64,000 bases of DNA from Fomes fomentarius. Its lineage: Eukaryota; Basidiomycota; Agaricomycetes; Polyporales; Polyporaceae. Shown here one piece after another: positions 1-64,000 of this stretch. Location: the NCBI GenBank assembly GCA_022606135.1, contig JABYQN010000001.1, positions 3,100,001 through 3,164,000 of the forward strand, read 5' to 3'. Both the position numbers and the translations under genes were made by a program. The number at the start of each line of letters is the position of its first letter. Positions within the stretch are counted from its first letter, which is position 1. The notes beneath the pieces are model-generated. The model was given only the letters and a program-made list of their open reading frames with translations, ran no database searches and had not been told where the DNA came from.

Positions 1-91
1 TCACGCTCATTTTCTCTTCCTATCCGTTAACTTTTGCTTGCCGAGTTTCTGAGAAACACGTTCTTGACTGCCTGCGACTCTGACTGCTACG

Positions 92-1835
92 ATGTCTCTG
101 CTCTCGGAGCGGCAAAAGGAGGAACTGTATGTGACAACACCATTCGCCCAAGCGCTTGTCATGCTCATGGATTTCTTGCAATCATGCAATGAAGTCAGAA
201 ATCCATCCTTGAATATCTGCATGCAAATAACTTCTCCGACGCTTTCAATGCTCTCAAGTTGGACACAGGTGTTGAGTACACCCCCGATCCGAAGGGGAAG
301 TACGTAGGGCTGTTGGAGAAGAAGTGGACGAGCGTGATACGATTGCAGAAGAAGGTACGCTATGTGCATCTTCCCGGACGTCATAGTCCTCATGTTGTCT
401 TTGCACTGCGGTACGTGATGCATGCATGAACAGATCATGGACTTGGAGAACCGCAATGCCGTACTGCAAGAAGAGTTGTCGCTATCACCTGCCAAACGCG
501 CCGCCCTGCAGACAGATTGGGTGCCAAGGGCACCTGCTTCATACGTACTAAAGGGTCATCGTTCGACAGTACTCAAAGTCGCGTTCCACCCGACGTTTAA
601 TGTGCTAGCTTCGGCAAGCGAGGACGCCACTATAAAGATATGGGATTGGGAGACGGGAGAGTTTGAACGGACGCTGAAGGGGCATACAAGGGCGGTGAAC
701 GATGTCGCGTTCGATAGCAAAGGGAACCTACTAGGTGTGTTACTTTATCTCTCGTTACAAGCACACACTCTCGGTGTGGTGAATGCTGACAACTCCCGAA
801 GTGTCATGCTCGTCCGATCTATTCATCAAAATCTGGGACGTGCAGAACGAGTGGAAGAACACGAAGACATTTCCTGGCCACGAGCACACAGTGTCCTCCG
901 TGCGATTCTTGCCAGGCGACCAGCAAGTCATCAGTGCCAGTCGAGACCGGACAATACGGATATTCGATATCGCATCTACGTACGTCCCATCATGTCTCCT
1001 TATTTGATCCTTCCAGGCCAATCTTCGTTCAGACATCTGGTTCGCACTATCTCGGGACATTCAGACTGGGTGCGATGCATCGAGCCTTCGGATGATGGAC
1101 GCATCATCGCGAGTTGTTCCAATGACCAGGTCAGTGCATACAGTCAGAGCGAAGCTATCCCCCACACTCATCTAGCGGGGTAGACTGCTCGTATCATTGA
1201 CCCTCGGAATGGAGAGACTAAGACGGAGCTCAGGGGACACGAACACGTTGTCGAGGTCGTTGCATTCGCCCCGCTGATTGCGTATGCCGCCATCCGAGAA
1301 CTGGCAGGCATTCCGGTATGGCGGCTCACCTTGATCCCTTACGGTTCGAAACTGATAGTGTCGGGGTAGAACACGGAACGATCTAAGCGACCAGGTGCAT
1401 ATCTCGCAACTGGTTCTCGAGACAAGACTATCAAACTCTGGGACACACAGAGCGGACAGATCCTCAGAAATTTGGTAAGTCATGCTCAATCGAACTACCG
1501 ACATCACATGACGCGATTCTCGTCATGTTTAGGCTGGCCATGATAACTGGGTGCGCGCCCTTGTTTTCCATCCTACTGGGAAGTTCCTCCTATCCGCGTC
1601 GGATGATTACACAATACGCGTGTGGGAGCTATCTACTGGTCGGTGCATGAAGACCGTACAGGCCCATGGGCACTTTGTGACCTGTCTAGCGTGGGGACGT
1701 CAGGCCCCTGCGCAGAGCGGAGAGCCTTCTGCGGCGCCCAACGGTTCGAGCGACGCCAAGCAGGAAGCTGAGAAGTTCGTGAACGTCGTAGCCTCTGGGA
1801 GTGTCGACCAGACGATCAAGATCTGGCTGCCATGA
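92..1835 (+). CDS. PAC1: Nuclear distribution protein PAC1/LIS1 (LisH, coiled coil, WD40)
   Basis: This is the LIS1-family regulator of cytoplasmic dynein, needed for nuclear migration along hyphal microtubules. Exon 1 (92-126) encodes [12 protein letters not shown]. After a first intron of about 68 nt the LisH motif follows ([16 protein letters not shown]), and a second intron near 355-433 precedes a short coiled coil ([16 protein letters not shown]). A WD40 propeller follows, with repeats ending in [45 protein letters not shown] and IKIWLP. The coding region is broken by several introns near 735-810, 978-1020, 1130-1185 and 1475-1533. I chose the ATG at 92 because the LisH region follows directly once intron 1 is removed. 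The overall size matches the roughly 430-residue family length. The order of LisH, coil and propeller, ending with the last blade at the stop codon, makes the identification firm. The exact ends of the middle introns are inferred. Confidence 0.93.
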
Positions 1836-4807
1836 GACCCCGTGTTGGCGTGGGTTTAGCTTGCTCGAATTCGCGCCCCCGGCATATATCATATGGACCT
1901 CGTTAGTGGTGCTGTTCAGATGATGAGTGGTCCGGTCTCTCTAGATGGTCTCTTTCGGTGAGTGATGGACGCAATCACTATGCCATGATTTCTTCAGCTG
2001 ACGTACATGTCCCTTTAAGCAACCACACAGTATGCTTTGTTATTCGGTCACGTACGGTCGCTCACCTGTGTCGCTTACACTTGTTGACTGATACTATCCC
2101 ACCACCTTCCTTGCTATGGATCTCGGTCGTAGAACTGTTACCCGCCCTCCGACACGCATACCCCGTATACACCGACTACGTATCAACCCAACCCTACTTG
2201 TACAATTTATTCATAACCTGGGTGTGTCGCTGCTCGTACCAATCCATTCGTCTTTGGCAATTTGTGCTACCTTGAGTAGACCGACCTTACATATACACTC
2301 AAGCGTAAGTCTCGACGAGTTGTTGACTGCAACCCCACAGAAACCGAACTACGCCGTGGCAATAAGGTTCTATGGCTGCGATATTATCGATAACTGACCA
2401 TCCCAGCGTTGTGCCATGATAGTTTAGTGCTCATTGGCATACAGCGTTGTTTTCGTCGTCGGTGCACGATTCTGTGATCGAACGTTGGGCGCAACAGACT
2501 CGGGACTGTGTTGTTCTACAGACTCTACAGGCGCCATTTAAGCTCAATCTTCTCGGAGCACCAGGCGCTGAACCCACACTATGGAGCTCGGTCGATCAAT
2601 ACGGCGAGTCGAGAGCCCAATATATACGGACCTCCGGAGCTCGGTGGATTGAAACTGCGGCTTCGATATGCAGTACACCGCTCGTCTCCAGCACATTCTG
2701 CCTTCCCGATAGCGTTTACATGCGCCCGCCGCCAGATCCTGACCATCGGCTGGGGTTTGGGAATACGAATGAATGCGGAATGACAGTTTCCTGGAGAGCG
2801 ATGACGCTGGCCCGGGCTCAGCGCTCATTGCCGATGGATCACACTGGCACGGGGCCTGCTCATCCAGGAGCTGGCGCCACAACGTTCTCCAAGCTCGGGA
2901 GTTGGGTCACCAGGACTGATAATAGACTCTCGCGGGCATGTGGGGAGCGTGTGGTACTTAGTGGACTTTTGTGGCATGAGAGGCGAGATCGGATGAAGGG
3001 ACAACCTGAGCGAGCGATAGTTACGTCCAACTTGAAAGCTCGTACCACGTGGCACTGGAGTGGTCGTTAAATGGCAGAAGACGGATTCTGTGCTTGCAAC
3101 CGGCGTTTTGATAGCACCTGTATAACCGTGACTGCATTACACGGTGACCACCCCTATGAGCACGTATGTATGAGATAACTCAGACTTGCCATCGGTTGAA
3201 GGGTCTGTCAACAGGGCATTAACCTGGCTCTCTTGCCGGTTTCCTGAGATTTATGCTTAGTTGCGTTTGCATGGAAGGGAATGGATCCAGGGCTGACTGA
3301 CAGGGCTGACTGACAGCGCGGCAAGCACCTTGCATCAATCATGTCCTGAGATTCAGTGAGCCCGCCTGCCAGCAGGACATGGCGTACCCACCGGTTGTTT
3401 TGTCATGGTCATATAGCCCGCTCATAGCCCGCAAGAGTGAGATTTTACAATCATACGAACGGACTGCAATGAGTTCACTCCGATTGCGGACCATCTGTCA
3501 CTTTTCGCAGGTACAATACTTCTACGCACCCATTGCCAACAATCAAATCAGCGCGCGATGATAGATCCCGCAGCGATATATCATACTTGACACAATAGAG
3601 TTGATGTGTTCCGCGCGACACGGGAGAATATGACCGTAGGTCCGTAACCGCAATCGCTTGTAAGATAAGGTCAACGGTCCAGTGACAGCCTGAGGGCCTC
3701 ATTGTGAGAATCCAGTAGATTCCCAGCTGCAGTGTTGTTCAGGTTCAGAGAGCATATAATGAATGGTAGAATTGCCTTGGAAGTCTACATGCGCTAGGAC
3801 TTGATCGTCCTTGGGGAGTTGTACTGTGTACAGGACGCGTTGGCCTGACCAAGGCGCCCGTGGAGGTTATCAGCCGGTAGCGCCCGCTCGCTCCAAGAAG
3901 TGATCGGGGTCCTGAAGGGCGCACGAGTTTCCCCTACCGTGACTTGACCGTGACCGTACTCGTCATCGATCATTCACACAGCCTTTATGCAGGTGTCTCA
4001 CTCATTGATCGCGGAACATCAACACTCAGAACGGAAAACCATCCGTCGCCAGTCGTCGCCTCATGCCACTGATCGCCGTCGCGTTAAGGGCGGGGTCCAT
4101 GACGCCCGGATTTCACCATCCTCTGGTAAGTGCAGGATTTGAATAAGCTCATGTGCTCTCTGTTACTCGATGCAATGCGCCCCCCGGCACTTCTATATCA
4201 CCGCACAACGAGTGCTAGATGGCCCGACATGTGAGCCCAAAAATATCTGACAGCGCTTACTCTGTCCACCCAGATATCGGGCCCTTGTATCTGCCCCATA
4301 TCACCCGAACGAGCTGTGGTACATAATATGCATCACTTTCGATCGCGACCACACGTCGACCCAGGCTGGCGCTCGGCTGGCCGTTATCGAACCGGGAAGT
4401 GAACACACGGCGAACAAATTCCGATTTCTATGCTCACCTCGCGCAGAGCGCTGTAACGCTGTGGATGAGCTCGAGAACTCTCCGTCCAGGTTCGACGCCG
4501 AACACCACACGTCTTCGGCCGTTTGACGGCCGGACGGGGAAGGTGTGGGAAGTCGATGGAATCGTGCAGTGTGAGAACTGCGGCTGAACGGGGCAGGAAG
4601 ATTCTCATCTAAGAATGCTATCATGTCCGTGAGCTCTGTCTGATGGCGTGCCTGTCATGACGATAATGCCTGCATCCCTCACAAGCTCCATGTGCCACCC
4701 ACAGTATCCTCGGTGGAGACATGGCGCTTTTTTCACAAGCTCTGGGGGTATATATCCCATCCGCCCTCCTCGCATCAACTTAGGGCTTCCCCCCAGTCGA
4801 TTCCGCC
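1836..4807. other. Gene-poor interval of about 3 kb
   Basis: I see no recognisable protein, RNA gene or mobile element here. The stretch starts with the presumed PAC1 3' UTR. It holds a 13-bp unit (CAGGGCTGACTGA) repeated twice head to tail at 3288-3313. The longest open frame runs 2447-3070 on the plus strand (207 codons). It has no recognisable domain and overlaps other open frames, so I do not call it as a gene. The right end carries the promoter of the transporter that starts at 4808. Confidence 0.6.
4749..4755 (+). promoter_or_regulatory. Probable TATA box of the OPT transporter
   Basis: TATATAT lies about 55 bp upstream of the transporter ATG, in an otherwise C-rich leader. A clear TATA element is commonly linked to strongly or conditionally expressed fungal genes, which suits an inducible transporter. 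This is inferred from sequence and spacing only. Confidence 0.5.
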
Positions 4808-7800
4808 ATGACCGACGCAGTCAACTCCCTACCCATTGACGACAAGCAGTCTGCGTCCGACGCCTCCATTGAGAAGAAGGGTCTCGATGGTGCCAACGTT
4901 ACCGACGACGCTATCATGGCGAAGGAGGTCGAGGAGTTCGAGGAACGGCTACAAAACGATGAGGCTACTGAGGAAGAGTACCGCGTTGAGGAGGCGTACG
5001 AAGTCGCTATCAAGGTCAGTCTAGCTGATATCCCTTTCACCAACTTAACTTCACTGGCGCCGTTCACAGGTCTTGTCTACCCGTGACGACCCCGAGCTGC
5101 CCGCTGTGACCTTCCGTACATTCGTCCTCGGCCTCGGTTTCTCCGCTTTTGGAGCGTGAGTGCTCGCCCGTCAGCGCTCCCTACCATGAGTTGACGATGG
5201 GTGCAGTGTATTGGCACAGATCTACTACTTCAAGCCACAGACCTTGTCCGTCTCTACCCTTTTCCTGCTGGTCCTGTCGTACTGGTTCGGTAATGCTATG
5301 GCCATGCTCCTGCCGTCCAAAGGCATCTTCCGTTGGATTAATCCTGGGCCTTTCAACAGTAAGTGCTGAACCCTACTGCGCCCATGTCAATCTAACCATA
5401 TGCCTAGTCAAGGAGCATGTCGCTATTATCATCATGTCTTCCACGGCCGCCGTGTCCGCTACCGCTATCCAGGTCATCTCAGTGCAGGACCGTGAGTGTG
5501 TAGCAACTCGCTCGAAGCATGATGGCTAAACTACTCTCGCAGTATACTACGATAGGAAACTGGTATGTATAATTTTGGTTGGGTTTGGAATTTGACTGAT
5601 GAATCATTGCCACAGAATCCTGGCCTAGCGATCTTCACCTTGATAGGTTCTCAATTGCTCGGATACGGGTATGCAGGTCTGCTGCAGGACATGCTTGTCA
5701 AGCCCACTAAATGTTTCTGGCCTGCGCAAAGTACGTCAGATGCACTCTGTTTTCTGCTAGAAACTAACAGTTTGCGCAGTATCCACCGCCAACTTGTTCC
5801 AGGCACTGCACTTCGATAACCAAATGACGTCGAAGCGCGTGCGTCTGTTCTGGACCGTCTTCACAGTCATGTTCATCTGGGAGATCATTCCGCAGTGTGG
5901 GTCCAATTGAGTTCGTAGCTAATTTGGCGTTTAAACTAAGCGCTGCCTTCATCTAGGGATATTCCCCCTGCTCACTGGCGTCTCGATCTTCTGTCTCGCC
6001 AACAACCATAGCAAGGTGTTCCGGAATATTTTCGGAGGCGCCAGCAATAACGAGGGGATGGGCCTGCTGTCCTGGTCCTTCGACTGGAACCTCATCGGCA
6101 GTGACTGTCTGTTCAACCCTCTCTGGCTGCAGCTCAACCAGGACATCGGTATCATTCTCACTTACATCCTCATGTCTGCCGTATATTACGGGAACATCTG
6201 GCGCGCAAAGGACTTCCCGTTCATGTCTCAGGCTATCTTTGTGAGTTGGGCAGTGCCGCGGTGTCGACTCACGCTGAACTAGCTTCCTCTAGGCTTCCAA
6301 TGGCTCCCAGTACGACCAAACGGCTCTCCTGACGAACGGCAAGTTCGACCCTGTCAAGTACGAGGCTCTTGGAGTAAGTAGTGATTTGAATTATACGGAG
6401 ACACCGTCTGTAACGTCATTGTCTAGCCCGCATGGTTCTCAGCCACGAACGCGCTGTACTTCATAACTTCGAACCTCTCGCTCGGGGCGACGTTCACGCA
6501 CGTCTTCTTCTGGCATTGGCAAGACATTAAGCCGTTCCTCAAGACCTTCAACCCTTGGAACAAGACGCCTCTCGTCGTGCACGACCCGCACTACGAGAAG
6601 ATGAAGGTGTACAAGCAGATCCCGCGCTGGTGGTACTTCGTCCTCCTCCTCGCCGCGTACGCGATTGCGCAGGCGACAAACTACGGCGCGCACTCCGGCC
6701 TGCCGTGGTGGACGCTCACGGTCATCCTCCTCATCTCACTCTTGATGTCGATGCTCTTCTCGACGCTCGCTGCGACGATCGGGTTCCGCGAGTTTAACAC
6801 GTCTGCGAACGGCTTTTACCAGATGATCACGGCGTACCTTGTCCCTGGGGACCCTATCGCGAACATGTATGGCGCGCTGTACGGTCAGCACCCGCAATCG
6901 CAGTGCATCCTGATGTTGGGGGACTTGAAGCTTGGCCAGTACGTCAAACTTGCGCCGCGCATCACCTTCGCGATGCAGGTCCTCGGCACCATTGTTGGAG
7001 CTATCTTGAATTGTGCGTCCACCAACGCAATACTACAGCTCATAGGAAACTGATCGGCGTTGTTTGTAAGACGTCATGATGCTCACCATCATCCAATCAA
7101 ACCGCGACGCATTGCTCTCTATCTCCGGAACTCGTCTATGGTCCGGGCAGAACGCGCAGTCCTTCAACAGTACGTATTGCGGTAGTCGTGAACATCATTC
7201 TCAGTGTCTAACCTGTACACGCAGGCAATGGTATCTCGTGGGGTGGCCTCGCTCCTCAGATGTTTGGTGCCCACAGTGTCTACCACATGGTGCCCATCTC
7301 CCTCGCCATCGGTGTTTTCCTCCCTCTGCCGTTCATCGTAGCGGTAAGTGTTATTGGATCCTGTGACATCGTTTCAGTCTGCTTACGGTCAGGATTTTAG
7401 TGGTACATCTGGCCCAAGGCTGGCTTTGAGAACTTCAGCACTCCCATCATCCTGCAGTACTCATGTTACCTATCTGTCGGCATCAACACCTCCGTCAACC
7501 CATCCATGGCCATTGGTATCTTCTCCCAATGGTGGGTGCGGACGCGCTACCCGCGCTGGTTCACAAAGTACAAGTGCGTACCACTTCTCGTGTTTGCTTC
7601 TCTGGATGTCTCGTTGACCCGACAATACACTGTGCAGCTACATCGTTGCGGCAGCGCTCGACGGAGGCACCCAGGTGATCTCGTTCATCCTCAACTTTGC
7701 CGTGTTCGGCGCATCAGGGTCAACGTACAACTTCCCACAGTGGTGGGGTAATGGTACGTACTGCTATCTAGCACGACACCGGCCAGCCCGCTATTTAGTC

Positions 7801-7884
7801 TACGTCGCATGGCAGGTGACTGACGTTCCCATATGCACAGACTTCAGCCTATCCGCCGACCGGTGTGCTCTGGCTGACAACTAG
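4808..7884 (+). CDS. OPT-family oligopeptide transporter
   Basis: This is a multi-pass plasma-membrane transporter of the oligopeptide transporter (OPT) family, which in fungi imports small peptides such as tetra- and pentapeptides or glutathione with protons. The acidic cytosolic N terminus (MTDAVNSLPIDDKQS) leads to the family signature DDPELPAVTFRTFVLGLGF, and then to many hydrophobic segments spread over about 13 exons. Family landmarks include NPGPFNIKEH, GLLSWSFDWNLIG, TFTHVFFWHW, FREFNTSANGFYQMI, ISWGGLAPQMFG and, at the C terminus, QWWGN joined across an intron to DFSLSADRCALADN. Introns are 45-70 nt. I chose the ATG at 4808 because it opens the acidic N-terminal tail just downstream of a TATA box. 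The substrate cannot be told from sequence. The gene looks intact. Confidence 0.93.
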
Positions 7885-8606
7885 TACTTCTTATCTGTAT
7901 TAGAGAAGTTCCTTGCCCCGCACGCAAACTGTAGAACTGTATCGTAGTAGTCTTGCTCTTTTACCTCGGGTTCTATCTCCTGTACAACGCACGAATACGC
8001 ACGATCATAATGGCTCGTTTGGCTTCTTTGCGCACGAGCGTGTGCGACACGCCGTCTAGACGCTGCAGATGAGACTCGAGAATTCGAAGCGAGAAGTCAT
8101 ACCGCGCTTCGAGGTCGCGCAGGGTGGGAGTGTCGCCATGATCAAGGCCGCCGACTGCCAAAAGTAGTGAGAAATCCACGATACCACGGCTGACCAAAAG
8201 CGTGAGCCGTGGCGTGCTCAGCGATAAGTGAGCGGCAGGATAGTACAGGTTTCAATTAAAAGAGTTCCCGTCCATGTGCAACCACCGTCCGGCCAGGAGC
8301 GGCAGTGAATGAATAACAAACCCGCCGCCGGCAGCCCCACAGATCTTGGATCTCCACCACAAACACATCATCAGGACCTCTGACACTCTGGGCTACGCAT
8401 GTGTGACATCTTCACCGAAGTACACTGACTACTAAGACCACCCTGGACGTCGTTGAGCACTTATAGTGCCAGTTTGGCAACAGTATCAGGCAGCAGGTAT
8501 AGAATTGCAGCAGCGAACCCGTACGTTATGTGTGTGTAGATATCGTATCCAAGACAGCACGCACTACAGAGATAAGTCAAGTCGTACAATATGGTCCTCG
8601 TACAGG
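7885..8606. other. 3' intergenic region with an uncertain minus-strand open frame
   Basis: This is the convergent gap between the transporter and the CreC gene. On the minus strand, 7973 to about 8250 is open for some 90 codons and reads protein-like (for example DTPTLRDLEARYDFSLRILE). It has no good ATG and no domain I recognise. It could be a 3' exon of an unseen small gene, or chance. Nothing else is visible. Confidence 0.35.
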
Positions 8607-10914
8607 TCACCCGCTCGCATCCGTCTGTGATCCGCGCCTCAGCGCGCTGTGTGTCCGCAGGTGACGGGGCTGGACAGCGAGTGGCCGGATCCAAAACTTG
8701 ATCTGCCCCCCCTTGCTCGCGGTGAGCAGACCACGGGGGAGAAAGGCGACGTCTGTCAGCGTCTCGTTGCCGATATGCTTCACCTGTGCGTTGGCGGCGC
8801 GGCGTGAGCCATGATCGTGATCGGGGTGCGGTGGGGCACCGGTACTTACCACCACTGGTTGTACTACTGCAACCTCGTTGCGGGACGGGGTTGGGTGATA
8901 GCGTGGAAGTGGGGACTCGCCGCCTGGCGTGGGGAGGTAGAGAGTGGATTCGCCACGTCGGCGTAGCGCGAGCGATATGGTGGATGTCACGGACATGCGC
9001 TGATGGTGAGCGGCCTGCGGTGGGAAGGGTGAATCAGATCCGGGTACTAGTGTAACTAGATGAGAAACCTCACATGTAGCTTAGGTCGGTGCAGCGCACC
9101 GCTGGAGAAATCCCACTGTTCGTAATTGAATATCGGGAAGGCATATCGGGGGAAGTCACAGAGACGCACCAGGATAAATTTGTTGTCTTCTCCTATACTG
9201 CCGAAACGGTATGTGCGACCATCACAGCGTATCTCGTCGAAAGCGACACCAGATACGAAAGAGGAGTGGCCCTGACACCGGGCGATTACCCTCTGCTCCC
9301 ATGGGGAGAAGATAGTAACGAGGTCATCTTGTCCTCCAGTCTACGACGATCAATGAGACATCACGCACCGACACCAGAACGCCCTCGCTTACGATTATGA
9401 AGCGGCCATCCGGTGACCAGGCGGCGCATGTCAGTGCGCCAAAGTATGAAGCGTAGCAGTCCAGCAGCCTAACAACCTCGGTCAGGGAGTCACGCGAAGG
9501 CGCGGAGGCATGGTCACCCACTGTTCTGCAACCGTATCAATTACTCGCAAGCAGCCGTCTTCTGAGATAGCTGCCAGGAACCTAGCGTCAGGCGAAAATA
9601 CGAAGTCTGTCAGGGGCCCATCAGCAACGGTCACTGAGCAGACGCCAAACGCGTACTAACCTACGATACTTCTACGCGAGACCCTCCAGTGGCTGACCGG
9701 ATTTTTGGCGGTCTTCTCCTTTTCTGATTTGGCACCAGCGTGAGCAGGTCCGCCTGCTGTCACCGGATGCCACGGAGGCATAGTCACAAATATGGAGTCT
9801 AGTGGATTCCACTCTGCTTGAGAACTACTTGATGAAGAGCCGTCTAGTGGCGTTGACGATGGTGGAGATATCCCGGGTTCGTTGGGGATGAACACGCCGT
9901 CTTCGCGCTCCTTGTCATATACGATGATAGTGCCGTCCGCGTGCGACACCAAGAAGAGGTTGGGCGATTCAGGCACCCAGCGTATCGCAGTACACGGTGA
10001 ACTGCATATGCGTCCCTGAGTACAGATGTCAGACTGGTCTGAACCTACCTGAGACAATAGATTTACCTGCTTATTGAAGCGTCCGTAGCGTGATGATATG
10101 GGGTCTACTCGGTTGTGAATGACGGCAAAAGGTTCGTCAATGATTATGACCTACCGAACCAGAGAATGTCTCCAGTATGGAATCCAATGATCACGTCTAT
10201 TCGATCTGGAGAGACTGTGCCGAGATTTGCGTCATGGCATGTTGGGTATGCAGAGAAATATATTCGTGCCAGAGGTTCCTACCGGCAGGCCAGCATAGGT
10301 ATGGGGATGCACCAGGGGGTAGTTAAGAGACACACCTTCAGTTTCGTACCAGCCTCGGTCCAAACGAAAGTCTTGGCGGAATTGTAGAACAAGTATGTCG
10401 TTTCACCTTGCTTGGACTGGAGGGTTCTGTTCAGATTGTCGGCGTTCTGCAAGCGTGTGATGAATGTGGACGAAGTTGTGCGCATGTTGTGCTTCGGGCG
10501 CGGGGTGGACTTCCTCTTGCCCAGACTGCCAGGAGAGTGCGAGAAGGGCGCGCTGAGCTGCTCATGGGGGATGGTGGGGGTGGCGACGGAGGTGTCTGGA
10601 GCAGGAGTGGTTGAAGCATCCGGAGAGCCATCGTCTGGATCGTCGCTACTGGACACGCTCACCCCATCCTCGCGCTCCTTCGCGACTACCTTCTCCTTCC
10701 TCACTTCCTTCTCCCGGTTCCCCCCCAGAAGGTGCGCGAGCCCAGGCGAATTTGTGGATTTGGACGCAGGATAGCGCACCGACACAGTGGAGACTTTGGT
10801 GGGGTATAGGATGGGCGCGGCCGCGATGGTATGCTGGGCGAGCGGGTTGGGCTTGTGCTCCTCTGTGACTGAGTACACGCCCTCGGGAGCGACAAACGTC
10901 GATTCATTCTCCAT
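8607..10914 (-). CDS. creC: CreC / WDR20-like WD40 protein (carbon catabolite repression)
   Basis: This is the WD40 partner of the deubiquitinase CreB (UBP46/USP12 type); in Aspergillus the CreB-CreC complex acts in carbon catabolite repression. Exon 1 (10914 back to about 10333) has a low-complexity acidic N terminus followed by the family block [20 protein letters not shown] and [18 protein letters not shown]. Later exons give [52 protein letters not shown] and [13 protein letters not shown], where a poly-Ser insert sits inside the propeller. The last exon reads [26 protein letters not shown], matching the end of the family. There are about seven exons, and several short ones between 9000 and 9660 are not resolved with certainty. 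The ATG is 177 bp from the divergent E1 beta gene, so the two probably share a promoter. The C-terminal tail after IRP may be slightly misread if another intron exists. Confidence 0.85.
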
Positions 10915-11091
10915 GGTTCATCGTCCCAGGGCCAGTGTCGGTCAAGCGAGACGAGAAGACGTGAGGTGACGGCAGATCCGGAGTGGCGGAGACAGCTCAG
11001 GTCAAGCTCATGAGACCCGTATGACGCCCCCGGATCTTGGGTCCCATCCGTTCCTTGCCTCTCGACGTCGACCATCTCGCCCTCGCCAGCC
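10915..11091. promoter_or_regulatory. Shared divergent promoter of creC and the E1 beta gene
   Basis: Only 177 bp separate the start codons of the two divergent genes, so one compact region must serve both. I see no clear TATA element. Co-regulation by carbon source would make sense, because CreC acts in catabolite repression and E1 beta in amino-acid catabolism. That is inference. Confidence 0.4.
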
Positions 11092-12792
11092 ATGCATCGC
11101 TCTCTGAGAGTACTTCCAAGACTTAACGTACGGCATTCATTCAAGGAACGCGCCGAGTAACAGTACTAACATAAATCGTGGTCTAGCGTTTGAGCCGCCG
11201 GTGGTCGAGCTCCGAAGCTCATCCGCCACCCGCTGGGGGCCACTTGCCGTCCATCGCTACCTCGTCTTTCCTCAAGCCCACACGCGACGTTGCGTTACGG
11301 ACGCCTGGCCTGAGATGGGTCGACCAGGTCGATTCAGACCCCGCGCACACCATGGTTGGACGCGAGACGCGGAAGATGAACATGTACCAGGCGGTCCGAG
11401 ACGCGCTGAGGTACGCCCGGAACACACTGCCCGTCTTGCTACCCCTGGCAAAACTTCACTCGTTATCGCTCTAGCATCGCCTTGGGCAAAGATGACACGG
11501 CTGTGGTCTTCGGCGAAGATGTGGCTTTCGGAGGCGTGTTCCGGTGCACAATGGTGAGCTCAATTGTACGCAGGGTTGGTCACCCCAACGTGCTGAGGTG
11601 TGTCTTCATATCAGGGTCTCGCAGAAGAGTTCGGTTAGTGTGAACATCTACGATTACGAGCGCGTGCTGATTAGGATGGTGCAGGACGCGAACGTGTGTT
11701 CAACACCCCATTGACCGAACAGGGTATCGCGGGCTTCGGAATTGGCCTAGCGTCCATGGGGCACACGGCAATAGCAGAGATACAATTTGCTGATTACATC
11801 TTTCCAGCATTCGACCAGGTACGCCTCAAGATGAGTGTCCATTACCAATACCCTGATACGACTTTCTGGCACAGATCGTCAACGAGGCTGCGAAGTATCG
11901 CTTCCGCAGCGGGGGTGGCTTCGATGTTGGCAAGTTGACAATTCGTTGTCCATCCATGGCCGTTGGGCACGGTGGACTCTACCACTCGCAAAGCCCAGAA
12001 GGTTACTTCATGGGCGCAGCAGGACTGAAGGTATGATGGCATCGGCCCATGAGCTGTCCTTCGTGTCTCGTGTTAGCTCACATGAACGCGCTCTATAGCT
12101 AGTAATTCCCAGGTCGCCAATACAGGCCAAAGGTTTGCTGCTCAGCGCCATTCGAGATCCCAATCCAGTGATTTTCATGGAACCCAAGATATTGTATCGA
12201 TCATCTGGTAGTTGACGTTGACCTTTTGCAACAACTGTCAGCACTGACGTCACCGCACAGTCGAACAGGTGCCGATAGATGACTACGAGATTCCTCTCGG
12301 CAAGGCCGAAGTGCTTACTCGGGGAAATGATCTTACCGTAGTATCCTGGGGAACGCCCATATACCACTGCGAGACTGCGTTGAAGATGTTAGAGCAGCCC
12401 CCGAAGTCAATTGCTCAGCATGTGCCCGCCTCATTACGTCCTGCCAAGGTAGAACTGATCGACCTGCGCACGATAATGCCGTGGGACGTGGACACCGTCG
12501 CCGAAAGCGTCAAGCGAACTGGCAGGCTCGTCGTCGTGCACGAAGCAGGACGTACCGGCGGCGTTGGCGCCGAAATAAGTGCTGAGATCCAGAAACAATG
12601 CTTCCTCAAGCTCAACGCGCCTGTCAAGCTGGTGACCGGATGGGAGTGAGTTTCTCCTTCAGAGCGTTTTGGCAACTTGGACCCAGCTGATGATCGCGGC
12701 CCAGCACCCCGGTACCGATGGTCTACGAGAAGTTCTACATGCCCGACGCCGTTCGCATTCTGGATGCGATCATCGAGACTCTAACCTACTGA
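11092..12792 (+). CDS. BCKDHB: Branched-chain 2-oxoacid dehydrogenase E1 beta subunit (mitochondrial)
   Basis: This is the beta subunit of the thiamine-diphosphate E1 component that decarboxylates keto acids from leucine, isoleucine and valine in the mitochondrial matrix. Exon 1 is tiny (11092-11127, [12 protein letters not shown]). It joins in frame to exon 2 at 11187 and gives an Arg/Ser-rich presequence typical of matrix import, which is why I chose this start over ATGs nearer the core. The core reads [94 protein letters not shown] and [15 protein letters not shown]. The C-terminal domain has [16 protein letters not shown] and [19 protein letters not shown], and the protein ends DAIIETLTY. 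About seven exons keep the frame. FxEPK-LYR and PLTEQGI favour the branched-chain enzyme over PDH E1 beta. Confidence 0.92.
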
Positions 12793-13680
12793 CCTAATTA
12801 GTCGACCTGGACACACGTAGATGGCATTGTACATTATACTCACTCACATCAACCTCGCACACATCTCGAATACCATCCTCATCAAAAATGAAAGCAGAAC
12901 GTGCTGGCTGCATTGACCACGCAGGTACGTATCGGTATGTATAATTCTCTCTTCTTATTCATTCTGGGATACGGTGGCCCCAAGACTGAAGAGCCAGAAG
13001 ATGCAGCCGCTTGTCTCCGACTCTTGCGTTTCTTCATCGCTGCATTGCCTACCACGTCCTTGAGTCCCGGCAGGGCATTATGGAAGGGGAGTCGTTTATG
13101 CTCAAACTCGTGCAAGCAAGAATGGAAGTGACCATGACTATGTGCTTCCCTGATTCTTCGCAAACCGCGTGCATGGACTCAATGCTCATCACCGGTGTTA
13201 CTGTTCGAGTGGTCCTTTCATAGAAACGCCGACTTGGACGCTATCTTCTTTGACATGTCCTAGTATTTGCGCGTGTGCAGTCTCGTGGCCAGGATGCAAG
13301 ATCAGGCATGGTGCGCGAAGCCTCCAGTCATCCGTCAGTGACCGCGAAGGGGCATCCTTGAGCCACCTACCTCTTACGGTGCCGCACGCATCACGGGCAA
13401 CGGTGAGGTGTCACTCATACGTATAGTTAGGTCAAGTCCGCCAATCAGCAAGTTAGGGAACCGAATTCGAACGGAGTTTGGACGCGCGAATGCAAGGGAG
13501 CTCAAGTGCAGATTGTGGGGCTGGCATCGAGCGGTTAGTACAATGTCATGTTTTGCGTGTGTTGCGCGGCTGAAGGCTGTTATATATACTCACACCGTCT
13601 CTTGTAGAGCGCAGGCTGAGATTCCACTACGTTCGTCAGCCCATCGCAAAGACGCCCCCACCACGTCCTCTTGCAGAAAT
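12793..13680. other. Intergenic region with no recognisable gene
   Basis: About 890 bp follow the E1 beta gene. Short open frames exist on both strands but none is domain-like or well bounded. A TATATATA stretch at 13581-13588 lies 93 bp upstream of the next gene's ATG and may be its TATA box. Confidence 0.5.
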
Positions 13681-14959
13681 ATGAGTCAAAAGTGGATTGT
13701 GTAAGCATACACCTCAGACGGCCAGAGCTCTGTTCGCTCACTGCATGCCTACTTTGCAGCGTTGACCTCGACGAACGCGCCTGCCTCCACGGCGGAGGCA
13801 AGCTCGGGGAATGGTTCTGGAGCAATCCTGCCTCTATCCTCGACGCCCTGCGCGTTCCACACACACAGTAAGCCGGCCTCCCCCAACGTTCTTGCGCATC
13901 ACCCATTACTCAACTTGAATCAACTGCGTTCTCTTTCTCTTCAGCGACAGAATTGACAACCTTCTCGCCGGCCGCACCGCGGTCCAACACGCACCCCTCT
14001 TCCGCATACCCTTTGACCTCATCGACGACATCTTCGTGCACATCACCATCACCTCGGGAGCGCAGGACTCGCGTCTCCTGCTCCTCGCGCTCACCTGCAA
14101 GACGCTGCTTGCCGGCGCGCGCCGACACATCGTCCGGCTCCAAACGCGCCAGCACGCCCCGCTTGCCGGCCACCGCCTCATCTGCATCGGCGACCGCGCA
14201 CGGACACCAGAAGACTATCCTGCCGGGCTCCTCACCACCGGCGAGGTGAACATGGTTCAGGAGTCGACTGCGCGCCTGCAGAGCTCGAGCTCGAGAGGTT
14301 CCGAGTCCGAGTCCGACTACTCAGATGGCCATACGACAGGGGGCACGACGTCGCTGTACGCACACGCCATCGCGCGCTGGTGGCGATATTCCTACCGCCG
14401 CCCGTGCATTCTCGGGTGTGTCGGCCTCGGAGCGACGAGCACGAGCGCAGGCATCGTAGGCTCTGCAGCGCTCATGGACCTCCTGTACAGGCCGTCGGCG
14501 GTCTCACGCATGTCCAAGGGGGACTTTGCGCTTTTCCAGACGCTCACCGCACCGTACGGCATGGAATCTGCGTCCACGACCGTGTTGTGCAACTTGTCGA
14601 AGAACGAGTACGTGCGTGCGGAGGCGTGTGCGAGAGTGGAACTCGGAGACCGAGACGGGAAGCCGGCGCTTGCGGAAACGGGATCTGGCACGCTGTGGCA
14701 TATACTCCTCGCTTGCATTTGCTGGTCGCCCTCAAACATCACGAACATGGGATACGAAGGCGGGGTGGGGCTACACAGTGGCCGATGGGCAGGAGACCGG
14801 TTCGCCATCACCACGCTGGAGAGCATGGTACAGCTCGAGGACGGTGCGGTTTGGACAGAAATTACCCTTGAGGTCACGCAACTTGTAGAAGACCTTTGGG
14901 CGAACACAATTGGCCTTGTGCACGAAGTATCTAGAGTCACAACCAATGTTGAGCATTAG
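13681..14959 (+). CDS. Uncharacterised F-box-like protein of a basidiomycete-type family
   Basis: I do not recognise a named gene. Exon 1 (13681-13700) and exon 2 (13760-13867) join to read MSQKWIVVDLDERACLHGGG, then KLGEWFWSN. Exon 3 (13946-14959) carries an F-box-like stretch, PLFRIPFDLIDDIFVHI followed by LLLLALTCKTLLAGARRHIV, and then HRLICIGDRARTPEDYPAGL. My recollection is that short proteins with a WIVxNLDxR start, a KLGE motif and an F-box-like helix pair are common in mushroom-forming fungi and often multigenic, but I cannot check this here. The middle has a Ser-rich acidic patch (about 14,280-14,330). An F-box would suggest a substrate adaptor of an SCF ubiquitin ligase, but the match is weak and function is unknown. 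Both splice junctions keep the frame. A TATA-like element sits 93 bp upstream. Confidence 0.75.
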
Positions 14960-15126
14960 ACATGTATATGCGAATACCCCTACAGACCTCGTACATATAT
15001 TAATACAGATACAACACTACTAGCATCGGTCCTTTCGTCCGACAGGCATAGAGCATACACAGCAAACGCGGAATGGATCACGGCAGACCAAGTCTTTGAT
15101 AAACGCGTAGGTAGACTGGGAGTTGA

Positions 15127-17181
15127 TCATCGCCTTTTCTTCGCGGACGGCGCATCCCCAGCAGGGACCTCCGGAATATCCACGACCTCCATCTTCCGCT
15201 TCACTCCTGACGGCGACGTAGGTGGCGGTGCTGTCGTAGCAGGCTGAGTGGCAGGCTGCCCTTCATATACAGGGATGTCGAGGAATGCAGAGAAGTCCTC
15301 TCCGGGTATATCGCCGTTTCCCGAGAGCCCTTTGCCTGGCGATGCCGGGTACGTCAGGTCGGGCAACTGTCCTGAGGTATCCGCGATCTGATTCAGCCAC
15401 GAGTCGAACGAGAAGTCCTCCCCCGGCTGCTCGACTGCGTCCAGCCCCGGCGGGGGTGGGACCCCTGTGTCATTGGTCCCGACGGTGGGGAAGCTGATGT
15501 TATCAGGATCGAGGCCCATGTCGCGGATGAGGGTGTGGATGTTCGACTGGAGGACGTCCATGTCCGCGTGGATCTCGGCAGCATCCTGGTACGTCTTGTT
15601 CAGTCGCTGCGCGTTGTTCAGCAACGCTGCTTGTTGAGAATCGAGCGATTGTGCGGGGCCTACTGCGAGCGGATCGACCACAGGATTGGGTGGAGTCTGT
15701 CCAGGATAGGCGGGAAGGGCATAGGTGAGCTGCTGCTGCTGCTGGGGCACAGTAACGGGAGCGAAGAGACCCAGAGAGCTCGTGCTCTGGTCTGTGGGAA
15801 TGTTGTAGGGTTGTGCGTTGGCAAAAGCCTGCATGGCGTGCTGAAACTGAGCAGGTGAGCTCAGCAATTGCTGCAACGTGGCTTGCCACACCGCATCAGG
15901 GTTAGGAGTAGAGCACTTGGATTCGGATGCATTATTTCTGGACGGGGCAGTGGATGTGGCAGCATGAGCAGATGATGGCAACTGCACCTTAGACGTGTTG
16001 TTTGAGGTAGCAGTTTCCTGTGCTTGTGGAACCTCCAAGAACGACTGTGGCTTCTTCGACGGAGATCTGGGAAGAGGATCGTGCACTTCACTGATGGTAG
16101 CAGCGGGCGAAACGACTGACGTCGCGGGTGTCTCAATCGTAGCGAAACGCTCCGAAGCTACCACTCTATCAGGTCCACATCCGACTCTCATGCCCCCAAA
16201 ACACACTCACCAAATGAAGGGGGCGTATGACCCCTACTTCCCGAGTCACTATGCAGGTCAACATCACTCCCATGGTACTCCCCGCCCTCTCCATGACTAG
16301 CCCGCCCATCACCAATCATTAGGCGTCTTGGAGGGGCACCGTTGTCATCGTTGTGCACCTGATGATTGCCATGTCCTTGAATAACGCGACCGAAGAGGCC
16401 GGCAAGGAATTTGAGGATGCGGTTGATGGTATCTTCGTGTTTTGCGTGCCGCTCTCGAGCCTCGATCGCCTCCTTCCACAGCGCGTCGTTAGATTGCTTG
16501 AGCGCACCAAGGTCTGCGGAGATAGCCTGCTGCTGACGCCGGATAGCGTTTATGCCTTCAACGATGGAATGAACGTCGACAGCTTGACTTTGACCCTTGC
16601 TATCTTGCGAAAGCGACGCCTGGAGAAGGGCGCCTTCTTCGGCCGATGGAGGGGCAGGAGGGTTTCGTTTTCGCTGGATAAGCGCGAGGAGGTCGGGCTG
16701 ACCACGGTGAAAGTGAGGGTGTGCGAACTGGATGGTTTCGTTCTCATTGTCCATGCGCAGCAAACCCTGTTGCAGGGCAGAGATCTTGCGAAACCCATAG
16801 AGATTGAGCTGACGAACGAAGGAGGAGAAGTTCTGATGCTTGAACCATTTCCCAAGTAGTTCGCGGGCGAACCTCTCCTGGTTGAAGACTGAGCAATGAG
16901 TCGATGAGCATGCGAGTGGAAGTGGCACGAACGGGCTAGTGGATGCGTACTGTGGAAGGAGTCCCCGGCCTCAGACCACTTGATAAGCGACTCATTTGCG
17001 GGGTCATTGACAATTCTGTAAGATAAGCACACAGGACCTCTTCAGAGTGTAATGTCAGCACTTACTCGTAGAGCTTAAGAAGGAAGCGAGGTATACTATG
17101 TTGCTGGCTCTTAGGAATTGTGCGAGAGGAATCGGAGAGCGCGCTTGGGCCGGCTAGTGCGACCTGAGTTGCTTGCGACAT
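15127..17181 (-). CDS. Heat-shock transcription factor, copy A
   Basis: This is a winged-helix heat-shock factor that trimerises and binds nGAAn repeats in the nucleus. Exon 1 (starting at 17181) reads MSQATQVALAGPSALSDSSR and runs to PRFLLKLYE. The DNA-binding domain continues over two introns with IVNDPANESLIKWSEAGDSF, FNQERFARELLGKWFKHQNF, SSFVRQLNLYGFRKI and HPHFHRGQPDLLALIQRKR. A heptad-repeat trimerisation coil follows (IVEGINAIRRQQQAISADLG, ALKQSNDALWKEAIEARERH). The C-terminal half is low-complexity, with a conserved block KTYQDAAEIHADMDVLQSNI and a final basic stretch (SAKKRR). It is paralogous to the factor at 49,997-52,297 along its whole length. The 5' end is 261 bp from the divergent orphan gene. 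No frame break is visible. Confidence 0.92.
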
Positions 17182-17442
17182 CCAGCGTGCGAGGGGCAAG
17201 TTGCTTGTCTGATAGATATCTTGCTAGGATCAGCACAGAGGGTCAACGAAAAGAAGGTTGAAGTCGTAGATAGTAGCATAGTCTTGAGTACTAGTGCCAG
17301 TGTACGCCGTCATGGACGAGCGCCCATGGCCACACACGGTCATGTGACGCCGTGCTTGAGTCCGACGTCCGTCGTCCGCGATTCGCGATTGGAGGAGTGC
17401 AGCATTCAGCCTCGTCCAGCAACAACAGCACTTGCCATAATA

Positions 17443-18692
17443 ATGCCCCAAAGTTATATTCATGCTCTCGTCGACGATATCACATTCTCTATCGACATAG
17501 TCAATGCGGACCTCGCCGCTGGGATTCATATATGCGCTCACCTCTGCTTCTGGATCGTTGTCTGCTTGTGCGTATGGCTAGCGGTGATCGAGTTAATCTC
17601 CCTGCACGGTCCACGCAAACCCGAAGTTGTGGCGAATGCAAGACCCATTCTCAAGGCTCTGCTCGCCGTCGTCGCCCCTGCTCAGTCTGTCTGGCCACCC
17701 CAGTACGCATCTATCGCCTACCGCGCTGCAGTTTCCGCCGCTGGCAAGCCAGTCGTTCATCTTCCTCTATCCACCCTATATGACGATATCCTACACGAGC
17801 GCGTTGAGCTGCGCTACCCCAAGGAACACTTGCCTCTGCTCTTCAAGAATGCCCTCTCGGTCTCTGGTGTCGACATTCGACTGGACACTGATTACTACTG
17901 GCCTCTGGCTCTTCGTCGACGCTTCTCTACGACGTCCGTCAGGGTCTCCGTGAGTTGACCATTCTTTTTGACCGAGGGCCCCGTATAGACCGATTCCTAT
18001 CACAGCCGTCCGTCAGTGCTCCAAGTGAGTCCAACTGTGCAGTGTATATGCTCCCTGATGTTATCGAGTTGACTCAATGCGATCTACGAGGCACGAAGTT
18101 GCACCAGGGCAGCAGTAACGACGATGCATACTCGGTGTCTGGTTTCGATGCGGGCAATGCCCCGCCATCCTGGATATTCCTGCATAGTTTCCCTCGCGAC
18201 ATCCCTGCGATTTCTCTAGACTGTATGCCTCGACACACTCTCGCTCGGCGCATTACGGAACTCCAGAGGAGTCTCGAAGCCGGTGCATCTCTCTTGGTGG
18301 GCTTCACCGCTGTCGCTCAGCCATCAGATCTCGGAGCCCTCCAACAGTCCCTCATACAGGTCCCCTTCCTGCTAAGAGCGACTGACAAAGTCCGTCCTCA
18401 GCAGCGCTCAGCGGACACGCTCAAGATGTCCCTCTTAGACGTCATCCGGATGTTGACGGATGGCGCCTGCCCGTTCACAGTCGAGGCCGTGCGGAAGGTA
18501 TCAAAGGAATATGCAGCGTTCTTGCATCGATGTGTGGAAGACCTCGAGGTTGACCCGGTGGCGATATCAGCCTTTATGAACGAATGGGGAAGGCAGGCTT
18601 GGGTTGAGGAGCGGCTTTGCACGGTATGGGAGGCCGCATTGGTGGAAGTGGGTTGGCTGGACAGTTGGGTGATAGTTGTGCGCAAACTTTAG
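17443..18692 (+). CDS. Uncharacterised protein with one N-terminal membrane segment
   Basis: I do not recognise this protein. The ATG at 17443 opens MPQSYIHALVDDITFSIDIV. A strongly hydrophobic stretch at about residues 30-50 (ICAHLCFWIVVCLCVWLAVI) would be a signal anchor or transmembrane helix. The frame changes near 17,860-17,942. An 83-nt GT-AG intron there (donor after 17859, exon 2 from 17943) joins LLFKNALS to GLRELTILFDRG and restores one long reading frame to the stop at 18692. The result is about 388 residues. The C-terminal part is helical and Leu/Trp-rich, ending in WLDSWVIVVRKL, with no motif I can name. It lies head-to-head with HSF-A and tail-to-tail with the POT1-like gene. 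Upstream exons cannot be excluded. Confidence 0.6.
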
Positions 18693-18823
18693 AGGATCGA
18701 ATCCTGGACGCGGGTGGTACTCGAGTGGACGTAAAGATTGTAGCGCTACATACAGTATATTACAAAATAGCCATCAAAATGATGTGACTATGGTCAAGAT
18801 GATGGGAGACGACGGGCAAAGTT

Positions 18824-21800
18824 TCAAGCTCCAGAGTCGCACGCGGAGTGCTTGAGAACGATGTGCAACCTCGATTCAGGCGCGTCTGGCTCGCTCTCCG
18901 GAAGCCAGTTGCCAAGTGTAAGGTCTAGTAAAGGCGTTTCATCGGCTTCGTCCTGCGAAACAGGTCTGCGGCACGCCTCTCCACCAGATACCACTAGAAG
19001 GTCACCCAGAAGGGGCTTAAGACGTCCAACAAGCATGTCAAACGCGCCGTCTTCTTCATACACGTCGTCTGGGACAAGGTCTTGCAAGACCGAGCACTAT
19101 TCAGAGAAAAGGAGGAAGTTAGCTTAGGTGAATCAGGTAAAATGAGCACAGAAGACCGACCCGCTCATCAGAGACAGACACGTCGAGCGAGTTGCCGTCC
19201 TCGTCTGCGATGCGGAAGTAAAGCTGGAAGAATGCGCGCACGAACGTCTCATCCTCCATCGCATCGTCGCACTTCGTGCACCTCCGGCGCATCTGCGGGA
19301 TCCTGTAGGCGTACGCTCCATTGTCAACATCGCCCCAAGGATGGATTGATAGCTGGAACACCCACGTTTCTTTGCAAGAAGTGCATCGGAGGACCGTGCA
19401 GTCGCGCAGGTCGTCCGGGAAGAAGTCGACTACGCGTGCTCGCACACGGAAGACGGCTGGACAGGTCTCACTCTCCTTCACCTCCCTAAGAGAGACATAC
19501 AAGCGGGTCTCCTCTGAAGCTCTCCCTTTCCCCTTTGCTACAGTGTGCGATATCGACGCCTCCCTTCTCTGCGTTTCCAAGGCCGTAGCTTGACGAGTAC
19601 CGCGCGCGCCGTTAGCCTTCTTACCCGCTTTGTTCTTCTCCTTAGCAGCTTCAAATGCTTCCTTCCGCCTTGTTAAAGTCGTCAAATTCGTTTCTATCAT
19701 GAGACAATTCTGTGACTTACCTGAGCAATGCCCTCAACTCCCCATTACCTGTTGCCTTCGGGTTCAGCCTCGAGATCAAACGCTGGTCCCCTCCCAAGTG
19801 CCCGGAGAGTTGATTGTCACTGCCAGAGCCTCGTAGCCTGAGATTCCGGATGGCAACGAAGTCACCTATAACCAGATTCTTCCCGGTCTCCGCCTGCGCA
19901 TCTTTCAAGGAAACGCGCACAATACCATCAGGGGGTGCATGAGAAACGATAGTTGTCGAGACAGGTACGAGGTCCGGACGTGTTGTGTAGTCCGTCATGT
20001 ACAAGTAAGAATAGTCCTCCTTGGGTGAGATGTGAACGACCTAGGCATAGGTATAGAAGTAAGATACATGTTTGTTAATGAATAACCGGTTCGACTCACC
20101 TCGACTGTACAGTTGAAATGGCGGTCCTTCTCGACCTCTTCAATGAGCTGATGGGGAAATTCGTGAACGCCGCCAGACGCCATCATCTTGGCCTCCCATT
20201 CCTGCTTCCGCCTGCAAGCTGGTGAGCATTGCGCATATGACGGGGGGTGATGGAGAACTGTACTTCAACAAGGCAACTAGATGAGGTTGGTTCTCAAGCT
20301 CATCTTCGTCCAGCTTGGTGATCTTCTCCCCTTCGACCATCTTGCCTTCCATGTACCCGCCTCCGCTCAGCCTGAGCTTGATGTTGCGGATGGAGTAGAA
20401 CTCGCCCGGCTGCATTTTGGGCCCGACGGCGGTAGCACCCTCCCACAGCTCGACTGGCATGACGATTTCCGCCAGCTGCGGCGGACACCACGAGCCCTGT
20501 GTAGGTGACGCGGACGGATGGCAGGTGTAGTCGGTGACGAAGAGCGTGTAGATATTGTGGATGCTGTTATCGTTCTGGAACCCATGCACTACCTTTTGAG
20601 CGACAACGGGTTGGTCTCGCCGTTGTCGTAGAAGCAGAGGAGGTTGCTTACCTCGACGGTGCAATCGAAGTACCGGTCGGCTTGCGCCTCGGACATCAGT
20701 TTATGAGGGCGCGTGCGTCTACTAGGAACGGAGATGGGTAAGTCGATACCGAACGAGACCGCGTTTGCCGAGACGTCACGCCACCAATCTCCCAACCGGA
20801 GACTATGATGCAGTTCATTCTTCTCGGGCTTGAAGTGCCGCGAGGAAGAGATCTCTGGAGGAGCGCTGGAGATCTTGCCCGTCTTCACGCTGAAGACTGC
20901 CCATTGCCATCCTTTGTACGATGCACCAACTGCGGCTGCGCCATTGAAATTGTGCACCTGTATGAGATGCGAGATCAGTCGAAAGGAAGCCAGGAAATAG
21001 TGGCTAGATCTCACGAGCATGTTCCGCAAGAGCAAGACGTCGCCAAGCTCTGGACGAGGGATCATCTTTTCGGATTTCTCAAAGAGGGTAACGTTGAGCC
21101 CGGTCGTGCCAAAGTTCGTAGGGTCGACCAGGGAGAACCTCGCCATATATTCTGCGTGCCATTTCATGAGGCGATCTCTAGGCTAGCTGAAGAATCGGTG
21201 CTTGCATACCTCCATTCTTCGTCTGGGTTATAGTGCTAGCGGAATCAACTACGCCCATGATGCATTTCGTCCCCCCACCATGGAAGTCAACCAGCGCGAC
21301 ATACGTATGCTACCAGCAGTATGTCAGGTGGCATCTCAAGCGGCCTACAGTTTGGCAACTCACGAGAGTGGTTGGGCAGCCGATTCTAAGTGATGCCCAG
21401 GGATCAGCGCTCTCGGCCTTAGGAGGCTGGGAAGCGGGCTCAGGTTTGGGCTCTTGCAGAGGGGATTGATCATTGGGGCCACCAGTGTCAACCACAACCT
21501 CTTGCTGACCAGTCTCCTCAACGAGTAGATGATTGGGGATATCCCGTTCCGCGGTGTCCCAGTAGTACTGGTCGTCTTCGGCATCTATACACTCTTCCCG
21601 GGTATTTGCGTTGAGGGCGGATGCTGCTGCCGCATGTTTCCTGTGCTTCTTTGTCCTTCGATCCTGATTATGGCGCAGTCTCTTACGAGCCTGGGCAGTT
21701 GCGGATTCGATGTTACTATCATCTGGCGGTTCTGCTTCAGGTCGACGCTTCCGCTCTCGAGGATCCTCAGCAGATCCTGGGTCCGGGTCGGGTGATGGAC

Positions 21801-22777
21801 GACTGTGTGAACGTTGACCTTTTAAGGACGGCTCGCTATTGTATTCTTGTCTTGTATTGCGTTCTTCACCCTCAACTTCTATATCTTGTTCTGGAGGCGG
21901 CGAAGGGAGACTCTGAGGGTTGTGGGAATCTAGTTCGTCTTCGGTGGCCTTGAGTACGTCTCCAATATTCACAGCAGTAGGTGGCAGCAGAGGTGGGGCT
22001 GTGGCAGGTTCTGTAAGATCGACAAGCATGTTGTCGGGTGGCATGATTGTAGCACCAGCGATTTCGTCTGGTTAAGTCAGTCATGTAGCGCACCTATCTG
22101 TAGAGCTTACGTCTAGCACGCACCAGAGCTTCCCATTGAGCCGGCATTGACCACTGTCTGGGCATCATCAAAGGTCGTGGTCCGGGGAGGAGACGTTCTT
22201 TTTCTCTTCTGGGGAATAGCGGATGGACTAGGAGGTGGGACATCTGTCGGGTTGATCGTGTGAGTTAGTGCAGATTCCTCGGACAACCCAGCTAGCCAAA
22301 TGCGTTCAGCACGAGTGCTGTAGGAAGATGAGATGACGTACTTGCGAAGGTATCGACGAACACCTCTTGTCCACTCTTCGGATGGTGGACATGGATTATT
22401 ACACCTTCTCGCCATGCGAATCTTTTCGTCAAATCGATTTTCAGATGATTATAATCCTCCAGCACCAGGCCTTGTGTACTCAGACGAACAATCGCTCCAG
22501 TGAGGATGGGGAGAGCACTCAAGTGGTTGGCAATGGATCCAGACAGCAATATATGCGCACGTCTCGCGAGTTTGGTGGTTAGCGAGAATGTCAATTGGCC
22601 ATCCTCAACTCGTCCGCGGTGAAAGACAACTCCTCGTATGTGTTCTGTGCCATTTGTGCCCCTTTCGCAGATATCAACGGCTTGTCTCTCTTGCTCCGGC
22701 TTGAAGGCCTCAGCGATCGCTGTCTCGAACTCCGAGTCGGAACTGCTTGGGTAAAGCAGGCGGGGCGAAGCTTCCAT
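18824..22777 (-). CDS. pot1: POT1-like telomere single-strand DNA-binding protein with several OB folds
   Basis: This is a protection-of-telomeres homologue, expected to cap single-stranded telomere ends in shelterin. The N-terminal exon (from 22777) is OB-like (GAIVRLSTQGLVLEDYNHLK). A long charged, Pro-rich linker follows (about 22,290-21,360) with nuclear-localisation-like clusters (PQKRKR). The Pot1/Cdc13 OB domain is at about 21,305-20,930: AYVALVDFHGGGTKCIMGVV, YMARFSLVDPTNFGTTGLNV and MIPRPELGDVLLLRNMLVHN. Two POT1PC-like OB units come next, one starting DRYFDCTVEV (near 20,680) and one DRHFNCTVEV (near 20,120), each followed by a matching YxLFVTDYTCHP or YLYMTDYTTRP block. The C-terminal domain has a four-Cys set, CTSC and CTKC about 40 residues apart, in the manner of the zinc site of animal POT1 OB3. 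There are about ten exons. The start is uncertain: in-frame ATGs also exist upstream at about 22,954 and 23,014. Confidence 0.82.
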
Positions 22778-23036
22778 GAGTCCACGCGCAGCAGACAATG
22801 TTGACCAGGAGCTAGCCACGGTGTGAGATAGAGGTCGGAGACCAGGCCCCCAGTGAGTTGAGATGTGGCAGAGGGATGGGACTGTTGGTGGAGAAGTCGC
22901 GTCTTGGCGCGACGCGACGCGATTCGGCAGGTCCGGCCCGAGACTTTCGAGCATATTCCCAGCGACGCGTCCCCGTTCTCCGCGTAGACTGGAATTTCTT
23001 GTAGTACAACACACCTAGCACCACACAGCCAGGAAC
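22778..23036. promoter_or_regulatory. Divergent promoter of POT1-like and TAP42 genes with MCB-like sites
   Basis: This 259-bp region carries ACGCGT (the MluI cell-cycle box recognised by MBF in yeasts) at 22975-22980, and two overlapping ACGCGA near-matches at 22912-22917 and 22917-22922. The full site is about 60 bp from the TAP42 ATG and about 200 bp from the POT1-like ATG. ACGCGT also occurs elsewhere in this CpG-rich window, so regulation by MBF is only a hypothesis. Confidence 0.35.
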
Positions 23037-24484
23037 ATGGATGAAATCCCGTTGTCGTTGCTCTTTCATCGGGCACTCCTGACAGCCTCGAATGCATTGA
23101 ACCTCCCAACAATAGAAGACGAGACCCAGGTATGAATCGCGCTTGTTTTGTCGTTCCTCGAAGTGTTTACCACGAGGTCCCTCTAGGAACTCATACAGGC
23201 CGCTCTAGCGGACTTGCGTCAATGCGGCTCTCGAGTAGCTAAGTTGTCTCTCTTCAGTTCGAACGAGCAGCTTGCGGACATTCCCACTCGTGATCTCGTC
23301 TACATTCTGGTACCATATGTGCTATCAGAGGTGTTGTCGCGTATCAGGACGAAAGATAGAGAAGAACGGATAGATCTGGTCGGGAATGTGAAGGTACGTG
23401 CTGCCGCTACTCTATACACCGCGGACGCTCACAAAGCCAGGCAGAGACATCTGGAATCCTTCATACACTATCTCGAGCTTTACGACATCATCACTGAAGA
23501 AGACAAAGCTCTATACGGACGCTCGACTTCTCTAGTCACAGATCCCGCAAAGCGGAGAGAGCTGAAGATCAAACAGTATAAACGTGAGAAAGACATCAAG
23601 TCGCGCATGGAGGTATGTTCAGATATCGTTTCACCGCCCTTCCACTATGTTTACCGCACACGACAGACCGTGAGGAAGCGCACAAACCAGAGTGCTACCG
23701 AGCCTAGCTCTAACATCGAGCTTATCTCTTCTATCCTCTACGATCCCTCTAGCAAGCCCTCAGAATCTACCACGAACGAGCTCGACTCCGACACAGAGGA
23801 CGTCCTCCGGGAAGCCTTTATCCTCCTGTTGCGATTCATTTATGCAGAAGCGCGATCGCAGCTGGAGAGTACGAATCAAGAACTTGAGCTGCTGCACAAT
23901 GCTCCTCCTACGCCGCTACAGCCAACATTTGCAGATGATTCCCGTGTGGCCAGTAAGCGGGCGGAAGATGATATGTGGAAATTGGACGCTCCCCTCAATA
24001 GAGGTGGCCCGGACGGTAAGGGCCCTTTGCTGGACCCTCGAGGAAAGGTGAGGATCCTACGCTTCTCATGGTTTGCCAATGACAGGCTGATGGTACTTGT
24101 AGCCTCTGCGGCCTTTTACGATTCTCCCATCGAACGCGGCGGAGCGTGCGAGATTGCAAGCGCAGGTCTTCCAAGCCGACCATCGGCTCCCGACCATGAC
24201 CATTGACGAGTACCTTGAGATTGAGCAACAACGCGGAAACATCATTTCCGGTGGAGGGTATGTCACCACCTCCTCGCGCCTCATACACATACTAACGAGC
24301 ATATCATAGGCCCCAATCCGAAGCAAAGCTCACATCGAAAGAACAGCTTGTGCTCGATGCTGAGCAAGATGGCGCCACCTTCGGAGAAGATAAGGCCGAG
24401 GAGAAGAGGCTGAAGGACGAGGCATGGGCACATTACACAGATACGCATCCAAGGGGTGCGGGCAACACCATGAACCGAGGATAA
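23037..24484 (+). CDS. TAP42: TAP42/alpha4-like protein phosphatase 2A-associated protein
   Basis: This is the regulator that binds the catalytic subunits of PP2A-type phosphatases and links them to TOR signalling in the cytosol. Exon 1 (from 23037) reads MDEIPLSLLFHRALLTASNA and continues after a short intron with ELIQAALADLRQCGSRVAKL. The TAP42 domain continues with LADIPTRDLVYILVPYVLSE, QRHLESFIHYLELYDIITEE, RRELKIKQYKREKDIKSRME and DVLREAFILLLRFIYAEARS. The diagnostic C-terminal motif is LPTMTIDEYLEIEQQRGNII, followed by an acidic-basic tail ending AWAHYTDTHPRGAGNTMNRG. Five exons keep the frame. It is about 360 residues, as expected. It is divergent from the POT1-like gene and convergent with YPT6. 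Confidence 0.93.
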
Positions 24485-24712
24485 GATAAGGCGGTGCCGT
24501 ATGCACCGCGATGCGTTGACGAGTATATCTGTAGCAAGTAAGCGATCTTGTAATGTTAAGATCCTGTCACTCAGTCGTGTACGACATCCGAGAATGCAAA
24601 TAAACTATATGACAAGGTACACACATGATCCTGATTGAAGACATACAGTAATGCGCACAGCATGCGGGTGTATGATACGCTCTATCATACCAGAGAGCAT
24701 ACCAGAGAGAGC

Positions 24713-25668
<956 letters not shown>

Positions 25669-25961
25669 AGCTTACAGCGTACAGGCAAACAGTATAGATT
25701 GTAAGGAATAGAGCACACGAAGAGACGGCAGTGATGGGTGCGGGGACTTGGTCGCTGTCCCAGACAGCGAGAGGCTGTTTGGAAATGTTTGGTGCGTATG
25801 TCCTGGATAGTTAGATTAACGCCCATAATGATTACACTGAGCGCTTACATATTCTTACTAGTGTCCCATGGTGATTTTGTCTTGAATGTGCGGCCCTCGG
25901 ACTGCCCTTGCCTTCTTGTCTTCACACACCGCATATCATCCATATCTGGACGGTCGCTGCT

Positions 25962-28258
25962 ATGAAGTTCGTTGACAAGATTTCTCAACACGATGGAGGG
26001 AAGTTGTTCTATACTTTTGAGTTCTTCCCGCCCAAGACGGACCAGGTAAGGAACAGTTCAGGGTCATAAGTGAGAATGGTCGTCCAACTGATCTTTGCAG
26101 GGCCTTGAGAACTTGGTGTCGCGCATAGCACGTATGGTGACGTTAGATCCGTTAGCGGTCAGCATAACATGGGGAGCGGGAGGCACGACGAAGGACCGGA
26201 CTCTCGACTTGGCGGGTTTGACGCAGCTTGAATACGGTGCCGACACCATTTTGCATCTAACGTGTACGAATATGGTGCAGGGAACTGTGGACGCGGCTCT
26301 GAGAGTACGTCCGGTTCCATCTTCAATGCCTTACCTCTACCCTTACGCTCCATTCAGGAAGCGAAAGAACGGGGCATAGAGAACATCCTTGCTCTTCGCG
26401 GTGGTACTGATGACTTTGAGTTTGTGCTAGAATGCATCTGATCGCCACTTGTAGACCCTCCACGCGGCGCAGAGCATTGGATACCTACAGATTCCCGCTT
26501 TCAGCACGGCGTCGACCTTGTGCGATACATCAAGTCCACACCCGAGTTTGCGCATCTCTGCATCGGCGTGGCAGGTCATTTTGTTGCTGTTTTTGCTTAG
26601 ATACTCATGCTCATGCTCATCACTCTGGCGGTATAGCGTACCCCGATGGGCATCCCGACAGGGACATCAATGGAGACGAGGAGCTCGAACACCTGAAGGA
26701 GAAGGTCAACGCCGGCGCAGAATTTATTGTCACACAGCTATTCTACGACGTCGAGAATTTTTTGCAATGGTATAAGAAAATTCGCGCTAAAGGTACGCCC
26801 CGCTTCTACTCCCAGGAATATTCTAATCGCGCTTTCAGGCATTACCGTACCCATCATACCAGGAATTATGCCTATACAAACATATGCGTCGTTCCTACGC
26901 ATGACGAAGCTATGCGCGACGCGCGTGCCTCCAGAGATCATGCACGAACTTGTGCCGCTTCGAGTAGGTTTCCCTCGGCCCGCTCAATAGGCACTTCATA
27001 ATTACGGGACCTTCATTGTAGCACGACGACCAGAAGGTCAAGGATTACGGCGTGAACCTCGCCATCAACATGATCAAGCAGCTACAAGCTGGGGGCATCC
27101 AGGGAGTCCATTTCTGTACACTCAACTTAGAGAAAAGTGTCACACGTGTCCTTGAGACTCTGGGCGTTGCGGGAAACATCTCCCAGCCCACGAATAAGCT
27201 TATTGCTGTGAGTGTCCATACGAGACCACTTGTCATCGTGCGCTGATCAGGTCAATAGGATGTCGCCACTCCGCCAGAGCGAACCATGACTCCTCATGCC
27301 GCGACGGACCGAGCAACGAAAGAGTTGGCTACGTCCGCACCAGAGCCAGAAGGTAGTAAAGGTGAAATCAACAACGCAGCCGACTGGGACGACTTCCCGA
27401 ACGGTCGTTTTGGTGACTTCAAGAGCCCCGCGTACGGTGAGACGGATCGTTGGGGAAGCTCCGCTTTTCAAAGCAAAGTCCCCTCAGCGCCGCTGTCTCA
27501 TTGGGGAAATCCGAAGACTGTCGATGATCTCACCACACTATTCATCCGACATCTACACTCAAAGATCACAACGACACCATTCTCGTCCACACCGCTGTCT
27601 CCAGAGTCGTTGATGATCTTCCCGCACCTTGAACGATTGACAAGGAAGGGTTGGTGGACTGTTGGCTCGCAGCCTGCCATCAACGGGGTTTCTTCCACGG
27701 ATGAGGTTGTCGGCTGGGGACCTCGAGGCGGGTATGTGTACCAGAAATGCTTCGTCGAGTTCTTCGTAGAACACAAGGATGTGGAACGCATCGTTAAGAA
27801 GGTTGAAGAAGAAGGAGGAGGGCTAGTAAGCTATTTTGCTGGCAACGTGAAGGTGTGTCAGCCTGCATAATGTTCCTGACGAGCCTCTGAATTGTGAGTA
27901 GGGAGAACTGCGCACGAATGTTCCTGAAGGCGGCCGCAATGCTGTAACGTGGGGGGTGTTCCCTGGCCAAGAGATCGCACAGACGACCATCATCGAGAAA
28001 GAGTCGTTCCTTTCTTGGAAGGTGCGAGTTATTCTTCCTCGACAAAAGCCAGTGATACTAACATATGGGTGGCTTCAGGATGAAGCTTTCTCTATCTGGT
28101 CAGAGTGGGCGTCGTCTTACCCGCCTGGTTCCCAAGAGCGCAACCTGCTTGAGGGTGTCCGAGATCAAAGTTGGCTCGTCAGTCTGGTTCACCACAATTA
28201 TATGGATGCGGCGGCACTGTGGACGTTCATGTTCCAGGGGAATAACCGTCTGCTATGA
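25962..28258 (+). CDS. MET13: Methylenetetrahydrofolate reductase
   Basis: This FAD enzyme reduces 5,10-methylene-THF to 5-methyl-THF, which supplies methyl groups for methionine and S-adenosylmethionine. The N-terminal barrel starts MKFVDKISQHDGGKLFYTFE and FFPPKT. It continues with VSITWGAGGTTKDRTLDLA, ILHLTCTN, ENILALRGDPP (split by an intron), IGVAAYPDGHP, FIVTQLFYDVENFLQWYKKI, VPIIPGIMPIQTY and GIQGVHFCTLNLE. The C-terminal regulatory half begins after an insert near 27,300 and has WGNPKTVDDLTTLFIRHL, VGWGPRGGYVYQKCFVEFF, AVTWGVFPGQEIAQTTIIE and WSEWASSYPPGS, ending GNNRLL. There are about nine exons, all in frame. Fungi commonly have two isoforms (MET12 and MET13), and I cannot say from this window which one this is. 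The length fits the two-domain eukaryotic enzyme. Confidence 0.95.
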
Positions 28259-28784
28259 GCATTCGCGACAACATCTGCAGGACAATTTGTACAGCAGTCT
28301 ACTTGCAGCGAACTATAACGCCCACTTGTATCCATATCATGTATACTTCACAACGTGTAACGTTGCTTCTTGCTGGCGAAGCTTCCTTACCATGATTGCG
28401 GAGAATGCGTGGGTAATCTGAATGGAGTAGTCTAACGTCGAGCTAACCGGCGTATCAAAATCGCGCCAACTAGACTACGATGTTGCAAAGATTCATGACG
28501 GCGTATGTGTTACGCAAGCATGTGTAGGCATGTGTAGGGTCGTTCAATGGATGGGAAGGCGAGCTGCGTAACAGCAGGTATGAGAGTCGCCGAGACTACT
28601 CGACGATGGGTCACGGTGCCCAAATTGGGACTCTCGGACGCGCGGTACCTGCGGGCGGTGTGAGCGCGGACGGTGGACGGTGTGAACGCATTTCGCGTCC
28701 TGCTCTCAACTCTCTTCGACCTCTTCGTTCTTCTGGACTATCCGACGTCTACGTGCAGCACGTGTCGCTGCAAGTCAACGCAAG
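28259..28784. other. Intergenic region between MTHFR and KEX2
   Basis: This 526-bp stretch holds the MTHFR 3' UTR and the KEX2 promoter. A 10-bp unit GCATGTGTAG is repeated in tandem at 28518-28537. No gene is seen. Confidence 0.5.
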
Positions 28785-31678
28785 ATGCGTTTGCCACTCA
28801 CTCTCGTTCTTGCCATCCAGTCTGTTCTGGCACTGCAACCCACTAAGCGTCACTACAATACACACGACTACTATGTCCTGGAACACGACCCCCTGGCAGG
28901 AGCATCGCTGGCCGATACCGCACGAGCGTTGGGCGTCGAGGTTGTGGAACAGGCGGGGGAGCTGGCGAACCATTGGCTCGTTCGTGTAGCGAAGGACCTT
29001 CAGAAGAGGGAGGAGGATGCCGATCCCGTTCTACGGTCATTAGAAGTTCTGCAGCAGGAGACACGTTCCCAGCATTTGCCCCGCTCAGAAGGGTCCCTGC
29101 GGAGACGAAAGATTGCCTCATCTATTCGGACGGTCCTCCCGCAGACTCTCCGCCAACGCGTCAAGCGTGCTCCGCCACCCATACGACCACCTCCGGAGAA
29201 GATAGAGACTTCCGCAGATACCGCTCTCCGACTGGGACTCCATGACCCCGAGTTCAAGAAGCAATGGCATCTTGTCAACGATGATTTCCCGGAGCATATG
29301 ATGAATGTCACTCCAGTATGGGATATGGGCATCACCGGGAAGGGTGTCATCACCGCCCTGGTGGACGACGGCTTGGATTACACTAGCGATGATCTCGCTG
29401 CAAACTTTGTAAGTACTCCAAAGGTTTTCCCTCACTCTCCTGACATGTATGTAGTACGCGTATGGTTCATACGACTACAACGATCATACAGACCTGCCTA
29501 CTCCAGTCCTCTTCGATGACCACCATGGCACTCGTTGCGCGGGCCAAATTGCCGCCGTCAAGAACGACGTATGTGGAGTGGGTATCGCGTACGATTCCAA
29601 GGTTGCTGGTATACGTATCCTCTCAGGTCCTATCTCCGACATCGACGAGGCCGCTGCGCTCAACTACGACTATCAGAACACTTCGATCTACTCGTGTAGC
29701 TGGGGTCCTCCCGATGACGGCAGGTCGATGGAAGGACCGGGGTATCTCATCAAGAAGGCTATGATCAACGGAATCCAGCAAGGTCGGGGCGGAAAGGGCT
29801 CTGTTTTCGTCTTCGCCAGTGGTAATGGCGGACGAAGTGGCGACCAATGCAACTTCGACGGCTACACGAACAGTATATTCTCGGTTACTGTCGCTGCTAT
29901 CGACTACAAAGGCCTACATCCTGACTACTCCGAAGCTTGTGCAGCGAACATGATTGTTGCGTATACATCTGGTAGCGGTAACCACATCGTACGCAATATA
30001 CCTGAACTCCATCATCAGTCTGTATACTCATTGTCGTTGTAGACTACCACTGACAGAGGGAAGAACAAGTGCTCACACTCGCACGGTGGTACATCAGCAG
30101 CTGCTCCTAACGCGGCTGGTGTCATCGCCCTCGCACTGCAGGCAAAGTGAGTGTACCGCTCTGATAACAGAAATCGCATGCTGATCTCTCACTTTCCAGC
30201 CCGAATCTCAACTGGCGCGATATCCAACACATTTGCGTCCGTACAGCTTTGCAGGTGAACCCCGACGACTCCGACTGGGAGATGACTGCAGCGGGGCGTC
30301 CATACAGCTACAAGTACGGCTACGGGAGCCTGAACGGACTGGAGTTCGTCACAACTGCACAAGCATGGCAGTCTGTCAAACAACAGACCTACATAGACCT
30401 TCCTGCGGTGCAGATCAACAAGGGTACCATGGACTCTTTCGGTAACACTACCGGGGGAGAACGCATACCTCCCGACGGCCTAGAGAGCACGTTGACCATC
30501 ACCAAGGAGCTCCTCGAGCGGAACAATTTTGAGAAGCTCGAGCATATCACAGTGAAGGTGTGGATCACTCACAAACGCCGCGGAGACGTCGAGGTCGAGC
30601 TGGTCAGCCCGAACGGCGTCAAGAGTATCCTCGCCGCTCGCCGCCATGGAGATAACGCGGACACAGGTTACCCTGGTTGGCAATTCATGACTGTGAAGCA
30701 TTGGTACGATCCCACATTTTGTTGCTACATGGCAGTGATGAACGGTGCTTGCATAGGGATGAGGTTCCAGTAGGAGAATGGAAGATTCGTGTATCTGATC
30801 AACGCAACGACAACTATGTTGGATCATTCCTTGGTTGGACTATGACCATCTGGGGCTCCGTGATCGACGCTGGCAAAGACATGAAGTCACTCATCGTTTC
30901 CCCTGATGACGACGAGAATGTCTTCCCCCCTCTCCCTCCAAATATCACGACCACTACCACTACCACATCCTCGTCGACAATGCTTTTGCCTACTAGCACG
31001 AGAACCTTAGGCCGTCCGACAGACCATCTTCCTGAAGATCACGGCCACGCGACAGGCGAGAACTCCAAACCCGCGTTCACCATGACCGCGGGCGCAGGAA
31101 CATCGACCGAGCCCGCTAAGCCGGCCGAAGATGCCGCTACGTCCGCAACAAATGTCCCCACACCCGACGAAGGCTGGTTCTCCGACCTCTCGAACCTCGT
31201 CACGAACCAAATGTGGTTCTTCGTAGCGGTCGGCGCCGTCTCGCTCTTTGGCATAGGTGCAGGCCTGTTCTTCTGGAGGCGGGCGGTGCAGCGCAAGCGT
31301 CGCGCGAACTACTCCAGCCTCCGCGATGACGACGATGTCGCTATGGGTGCGCTCGGTCGCGTGAGCGGAGGGTCTCGAGGCCCCCCTCAACGGACGAAGG
31401 AGTTATATGACGCGTTCGGGGAAGTGTCGGAGGACGAGGACGTGGATGAGGAGACTGCTTTGCGTCCACACTCCATCTCACCTGGACTCGACACTGGCTT
31501 GCACTCTGGCTTCCTCGACGACGATGACCCGCCGACCGCTGGAAGTGGGAAGCAGCAGCCGCGTTATCGAGACGAGCCCGACTCGCCAGCACACGATAAG
31601 GAGCGTGAGCGGTCTGATAGCCCTGGAAGCGGTAGTGGTAGTGGGAGCAGTTGGGAGCACGCCTCAGAAACGCGATAG
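28785..31678 (+). CDS. KEX2: Kexin (Kex2) subtilisin-like proprotein convertase
   Basis: This is a late-Golgi endoprotease that cleaves secreted precursors after Lys-Arg or Arg-Arg. The signal peptide (MRLPLTLVLAIQSVLA) is followed by a propeptide that ends at a likely autoprocessing site, QRVKR. The S8 catalytic domain shows the Asp in ALVDDGLDY, the His in DDHHGTRCAG, the oxyanion Asn in ASGNGG and the Ser in HGGTSAAAPNAAG. The P domain runs from about 30,420 to 30,880 and includes KVWITHKRRGDVEVEL and, across an intron, EVPVGEWKIRVSD. A Thr/Ser-rich stalk follows, with a run of seven Thr near 30,950. One transmembrane helix lies at about 31,213-31,275, and the cytosolic tail is acidic and Ser-rich, as expected for Golgi retrieval. 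There are about five exons. The size of about 880 residues is normal for fungal kexins. Confidence 0.96.
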
Positions 31679-31886
31679 TCAGTCAACTCAATTTGTAGAG
31701 TAGACATGTCGCTCGTTGGGATCTCGTTTCAATCATCTTGTATTCCTCTCACTACTATATGCAAGGATGGATAATATCTATGCGCTACAGAACAGTACAG
31801 ATCACAGAGCACGATGGAGAGCGCAGCAGAACTAACAAATAACCTACAATACATGAACCAGGCGATGAAAGGGGAACGTGTGGATT

Positions 31887-34648
<2,762 letters not shown>

Positions 34649-35270
34649 CGCGACTGACGCGTGAAGAGGGGTAGGGCAAGAGCAAAGTCGTGGTCGGGTT
34701 GAGAGGAGAGTGACCGTGACCACACGCGACGCGACTATTTGGCGCCCGAGTTGCTTTTGTTCTCGTTCACTGTTCGACGGTCCTCGCGCAAAGCTCGCGC
34801 ACCTCCCAACAACGCACAACCGTTCTATGCTGCACCGCGACATCTGATTCTCTGCTTCTTGTACGTCTGCCACCTTTCCTTTGCGCTTCCTACCGCTCTC
34901 GAGACGCGTTACTCTCACTCCCCTTCAAGTTTCTCGCTCTCGCCCGCCCCTTTCCTTCTCGCACTCAGCTATAGACGAACGCTTGCACAGCGCACACGCG
35001 ACGTCACTCTCTCATCTGCTCGTGGGGAAATATCCCAATTTCTTAGGCCAAGTGTTGTAAACCTACACTCCGACCCGCGGCGGATAATCTTGGACTGGGG
35101 ACGGTAGTGAGTTTGCATTATAGATGGGAGTGTTCGACCACCAATGACACACACGATGACTAGCACAACGTGCGAATTGGTTCCGCGGAACATAAGCTCG
35201 TTGTGGAGAGGGTAATAGCGATTCGACCTTCTCAAGTCCCCTCGGGCGCAAACTTAAACGGTTCGCAGGG
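34649..35270. promoter_or_regulatory. Divergent promoter of MCM7 and the DNMT1-type gene
   Basis: This 622-bp region holds two perfect MluI cell-cycle boxes (ACGCGT) at 34657-34662 and 34904-34909, and overlapping near-matches ACGCGA at 34724-34729 and 34729-34734. In yeasts MBF binds these boxes and drives G1/S genes including MCMs. A maintenance methyltransferase is also needed in S phase, so joint control is plausible. The region is CpG-rich, unlike the 3' two-thirds of the methyltransferase gene. Confidence 0.45.
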
Positions 35271-38200
35271 ATGAAACGTGCACGGACAACTGACGATTCC
35301 ACCCAAGCTTCTCCGAAGAGAAAAGGTATGTGCAGTCATTACTGCCACTTGTGTCGTCGCAAACATTCAGATGATGGCGGTATCCACTCGTTAGAGCAGA
35401 AGCAGTGGTTGCCGAACACAGAAGTATGGGTGGAGATACCTCGTCGTCGTAGAAGGTAAGCTACAAGGTTATGTCCACACTAATGCATGAGACGCCTGAC
35501 TGTATCATGCGCTTAAGTCCGTTGTCTTCTACCTCCGGCTCGTCGAACCCAGTCGTTGTAGCCCGTCGTTATATCCTAAATGGAGATGAGATTGACGAAG
35601 ACGACCTTATCCTTGCTGGAGAAGCGGAACCCGATGACAATTTCGATGACAGTATCCCGATACGGACCTTGGACGAATATGCCCTTTACGAACCTGGGAC
35701 ACGAGAGCTGCTGCCGTCCAGTGCCCTTCTAGTAGACGGTTTGACTCTACAAGCCGTCGGTACCGTTCACACATATACCGAAGAAGGAGAAGACTCCAAC
35801 GATGAGGCCTCCGATGATGGCCTGAAGGGAGGGCAGCGTGTCCTCCTATCTCCCATTCTGGAATGCAGTGTCCACTGGCCTCTACGTGGAATAGGGTTTG
35901 ACTCGTGGGTAGTTGTGCTGTCTTGTGAAACACCGTGCTAATCTTTTTGTATAGCAAAATTTACATCCGCACACGACATGCGTGGTACATCCTTTTGCAA
36001 TCAGCTCGCGTGTATACTCCCTTCCACCGTGTCTTCCACTGGAATCACCGCATTGCCCACTGCCTCTTCACCCATCTCTTGAAGAATCCTCAGCTCACGG
36101 AGACTGACTTCCTCGCACTCCTGGAACAGGATGTCTCAATTGATCAGTTGACGTCCTCCGAATTTGTAAGTCTTCTGTTACCTCGGTCAGCTTTGAACCA
36201 ACTTTTGAATGTGTCGCAGGTTTCATACCTTGCCATGGTTATGGAACAGCTGGCCAAGGAGGACTACTCTCTCTGTCAACAACTCCTTGACTCGAGCCTT
36301 GTCACTAGGCTTTATCCCTCCCTCTCTTGTCTGACCAATATGCCCAATGCTCGTCCCGCCATTGACATCAGCCGCTCCCTCTCTCCAAGCCTGCCAACTT
36401 CCTTGAGTACTACTCAACGCCAGCGCCGCAAGTTGAAGGATATTGAGAAGGATGTCCTTCAGCATGCAGACCGCACAGTGGTCACACCCAGGGTGGGTGC
36501 CATTGCACAGCAGCTGTTCTCACAATCTTTGTGCCAAGCCAGAATGTCCCCTGATTCTGACTATGAGGTGCTGAGAGAACCTCCAGCCTATTCACTTCAT
36601 GCAGTGGATCCCCAATCCATTGAGTGGGTGACGGGCACTGAGGACCCCCATATATTCCACAGTGTATCCATTGATGGAGAGCTATACTCTGTAAGTTCTA
36701 TATATGATCAAGTGTCACTGAGTCTAATGTCTAAATCTCTGTAGGCTGGAGATGTCGTGATTGTGGAGAGTGGAGCAGATACCAACAGAAGCAGGTCCAG
36801 GAATGCTGCTTCTGATGAGGCTCAATGTTATCTCAATGACCTTGCAAACAGGAAGTGGTGAGCCACTTCTTGTCATCCCTGATCTGTGTTCTGACTGTTG
36901 GATAGGTTCTGCAAGATTAACTACTTCTATGAGGAGAAGATCTCTCATCAGGGGAGAAAGTTCTTCCATGCCCAGTGGCTTGAACATGGGTCTAAGACCC
37001 TACTCCAGGAGGCAGCCCACTCTAGATCCTTGTTCTGGATCAATGAGTGCTGTGACCTTTCTGTGGAGTGTATTTATTCCCACTGTAACCTTCAGACCTT
37101 GTCACCAGGTCAGATGGAACCAGTGGATGATGTCACTGGACATGAGAACAAGTTCTTTGCAGGGTAGGTGTCACATACATATAATGACATATTCTGCTAA
37201 TCTGAGTCTTGTATCTTTAGCTTAACATTAGATGCTAAGCATCATGCCTTTGTCATGCTGTCATCAGAGGACATTGCTGATGCTCTCTCCTACTGTGAGC
37301 AGCTAAGGCCTTGCCTACCTTGTGGTTTCTCCATCAGGCAGAATGTCAAGGAGTCCTGGACTTCTTTGCCTCAAGGGGGATTTGCTCACTTAGGAGTTGA
37401 CTACCATGTCAATGACTTTGTGTACCTCCACAATTCTCACAGCACTGTTGGCTTGCTGGACATAGCCCAGATCACTGAGTTCCTAGGTGTTCAGGGTGAT
37501 GAGGTCTGCCTCAGAGTTCAATCATATGGCCGATATGATGATTCTGTAAAGAGGCTTGGTGGTAATCACTTGGCACCCAGGGACAATGTAAGTATTTATT
37601 ATTATGGTCAAATAACTATGTCACTAACAATCAGTTTATAGCGCAGGCTCTTTCAGACTCAGGCCTTCTTCTCAGTGAAGTTGGCCTCAGTTGAGGGCAA
37701 AGCCTTTGTTGCTTGTCCCATCTCCCCTAGAGAAAAGGAGTCATGGATAAAGGAGGATGATCACTTTTACTGTGACCTCCAAGCCAAGTCCTTGTCCTCA
37801 GTTCAGGACATTAGGGCCCTACAGCCTTCTGGGCTGCCTCAATGCCAGCAGTGCAATGCTGCTGTCTTTGATGCCTCCTTAGAGAAGGAGGCTCTTCTCA
37901 ACACCTTCCACAAACTCAGAGGGCTTGAGTTGTTTGCAGGTTATTTTCAAAATTCATATCATATTGCATCACCAAGTCTGATTAGGTTTGTAGGGGCTGG
38001 TGGACTCTCTACAGGTCTGGAGATGTCTGGATTTGTGGAGACCAAGTGGGCTGTGGAGTTCTCTCCTAGTGCAGCAAAAACCTTTCAGTATGTATCTCAA
38101 TTCCCAATCTGATACACCTTTTTACTAACTTGCCACACAGGGCCAACCATCCTAATGCTGTGGTATACAATGAATCTTCCAACTGTCTGCTACAACATGC

Positions 38201-40143
38201 CATAGATGCTGCAGAGGGAAGGAATCCATCTCCTCTTAGGGGGAAGGGTAACAATGAGGAGCTTCCTCCCATGCCACAGAAGGGAGATGTGGAGTTTATT
38301 TATGGAGGTACATTTGCAGTTGCTCTTTGCAGTGTGATCTTCTGATGTATAATGTTTTAGGCCCACCATGCCAAAGTTTCTCTATGATGAACCACCATAG
38401 AGTGAGTCTAATGCTGATGTGCTTGCATACTGGAGACTAATGAATTTATAGAAGCCAGATGACATCAGGTAATTTACCCCCTTTCCTATTTTGATGGCCC
38501 TTACTCACAGCTATCTTTAGGAGTACCCTGGTCTCCAATATGATTTCCTTTGTGGAATTCTATCAACCAAAATACTTTCTTTTGGAGAATGTGGCAGGGC
38601 TATTGTCATATCATCTGGACAGACAGGTTCAAGGCAAGAATACAGTGAAGAGGCTCAAGATGGGTGTGGTAAAGTTCAATATCCGTGCATTGACAACACT
38701 AGGGTGAGTGATTTGGTGATATAGAATCAAACATTGGATCTAAGTCAGAGAATAGATATCAGGTGCATTTCAGGATCCTCCAAGCTGGACAGTATGGGGC
38801 CCCTCAAGGTCGACAGCGAGTCATCTTCCTTGGTGCTCGAGGGGATGTACCTCTCCCTGACTTTCCCATCCCTCAATATGCCTATCCTAAACCATTGCAC
38901 AATTACAACCTCCCTAATCAGGTTGTCCTTCACCCAACATATCGTGTTGGTCATGGTACAGAAGGACACCAATGTGCCCCCCTTCCTGCTGTCACTATAG
39001 ATGAAGCCATTGGAGATTTGGTAAGTGGTGTTTCTGTTTCCTTATTAACTCAGAATGCAATCTGACACTTTTACCAGCCTCAATTTAATTGGTCAGTTAT
39101 TTCAGACATCCCTCCAACATTATACTCACAAGCACTGCAGGAAGAATCCCCATAAGGTTTATGCTCCAACACCTGAAGATGTTCAGAAAGCACAGAACCA
39201 AGAGGCACAAGGGATACCCAGCTTTGATGCTGTCACAGCTCTCAAGTCATGGACAGCTATCAAATCATGTCATCCTGGGTTTCCCAGTCCAACACCCTAC
39301 CCTCATCCTCCCTTGGCTCGCTATCAGATGTGGCTGAGAGGTGAGAATGCAAGCACTGTTGACCACCACTACACCATGAGATATCCTGCTGTAGTGGTTG
39401 AGAGGTGAGTGTATGCAATTATTGCAATGACTGTCTGTGAAGCAATAACTATATTTGTGCCTCAGTGTCTGCAATATTCCTATGCTTAGCCACAAGCATC
39501 CCAAACCCAATCATGAAGGTACACTGATTCCTCACTTTCCTATAATCCTACCATTGATTGTATGGCCATAGACCTCCCTCGTAAGCTAAGACTGAAGCAC
39601 CTGAAGGGGGCTGACAGCAAAAAGAAGAGCATGAGTCAAAGTGAGTTGAGTGAGCCCTTTGATTATGCTATAATTCTTAGAGGCTGTTAGCAATCTATGG
39701 AAGACTTGATGGTAGTGGTCAGTTCATCACAGCTATGACTACCATCATGCCAAATGCCAAAGGAGGGAGAGTAATTCATCCTCATGTGAGTACAGTCAAT
39801 CACTCATTGATTCTCACTCTCATTGAGAGATCTGTAGCAACAGAGAGTCCTCAGCATTAGAGAATGTGCTCGGGCTCAAGGATTTCCTGACAGCTATCAT
39901 TTCGAGTCCACCAACAATGAGCCGAGAGCAATTGTGGCAGATGTATGCAATCCCAAACCTGAACTTTCTGTAAAAGACGCTAACAATTACATTCAACAGC
40001 AAATGAGGCAGATAGGGAATGCAGTGCCTGTTCCACTGGCACTGGCACTTGGGAGGGAGATCGGCAAGTCGCTGATCAAGTTATGGAAGCAGATGCAGGA
40101 GCAGGAGCAGCAGGCGAGGCTCCGCAGTCCCGAACTGGAATAA
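35271..40143 (+). CDS. DNMT1-type cytosine-5 DNA methyltransferase
   Basis: This nuclear enzyme methylates cytosine in CpG and is probably a maintenance methylase. Twenty introns can be spliced so that all 21 exons stay in frame. The N-terminal part ([18 protein letters not shown]) leads to an RFTS-like domain ([36 protein letters not shown]). Two BAH-type domains follow ([13 protein letters not shown] with [13 protein letters not shown]; and [12 protein letters not shown] with [12 protein letters not shown]). The catalytic domain has motif I ([19 protein letters not shown]), motif IV ([15 protein letters not shown]), motif VI (FLLENV), motif VIII ([10 protein letters not shown]), a long target-recognition region, motif IX ([19 protein letters not shown]) and motif X ([18 protein letters not shown]). 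I see no CXXC zinc finger. The 3' two-thirds is almost free of CpG, unlike everything around it. The gene is intact, so it is not a decayed copy. Confidence 0.95.
36541..39840. other. CpG desert within the methyltransferase gene
   Basis: By direct reading, this 3,300-bp segment contains 11 CpG dinucleotides (at 36632, 36756, 37531, 37642, 38684, 38811, 38817, 38838, 38943, 39319 and 39580). Sampled neighbouring sequence has about 4-7 per 100 bp. Two stretches, 36758-37530 and 37644-38683, have none. All nine CpGs after 36758 lie in arginine CGN codons and none lies in any of the 15 introns there. The pattern fits methyl-cytosine deamination with selection holding only the arginine codons. Confidence 0.9.
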
Positions 40144-40254
40144 GTCAAGCACTGCACAGACCGTGGACATTCTGCACGAGGACAGTTAATTGCATACACT
40201 ATTCATGTGTACCGGATACCTATTATCACCGTGTTGTTCGAATTTCACACCAGA

Positions 40255-40920
40255 TTATGTGCTCGCATTCAAGATGTCCTCGACACGCTTGACTTTGCTT
40301 TCGTTCCCCGTGCCCAGCACAATCTCTCGGTCAACGCGAGTGCCAATGCGGATGTCTGTCGCGATACGCGGAGCGCCCTTCGCATGTACCGCGGCGTGGC
40401 AGGCGTGGATCGCGTTCATGACTTCGCTCCACGGTCCTTCTACGAACGGGAAGGGGAGTACTTGATATAAGCAAACCTATCAGCATGATACGTAGAGCCC
40501 TTTCCTCACCCAAGTTTGTGCCGTATCCGCTAGTGATTGAGGCATGACGCGTCAGCTACCACGCATTCAGCTGATGATTTATGACTCACTGTAACTATTA
40601 TCGCGTTTCAGGACAAAAATAGTAGCGATGTGATGAGTCGGCGGATCGCAAAACATACCTTGAATTTAAGTCCAGTCTTCTCGAGAACGCGAACGCACTC
40701 TGCTATGTACTCGGCAACCTAGTGACAGTGTATAAGTTGAAATCACCGGCTGTGGGAGTCATGAGATCGTACGGATGGCTCTCCTAAGCCCATCGGGATG
40801 AGACAGAAATCTGGAGAACGACGATGAGCGGAGGACTCAGCAGCGCAGGAGCCTTCATCCAGTAGATCCTCACGAACCTGCGACCGCATAGAGGTCGTTA
40901 GGATGCGTCTCTTGAGACAT
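40255..40920 (-). CDS. ECM15: ECM15-like UPF0045 (MTH1187 family) protein
   Basis: This is a small protein of the MTH1187/YkoF-like superfamily, which some studies link to thiamine binding; its role in fungi is poorly known. Exon 1 starts at 40920 (MSQETHPNDLYAVA) and joins across an intron to DFCLIPMGLGEPS, then VAEYIAECVRVLEKTGLKFK, then a short exon with GYGTNL. The final exon reads FPFVEGPWSEVMNAIHACHA and continues AVHAKGAPRIATDIRIGTRV, ending VKRVEDILNAST. The motif pairs DFCLIPMG and GYGTNL with EGPW and the IATDIRIGTRVDRE block are family signatures. The junction between GLKFK and GYGTNL is unclear: the cleanest phase-0 acceptor leaves a short insert (LTRHASITS). At about 110-120 residues the length fits. 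It is divergent from the ARMC8/Vid28 gene by 275 bp. Confidence 0.8.
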
Positions 40921-41195
40921 GTCCACGGACTGTCAACGCTCGGGCGTGTTTCGTCAAGTGCGAGCACGGGAGAGTTCAGAACTGAGTTGCGCCGCCGCCT
41001 GCGACTCTGCGCGTAGACGCTCGGCCCGTACTCGCGCTCTGCCCACCTCCACGCATGACGCTCGCGGAGCCAATACATCTCAGCCTCTTCCACCTCCATC
41101 TCCGAGTCGTTGTGCTGATCGCCCCGCTTGCTTTGGACCGCTCTTTTGGCATGTCATTTGCAACGGCTTGCGGGAACGTTCAACTTCTCCAGTCA

Positions 41196-43973
41196 TGACC
41201 GTAACGACCTTGAACGTCCCAACCTTGAAGGCAGTCAAAAACACCGTCATTGGGAACCGCACGGCTAAAGGGAGCTATGGGCGGGACGAAGTCTTTGTTT
41301 CGAGGTACGCTCACTCTTTACTCGTATGGCCGCGTGCTCAGCGGTCTCAAGACTCGTAGAGTGCATAAATGAACCGCCTACACTCGTTGGGGATCCCCAG
41401 AGCTCCAAGACAAATATTCGGATTGAGGCTGCACACATTCTCGCCTCCTTGTCCTATGGTATGCAATCGACTGTGCGCTCCTGCCGTACCGCCCTGAACA
41501 CAATTACTCAGGATCACCCGACGCCCTCCGCACGCTGCTCAGGCTGAACGCTTGCCAAGCACTTCTCTACGCCGTGTCAACGTTCCAGCCCTCGGACAGC
41601 GCGCCGCTGAAGGCGGCAATTACGCGCGGACTCCGAACTCTCGCAAGTGCTATTGCGGATTGTGTCGGACCGTCGCAATGGGGTATATCGCCAGATGTCT
41701 CTGACCTTCGGTCGGAGGCGACAGTAGCTCTTGAGTATCTCTTCCAGGTCAGTCGCTTCAGTCGCTTCATTCTATTCAGTACCAACAAGTGCGTTTGTAG
41801 CCGGAAGTATTGGATGTCTACATCCCACTTCTCACCGATCCGCTGCCACAAGTCAGCACAACTGTGGCGCAACTGCTTGCCGCTACCATACGAGATCCCG
41901 TGCACCGGTCCAAGGTATCTGACTGGTGCCCGCTTAGCGAACGAACCACCGAAACGAAAGGCAAGCGCGGTTGGGAGAAGGGTGACCTTACGAAGTCGCC
42001 CAGTCGTCAAGCTGGGTGGATGACGCGAACTCTAAGTACGCTGCTGAATCACAAGGATATCAAGGTCTGTGTCATATGCACGAGAATAACGTCGTGTTGA
42101 CATGTCCTTGTATAGTTGCAAGAAGCTGCGCTTCTTGCTCTCGCTTCTCTGGCGAAGGGTAATGAGGAGTTAGCTACGCGGCTAAACAAAGGGTCTCTAG
42201 GCCAAGCTTGTGGGTGTATCCTCGTTATTTGTGCTTTCTCTACTCATTGAGCCCCGGCAGCTGTGATCACGACTATTCTGTCGCTGTGCAAATCAAGAAC
42301 CGGTGATTTGCAACTGGCTGCTTCCCTCTGGTGAGCATTATGGTACCAAAGTTTGACACTTGTCTGACGGATCCCAGTGCGACGAACATTGTGCGAGCGT
42401 ACCCACCGCCGAATGCCACATATATTCCCCCGGGTGATCAAACCACCGTGATAACAATCATGCATGTCTTGAATCGCATGATTGGTTCGGACACGGCAAA
42501 TAATCAGACAAAGACCAAGGCTTGTTTCATCCTGTGTGAGCGCTACATTCTATAACCATCTCAGCAAGTGCTCACAGTGGTTCCAGACTACCTCGTTACC
42601 GACCACAGAGCTCTGTGCCAACTTGCCTTCGAACGCAATTCTCTGGTCCAGGTCGCACAATTGGTCAAGTCAATAACACCCACTGAGAAAACAACTGAGA
42701 TCGACGAAGACGAGCCCGAGAGCGTCTCTCGGCTACGCGAAGTGAGTTCATCCAGTGTCAGTGTCGCAATATATCCCTTGAATTCATGACGTTTGGCCAG
42801 GCCGCCCTGACTGCAGTCGCCGCCATTTCATTGTTTGACATCGACATCCGCACAGCAGTCATGGACGAGCTCAAGCTCATCCCTGTGATACAGGCGAGCT
42901 TGTCGCATCAGTACGTTGGGGTCAGATATGCCGCGTGTCAATGCGCTCGCGCGCTGAGTCGTGCGGTCTCGGCCCTGCGCACGAACATCGTTGACACCGG
43001 ACTGGGCATGTCTGTCTTCCATGTGTTTATGAAACAGGACGAAGACCGGCAAGTCATGCATGCTGCGTCGACGGTCATCTGTAACATTGTCACGGACTTC
43101 TCGCCTCTGCGGTCGGTGTGTGTTGAAGACTCGTTCGACTTTCGTAGACTCACTTAGCTCCATTAGACTCTGATCGAGCAAGGCGCGATTACCAGACTTG
43201 TGCAACTCCTGAACGCAGAAGACGCTGAGCTACGTCTCAATGCGCTGTGGGCGTTCAAGAACCTCTTGTACAAGGCCACACCCGAACTCAAGCGCCAGGT
43301 GATGAACAGCATCGGATGGCCTGAGATCAGCAAGTACGTATCCTTAGGTCTTGCACGACTACGGTGCTGACCATGAACAGGCTTTTGGTTGATCCAGACC
43401 CTCGATTGCAAGAGCAGGCGTTCCATGTCGTGCGACATGTAGCCGACGGTGTAGAAGATGTCGAGCTGCTATTCTCAGAACTAGGTGGAAGCGACGCGCT
43501 TCTCGGCTTCCTATCAGTAGCGATGGAATCTGAGGCTGAGGACATAGTCCTACAGGTGTGTGCTCCAAATGCATGTCGAACGTGTATGCTCATGTTCTCT
43601 GCAGGCTGTATTCGTCCTTGCAAACGTTGCGAACAGCCCTGCACACCAGAGGAGCATCCTATCCAACCAGCGGATCCTTAGCCGCCTGCGGGAGTGCCTC
43701 GTCGACGCGAAGGTCGAAATCCGCCGTCCCGCTGTTTCCTGCGTACTCGAATTGGTACGTCAGAACCCACGTTGCCATCAAAAGTTGCACGAGGCCGGCA
43801 TCGACTCAACGCTGCGGCATATGGTTGAACACACGTCGCATGTAAGCGCGAGTCCGACAACGCTTCGTCTTGCAGGAGGTCGACAGATGGGTGCGGAGGA
43901 TGACATGGAGGTGCAGAGTAAAGCCAAGGATGCTCTCCGGTGGCTCGAACACAGCGCTGACATGGAGGCATGA
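41196..43973 (+). CDS. VID28: ARMC8/Vid28 armadillo protein of the GID/CTLH ubiquitin ligase
   Basis: This is an armadillo-repeat scaffold homologous to Vid28/Gid5 and animal ARMC8. In yeast the complex ubiquitinates gluconeogenic enzymes such as Fbp1 when glucose returns. It starts MTVTTLNVPTLKAVKNTVIG, where LKxVKNxVIGN is typical of ARMC8 N termini. After an intron with acceptor before ACTCGT it continues LVECINEPPTLVGDP, IRIEAAHILASLSYG and GSPDALRTLLRLNACQALLY. Many helical repeats follow over about 12 exons, including VRYAACQCARALSRAVSALR, LNALWAFKNLLYKATPELKR and AVFVLANVANSPAHQRSIL, ending DALRWLEHSADMEA. The family also contains other armadillo proteins, but the conserved N-terminal block and LWAFKNLLYKA make ARMC8 the best match. 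Some internal exon ends are approximate. Confidence 0.85.
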
Positions 43974-44247
43974 TTTGGACTTGTTTGTGATGCTATCGTG
44001 CGCTTTGTATCGCTATATGCGCGTTCTGTATCTGTGGCTGTAGACTTTTCTGCTTGAATGTATCCTGGGCACTTCAGGCGGAAGGCGGTCGTGCGACTCG
44101 GCTACGCGTCGCGCGCGCTCTGGGGTAAGTGGTGTGACTTTGGGGCGTGACCGATTTCTCCCGAGCGCGTTTTGACGACACTTGCTGAGTTTTGCCCCTT
44201 CCACCTCTCCGCCAGCGATCCGTCCCCCTCCCCCTCCTTCCACCACC

Positions 44248-45695
44248 ATGGCCACTCTCGCTCGGTTGCGCACTGCTGTCCCTCGCCGTCTTGTGAGTTC
44301 TGCGCATAGGAGCACCAAACATGCGGCGCTGACGTCGTGACAGTCATCACAGCGGTTCGCGCGGACGATCCAGACCGCTGCAGACACGACACAGCTACAC
44401 CAGGACGCGTCGCACTCCGAGCCGTTCACAGTCAAGCTCCACGAAGATTCCTTCCGCGGGTACCGGACGGACACGCCCAGCCTCGATGTCGAGGTGTCGA
44501 AGGAGAACCTGCTGAAGTGGTACAAGCAGATGACCGTCATCCGCCGTATGGAGCAGGCGGCCGACGCCCTCTACAAACAAAAGCTCATCCGCGGTTTCTG
44601 TCATCTTGCTATCGGTCAAGTGAGTGTCGTTTTTGGTAATCGTAACGCCGGTGCGCGGCCTGTGTTGGGAGGTACTGAGACGGCGGATGTGCGCGCAGGA
44701 AGCGATTTCTGTCGGTATTAACTCTGCCACGACGTTCGACGACAACATCATCTCGTCATACCGTACGCACCCCTTTGTTCTTCTGCGCGGCGGTGACGTG
44801 AAGAGCCTTATGGGCGAACTGCTCGGTCGCGTGTGCGGTGTCTCGAAGGGCAAGGGTGGTTCTATGCACGTCTTCACCGAGGCCTTCCAGGGAGGGCACG
44901 GTATCGTCGGTGCGCAAGTGCCACTCGGTGCAGGTCTTGCATTTGCGCAAAAGTACTTGGGCAAGAAGACCGCGACCTTCGCGATGTACGGTGACGGTGC
45001 AAGCAACCAGGGTCAGGTGTTCGAGTCGTACAACATGGTACGTGATACTTTCCAGGTTCTGTAGTAGACACCCACTGATGAGTGGTATAGGCGAAGCTCT
45101 GGAACCTGCCCTGTATCTTCGTTTGCGAGAACAACAAGTATGGTATGGGTACCTCGGCGGAGCGTAGTTCCTCGAACACGGAGTACTACACCCGTGGCGA
45201 CCTCATCCCTGGTATCCAGGTGAACGGCATGGATATCATAGCTGTCCACCAGGCATCCAAGTTCGCGAAGGATTGGGTCACCAGCGACAAGGGTCCTCTC
45301 CTTGTCGAGTTTGTCACCTACCGTTACGCTGGTCACTCGTACGTCATGCTTTGCTTATCTCCATCACGCCCTGTACTGACCTGAGTCTCGATAGGATGTC
45401 CGACCCCGGCACCACCTACCGTACTCGTGAGGAGATCCAGCGGATGCGTTCCACTCAGGACCCCATCCGTGGTCTCCAGCGCTACATTGCCGAATGGGGG
45501 CTCGCGTCAGAGGACGACCTCAAGGCGATCGATAAGAGCGCGAAGGCTGAGGTCGACGCTGCTGTCGAGGAGGCCAAGCAGTCACCCTTCCCTAGCGAGA
45601 AGGAGCTCTGGACCGACATCTACTCCGCGGGCACCGAGCCCCCCTTGATGCGCGGCCGGGAACGCGAGGAGGTTTTCTACTACAAGAACTTGTAG
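44248..45695 (+). CDS. PDA1: Pyruvate dehydrogenase E1 component alpha subunit (mitochondrial)
   Basis: This is the thiamine-diphosphate-binding alpha subunit of the mitochondrial pyruvate dehydrogenase complex. The presequence is split by intron 1: [15 protein letters not shown] joins to [16 protein letters not shown]. The enzyme core shows [49 protein letters not shown] and the thiamine-diphosphate motif from [17 protein letters not shown] through ENNKYGMG. The regulatory loop [16 protein letters not shown] contains the Ser that a PDH kinase phosphorylates in other eukaryotes. The C terminus has [12 protein letters not shown]. Five exons keep the frame. The SDPGTTYR loop and GTSAERSS favour PDH E1 alpha over the branched-chain E1 alpha. 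It is convergent with the COA1 gene. Confidence 0.96.
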
Positions 45696-45917
45696 TTGGA
45701 TCGTCGGGTGGGGGGACGCGAGGATGATGGGCGGGTTTGTTACTATTCTGTTATAGAGTACTACATTACGCTGGTTGATACTACTGCTTTCCGTTCCATG
45801 CTGCCATTATTCGTATGATGTCCGATTCCGTGTTCATTCGTCAAGAGGATGCATCACTGTGGAGTGCCGGACACGCTATGGTACTGTCATGAACTTCGGA
45901 GTTTACGAATCTAGTGC

Positions 45918-46870
45918 CTATGACGGGGTGGCCTGGCTTAAGATAACTTCTGTTCCGTCATCGGCGATGACTTTGAAACGAACTGTATGATAGCGTGGTG
46001 TGAGTGGGATGTGCCTGTCAATTGTGTAGGTACCTACGAATTTGGAACCGCTCGCCCTTCGCTCGCCGGATGCTTGTGAAGTACAATGTACCAGCTCCTA
46101 CGCAACATGAGTTCCGATCCACACCAAAAAGCATACGCAACTAGACCCTACCTTTATGTCCCTTCACCCGGAAGCTCAAGTCAATGTTTCCGCCAGGTAT
46201 ATGGATCTGCGAACGCATTCAACATTAATATTTCACTCGCTCGTTGGTGCATCGGCGCGGGGGAGGGGGGGGGGGGCGAAGGAACGTATACGTACCGCGC
46301 CGTCGATCCACGGGTCACCGTTCATCCACCACACCGGCTCGGGGCGGATGGCCTCGCCGAGGACCGCACGCAGATCGGGGCTCTCGCGGATGGCGTTCAT
46401 GATTTGCTGCATGATCGAGGACGAGAGCTTCTCCTGGTTCGTCACGAAGACCATGAAGACCGCCCATGCGCCCACGCCGACGGCGCCGAGGGCGAGGATC
46501 GCGGGCCACTTGCTCTGCGGCGTGCGGGGGAGGAGGGGGCGCGTTGGGTTGCGTGTAAATGTTAATGTGGATGTAAGGCGTTGTTTGCGTTTGCGTTTGC
46601 GTACTAGGTGCAAGGGAAGGGGAAAGGAGGGAGGAAAAGACGCACCTGGAGGGGAGGGAGGTCGCGCGGCGAGGGTCTGCTGTAGTATAGCCCGGGACGC
46701 GCGGTCTTGTCGAACGTCTCTGCCTCTGGGAGCGGCTTCTGCGGGTGCGAGTGCGAGTGCGTTTGGGGTTGTGAGGACGACGCGTAGGCCGCACGCAGAT
46801 AAGGGAGGGGACGGAGCGAGTGTGCTGGTTGTAGGCGGGGCGGGACGCGTAGGGATGCGCGGAGAGACAT
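45918..46870 (-). CDS. COA1: COA1-like cytochrome c oxidase assembly factor
   Basis: This is probably the inner-membrane assembly factor that acts on Cox1 early in complex IV assembly. The start at 46870 opens an Arg/Ser-rich presequence (MSLRASLRVPPRLQPAHSLR), followed by a His/Ser/Gln-rich linker and RPGLYYSRPSPRDLPPLQ. Exon 2 has one membrane helix (ILALGAVGVGAWAVFMVFV) and then NAIRESPDLRAVLGEAIRPE with DPWIDGA. Downstream exons give GNIDLSFRVKGHKGAGTLYF, TSIRRAKGERFQI and RFKVIADDGTEVILSQ, ending ATPS. A short membrane protein with an LGExI...PWIxG block and a FRVKGxKGxGxxxFxSxR core is typical of Coa1. The intron after DPWIDGA carries a C-rich tract (G-rich on the plus strand at 46258-46276). 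There are five exons. Confidence 0.78.
46258..46276 (+). repeat. G-rich homopolymer tract inside a COA1 intron
   Basis: A run of 18 G residues broken by one A lies on the plus strand, so the COA1 transcript has a long C tract in this intron. It could form a G-quadruplex on the plus strand, or be length-unstable. It may also be a place where the assembled length is wrong. Confidence 0.7.
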
Positions 46871-47093
46871 GACGGCGGGTCCGACCAGAGAAGTTGGGAC
46901 GTGTAAGAGAGCGAGCCTGTGTGCTTATAGTCAATCCAAAAGGAGAACGACGTCACAAGCTATGACGATTGGCAGTGGGTGAGATGGAGGCAAGAAAGTC
47001 GCGGCCGAGACGAAAGCCCAGGTCAGGCTTCCCGAATGAGAGAGAGCCGATGCGCGCGGGGGCGGCAAGCTCGTGTATACGCTCTCCCTCCGG

Positions 47094-49763
47094 ATGACCG
47101 CCATCTCGCCCTCGACCTCCCGCATCCCGCTCTCCTCTCCGTCCCCACAACCAACGAACCCAAACCCGATATCACTGCGGCTTTACAAGGTCCTCGGCGC
47201 GAGCTTTGACGACGATGCGACGCGCGAGGCGCTCGACACGCTAGCGGAGCTGTATGCTCACGCTCCTGCTTCACACACACACACGAGCTCGGGCAAGGGG
47301 AAGGACGTCAGGGCGGATGGAGAGGCTGAAGGAGAGGCTGATGATGAGTATGAGACAGGGGCTGGTGGGACTGTGGTTAGGCCGAGGGGACTAGTCGTGG
47401 GAGCGGGAGTCGAGGAGAGCGTCGCGGGTGACATCGCCGCACGGGCGAGGAAGAACCTCCGCAGGGACGTCGAGAGCAAGCTGGCGGAGTCGAGCCGGCA
47501 GTTCCTGAAGGCGTTCGGAGAGGTGGACAAGGTCTGTTCTTTCATCCGTGCACGCCATTCATCCGGATTGTACGATGTGGTTATACTCATCCAAAACGAT
47601 GTATGTACGGGGGTGGACAGCAATTGGATACACTACAGGAGCATATTGGCTTGATGCGTGTGCGCAGCGACGAGGCGCAGACGCAGCTGCACGAGACGAA
47701 CAAGGCGTGCAAGTCTCTGCTTGACCGTGCAGGCTCACTCCGAGAAGAACGGTACGTCCCCCTTCTCACTTCCACTCCCAGATCAACCTCTCACATGCAC
47801 ATGTCCGCCCTTTGCCTTCAGACAAGGCGTCGCCGTGCGCCAAAGCATCATCACCCTCTTCCTCTCGCGCTTTACTCTCAGCAACGACGAGAGAGAGGCG
47901 ATCGTGTCGCGCGACGTGCCCGTCGGGTCACGCTTCTTCGGCGCGATGGACAAGGCGGCGGCGATCCGCGACGACTGCCGCGTGCTCATGACCGGCGACG
48001 AGGGCGATACCAAGGCCGGGCTCGACATCCTCTCCGCGACCGCGACGCACCTCGAGCACGCGTACGACAAGATCTTCCGCCACGTCTCATTTGAGTTCCG
48101 TCAGATGGGGCGTGACGCGGGGCTCGATGTCGCCCCGGCGACGCAGGAGGCGGTTAGAAGGCTAAAGCAGAGGCCCGAGCTCCTCGCGTGTGTTTCGCAT
48201 CATTGACATTCTCGGTTGCAGGCGTTCTGACTACCATTGTATTTTACGAATTTCTAGAGAAGCTCTGCAGGTTCTCTCGCAGACCCGACAAGCCACGCTC
48301 CTGTCCGCATTCATGGACGCTCTCACACGCGGCGGGCCGGGGGGTCTGCCCCGCCCAATCGAGCTGCATGCACATGACCCGCTACGGTACGTTGGGGACA
48401 TGCTTGCATGGGTGCACCAAGCGATCGCCGCGGAACGCGAGTTCCTCGAGAGCCTGTTCGGGGTGCGCGGTGCGCGGCGGATGGTCGGCGCCGTGCGGGA
48501 GTTCGGGGCGACGGAGGAGGAGCAGTGGATGGGCGAGCTGATGGACGGCGCGGTGCGGGGCCTGTGTGGCCCGTTGAGGGTGCGCGTGCAACAGACGGTG
48601 CAGTCGCAGGAGAGCAGCATCACGTCGTATAAGATCGCGAACTTGCTTGGGTTCTATATGCTTACGATGCAGAGGACGGTCGGTCGGGAGGCGTTGTTGG
48701 CGAAGACGCTGGAGGAGTACGTGTGGTTTGCCTTCTTTTGAGTCTGAGAGGGCGGTGTTGACGGATTTTTTGTTAATAGGTTGACGGACCGTGCGTACTC
48801 AATATTCTATGGGGCTGTCGAGACGCAGGGCAGGTCGCTTCTGCGCGTCCCGCTGGTAAGTGATGACTTCATCCACGATGTCTCCTCTTAGTGGTCTGAC
48901 ATGGCTGCAGGACCTCGACGAGGCTGGCGTTTCGCCGCCACTTGTCATCCTGGACCACGCCCAGGTACTGCGAGAGATGATGGTGGTGTACGACTCTTCT
49001 CTGCTGGGCGACGAGAACGAGGAAGAGCTGCTCGCCGGCTTCCGCGACATTCTGGACAAAATGGTGGACCCAGCGATAGAGATGTGCTTGACAGGAGCAC
49101 AGGAGAAGAAAAAGCAGCGGCCGACATGGGACAAGGCTGTGTTCGTGCTCAACACGCTCTCCTATCTGCAGAGCGTACTGGAGCCGTTCGCATTCACGGT
49201 CGAAAAGCGCGGTGTCGTGCAAGGTCTGATCGAGGGCAAGGTTCTGCAGCTGATCGAGGAACATGTGAGTCGGTGTGCTTGTGTCCAAGCAGGGGATAAC
49301 CTGACAGATGGAATTGCCGCTTCAGTACAAGGATGTGCTGTTGGATGCTGGGTTATCCGAGATCGCGGCCGCATGCGACGGTCGACGACCACATGTGAGC
49401 AGATTTGTGTTGGTCACGCTATATAGTTGTTGACTGTTCTGGGGACAGGAACCACTATCGCACGTCCCCGCAGCTGAGCCCGGTGCCCTACAAGGAGCGC
49501 TAGGTCGGTTCTCGGAGTGGTTGTCCGGAGAAGGGGTTGTGCGCTCTCGGCGTCTGTCGTTGCTGACGGTGCAGAGCCTGCACTCGCGGGTGCACCAGGC
49601 GGCGCTGGAGCGTGTGGCTGGGACGTACGAGCGGATATGCGAGGAGGTTAAGAAGGGAGAGAACAAGTACGAGGCGGGGGCGACGGTGCTGGGGAGCGAG
49701 CGGCCGTTTGGGCAGGTGCGGCTGCTGTGGCAGATCTTTGGGCTGGAGGGGGCTGCGGCATAG
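47094..49763 (+). CDS. COG6: Conserved oligomeric Golgi complex subunit 6 (COG6)
   Basis: This is a subunit of lobe B of the COG tethering complex, which docks retrograde vesicles at the Golgi. The start is the ATG at 47094 (MTAISPSTSRIPLSSPS), with ISLRLYKVLGASFDDDATRE just after. A Gly/Glu-rich insert follows (about 47,290-47,400), then VESKLAESSRQFLKAFGEVD, QLDTLQEHIGLMRVRSDEAQ and RQSIITLFLSRFTLSNDERE. The central region includes HDPLRYVGDMLAWVHQAIAA, EREFLESLFGV and SITSYKIANLLGFYMLTMQR. The C-terminal part, ERICEEVKKGENKYE, ends WQIFGLEGAAA. There are about nine exons, all in frame. The DPLRYVGDMLAWxHQ motif is the family hallmark. It is divergent from COA1 by 223 bp. Confidence 0.94.
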
Positions 49764-49996
49764 GCTCACGCTCAGAAACTATCTCATGCATGATGCCCGT
49801 TGCTGCGTCGAGACTGGATTGCGTGTGCGCGGGAAAAGCCAAGGTGGGCGGCTAGTGTGTGTGGCTGTGTCCTCGGATAGGGATGAGGACAGAATCTGCG
49901 TCATACGTTCCATCATCCCTCCCGCTCCCTGCCCGATATAACACATAACACATCCTGTTCTGTTCTGGCTGTGCCCGACGGTTGCCCGCTTTGTCC

Positions 49997-52297
49997 ATGT
50001 CGCTCGACACGCAGGTTGCCCTCGCCCGCAACACACCCCGCGGCGAGTCCAGCCATCTCTCCAGGGCCGCGCGCCAGGTCGTCCCGCCCTTTCTCCAGAA
50101 GCTCTACGAGTCCGTCTCCTTCCATGCTCTTCCACGCCCTTCGATGAGCTGAACTATACCCAAAACTGATAGAATAGTAAACGACCCTGCAAACGAGGAG
50201 CTCATAAAGTGGTCCGACGGCGGCGATTCTTTCTATGGCGAGTCTATCCTTCTTCCACTCTCCTTCCCTCCTGCTCATTCCTACTCCTTCCCGCACTTCC
50301 CCCTCTTCCGCCACTACCAGTCCTCAACCATGAAAAGTTTGCTCGCGAGGTGCTCGGCCGCTGGTTCAAGCACCAAAAGTTCGCGTCCTTTGTGCGCCAG
50401 CTGAACATGTACGGCTTTCACAAAATTCCTCATCTGCAGCAAGGCGTCCTCAAGAGCGACTCCGATACTGAACCATGGCACTTTGAGCACCCCAACTTCC
50501 ACCGCGGCCAGCCAGACCTCCTCTGCCTCATCCAGCGCAAGAAGCAGCCCACCCATGGCCAGTCCGACGATCCCGCACTCGACATGCACGACACCACCAC
50601 CGCCGCCGCACCGCTCTCAAACGTCACCCCGGGCCACCTCATGGACATCAACTCCATCGTGAACGGTGTCTCCGCCATCAAGCGCCACCAGCAGGCCATC
50701 TCTGCCGAGCTCAGTGCCCTCAAGCAGTCCAACGATGCGCTCTGGAAGGAGGCCGTCGCCGCTCGTCAGCGACATGCGAAGCACCAGGACACCATCAATC
50801 GTATCCTCAAGTTTCTTGCAGGCGTTTTTGGCCACACCGACAGTGGCGCACATTCTCCCGATGGTTCGCACTCCCCGCCACAGGTCACCCCGCGCATTCG
50901 CCAGAGACTCATGATTGGTGCCCCTGCGGCGAAGGGCAAGCACGTGGATATCATGGAGGTCGAAGACGATGAGGCGGATGTTTTGCGGAACGGTAGGAGG
51001 GGGACACTCTTTACTGCAGGTGAGTTAGTACGCGTCTTCGCATTCCTAGTACACCCCCTCATAATAGCCGCTTGTAAATGAAGATCAGCATGCCACCATC
51101 GAGACACCAGAAGGGTCAATATCCTCCCCGTCCATCTCTGATACTATGTCTCATTCTGAGGGTTTCACACCGGTCACTGAAGTATTACCCGATTCGATTA
51201 AGTCGCCCCCGACAATGTCGTCGCAAATCCTCTCCAGAGCCAACAGCACTACCCCTACCCCTCGATTGACCAATGGTTCAACAACACCTGCGTCCGTCCA
51301 GACACCCTCGCCCCCATCAACCGCCCCATCACTGAATAATGTCGACGCGATGTGGCAGGCTGCCATTCAGCATATGATGACCACGCCTGGCCAGTTCCAG
51401 AGGATCATGCAAGCGTTCGCTAACCAGCAGTCCATTAACAGCGTCCCCACACCTCCCGACAACACCCTCACCCACGCGAACAACTCAGCGGTAGCAGCGT
51501 ACGACCCCAATGGAACCGACTATGCACGCTGGTTCAATCCGCCGACGCCCTCGACCCCATCAACAGCCTCGCCCCCGCTCCTCACCCCCGATGAGAACGC
51601 TCCATTACAGCTCCTGATGGACGAGTCGCATCGGCTACAGAAGTCGTACCAGGACGCCACGGAGATTGACGCGGACATGGACATGCTCCAGTCTTCCATC
51701 AACTCCCTAATCCAGAACCTCGGCATCGACCCCACGTCTCTCGCGTCCGCGCCGGAGGATCCTCTACACGCGAGCACGCCCGGCGGGGTCATGAACGGCG
51801 CAGCGCAGGCCACGAACGGGTTCACGACGTCCCTCCCGCCCGACTCGTTCTCGCACGGCCTGAACGGGCTTGACGCGACCGGCGGGGGGCCGGACGTCTC
51901 GCACCCAGACTACCTCCTCGACTCGCTCCTCAGCCAGATCGGGGACGGATCCGGGGCGGGTGCGGACGGGATGGGCATGGGCATGGACATGAGCATGGGA
52001 GGCGGAAGTGTAGGGGGCGGGTTCGGCGGGCTGGACTACCCGGACATCACCGACCATTACGACCACAGCGCGCAGATCGACGGGACGGCGATCGAGGACG
52101 CGAGCACGGAGCAGCTCACCGCGTTTCTCGACGAGGCGAGCGGCGGTGCGGGTGCGGGTGGGGAGGCGCAGGGCGCGACGAAGAGCCCGCGGGTGGGCAC
52201 GCTACATCAGAAACGCAAGTCGGACGCGGCGGAGATGTCACTGCCCGCGCCGCCGGAGGGCGGCGGGACGGGGAAGAAGGTGAAGCGCAAGCGTTGA
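49997..52297 (+). CDS. Heat-shock transcription factor, copy B
   Basis: This is a second HSF, paralogous to the copy at 15,127-17,181. Exon 1 (from 49997) reads MSLDTQVALARNTPRGESSH and ends VVPPFLQKLYE. Exon 2 reads IVNDPANEELIKWSDGGDSF. The following intron has a GC donor (GCGAGT) and an AG acceptor, joining to VLNHEKFAREVLGRWFKHQK, FASFVRQLNMYGFHKI and HPNFHRGQPDLLCLIQRKKQ. The trimerisation coil is VSAIKRHQQAISAELSALKQ and SNDALWKEAVAARQRHAKHQ. A last intron near 51,020-51,086 leads to a long Pro/Ser/Thr-rich region, the conserved KSYQDATEIDADMDMLQSSI block, Gly-rich low complexity and a basic end (KKVKRKR). In mushrooms several HSF genes are usual; whether A and B differ in role is unknown. 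Confidence 0.92.
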
Positions 52298-53439
52298 GTG
52301 AGCTCCGTTTGGTGTGTTCTCCACTGCTCACTGTTCACTGCTCGAGCCCCCGAGTGCTGTGTTCTCCCATGCCACACTGTATGTTCCATGTATCCGTCCG
52401 TGTGTGTACCATTGAAGCTGAAGCCTCGACTCAACTGTGATTCGCGTTCCTCGATTGTCGATCCGTTCTCGTCTCTCCACCGTCCTCCACAACCGCCTCC
52501 GTTCTCTACTTCCTAGCATCTTCCGTCCGTCATGCATCCCGCATTCTGCATCCTGCATCTGCACTCTTCGGTCCAATGCTCCGCTCCGGTTCTCTTCTGT
52601 CGTCTCCATCCTCCGATTCCTTTTGGGCCGCCAATGATCTGCACCATATGCGCGCGTCTCTTCGTCCTTTCCCTCCTCTCTCCTATGCCTCTTGCGTACA
52701 CAGACGAGCGCTTATGATTGGGAACACAGCCGCTCTTCAATTACATTCATTCATCCATACATCACCACTCCTCTCCGAGTCACTCGCATTGGCAATCGGG
52801 CAGCACGGACAAAACCTCTGTACGTAGCAGTAGGAACGATTATAGATGTATTTGTAGCGATATATAGTGTAATTTGATATCGACAGCAAACGGGATCGTA
52901 CATCGATCTACAGATCCACATACATATACAGGCGCAGGCAAGAGCGGACGCGAGGGGCGTATTGTCACTGTGATTGTTGCCATGCAAGTATTAGAGAGAG
53001 GGAGGGACAAGAAAGAAGGGGAAAGAAGAACAATACACAAGGGATCGCGGGGTGGTATTGGGCACACGGCGAAAGAGGAAACGAACGTAGTTGCATGTAT
53101 GTACAGCGAATGCGAAGCTTGAATGGTGTGAGACGAAAGGGAAGAACGAGGATGGACAATAATGTTAATGATCGAGATTGAGGCTACATACAACCAATTG
53201 CAGCACTACAGCTGGGGAGAAATACTAGGTACTAGAAAGTGTGTGGAAAGGCACGGACCGTCCATGGGGGAGGATAGTAAAGCTGATGTCCCATTCGCGC
53301 GTAGAGAGAGAAAACCTAGACCTGAGCAACGCGGCGCCCCATGAGAGTACATCGACAGGTAAATTCATTTTCGGAGGTGAGCGAGCACAGCGAGCAGGGG
53401 TGCGATCACAATGGAAGTGAAGCCAAGCCCTCAGGCCGT
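52298..53439. other. Convergent intergenic region, about 1.1 kb
   Basis: This holds the HSF-B 3' UTR and the 3' end of the arrestin-domain gene. The pyrimidine-rich left half and A/T-rich middle look like untranslated sequence. Short open frames on both strands overlap each other and have no domain. I see no RNA gene or repeat family. Confidence 0.5.
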
Positions 53440-56400
53440 TCACTCGATTGGCTTCGTAGGAAGCGGCGGCGGCGGCGGGACTGCGAGGGAAGGTTTCCGC
53501 GACGGTCCGGGTGTCGTCGGTGCAGGAGATGCTGAGCCAGACGCGAGCGCAGACAGTGTGCCGGGGCCAAACGTATTGTCCCTTGTGTCCGTCCGCACGG
53601 CATCGTCGTCGTCGTCGTCGCTCGACGCGACCGACGCCAGGTCCAGGTCTGACAGCCTGAGCGAGCTGGCCGCGTCGATCGCCTGCAGCTTCGCCGTCGT
53701 CCGCTTGTCCTCCAGCTGCGTCTCCTCGATATATTCGCGAGGCGGCTTGGGCGCAAGCGGGGGCGGGGGTGGGAGATTCGGCGAGGGAGTCGTCCGCGGC
53801 GCACCGTCGTGGTCGTGATACCCGTTCGAGGGTGGTGGCGACGGGTAGGGCGATTGAGGGGGCACTGGCACTGGTGGGGGGCGTGAGGAAACACGATCCC
53901 CCGCCTCATACATGGCCTTCAGGCGCGCCTTCTCCTCTGCCGCCGTCAGCGGGCGCGCGCTCACCGGTGTGCCAGGGGCGTTCGGGGAGATCGGCGGAGT
54001 GGGAGGTGGCCGTCCGCGACCGCCTGAGCCATTGACGATCTGCGACGAGCGGGGCGGTGGTGTGGGGGTTGCACCTGGAGACGCAACTGCGTTCCCGTCT
54101 TGGTCTGCGTACTTCCTCCGTAGCATCTCCTTCTCTTCATATGCGGACAACGGCTGCGCGGGAGATGCCGCGAACGGTGGAGGGGGACCTGCAGGCGGGG
54201 GCGGCGATCCAAGTGAGCTGAATCGTGTGTCGTTTACGGCTGGTGATACGGGGTACGCATTGGGAGGGGGCGAGCCGGGGTACTGAGCAGGCGGCGGGGC
54301 GGGCTGCCAAGGCTGCTGCTGCTGTTGCATTGCACCAGCGTCTTGCGCCTCGTAATGCCGCCGTAGCCTCTCCTTCTCAGACAGGATAGGATGCTGAGAT
54401 GAAGACCCAGATGCAGCAAACGGCGGGGGCTGGTCCGCAGGTGGAGAGACAACGGCGGGAGAGGGGTAAGGGTTTGAAGGAGTGGGGCTTGTCGGTTGAC
54501 CATAAAGAGCGTCGTAGGGAACCGGTTCGGCATTGCCAGGTACTGGGCCGTAGTGCGCGGACTGCGTGTGCCAGACTGCATTTTTCGCCTCGTAGTAGCG
54601 CCGCAAAACGGCCTTCTCGTCAGCCGCAGAGGGAACAGCTTTGGACGCGGAGGCCGATTGTTGGCGTGCAACCTGGCTCCCCGCGCTGGCCGGCGTACTT
54701 GGTGAAGTGACGGGTGCTGGAGAGGTTGCGGGCTTGTTGATGGCGGACATTGCTTCAGAGTAGAGGGCAGCCCCCGCGGACATGCTTGGTGTCCTCGCAG
54801 TGCTGCTGCCACCAGCCGACGAAGAGCCGCCTGCGTAAGGTGTGTAATCAGTTGTACCGGCAGACGAATCTGAGCCCTCGAGTCCTCTAGCACGCGCGAC
54901 TGCGGCTTGGGCCTCCTGGAACAGTCGCGCTTTCTCTTCCTCAGCGGTCAACCATTTCGTATGCGTCTTGGTGCTGGTCGCGGTCGCAGGGGTGGTGGGA
55001 GTTGGGCTCTTGATTGAAATTGTCTCGCCTTGCCCGCTCTGCGACCCGCTCTACTGCAACGTGAGCAAACGATTATCAAGAATGAAGACAGGTTGATGGT
55101 GACTTACATCAGTGGGACTCCGTCCGAGAGGCTGAGTACGCTCGACTTTCGCCATGGCACGGTTGTATAGCGCTACCTTCTCTTGTTCTGCAGAAGGCCA
55201 CTTTGCGCTCAACGCAGAAGACGATGTCTTGGGCGTAGGCGCAGAAGGGGCGAGTCTGTTGCCCGGCGGCGGAGTTGTGGACACTGGGCTTTCCAGAATA
55301 GTCGACGGTTGCCTTCGAGCGCGTTCCGCTTCTGCATCCAGGTGCGCCCTCTCCTCTTCAGTCGTGTTCACGATCGTCAAAGGTCGTGAAGTGGTCCCAC
55401 GCCCATTGCTCGAGCGCGGGCGAACCGCGGGGGGAGAACCATGGTTATCATACGACGACGCGCCACTACTCGCCCGCGCTCGAGAGCCTGACCCTCCAGC
55501 GGCGTAGTTCGTCGCCCCGATTGTTTGAGCGGCATACGACGGTCCAGTGATGTCGATGCTCCTCTTCCGCTCGCCAAATTCGTTTGCTGACGATCCGTAG
55601 CGGTCGCCGACGTTCCTGTCCGAGTTAGGCGGCACAGTGCTGTACTGCCCTGGAGTTCCCCTGGTGGGAGAGCGGGAGTCGGTCACTGAGGGCATCCTGT
55701 CGATGGAACTGGATTGATTGTGCGAGGGCGATGTCACCGACGTGTTGGCGGGACCCATCAAAGAGGGTGCGAATCTCTGCTGGTTCGGCGACTGTGATTG
55801 TGATGATACGCTAGCGGTGTGGCCAGGAAGAGACACGTTGAAGGCATGTCCGATCCGTCTGCATACGCGGTTAGCAGGGTTGATGGTGGAGTAAGTACAC
55901 AACATACCTCATCGCTTCCACAGACACCGCTCTGAAAGGGAACAATGACAGTAGCGCAGTCAGTAAGACTCTTTGGAGAAGATGAGATGAAACACTGACC
56001 TCGGCCAGTTCGATATCATGATGGGCAGATCCATAATAACGGGCTGACCGGTATTCAAGAGGGCTTTCACCGTCAGGACGTAGTTGATGTCAATGTGACG
56101 AGCAGCGTTGATTGTCGCAGACGTATGGTGAGGCGGCACCGTCACGCTCAACTCAGCTCTGTGCTGGGTGCCTCCGTACAGCGTCGCGTTCACTGGCACC
56201 TTCTGCTCGCCAATGCTTGATACCTTTACCTGAGGACTGCCCTTCTTCCCTTGTGTATGCGGTGCGGCACGGAAGATGGTTGTCTCGCGCAACATGAATT
56301 CAAAACCGCGAAGCATGACGGTGTGCAGGGTGTCCGATTTAACAGTTGCCATAACCACAACGCGGTCGCCGGGCCCGTAACAGGTATGCGATCGCTCGAC

Positions 56401-57409
56401 AATGAGCGTTACGCCGTCCTGCGAGTGACTTCGGGTCTCGGGCTGCGAGTAGATGGGCCATGTCGAATGGAGTTCGTGTTTATCAATGATGATAGTAGAC
56501 GTTGTTGCAGTGATAGTCGGCTTATCCCGTCGCAGGAAACCCCTATTTTGCGGTTCAGTATCCGAAGGAAAGGAGGAGGGCCGAGTAACTTACTTCTTGC
56601 CTTGCACGCAGACTGACGCGATCAACTCGTACTTAATGCCACCTTTATATGCTCAATCAGTACGTTCGTCAAACGTCCGCGATGAGATATAGGGTAGTGA
56701 CTGCGCGTGTCGGTGCCGAGCGCGGCAAACAAGCAACGCGCTGCTTGAAGGCCGCGAAGCGCGAACGGCATGAACAGATTGGGGTAGGCGTCACGGCCAG
56801 CGAAAGGGGTGCGGAACAGCATGACAGACGAAAAACTCACCACCTTTCTCCAAGGCTATTGTCGGGGGATGGATTCCGGAATCCGGATGAAGAAAGGGAA
56901 GTCATTCTGTATCGTATAAGACTTGAGCGAAAGGCGGGGTTGGGGGTAACGTAACTCACTGTGTGTAATGTGCTATACTCGTCGTTGGGAGACTGCCACA
57001 AGTTGATAGGACTTTGACCAACGAAATCGAAGAAAGTGTTGGCGACCCCGCCACCCGGGAGGGTCTCGATCTTCCTGAGTTCAATACGGACCCACTTGGC
57101 CTTCACGCCTTGTTGTCCTACCCGCACCTCGATAGCCTGCGGAGACGGTGAGCGGGAGGGGAAGAAGAGGAGAACACTGCGACGTACGCCTTTCACTGCA
57201 GCCTGCGGGCGGTCGGGACCACCGGGCGGGATTCCAGGGTAGCCTGCATTAACGACAGAAGTCAATACGCGCCTGCTTCTCTCGGAAAACGCGCCGCCAC
57301 ACCTTGGACGAAGTCAACATTAGGAGGAGGACGTAACGTTCTGCAAGGATAGTGAGCACACGCAAGAGAGCCGGAGACGGAATGCGACGCACAACTTAGG
57401 CTGGGACAT
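53440..57409 (-). CDS. Arrestin-domain protein with a long repeat-bearing Pro-rich tail
   Basis: This is an alpha-arrestin-like protein. In fungi this family adapts Rsp5-type ubiquitin ligases to membrane cargo for endocytosis. The start is at 57409, where three short exons join as MSQPKTLRPPPNVDFVQGYP and GIPPGGPDRPQAAVKG. The arrestin N domain has AIEVRVGQQGVKAKWVRIEL, NLWQSPNDEYSTLHTQDFPF and FIRIPESIPPTIALEKG. The C domain has GIKYELIASVCVQGKK, TSTIINKHELHSTWPI and DTLHTVMLRGFEFMLRETTI. After about 55,850 the protein is low-complexity and carries seven copies of a charged short motif of the type EEKxxLRRxYEAxDA, ending with poly-Asp and Pro-rich stretches. I saw no clear PPxY motif. There are about eight exons. 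The cargo is unknown. Confidence 0.82.
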
Positions 57410-57842
57410 TGAGGCGGGTATAGGACAGAGCAGGAGGCAAGCTGGAGACGCTTCCCGACGGCCAACAAGTACGGCTTCGCGTGAGGCACATCATGCACCG
57501 CTATCCGCAGGCGCCCATCTCCTCCATCCACCTCAATCGCTGTTGGCCACGTCCGAGTGAAGGGGGATGCATGAAGGTGTTCGAGGACAAGCAGCGCATA
57601 CATTCCACTTTTCTCCTCCGAATTTCGTCCCATTTGGGTCTGATACACTATAGTGTGCAGGATCAAAACAACATCATCATCAGAGACTGGCTTCAGACGC
57701 CTCTCCGGGGAGTAGGCGCCCCATTCGGCGCCTATTCGACGCGCAGACGAGCGCTGCCTCGCGTCGGCTGTCGCATCCAAAGTGAGCTTTGTTCGACGCG
57801 CAAGCCCGCCGTCGCCCTCTTAATCCCCTCAGGCCATGAACC
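57410..57842. promoter_or_regulatory. Divergent promoter of the arrestin gene and ATG9
   Basis: A 433-bp head-to-head interval separates these two genes. I see no clear TATA box or other named element. Confidence 0.35.
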
Positions 57843-60800
57843 ATGGCCAACAACACATCCGGATCGCGTTCCATGCATGGTTCCCAGTCTATCTTTCCTG
57901 GAGGCAGCAGCTCTCGTCCATTCCTCAACATGCTTAATCCCATGGGCCGCACATACCAGGGCTACATGCAGGCCAATCAGTCCGTCGTCGAGGAGGAAGA
58001 CGAAGACGGAGAGAACCACGACCTTGAGGCCGGACAGACGTCCCGACGCTCGCTCCACCGCTCTACAACAAAGTCGCATGGCAAGCGTAAGGTTGCCTGG
58101 GGCGGGGACGCTTCCGAAATGCATCTTCTCCGTCCCAACATACGTCAGGCCGACCCAAAGGATGGTGAGCAGTCTTCCGATGATGAAGTTCCGCAAGACT
58201 TCATGATCGAGGCATCTTCTCCTGCACATCGTCGTCCACCTTCACCATCGCCGACCAAGAGCGCGAAAGGCAAGGAGCGTGAGGAGCGGAAGCGACCATT
58301 GTACTCCTCTCGTAGGCCCTCTGCCTCGAAACCCATTCTCCCTACCACTTCCACTGACAAGCCGGTGTCCATACCTCCTCGCCCATCGGAGATCAACCCC
58401 GACCCTGTGCCGCAGTCTGGGCCCCTACACGAGCCGCAGACGAAGCACATGCGCGGGTTAGACGAACATGAGCGTGCACTGTGGAATTGGGTGAATGTCT
58501 ACAACCTTGACGCGTTCCTGCAAGAAGCGTATTACTACTACGAGGGGAAGGGAATATACAGCATAGCACTCTCCCGAGGACTCAATCTCCTGTCCGTGGT
58601 GTTCACTCTGTCGGTCGTTCACGATGTACTGATAGTCTTGCAATATAGAACAGTCGGCTTTGTGATAGGCTTCTCGACGTTCCTGCTCGGATGTGTCGAC
58701 TACTCTCGCATACGACCAGAGGGTATCACACGACTATCGGAATTGGTTGTCACCAGATGTGTCTCCCGGTAAGTTAGCTTGGTAGTCATGTTGATCATCG
58801 ACGTGCCCAGCCATGGAGAGTTATACCATGCTCATAGGAATCTCCATAGGTTCTCTGGATTCACGCTCCTCTTCTTCATGTTGTTTTCAGCGTTCTTTAT
58901 CTGGCAAATAGTCTCTTTTGCCCTGAGCATGATGCGGCTCGCCGACATGTACCGTTTCTACACGCACCTCCTGCACATTCCGGACGTACGTACTCGACAA
59001 TTCCAAATTTTCCCATGCTAACAAGCGTTATTAGCAAGACATCCAGACCATCTCCTGGCCAGAAGTTGTCCGTCGCATAGGCGCTATCCGCGAAGACAAT
59101 CCTCTAACAGCCATCTCTTCCAATGCAGCTGCTCACCAGTCGGTGACCGCGAAGCTCGATGCACACGACATTGCGAATCGGATCATGCGCCAGGAGAACT
59201 ATCTCATTGCACTCTTCAACAAAGAGTTGCTTGACCTCCGTGTACCTATCCCGAAGATCCTGCAGAAGTTCGGCATCTCTCGCGCGACCGAGGAAGGAAA
59301 GGGCAAGTTGCTCACACGGGCGCTCGAGTGGAATCTGAGGTTCTGCTTGATCGAATACTTGTTCGACGACAGCGGCCGGGTGAGGAAGGTGTTCCTCAAG
59401 AGCAAGAACAGGGCGGTGTTGATCGAGGGGTAACTCTTTTGCAGACAGATCGAAGATTTACAGTAAATGGTTGACAACGTTTCGCAGACTCCGACGACGG
59501 TTGATCTTCATGGGCATCTTGAACGCAATCTTTGCACCTTTCATTGTGCTCTATCTGCTCATGTACTCATTCTTCCGCTATTTCGAGGTAGGCTGGAGTA
59601 CTCTGAAACTAGCAGCGCGGCAGAACTAAGCTCCCAAAATATGCAGGAATACCACAAGAACCCTTCGAACATGAGCGGCCGTGCATACACGCCCTACGCG
59701 CAGTGGAAGTTCCGCGAATTCAACGAACTCTCGCACCTCTTCAAGCGCCGCCTAAACGAGTCGTACGAGACAGCGAGCATGTACATCGGTCAGTTCCCAA
59801 ATGAGAAGGTGACCATCATCGCGAGGTATGACTTGCCTACCTTTCCCTCTTCGGTCGTGTTGATCCACGCGCAGATTCGTAGCTTTCATCGCTGGGTCCT
59901 TTGCCGCGGTCCTGGTGCTCGCCTCAGTAGTGGACCCCGACCTATTCGTACACTTCGAGATCACCGCGCACCGGACCGTGTTCTTCTACATCACCGTGTT
60001 CGGGTCGATCCTCGCGGTCGCGCGGGGCATGATTCCCGAAGAGAACCGCGTGTTCGACCCGGAGCTGCTCATGAGCGAGGTTGTGCAGTACACGCACTAC
60101 ATGCCAGACGAGTGGAAGGGCGAGCTGCACTCGAAGAAGGTGCACGAAGAGTTTGGGCAGCTCTTCGCGATGAAGGTCGTTACCTTCGCGCAGGAGCTCC
60201 TCTCCGTCATCCTCACCCCATTCGTGCTCTGGTACTCGCTCCCACCATGCGCGCCGGCGATTGTAGATTTCTTCAAAGAGTTCACCGTCCATGTCGACGG
60301 CTTGGGCTACGTGTGCTCCTTCGCCGTGTTCGACTTCCAGCGACACGGGAACATCAAGGTACGTCTCAGCCGCTTCTCCAGCTTCTCTATTTCTGTCCCA
60401 TCACCAAATCTCATACCTTCCATCGCACACAGTTCGGCGCCCCGACCCAGGTCGTGGACGAGCGCTGGATGTCGAAGGAAGGCAAGATGGAGAAGAGCTT
60501 CCTCAACTTCAAGGCCGCCCACCCAGACTGGACGCCGAACGACCCCTCGGGCTCGCTCTACCTCAGCCGCATGGCCGACCTCAGCGTCGCACACCCCATG
60601 GGCCTCGGCCGCCGCCGCCTCCTCCAGCACCGTGGCGCCCCGCAGATCCACCCCGTGCCGTCCGAGAACATGGACTCGACGGTCCACCTGCACGCCCCAG
60701 GGCTGGCAGACAAGGCGCGCGAGTACGACCGCGCGCTGCGGGCGAGCCAGAGCGTGCGCCGGCGCGGCCCAGGCGCGAGCATGATGGGAAGCGTGCTGCA

Positions 60801-61173
60801 CCCCGCCCAGCTTGGCGGCGGCCGTTCTGGCGGCGACTCGCTCATGCAGTCGACTATGGGCGGTCCAGCGATGGCGCAGACCGCTGTCTTGGGCGACTCG
60901 CAGGGAAGTGTGATGCCTGGGGCCGGGGTGGGCGGGCACATCGCGGAGTCGGTCATCCCCGAGGAAGACCTCGCTGCGGACGGTGGTGTTGGAAGCTCAC
61001 TCGGAGAGTCGTACGTCGATGGGCGGCGGCCAAAGCCAAGTGTAGGCCAGTCACAGCAGGAGGAGGATGACGAGGAGCTTGAGGATGGTGGTGTGCTGGG
61101 GTTGTTGGCACAGATCTATGGGACCGGGGTGAATCTGAAGGGCCGAGGCCGTGGGCCTCCTCGAGCCATATAG
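57843..61173 (+). CDS. ATG9: Autophagy protein ATG9 (lipid scramblase, multi-pass)
   Basis: This is the core autophagy membrane protein that rides on Golgi-derived vesicles, scrambles lipids and seeds the phagophore. The start at 57843 reads [20 protein letters not shown], followed by a disordered acidic/Ser-rich N terminus. The ATG9 domain begins at [20 protein letters not shown], then [58 protein letters not shown] and [16 protein letters not shown]. Later come [80 protein letters not shown] and [18 protein letters not shown]. Hydrophobic helices alternate with loops as in the known structure. The C-terminal tail is disordered, rich in Gly, Ser and acidic residues. There are about seven exons. 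It is convergent with IML2. Confidence 0.96.
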
Positions 61174-61466
61174 CACAAACCTTGTGTTGCTTTATTACGA
61201 CGGACATGAATCACGATTGTAGACGAGGAGGTAATGCATCCTTGCACATAAGATGCTGTGTCTGGACTGCAACTGCAGAGTCTCCTGCGCTGAACAAGTT
61301 TCCTCCATTACTAACTGGGGACCAAGATTGTACTGCGTCAGTATTGGGTATCGTGAGCATGCAAGATGTTGCATCCCCGCCCGTTCCGTCCGCAAGGTAA
61401 GTCCATGAGTCCGCATTTCGTCAACATCATCTACGCAGCAGCCTCGCCACTTATCCCTCTCCCACC

Positions 61467-64000
61467 TCACGTCGCGATACCCAACAACTCCCTCTTCAGC
61501 GCGACCTCGTCCTTCAACATCGCAATCCGACTGTCCAACCGCGACGACAAATCCACCTGCTGCGTCGCCAGCGAAAGCGCCTTATCAAGCTTCTCCAGCG
61601 CGCCCTTGAGCACTCTCGCCCATCCCTCCGTATCAGCATTGATATTATGCCCGGTCGTCTCCCTACCCTCCGCCTTCTCCTTCGCATCGAACTCTTTAAG
61701 GTCCAGCACGGCAAGCTCGAACCACGCGACGCCCCCGACCCACGTGCTCACCCGGATCGTCGGCTGGCGCTGCGCTGCATCCTCGAGGAACGCGCGCGAG
61801 GCGGGGAACTCGCCTGCGGTGCGGTGCGCGATGCCGAGCAGGAGCGAGCGGATGGCGAGCTCGTCGGGCGTGTCTGGTGGACCTGAAGGTGTTATGGGCT
61901 TGGTGGGGACGAGGGAGGCGATGAGGTCGCTCTTGATTGTGGGGTGAGTCTGGAGACATGTTGCCCATTCTTTGATGTGTGCCAGGGCCGTGTCTCGTGT
62001 GACGCGCTGGTGCGTGTTCCAGACTGTAGGAAGCGCAGGTCAGTGGTAGTACTGTGATACTAGCAAGTGTAGAGGGCATACATAATGCAAGCTCTGGTTA
62101 CCATGAAGTCGACGACAGTCAGTGGTCCATAGCGTGTGGCGATAGAGCGGCCGTGCGTACCTTCCGCTGGGCTGATTGTCACTGCCAGGGCATACTGGTC
62201 TTCGGACCCTGTAGCTAATTTGCGCTTTTCTTTGTAGAACGCGACTGGAGTAAAGTCAGACTCATGAGACCATTTCACCAACAGCTTGCGACGTACTCTT
62301 CTTCCTGATGAAGACTTCCGTCGGGAGGTCTTTACCACCAAGCTTCCGCTTCTCGATCAACTCAGGCACTTTGTCAAGCAGCGATTGTGCCTTCTCGTAA
62401 TCCTTCAACGAGATATAGCACCCCGCCGCGATGAAATAATATGTTGCATGACTCCTGCGCATATACGATTAAATCAGCAGATGTTCGTGCTAACCACAAG
62501 AAATCACATGCACCAGCTGTTGATCTCGGTGACCCGGATGAACGCATCTGCCGCCTCCTGGTACCGTCTTTGCGAAAGCAATGTCCACGCGAGCTCAAAA
62601 AGAAGCTGCCAAGCATGTCGGATCGTGGAAACGATACAAACAAGCATTTTGCAGAACTTACCAAACCATCGGCTTGGGCGAATGTGTGCGGCATATCCGG
62701 TGCCAAGCCACCCTGGAGAACCTTGATCGCGCCCTCCGGGTCATAGGACATGCGCAGGATTTTGGCCTATTTTTGTAGGAGTAGTGTGAATGGTAGAGAT
62801 CGGTAGAGATTGATCAATAGCCTTGGAAGCCACGCACTCGGTTCAGAATCCATAACGAACCAGTGGGATAGCGCGCTTCCAGTCTGCGGGAGTGTATGGT
62901 CAGGTTCAGGGCACCGCGCCATGTGTGTAACGAAGGGATGCTGACTTGTCGACAATCGCACGATATTGCTTCAGTATGTGCTCTTCGTCGGCTTGATAAC
63001 CGGTGAGAAGTAGAATGACTCCATGATATGTCATAAGCGACAATCTAGAAGGAATAAGTTCACGCTCACAAGCAGGTTATTCATGGAAAACACTGACCCT
63101 GCGAACACGGCATGCACGTCGGTCTTGGCAGCAGATACGGCGAGAGCGCGGAGAGCAAGTTTCCTGTCGTGGTTGAAGCCTAGGAAGCCGACCACGCCGC
63201 TATTTTTGCGAGTCAGTACAAATAGTGAGAGGACCTGAGAATATATGCGTACCGTATCTTCACAGGGAGCAGAGAAAATACGAGGTTGAAGAGACTAGTT
63301 TGGGAAGCATTCAGGATCGAGAGACAGGCGGGACCCACATGGTGAAGGGAAACCTACCCATATCCTGTACCAAGAGATCAGCGAGAGCAGGCACTGATGT
63401 AGAGGAATGCGCACCGAACGCTGTTCCAGACAATACCAGCTCGTCTACCGAGCCTTCCTGAGCTACGATCGGGAGAGAGGACGTAGTCGGCACTGTCAAG
63501 GTTGCGCCAGTAAAGCGGCTGAAGAAGCCGGACCTGGCTGGCTTCGGGGCCGCTGGTGTGCTGGCGGTGGAGGCCTCTGAGCGAATGCTCGCAGCGCTGG
63601 AACCAGGTGCGGAGCCCGCCGGAGTTGCGTAATCATCAAGACCGTTGGGATACACCGTCTTATATAACCTGCGGATAACAGAGTTGTAAGTTGGGAAACA
63701 CGTTAGGAGATAAACGTGCGTACTTGGTGAACTTGGAATGCGCGCTACAGGAATGCTGTAAATAGCGAGTACACGAAGATGAGGCATGTGCTGACCTATT
63801 CATGGCATACAAGCACTGGATGTAACCCATGTAGGACTCGCTATTGAATGGCACCGCGTGAGGCGATTGACATTGGAAGACGCATATGGACCTACCTGAG
63901 GGCGTGGGTGAGGCCAAGAAGAATGACAGCATCTGAGTGCAGCAATTCCCATTCAGTCCCTGGAGGAAACTGAGTAGTCTGAGAAGAATATCTGGACAGT
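61467..64000 (-). CDS. IML2: IML2/TTC39-like TPR protein (N-terminal part beyond window)
   Basis: This is a tetratricopeptide protein of the IML2/TTC39 family; yeast Iml2 helps clear inclusion bodies through a lipid-droplet-linked pathway. Only the part from the right edge down to the stop (61467) is present, so the start codon is missing. Reading on the minus strand, pieces include [36 protein letters not shown] with [16 protein letters not shown], a Ser/Ala-rich linker, then [60 protein letters not shown] and [20 protein letters not shown]. The C terminus has [20 protein letters not shown] and ends ELLGIAT. Many short exons are used and not every junction is certain. The AHSKFxxLYKTVxP and GFxGxxRxxALR motifs support the family. 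It lies 293 bp from the ATG9 stop. Confidence 0.82.

Follow-up and report, generated by a model that had tools for sequence, protein, structure and literature searches.

Near-complete CpG loss inside a DNMT1-type methyltransferase gene of Fomes fomentarius, the probable scar of long CpG-specific decay

In the polypore Fomes fomentarius, we found that the body of a DNMT1-type cytosine-5 DNA methyltransferase gene has lost nearly all of its CpG dinucleotides while its reading frame is unbroken. The loss is specific to CpG, the arginines whose codons kept CpG show constraint, and the dinucleotide profile of the affected part resembles that of another depleted stretch of the same genome. Judging from the sequence, a long-lasting CpG-specific C-to-T process has probably acted on this gene body, most likely through the deamination of methylated CpGs.

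The gene lies on the forward strand at positions 35,271–40,143 of the window, by which we mean the whole 64-kb stretch of contig JABYQN010000001.1 that was analysed. Our gene model, spliced by hand from genomic letters rather than from a transcript and checked for frame, has 22 exons and 21 introns, with four introns in the 5′ part and 16 in the CpG-depleted part, and encodes 1,251 amino acids with no internal stop. Pfam matches on the protein comprise DNMT1-RFD (PF12047; residues 94–232, scoring 22 bits at a cut-off of 22 bits), BAH (PF01426; two stretches, the best at residues 401–538), and DNA_methylase (PF00145; residues 742–1227, 189.4 bits), so that the RFD, BAH, and C-terminal C5 methylase domains of DNMT1/Masc2, the DNMT1-RFD of Basidiomycota, are all present. 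The unbroken frame translated from this model also contains the motifs PCQ, ENV, and QGR.R. Among 17 protein matches, the closest is from Daedaleopsis nitida, and the best 12 of the 17 show 44–54% identity over 84–100% coverage.

The CpG desert spans 3,398 bp (36,473–39,870) from inside exon 5 to inside exon 21 and corresponds to residues 332–1180, covering the BAH region and the greater part of the methylase domain. It holds 11 CpGs, as compared to about 175 expected by composition (Poisson P of 11 or fewer about 10^-59, corrected for local base composition), and its CpG observed/expected ratio (O/E) per 1 kb is 0.02–0.12. An earlier note on this DNA had counted 11 CpGs within 36,541–39,840, at least ten-fold below the flanks; our values agree, with a CpG O/E of 0.065 there versus 0.997 over the entire window, while GpC O/E in the same interval is 0.857. 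The two CpG-free stretches that it described, 773 bp between the CpGs at 36,756 and 37,531 and 1,040 bp between those at 37,642 and 38,684, are the largest two in the window. The optimum of the change-point fit is at 36,429 and 40,060, and edges within 2 log units of it start at 36,429–36,497 and end at 39,864–40,112; both edges fall inside exons, at no visible landmark.

Both gene ends are spared by this proxy of CpG loss, as had been claimed for the initial 1.2 kb and the final 270 bp. The 5′ part (35,271–36,472, forward strand, 331 codons), which covers the N-terminal region and the RFD and served as an internal control, has ordinary CpG, with 22 CpGs of the CGN class, 21 NNC|G, and 13 NCG, besides seven in its four introns. 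At the 3′ end (39,871–40,143, forward strand) CpG is back, with nine in 273 bp, eight in codons and one in an intron.

The loss depends on codon context. In the desert, third-base C is found in 1 of 133 NNY|G codons versus 208 of 354 NNY|H codons, and G in 1 of 59 NCR codons versus 171 of 278 NDR codons, whereas the corresponding shares in the 5′ part are 21/58 and 88/144 for C, and 13/27 and 50/93 for G. The GC content of the desert (45%, as compared to 54.6% in the window) might suggest that the segment derives from a donor poor in CpG or rich in AT, or that it is a product of codon usage. However, where no CpG is involved, the desert and the 5′ part use third-base C equally often, the two parts have the same four closest orthologues, and the introns are depleted as well, so we give this reading practically no weight; AT bias, codon usage, and foreign origin are rejected on the codon context test and the two-part orthologue comparison.

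The 16 desert introns contain no CpG (28.8 expected), with TpG at 79 (57.5 expected) and CpA at 60 (41.4 expected). The earlier note was right that the desert introns lack CpG, although it gave their number as 15 and our hand-made model has 16. The rise of TpG+CpA that its proposed decay requires is also present, with an O/E of 1.408 in 36,541–39,840 versus 1.132 for the window. The rise is only about half of that in a simulation of pure CpG transitions (TG 0.108 and CA 0.106, against 0.070 and 0.068 for undecayed sequence and 0.090 and 0.086 observed in the desert), which could be explained by age, by changes to AGR codons, or by a CpG-poorer ancestor. TpA shows no rise, with a rho of 0.69 for the desert as compared to 0.72 elsewhere in the window, so a CpA-to-TpA excess of the ascomycete type is absent.

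From 36,758 to 39,870 not a single non-arginine CpG remains, although base composition predicts about 158 CpGs. Each of the nine CpGs between 36,758 and 39,840 forms the first two bases of a CGN arginine codon, and two lie within QGRQR, just as the earlier note had stated. Its further statement that no free synonymous CpG survives holds for these nine; the other two, both near the 5′ edge of the desert, are partly free, since G to A is synonymous in the ACG Thr codon at 36,632–36,633 and C to T is synonymous in GTC|GTG at 36,756–36,757. Six of the nine kept CGN arginines are invariant in 13/13 aligned orthologues, namely Arg631 (CGA, 37,531–37,532), Arg650 (CGC, 37,642–37,643), both CGA arginines of QGRQR (38,811–38,818), Arg944 (CGA, 38,838–38,839), and Arg1069 (CGC, 39,319–39,320). 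QGRQR is presumably motif VIII, as the earlier note named it, and the Q between its two arginines is R in 10 of 13 orthologues. Among the remaining three, all CGT, Arg979 (38,943–38,944) is R in 11/13 orthologues and Arg910 (38,684–38,685) in 7/13, while Arg1118 (39,580–39,581), R in 2/12, is the sole kept CGN CpG with no evident constraint. All 11 of these CpGs are given on the forward strand.

Arginine codons have shifted as well, with 9 CGN and 32 AGR in the desert, 22 and 3 in the 5′ part, and 103 and 10 in ten kinase pieces; three of the four consensus arginines lost in the desert became Gln. This shift from CGN to AGR indicates slow decay under purifying selection rather than one burst. 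A single burst of RIP is ruled out, because at a hit rate of 95.5% the nine arginine codons would all be spared by chance with a probability of 7.6e-13, and the CGN-to-AGR changes require transversions. When the orthologous proteins were examined for traces of such decay, they offered too few changes to tell.

We compared the desert with a sample of less than 1% of the genome, including 28 places, two sister methyltransferase loci, and the window. In 1,063 overlapping 1-kb windows, which cover 27 of the sampled places, the two sister loci, and the window outside the DNMT1 gene, none fell below 0.59 (lowest CpG O/E 0.591, median 1.034). CpG is ordinary at the DNMT1b-like and DNMT5-like loci and at 27 of the 28 places, and likewise in 27 of 28 other gene pieces (20 kinase, 5 RdRP, and 2 SET pieces, all at least 0.84), the 28th being a weak TET/JBP match on C18 with an O/E of 0.33 over 360 bp. 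No depleted gene was recognised in the 27 places or the rest of the window, a small sample. Reverse-transcriptase pieces have an O/E of at least 0.84 in 15 of 20 cases (0.31–0.74 in the other five), and therefore CpG depletion is no general mark of transposon-like sequence here. Spread from a nearby element was rejected, as no 500-bp window outside 36,001–40,000 in the 64 kb falls below 0.758, and repeats around the gene are just short and weak (16–20 nt).

The 28th place (L025), which was left out of the 1,063 windows, contains a depleted 10-kb stretch with no long reading frames. Its depleted parts, which were chosen for the comparison for being depleted, have a dinucleotide profile close to that of the desert (rms 0.107, or 0.111 with CpG left out), as compared to 0.26–0.30 (0.17–0.19 with CpG left out) for the 5′ part, the DNMT1b locus, and the rest of the window. 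The similar spectrum in a stretch devoid of long reading frames argues against selection on CpG itself, by which the DNMT1 gene would have purged CpG to escape silencing by its own product. Such selection would suit the wholly CpG-less free sites, the use of AGR codons, and the half-size excess of TpG and CpA, but CpG is retained at the 5′ end of the gene, and it is implausible that selection acted on each of about 150 free sites; we regard this reading as highly improbable.

A RIP-like premeiotic process is also unlikely, though less so: a 3.4-kb segment would once have been duplicated, its CpGs mutated in repeated rounds, and the copy later lost. The rather sharp edges of the change-point fit would fit it, and the absence of any non-arginine CpG exceeds the CpG loss of the human genome, which is about five-fold (PMC13297926). 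CpG-preferring RIP has been described in another polypore, Ganoderma sinense, which has three or more methyltransferases (Dnmt1a, Dnmt1b, and Dnmt2) and combines CpG-specific mutation with methylation; there, RIP and 5mC are described on transposons, whereas the Fomes desert lies in a unique coding gene (PMC4457147). In Zymoseptoria tritici, the DNA methyltransferase gene dim2 was itself amplified and struck by C-to-T mutation (PMC8016269), but it is present in many copies with stops and lost function, while the Fomes protein is intact, the mutation concerns CpG only, and no second copy of the DNMT1 gene was found by DNA or protein search. Near-identical kinase duplicates, which RIP should have mutated, show a CpG O/E of 1.12–1.27 (measured on nine pieces of 0.5–0.6 kb in three groups, 94.6–100% identical; the pair on C12 and C16, which is identical, may reflect a duplication in the assembly). 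The level TpA in the desert also speaks against RIP.

Taken together, the internal controls, the orthologue conservation, and the L025 spectrum bear out the earlier note's proposal of long CpG-specific decay with purifying selection keeping arginine codons. Germ-line methylation, its proposed cause, is the likeliest one, but a CpG mutator of the RIP kind would leave a similar pattern; the agent is best read as methylation of CpG over a long time, or else as a mutator directed at CpG. In the explanation that we prefer, the CpGs of the gene body would carry methylation in the lineage leading to the spores, where their methylcytosines would deaminate. Free CpGs in introns and at synonymous sites would vanish in this gradual decay, while arginine codons would change to CpG-free AGR, be retained as CGN because the protein is under selection, or in a few cases drift to Gln. 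The methylated domain would exclude the initial 1.2 kb and the final 270 bp of the gene, the shape known for gene-body methylation in other eukaryotes, and a similar process would have eroded one or more further stretches of the genome, among them L025.

The agent would be 5-methylcytosine, with DNMT1 and DNMT5 presumably keeping the heritable mark, which may have a role in regulating the gene. Basidiomycota have DNMT1-RFD and DNMT5, with a preference for CpG, and no Dim-2; in Cryptococcus, CpG methylation has been held for 50–150 million years in the absence of its de novo enzyme (PMC7862722, PMC13297926). More tentatively, DNMT1 may methylate its own gene body as a homeostat, or maintenance alone may have carried the methylated state through millions of years. 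The level of CpG methylation would then be inscribed in the very gene that maintains it and would gradually wear that gene away, which would make the gene a fungal counterpart of IBM1/ROS1 and the CpG loss its record. In the Arabidopsis IBM1 intron and ROS1 sensors, too, silencing genes are themselves methylated or react to methylation (PMC11265718, PMC4380477), but these are a histone demethylase and a DNA demethylase and are backed by experiments, while here the evidence is a sequence scar in a maintenance-type methyltransferase. The Cryptococcus case similarly suggests an old methylated state possibly kept by maintenance alone (PMC13297926), though its CpG methylation patterns are kept by DNMT5, and here one gene body is concerned and DNMT1 genes are present.

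Somewhat better odds, still short of even, go to a reading without self-targeting that is compatible with the preferred explanation, in which DNMT1 belongs, by its expression pattern, to a gene set with facultative heterochromatin and methylation. Its 21 introns and the single depleted TET/JBP-like piece are in line with this, as is the finding that Pleurotus ostreatus expresses its DNMT genes in a stage-specific manner (PMC5073141). Genic methylation is also known from other mushrooms: in two Pleurotus, gene-body methylation correlates negatively with expression (PMC5974365), and Coprinopsis and Laccaria have highly methylated genes (PMC8889193). Since less than 1% of the genome was sampled, a depleted set of up to an estimated 3% or so of genes could escape; the undepleted 1-kb windows and the kinase, RdRP, and SET pieces weigh against it.

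Gene-body methylation in plants and animals forms a CpG-only domain within conserved genes that spares both ends, and lowers CpG O/E mildly across many genes. The DNMT1 desert likewise spares both ends of a conserved gene and affects CpG only, but its loss is near complete, and the sampled kinase, RdRP, and SET pieces show no such loss. In fungi, gene-body methylation is described in a review as largely lost, as it mutates coding sequence (PMC13297926). Among the papers listed in literature searches, judged by their titles and the openings of their abstracts, none deals with a basidiomycete DNMT gene that is itself methylated or depleted in CpG.

The desert resembles the scar of very long-lasting gene-body methylation that left the protein intact: a conserved fungal gene, itself a methyltransferase, seems to have paid the full mutational cost of such methylation. 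The gene provides a natural codon-by-codon record of selection balanced against CpG decay, and, should the same desert recur in orthologues, one could directly test for feedback control of DNA methylation in fungi.

The DNMT1-type methyltransferase gene of Fomes fomentarius lies at 35271-40143 on the forward strand, where hand-splicing of 22 exons yields an uninterrupted 1,251-aa reading frame. Pfam recovers an almost complete methylase domain, two BAH stretches and an RFD domain whose 22 bits just reach the cut-off. Among its 17 protein matches, the first twelve, which we take to be Polyporales, are 44-54% identical over 84-100%, with Daedaleopsis nitida at the top. We infer from the intact reading frame that the gene is probably functional today. 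Upstream, the first gene identified is MCM7 (31918-33601, reverse strand; Pfam MCM, MCM_lid and HTH_MCM7), and because the two are divergent, the replication-licensing factor and the methyltransferase with a replication-foci domain may have their upstream region in common.

The earlier note had placed a CpG desert at 36541-39840 in this gene, and the counts agree: the interval holds 11 CpGs, with an observed/expected ratio (O/E) of 0.065 as compared to 0.997 for the whole window, a GpC O/E of 0.857, and TpG+CpA raised to 1.41 from 1.13 in the window. The natural limits are 36473-39870, 3,398 bp with 11 CpGs where about 175 are predicted by composition alone (Poisson P(≤11) ~10^-59), and the 1-kb O/E along it is 0.02-0.12. 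A two-segment fit has its optimum at 36429 and 40060; starts of 36429-36497 and ends of 39864-40112 lie within 2 log units.

The loss is CpG-specific. Third-base pyrimidines before G are C in 1/133 cases in the desert and 21/58 in the 5' part of the same gene (35271-36472), whereas before non-G the fractions are 208/354 and 88/144; third-base purines after C are G in 1/59 and 13/27, as compared to 171/278 and 50/93 after non-C. AT bias, codon usage and foreign origin are disfavoured, since third-base composition outside the CpG context is nearly unchanged. The introns were said to lack CpG, and indeed the 16 in the desert (849 bp) contain 0 versus 28.8 expected, together with 79 TpG (57.5 expected) and 60 CpA (41.4 expected). 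TpA is not in excess in the desert (rho 0.69, versus 0.72 in the rest of the window), which rules out the CpA-type RIP of ascomycetes. The rise in TpG and CpA is only about half of that in a simulation of pure CpG transitions, which counts against decay by methylation.

From 36758 to 39870, nine CpGs are left versus about 158 expected by composition, and all nine are in CGN arginine codons, as had been claimed. In an alignment of 13 of the 17 protein matches (P0014-P0017 left out), six of these arginines are invariant (13/13), and the other three are R in 11/13, 7/13 and, at 39580, only 2/12. The ratio of CGN to AGR codons is 9/32 in the desert, 22/3 in the 5' part and 103/10 in a set of ten stop-free kinase pieces that takes one member of each near-identical group. 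At the 21 columns where 70% or more of the orthologues have R, the desert gene has 10 AGR, 7 CGN, 3 Gln and 1 Ser; Arg-to-Gln is the product expected of CGR-to-CAR, and one such site is flanked by the two CpGs retained in QGRQR. Loss in one burst is contradicted by the nine spared codons, which a 95.5% CpG hit rate would all spare with a chance of 7.6e-13, and by the C-to-A changes that AGR codons require. The CpG loss was therefore gradual and under selection, over many generations on a working gene.

The assembly (G000; 40.9 Mb, 24 contigs) has three PF00145 loci: the desert gene; one on contig C2, which we call DNMT1b-like because it matches residues 176 to 1239 of the desert-gene protein in pieces at 32-47% identity; and one on C3, read as a putative DNMT5 because of a same-strand SNF2 match 2.5 kb off. 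In a genome sample of 220 kb from 28 places, at round coordinates fixed before the sequence was seen, 27 places have O/E of 0.94-1.21. The exception, L025 (G000:C6:500001-510000), has O/E of 0.26 over its 10 kb, 0-0.1 over long stretches and near 0.05 over much of the first 6 kb, with 43.8% GC and no reading frame above 190 codons; it is perhaps old heterochromatin with a signature similar to that of the desert. Pooling the 27 places, both sister methyltransferase loci and the window minus the DNMT1 gene gives 1,063 overlapping 1-kb windows with a median O/E of 1.034 and a minimum of 0.591; the minimum falls in a mild dip (0.59-0.69) on G000:C8 at about 507001-508750 (L028).

Genes gave similar values: 20 kinase pieces drawn from 148 matches have O/E of 0.88-1.32, and five RdRP pieces (of 27 matches) and two SET pieces (of 20) have 0.84-1.28. 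Two RdRP matches 4.5 kb apart with near-equal scores (G000:C10:1995102 and 1999610; CpG 1.18 and 1.00) are apparently a tandem duplication. The sole TET/JBP match, below the cut-off (G000:C18:387602-387961), has O/E of 0.33 over 360 bp and TpG+CpA of 1.6, and may belong to an ancient DNA transposon or represent another depleted gene with a role in methylation. Of 20 reverse-transcriptase pieces (from 92 matches), 15 have O/E of at least 0.84 and five 0.31-0.74. That most are not depleted counts against decay by methylation; much of the transposon-like sequence seems to be recent or to have escaped the CpG process. The desert is deeper than every gene or reverse-transcriptase piece sampled and similar to L025 only. 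Its dinucleotide profile differs from the depleted parts of L025 by an rms of 0.107 (0.111 without CpG), as compared to 0.26-0.30 (0.17-0.19) from the 5' part, the DNMT1b-like locus and the rest of the window. As the sample covers less than 1% of the genome, about 90 genes (estimated at ~3 kb per gene) and 28 pieces, equal depletion could extend to a few per cent of genes.

An old, slow CpG-type RIP, with the duplicate copy since lost, is a less probable alternative; CpG-preferring RIP is reported in Ganoderma sinense (PMC4457147) and dim2 is described as amplified and mutated in Zymoseptoria tritici (PMC8016269). DNA and protein searches of the assembly found no second copy of the desert gene. 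Near-identical kinase duplicates (three groups, nine pieces, 94.6-100% pairwise identity) have O/E of 1.12-1.27, so these young duplicates, sampled as pieces, are not being mutated.

Judged from the sequence, the most likely explanation is that the gene body carries a heritable domain of CpG methylation; DNMT1 and DNMT5 would most likely maintain it, and its methylated CpGs would most likely wear away by deamination. The human genome has lost CpG roughly five-fold according to a review (PMC13297926), less than the loss of free CpG here, so either the methylation was both very old and very dense, or there was a contribution from an active mutator. The same review holds that fungi, some exceptions aside, have mostly lost gene-body methylation and that it is generally negligible in them. 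Genic methylation does occur in mushrooms, as reported for two Pleurotus, where it correlates negatively with expression (PMC5974365), and for Coprinopsis, where highly methylated, weakly expressed genes exist (PMC8889193). In the accessible parts of the literature searched, with subscription journals mostly outside, we found no report of a basidiomycete DNMT gene itself methylated or CpG-depleted.

Basidiomycota are described with DNMT1 and DNMT5 and without Dim-2 (PMC7862722), and CpG methylation in Cryptococcus is reported to have persisted for 50-150 million years in the absence of its de novo enzyme (PMC13297926); by analogy, the methylated state of the DNMT1 gene could be inherited rather than re-made. 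The nearest functional analogues, as these are described, are IBM1 (PMC11265718) and ROS1 (PMC4380477), and we suggest, as a hypothesis only, that the DNMT1 enzyme may feed back on its own gene.
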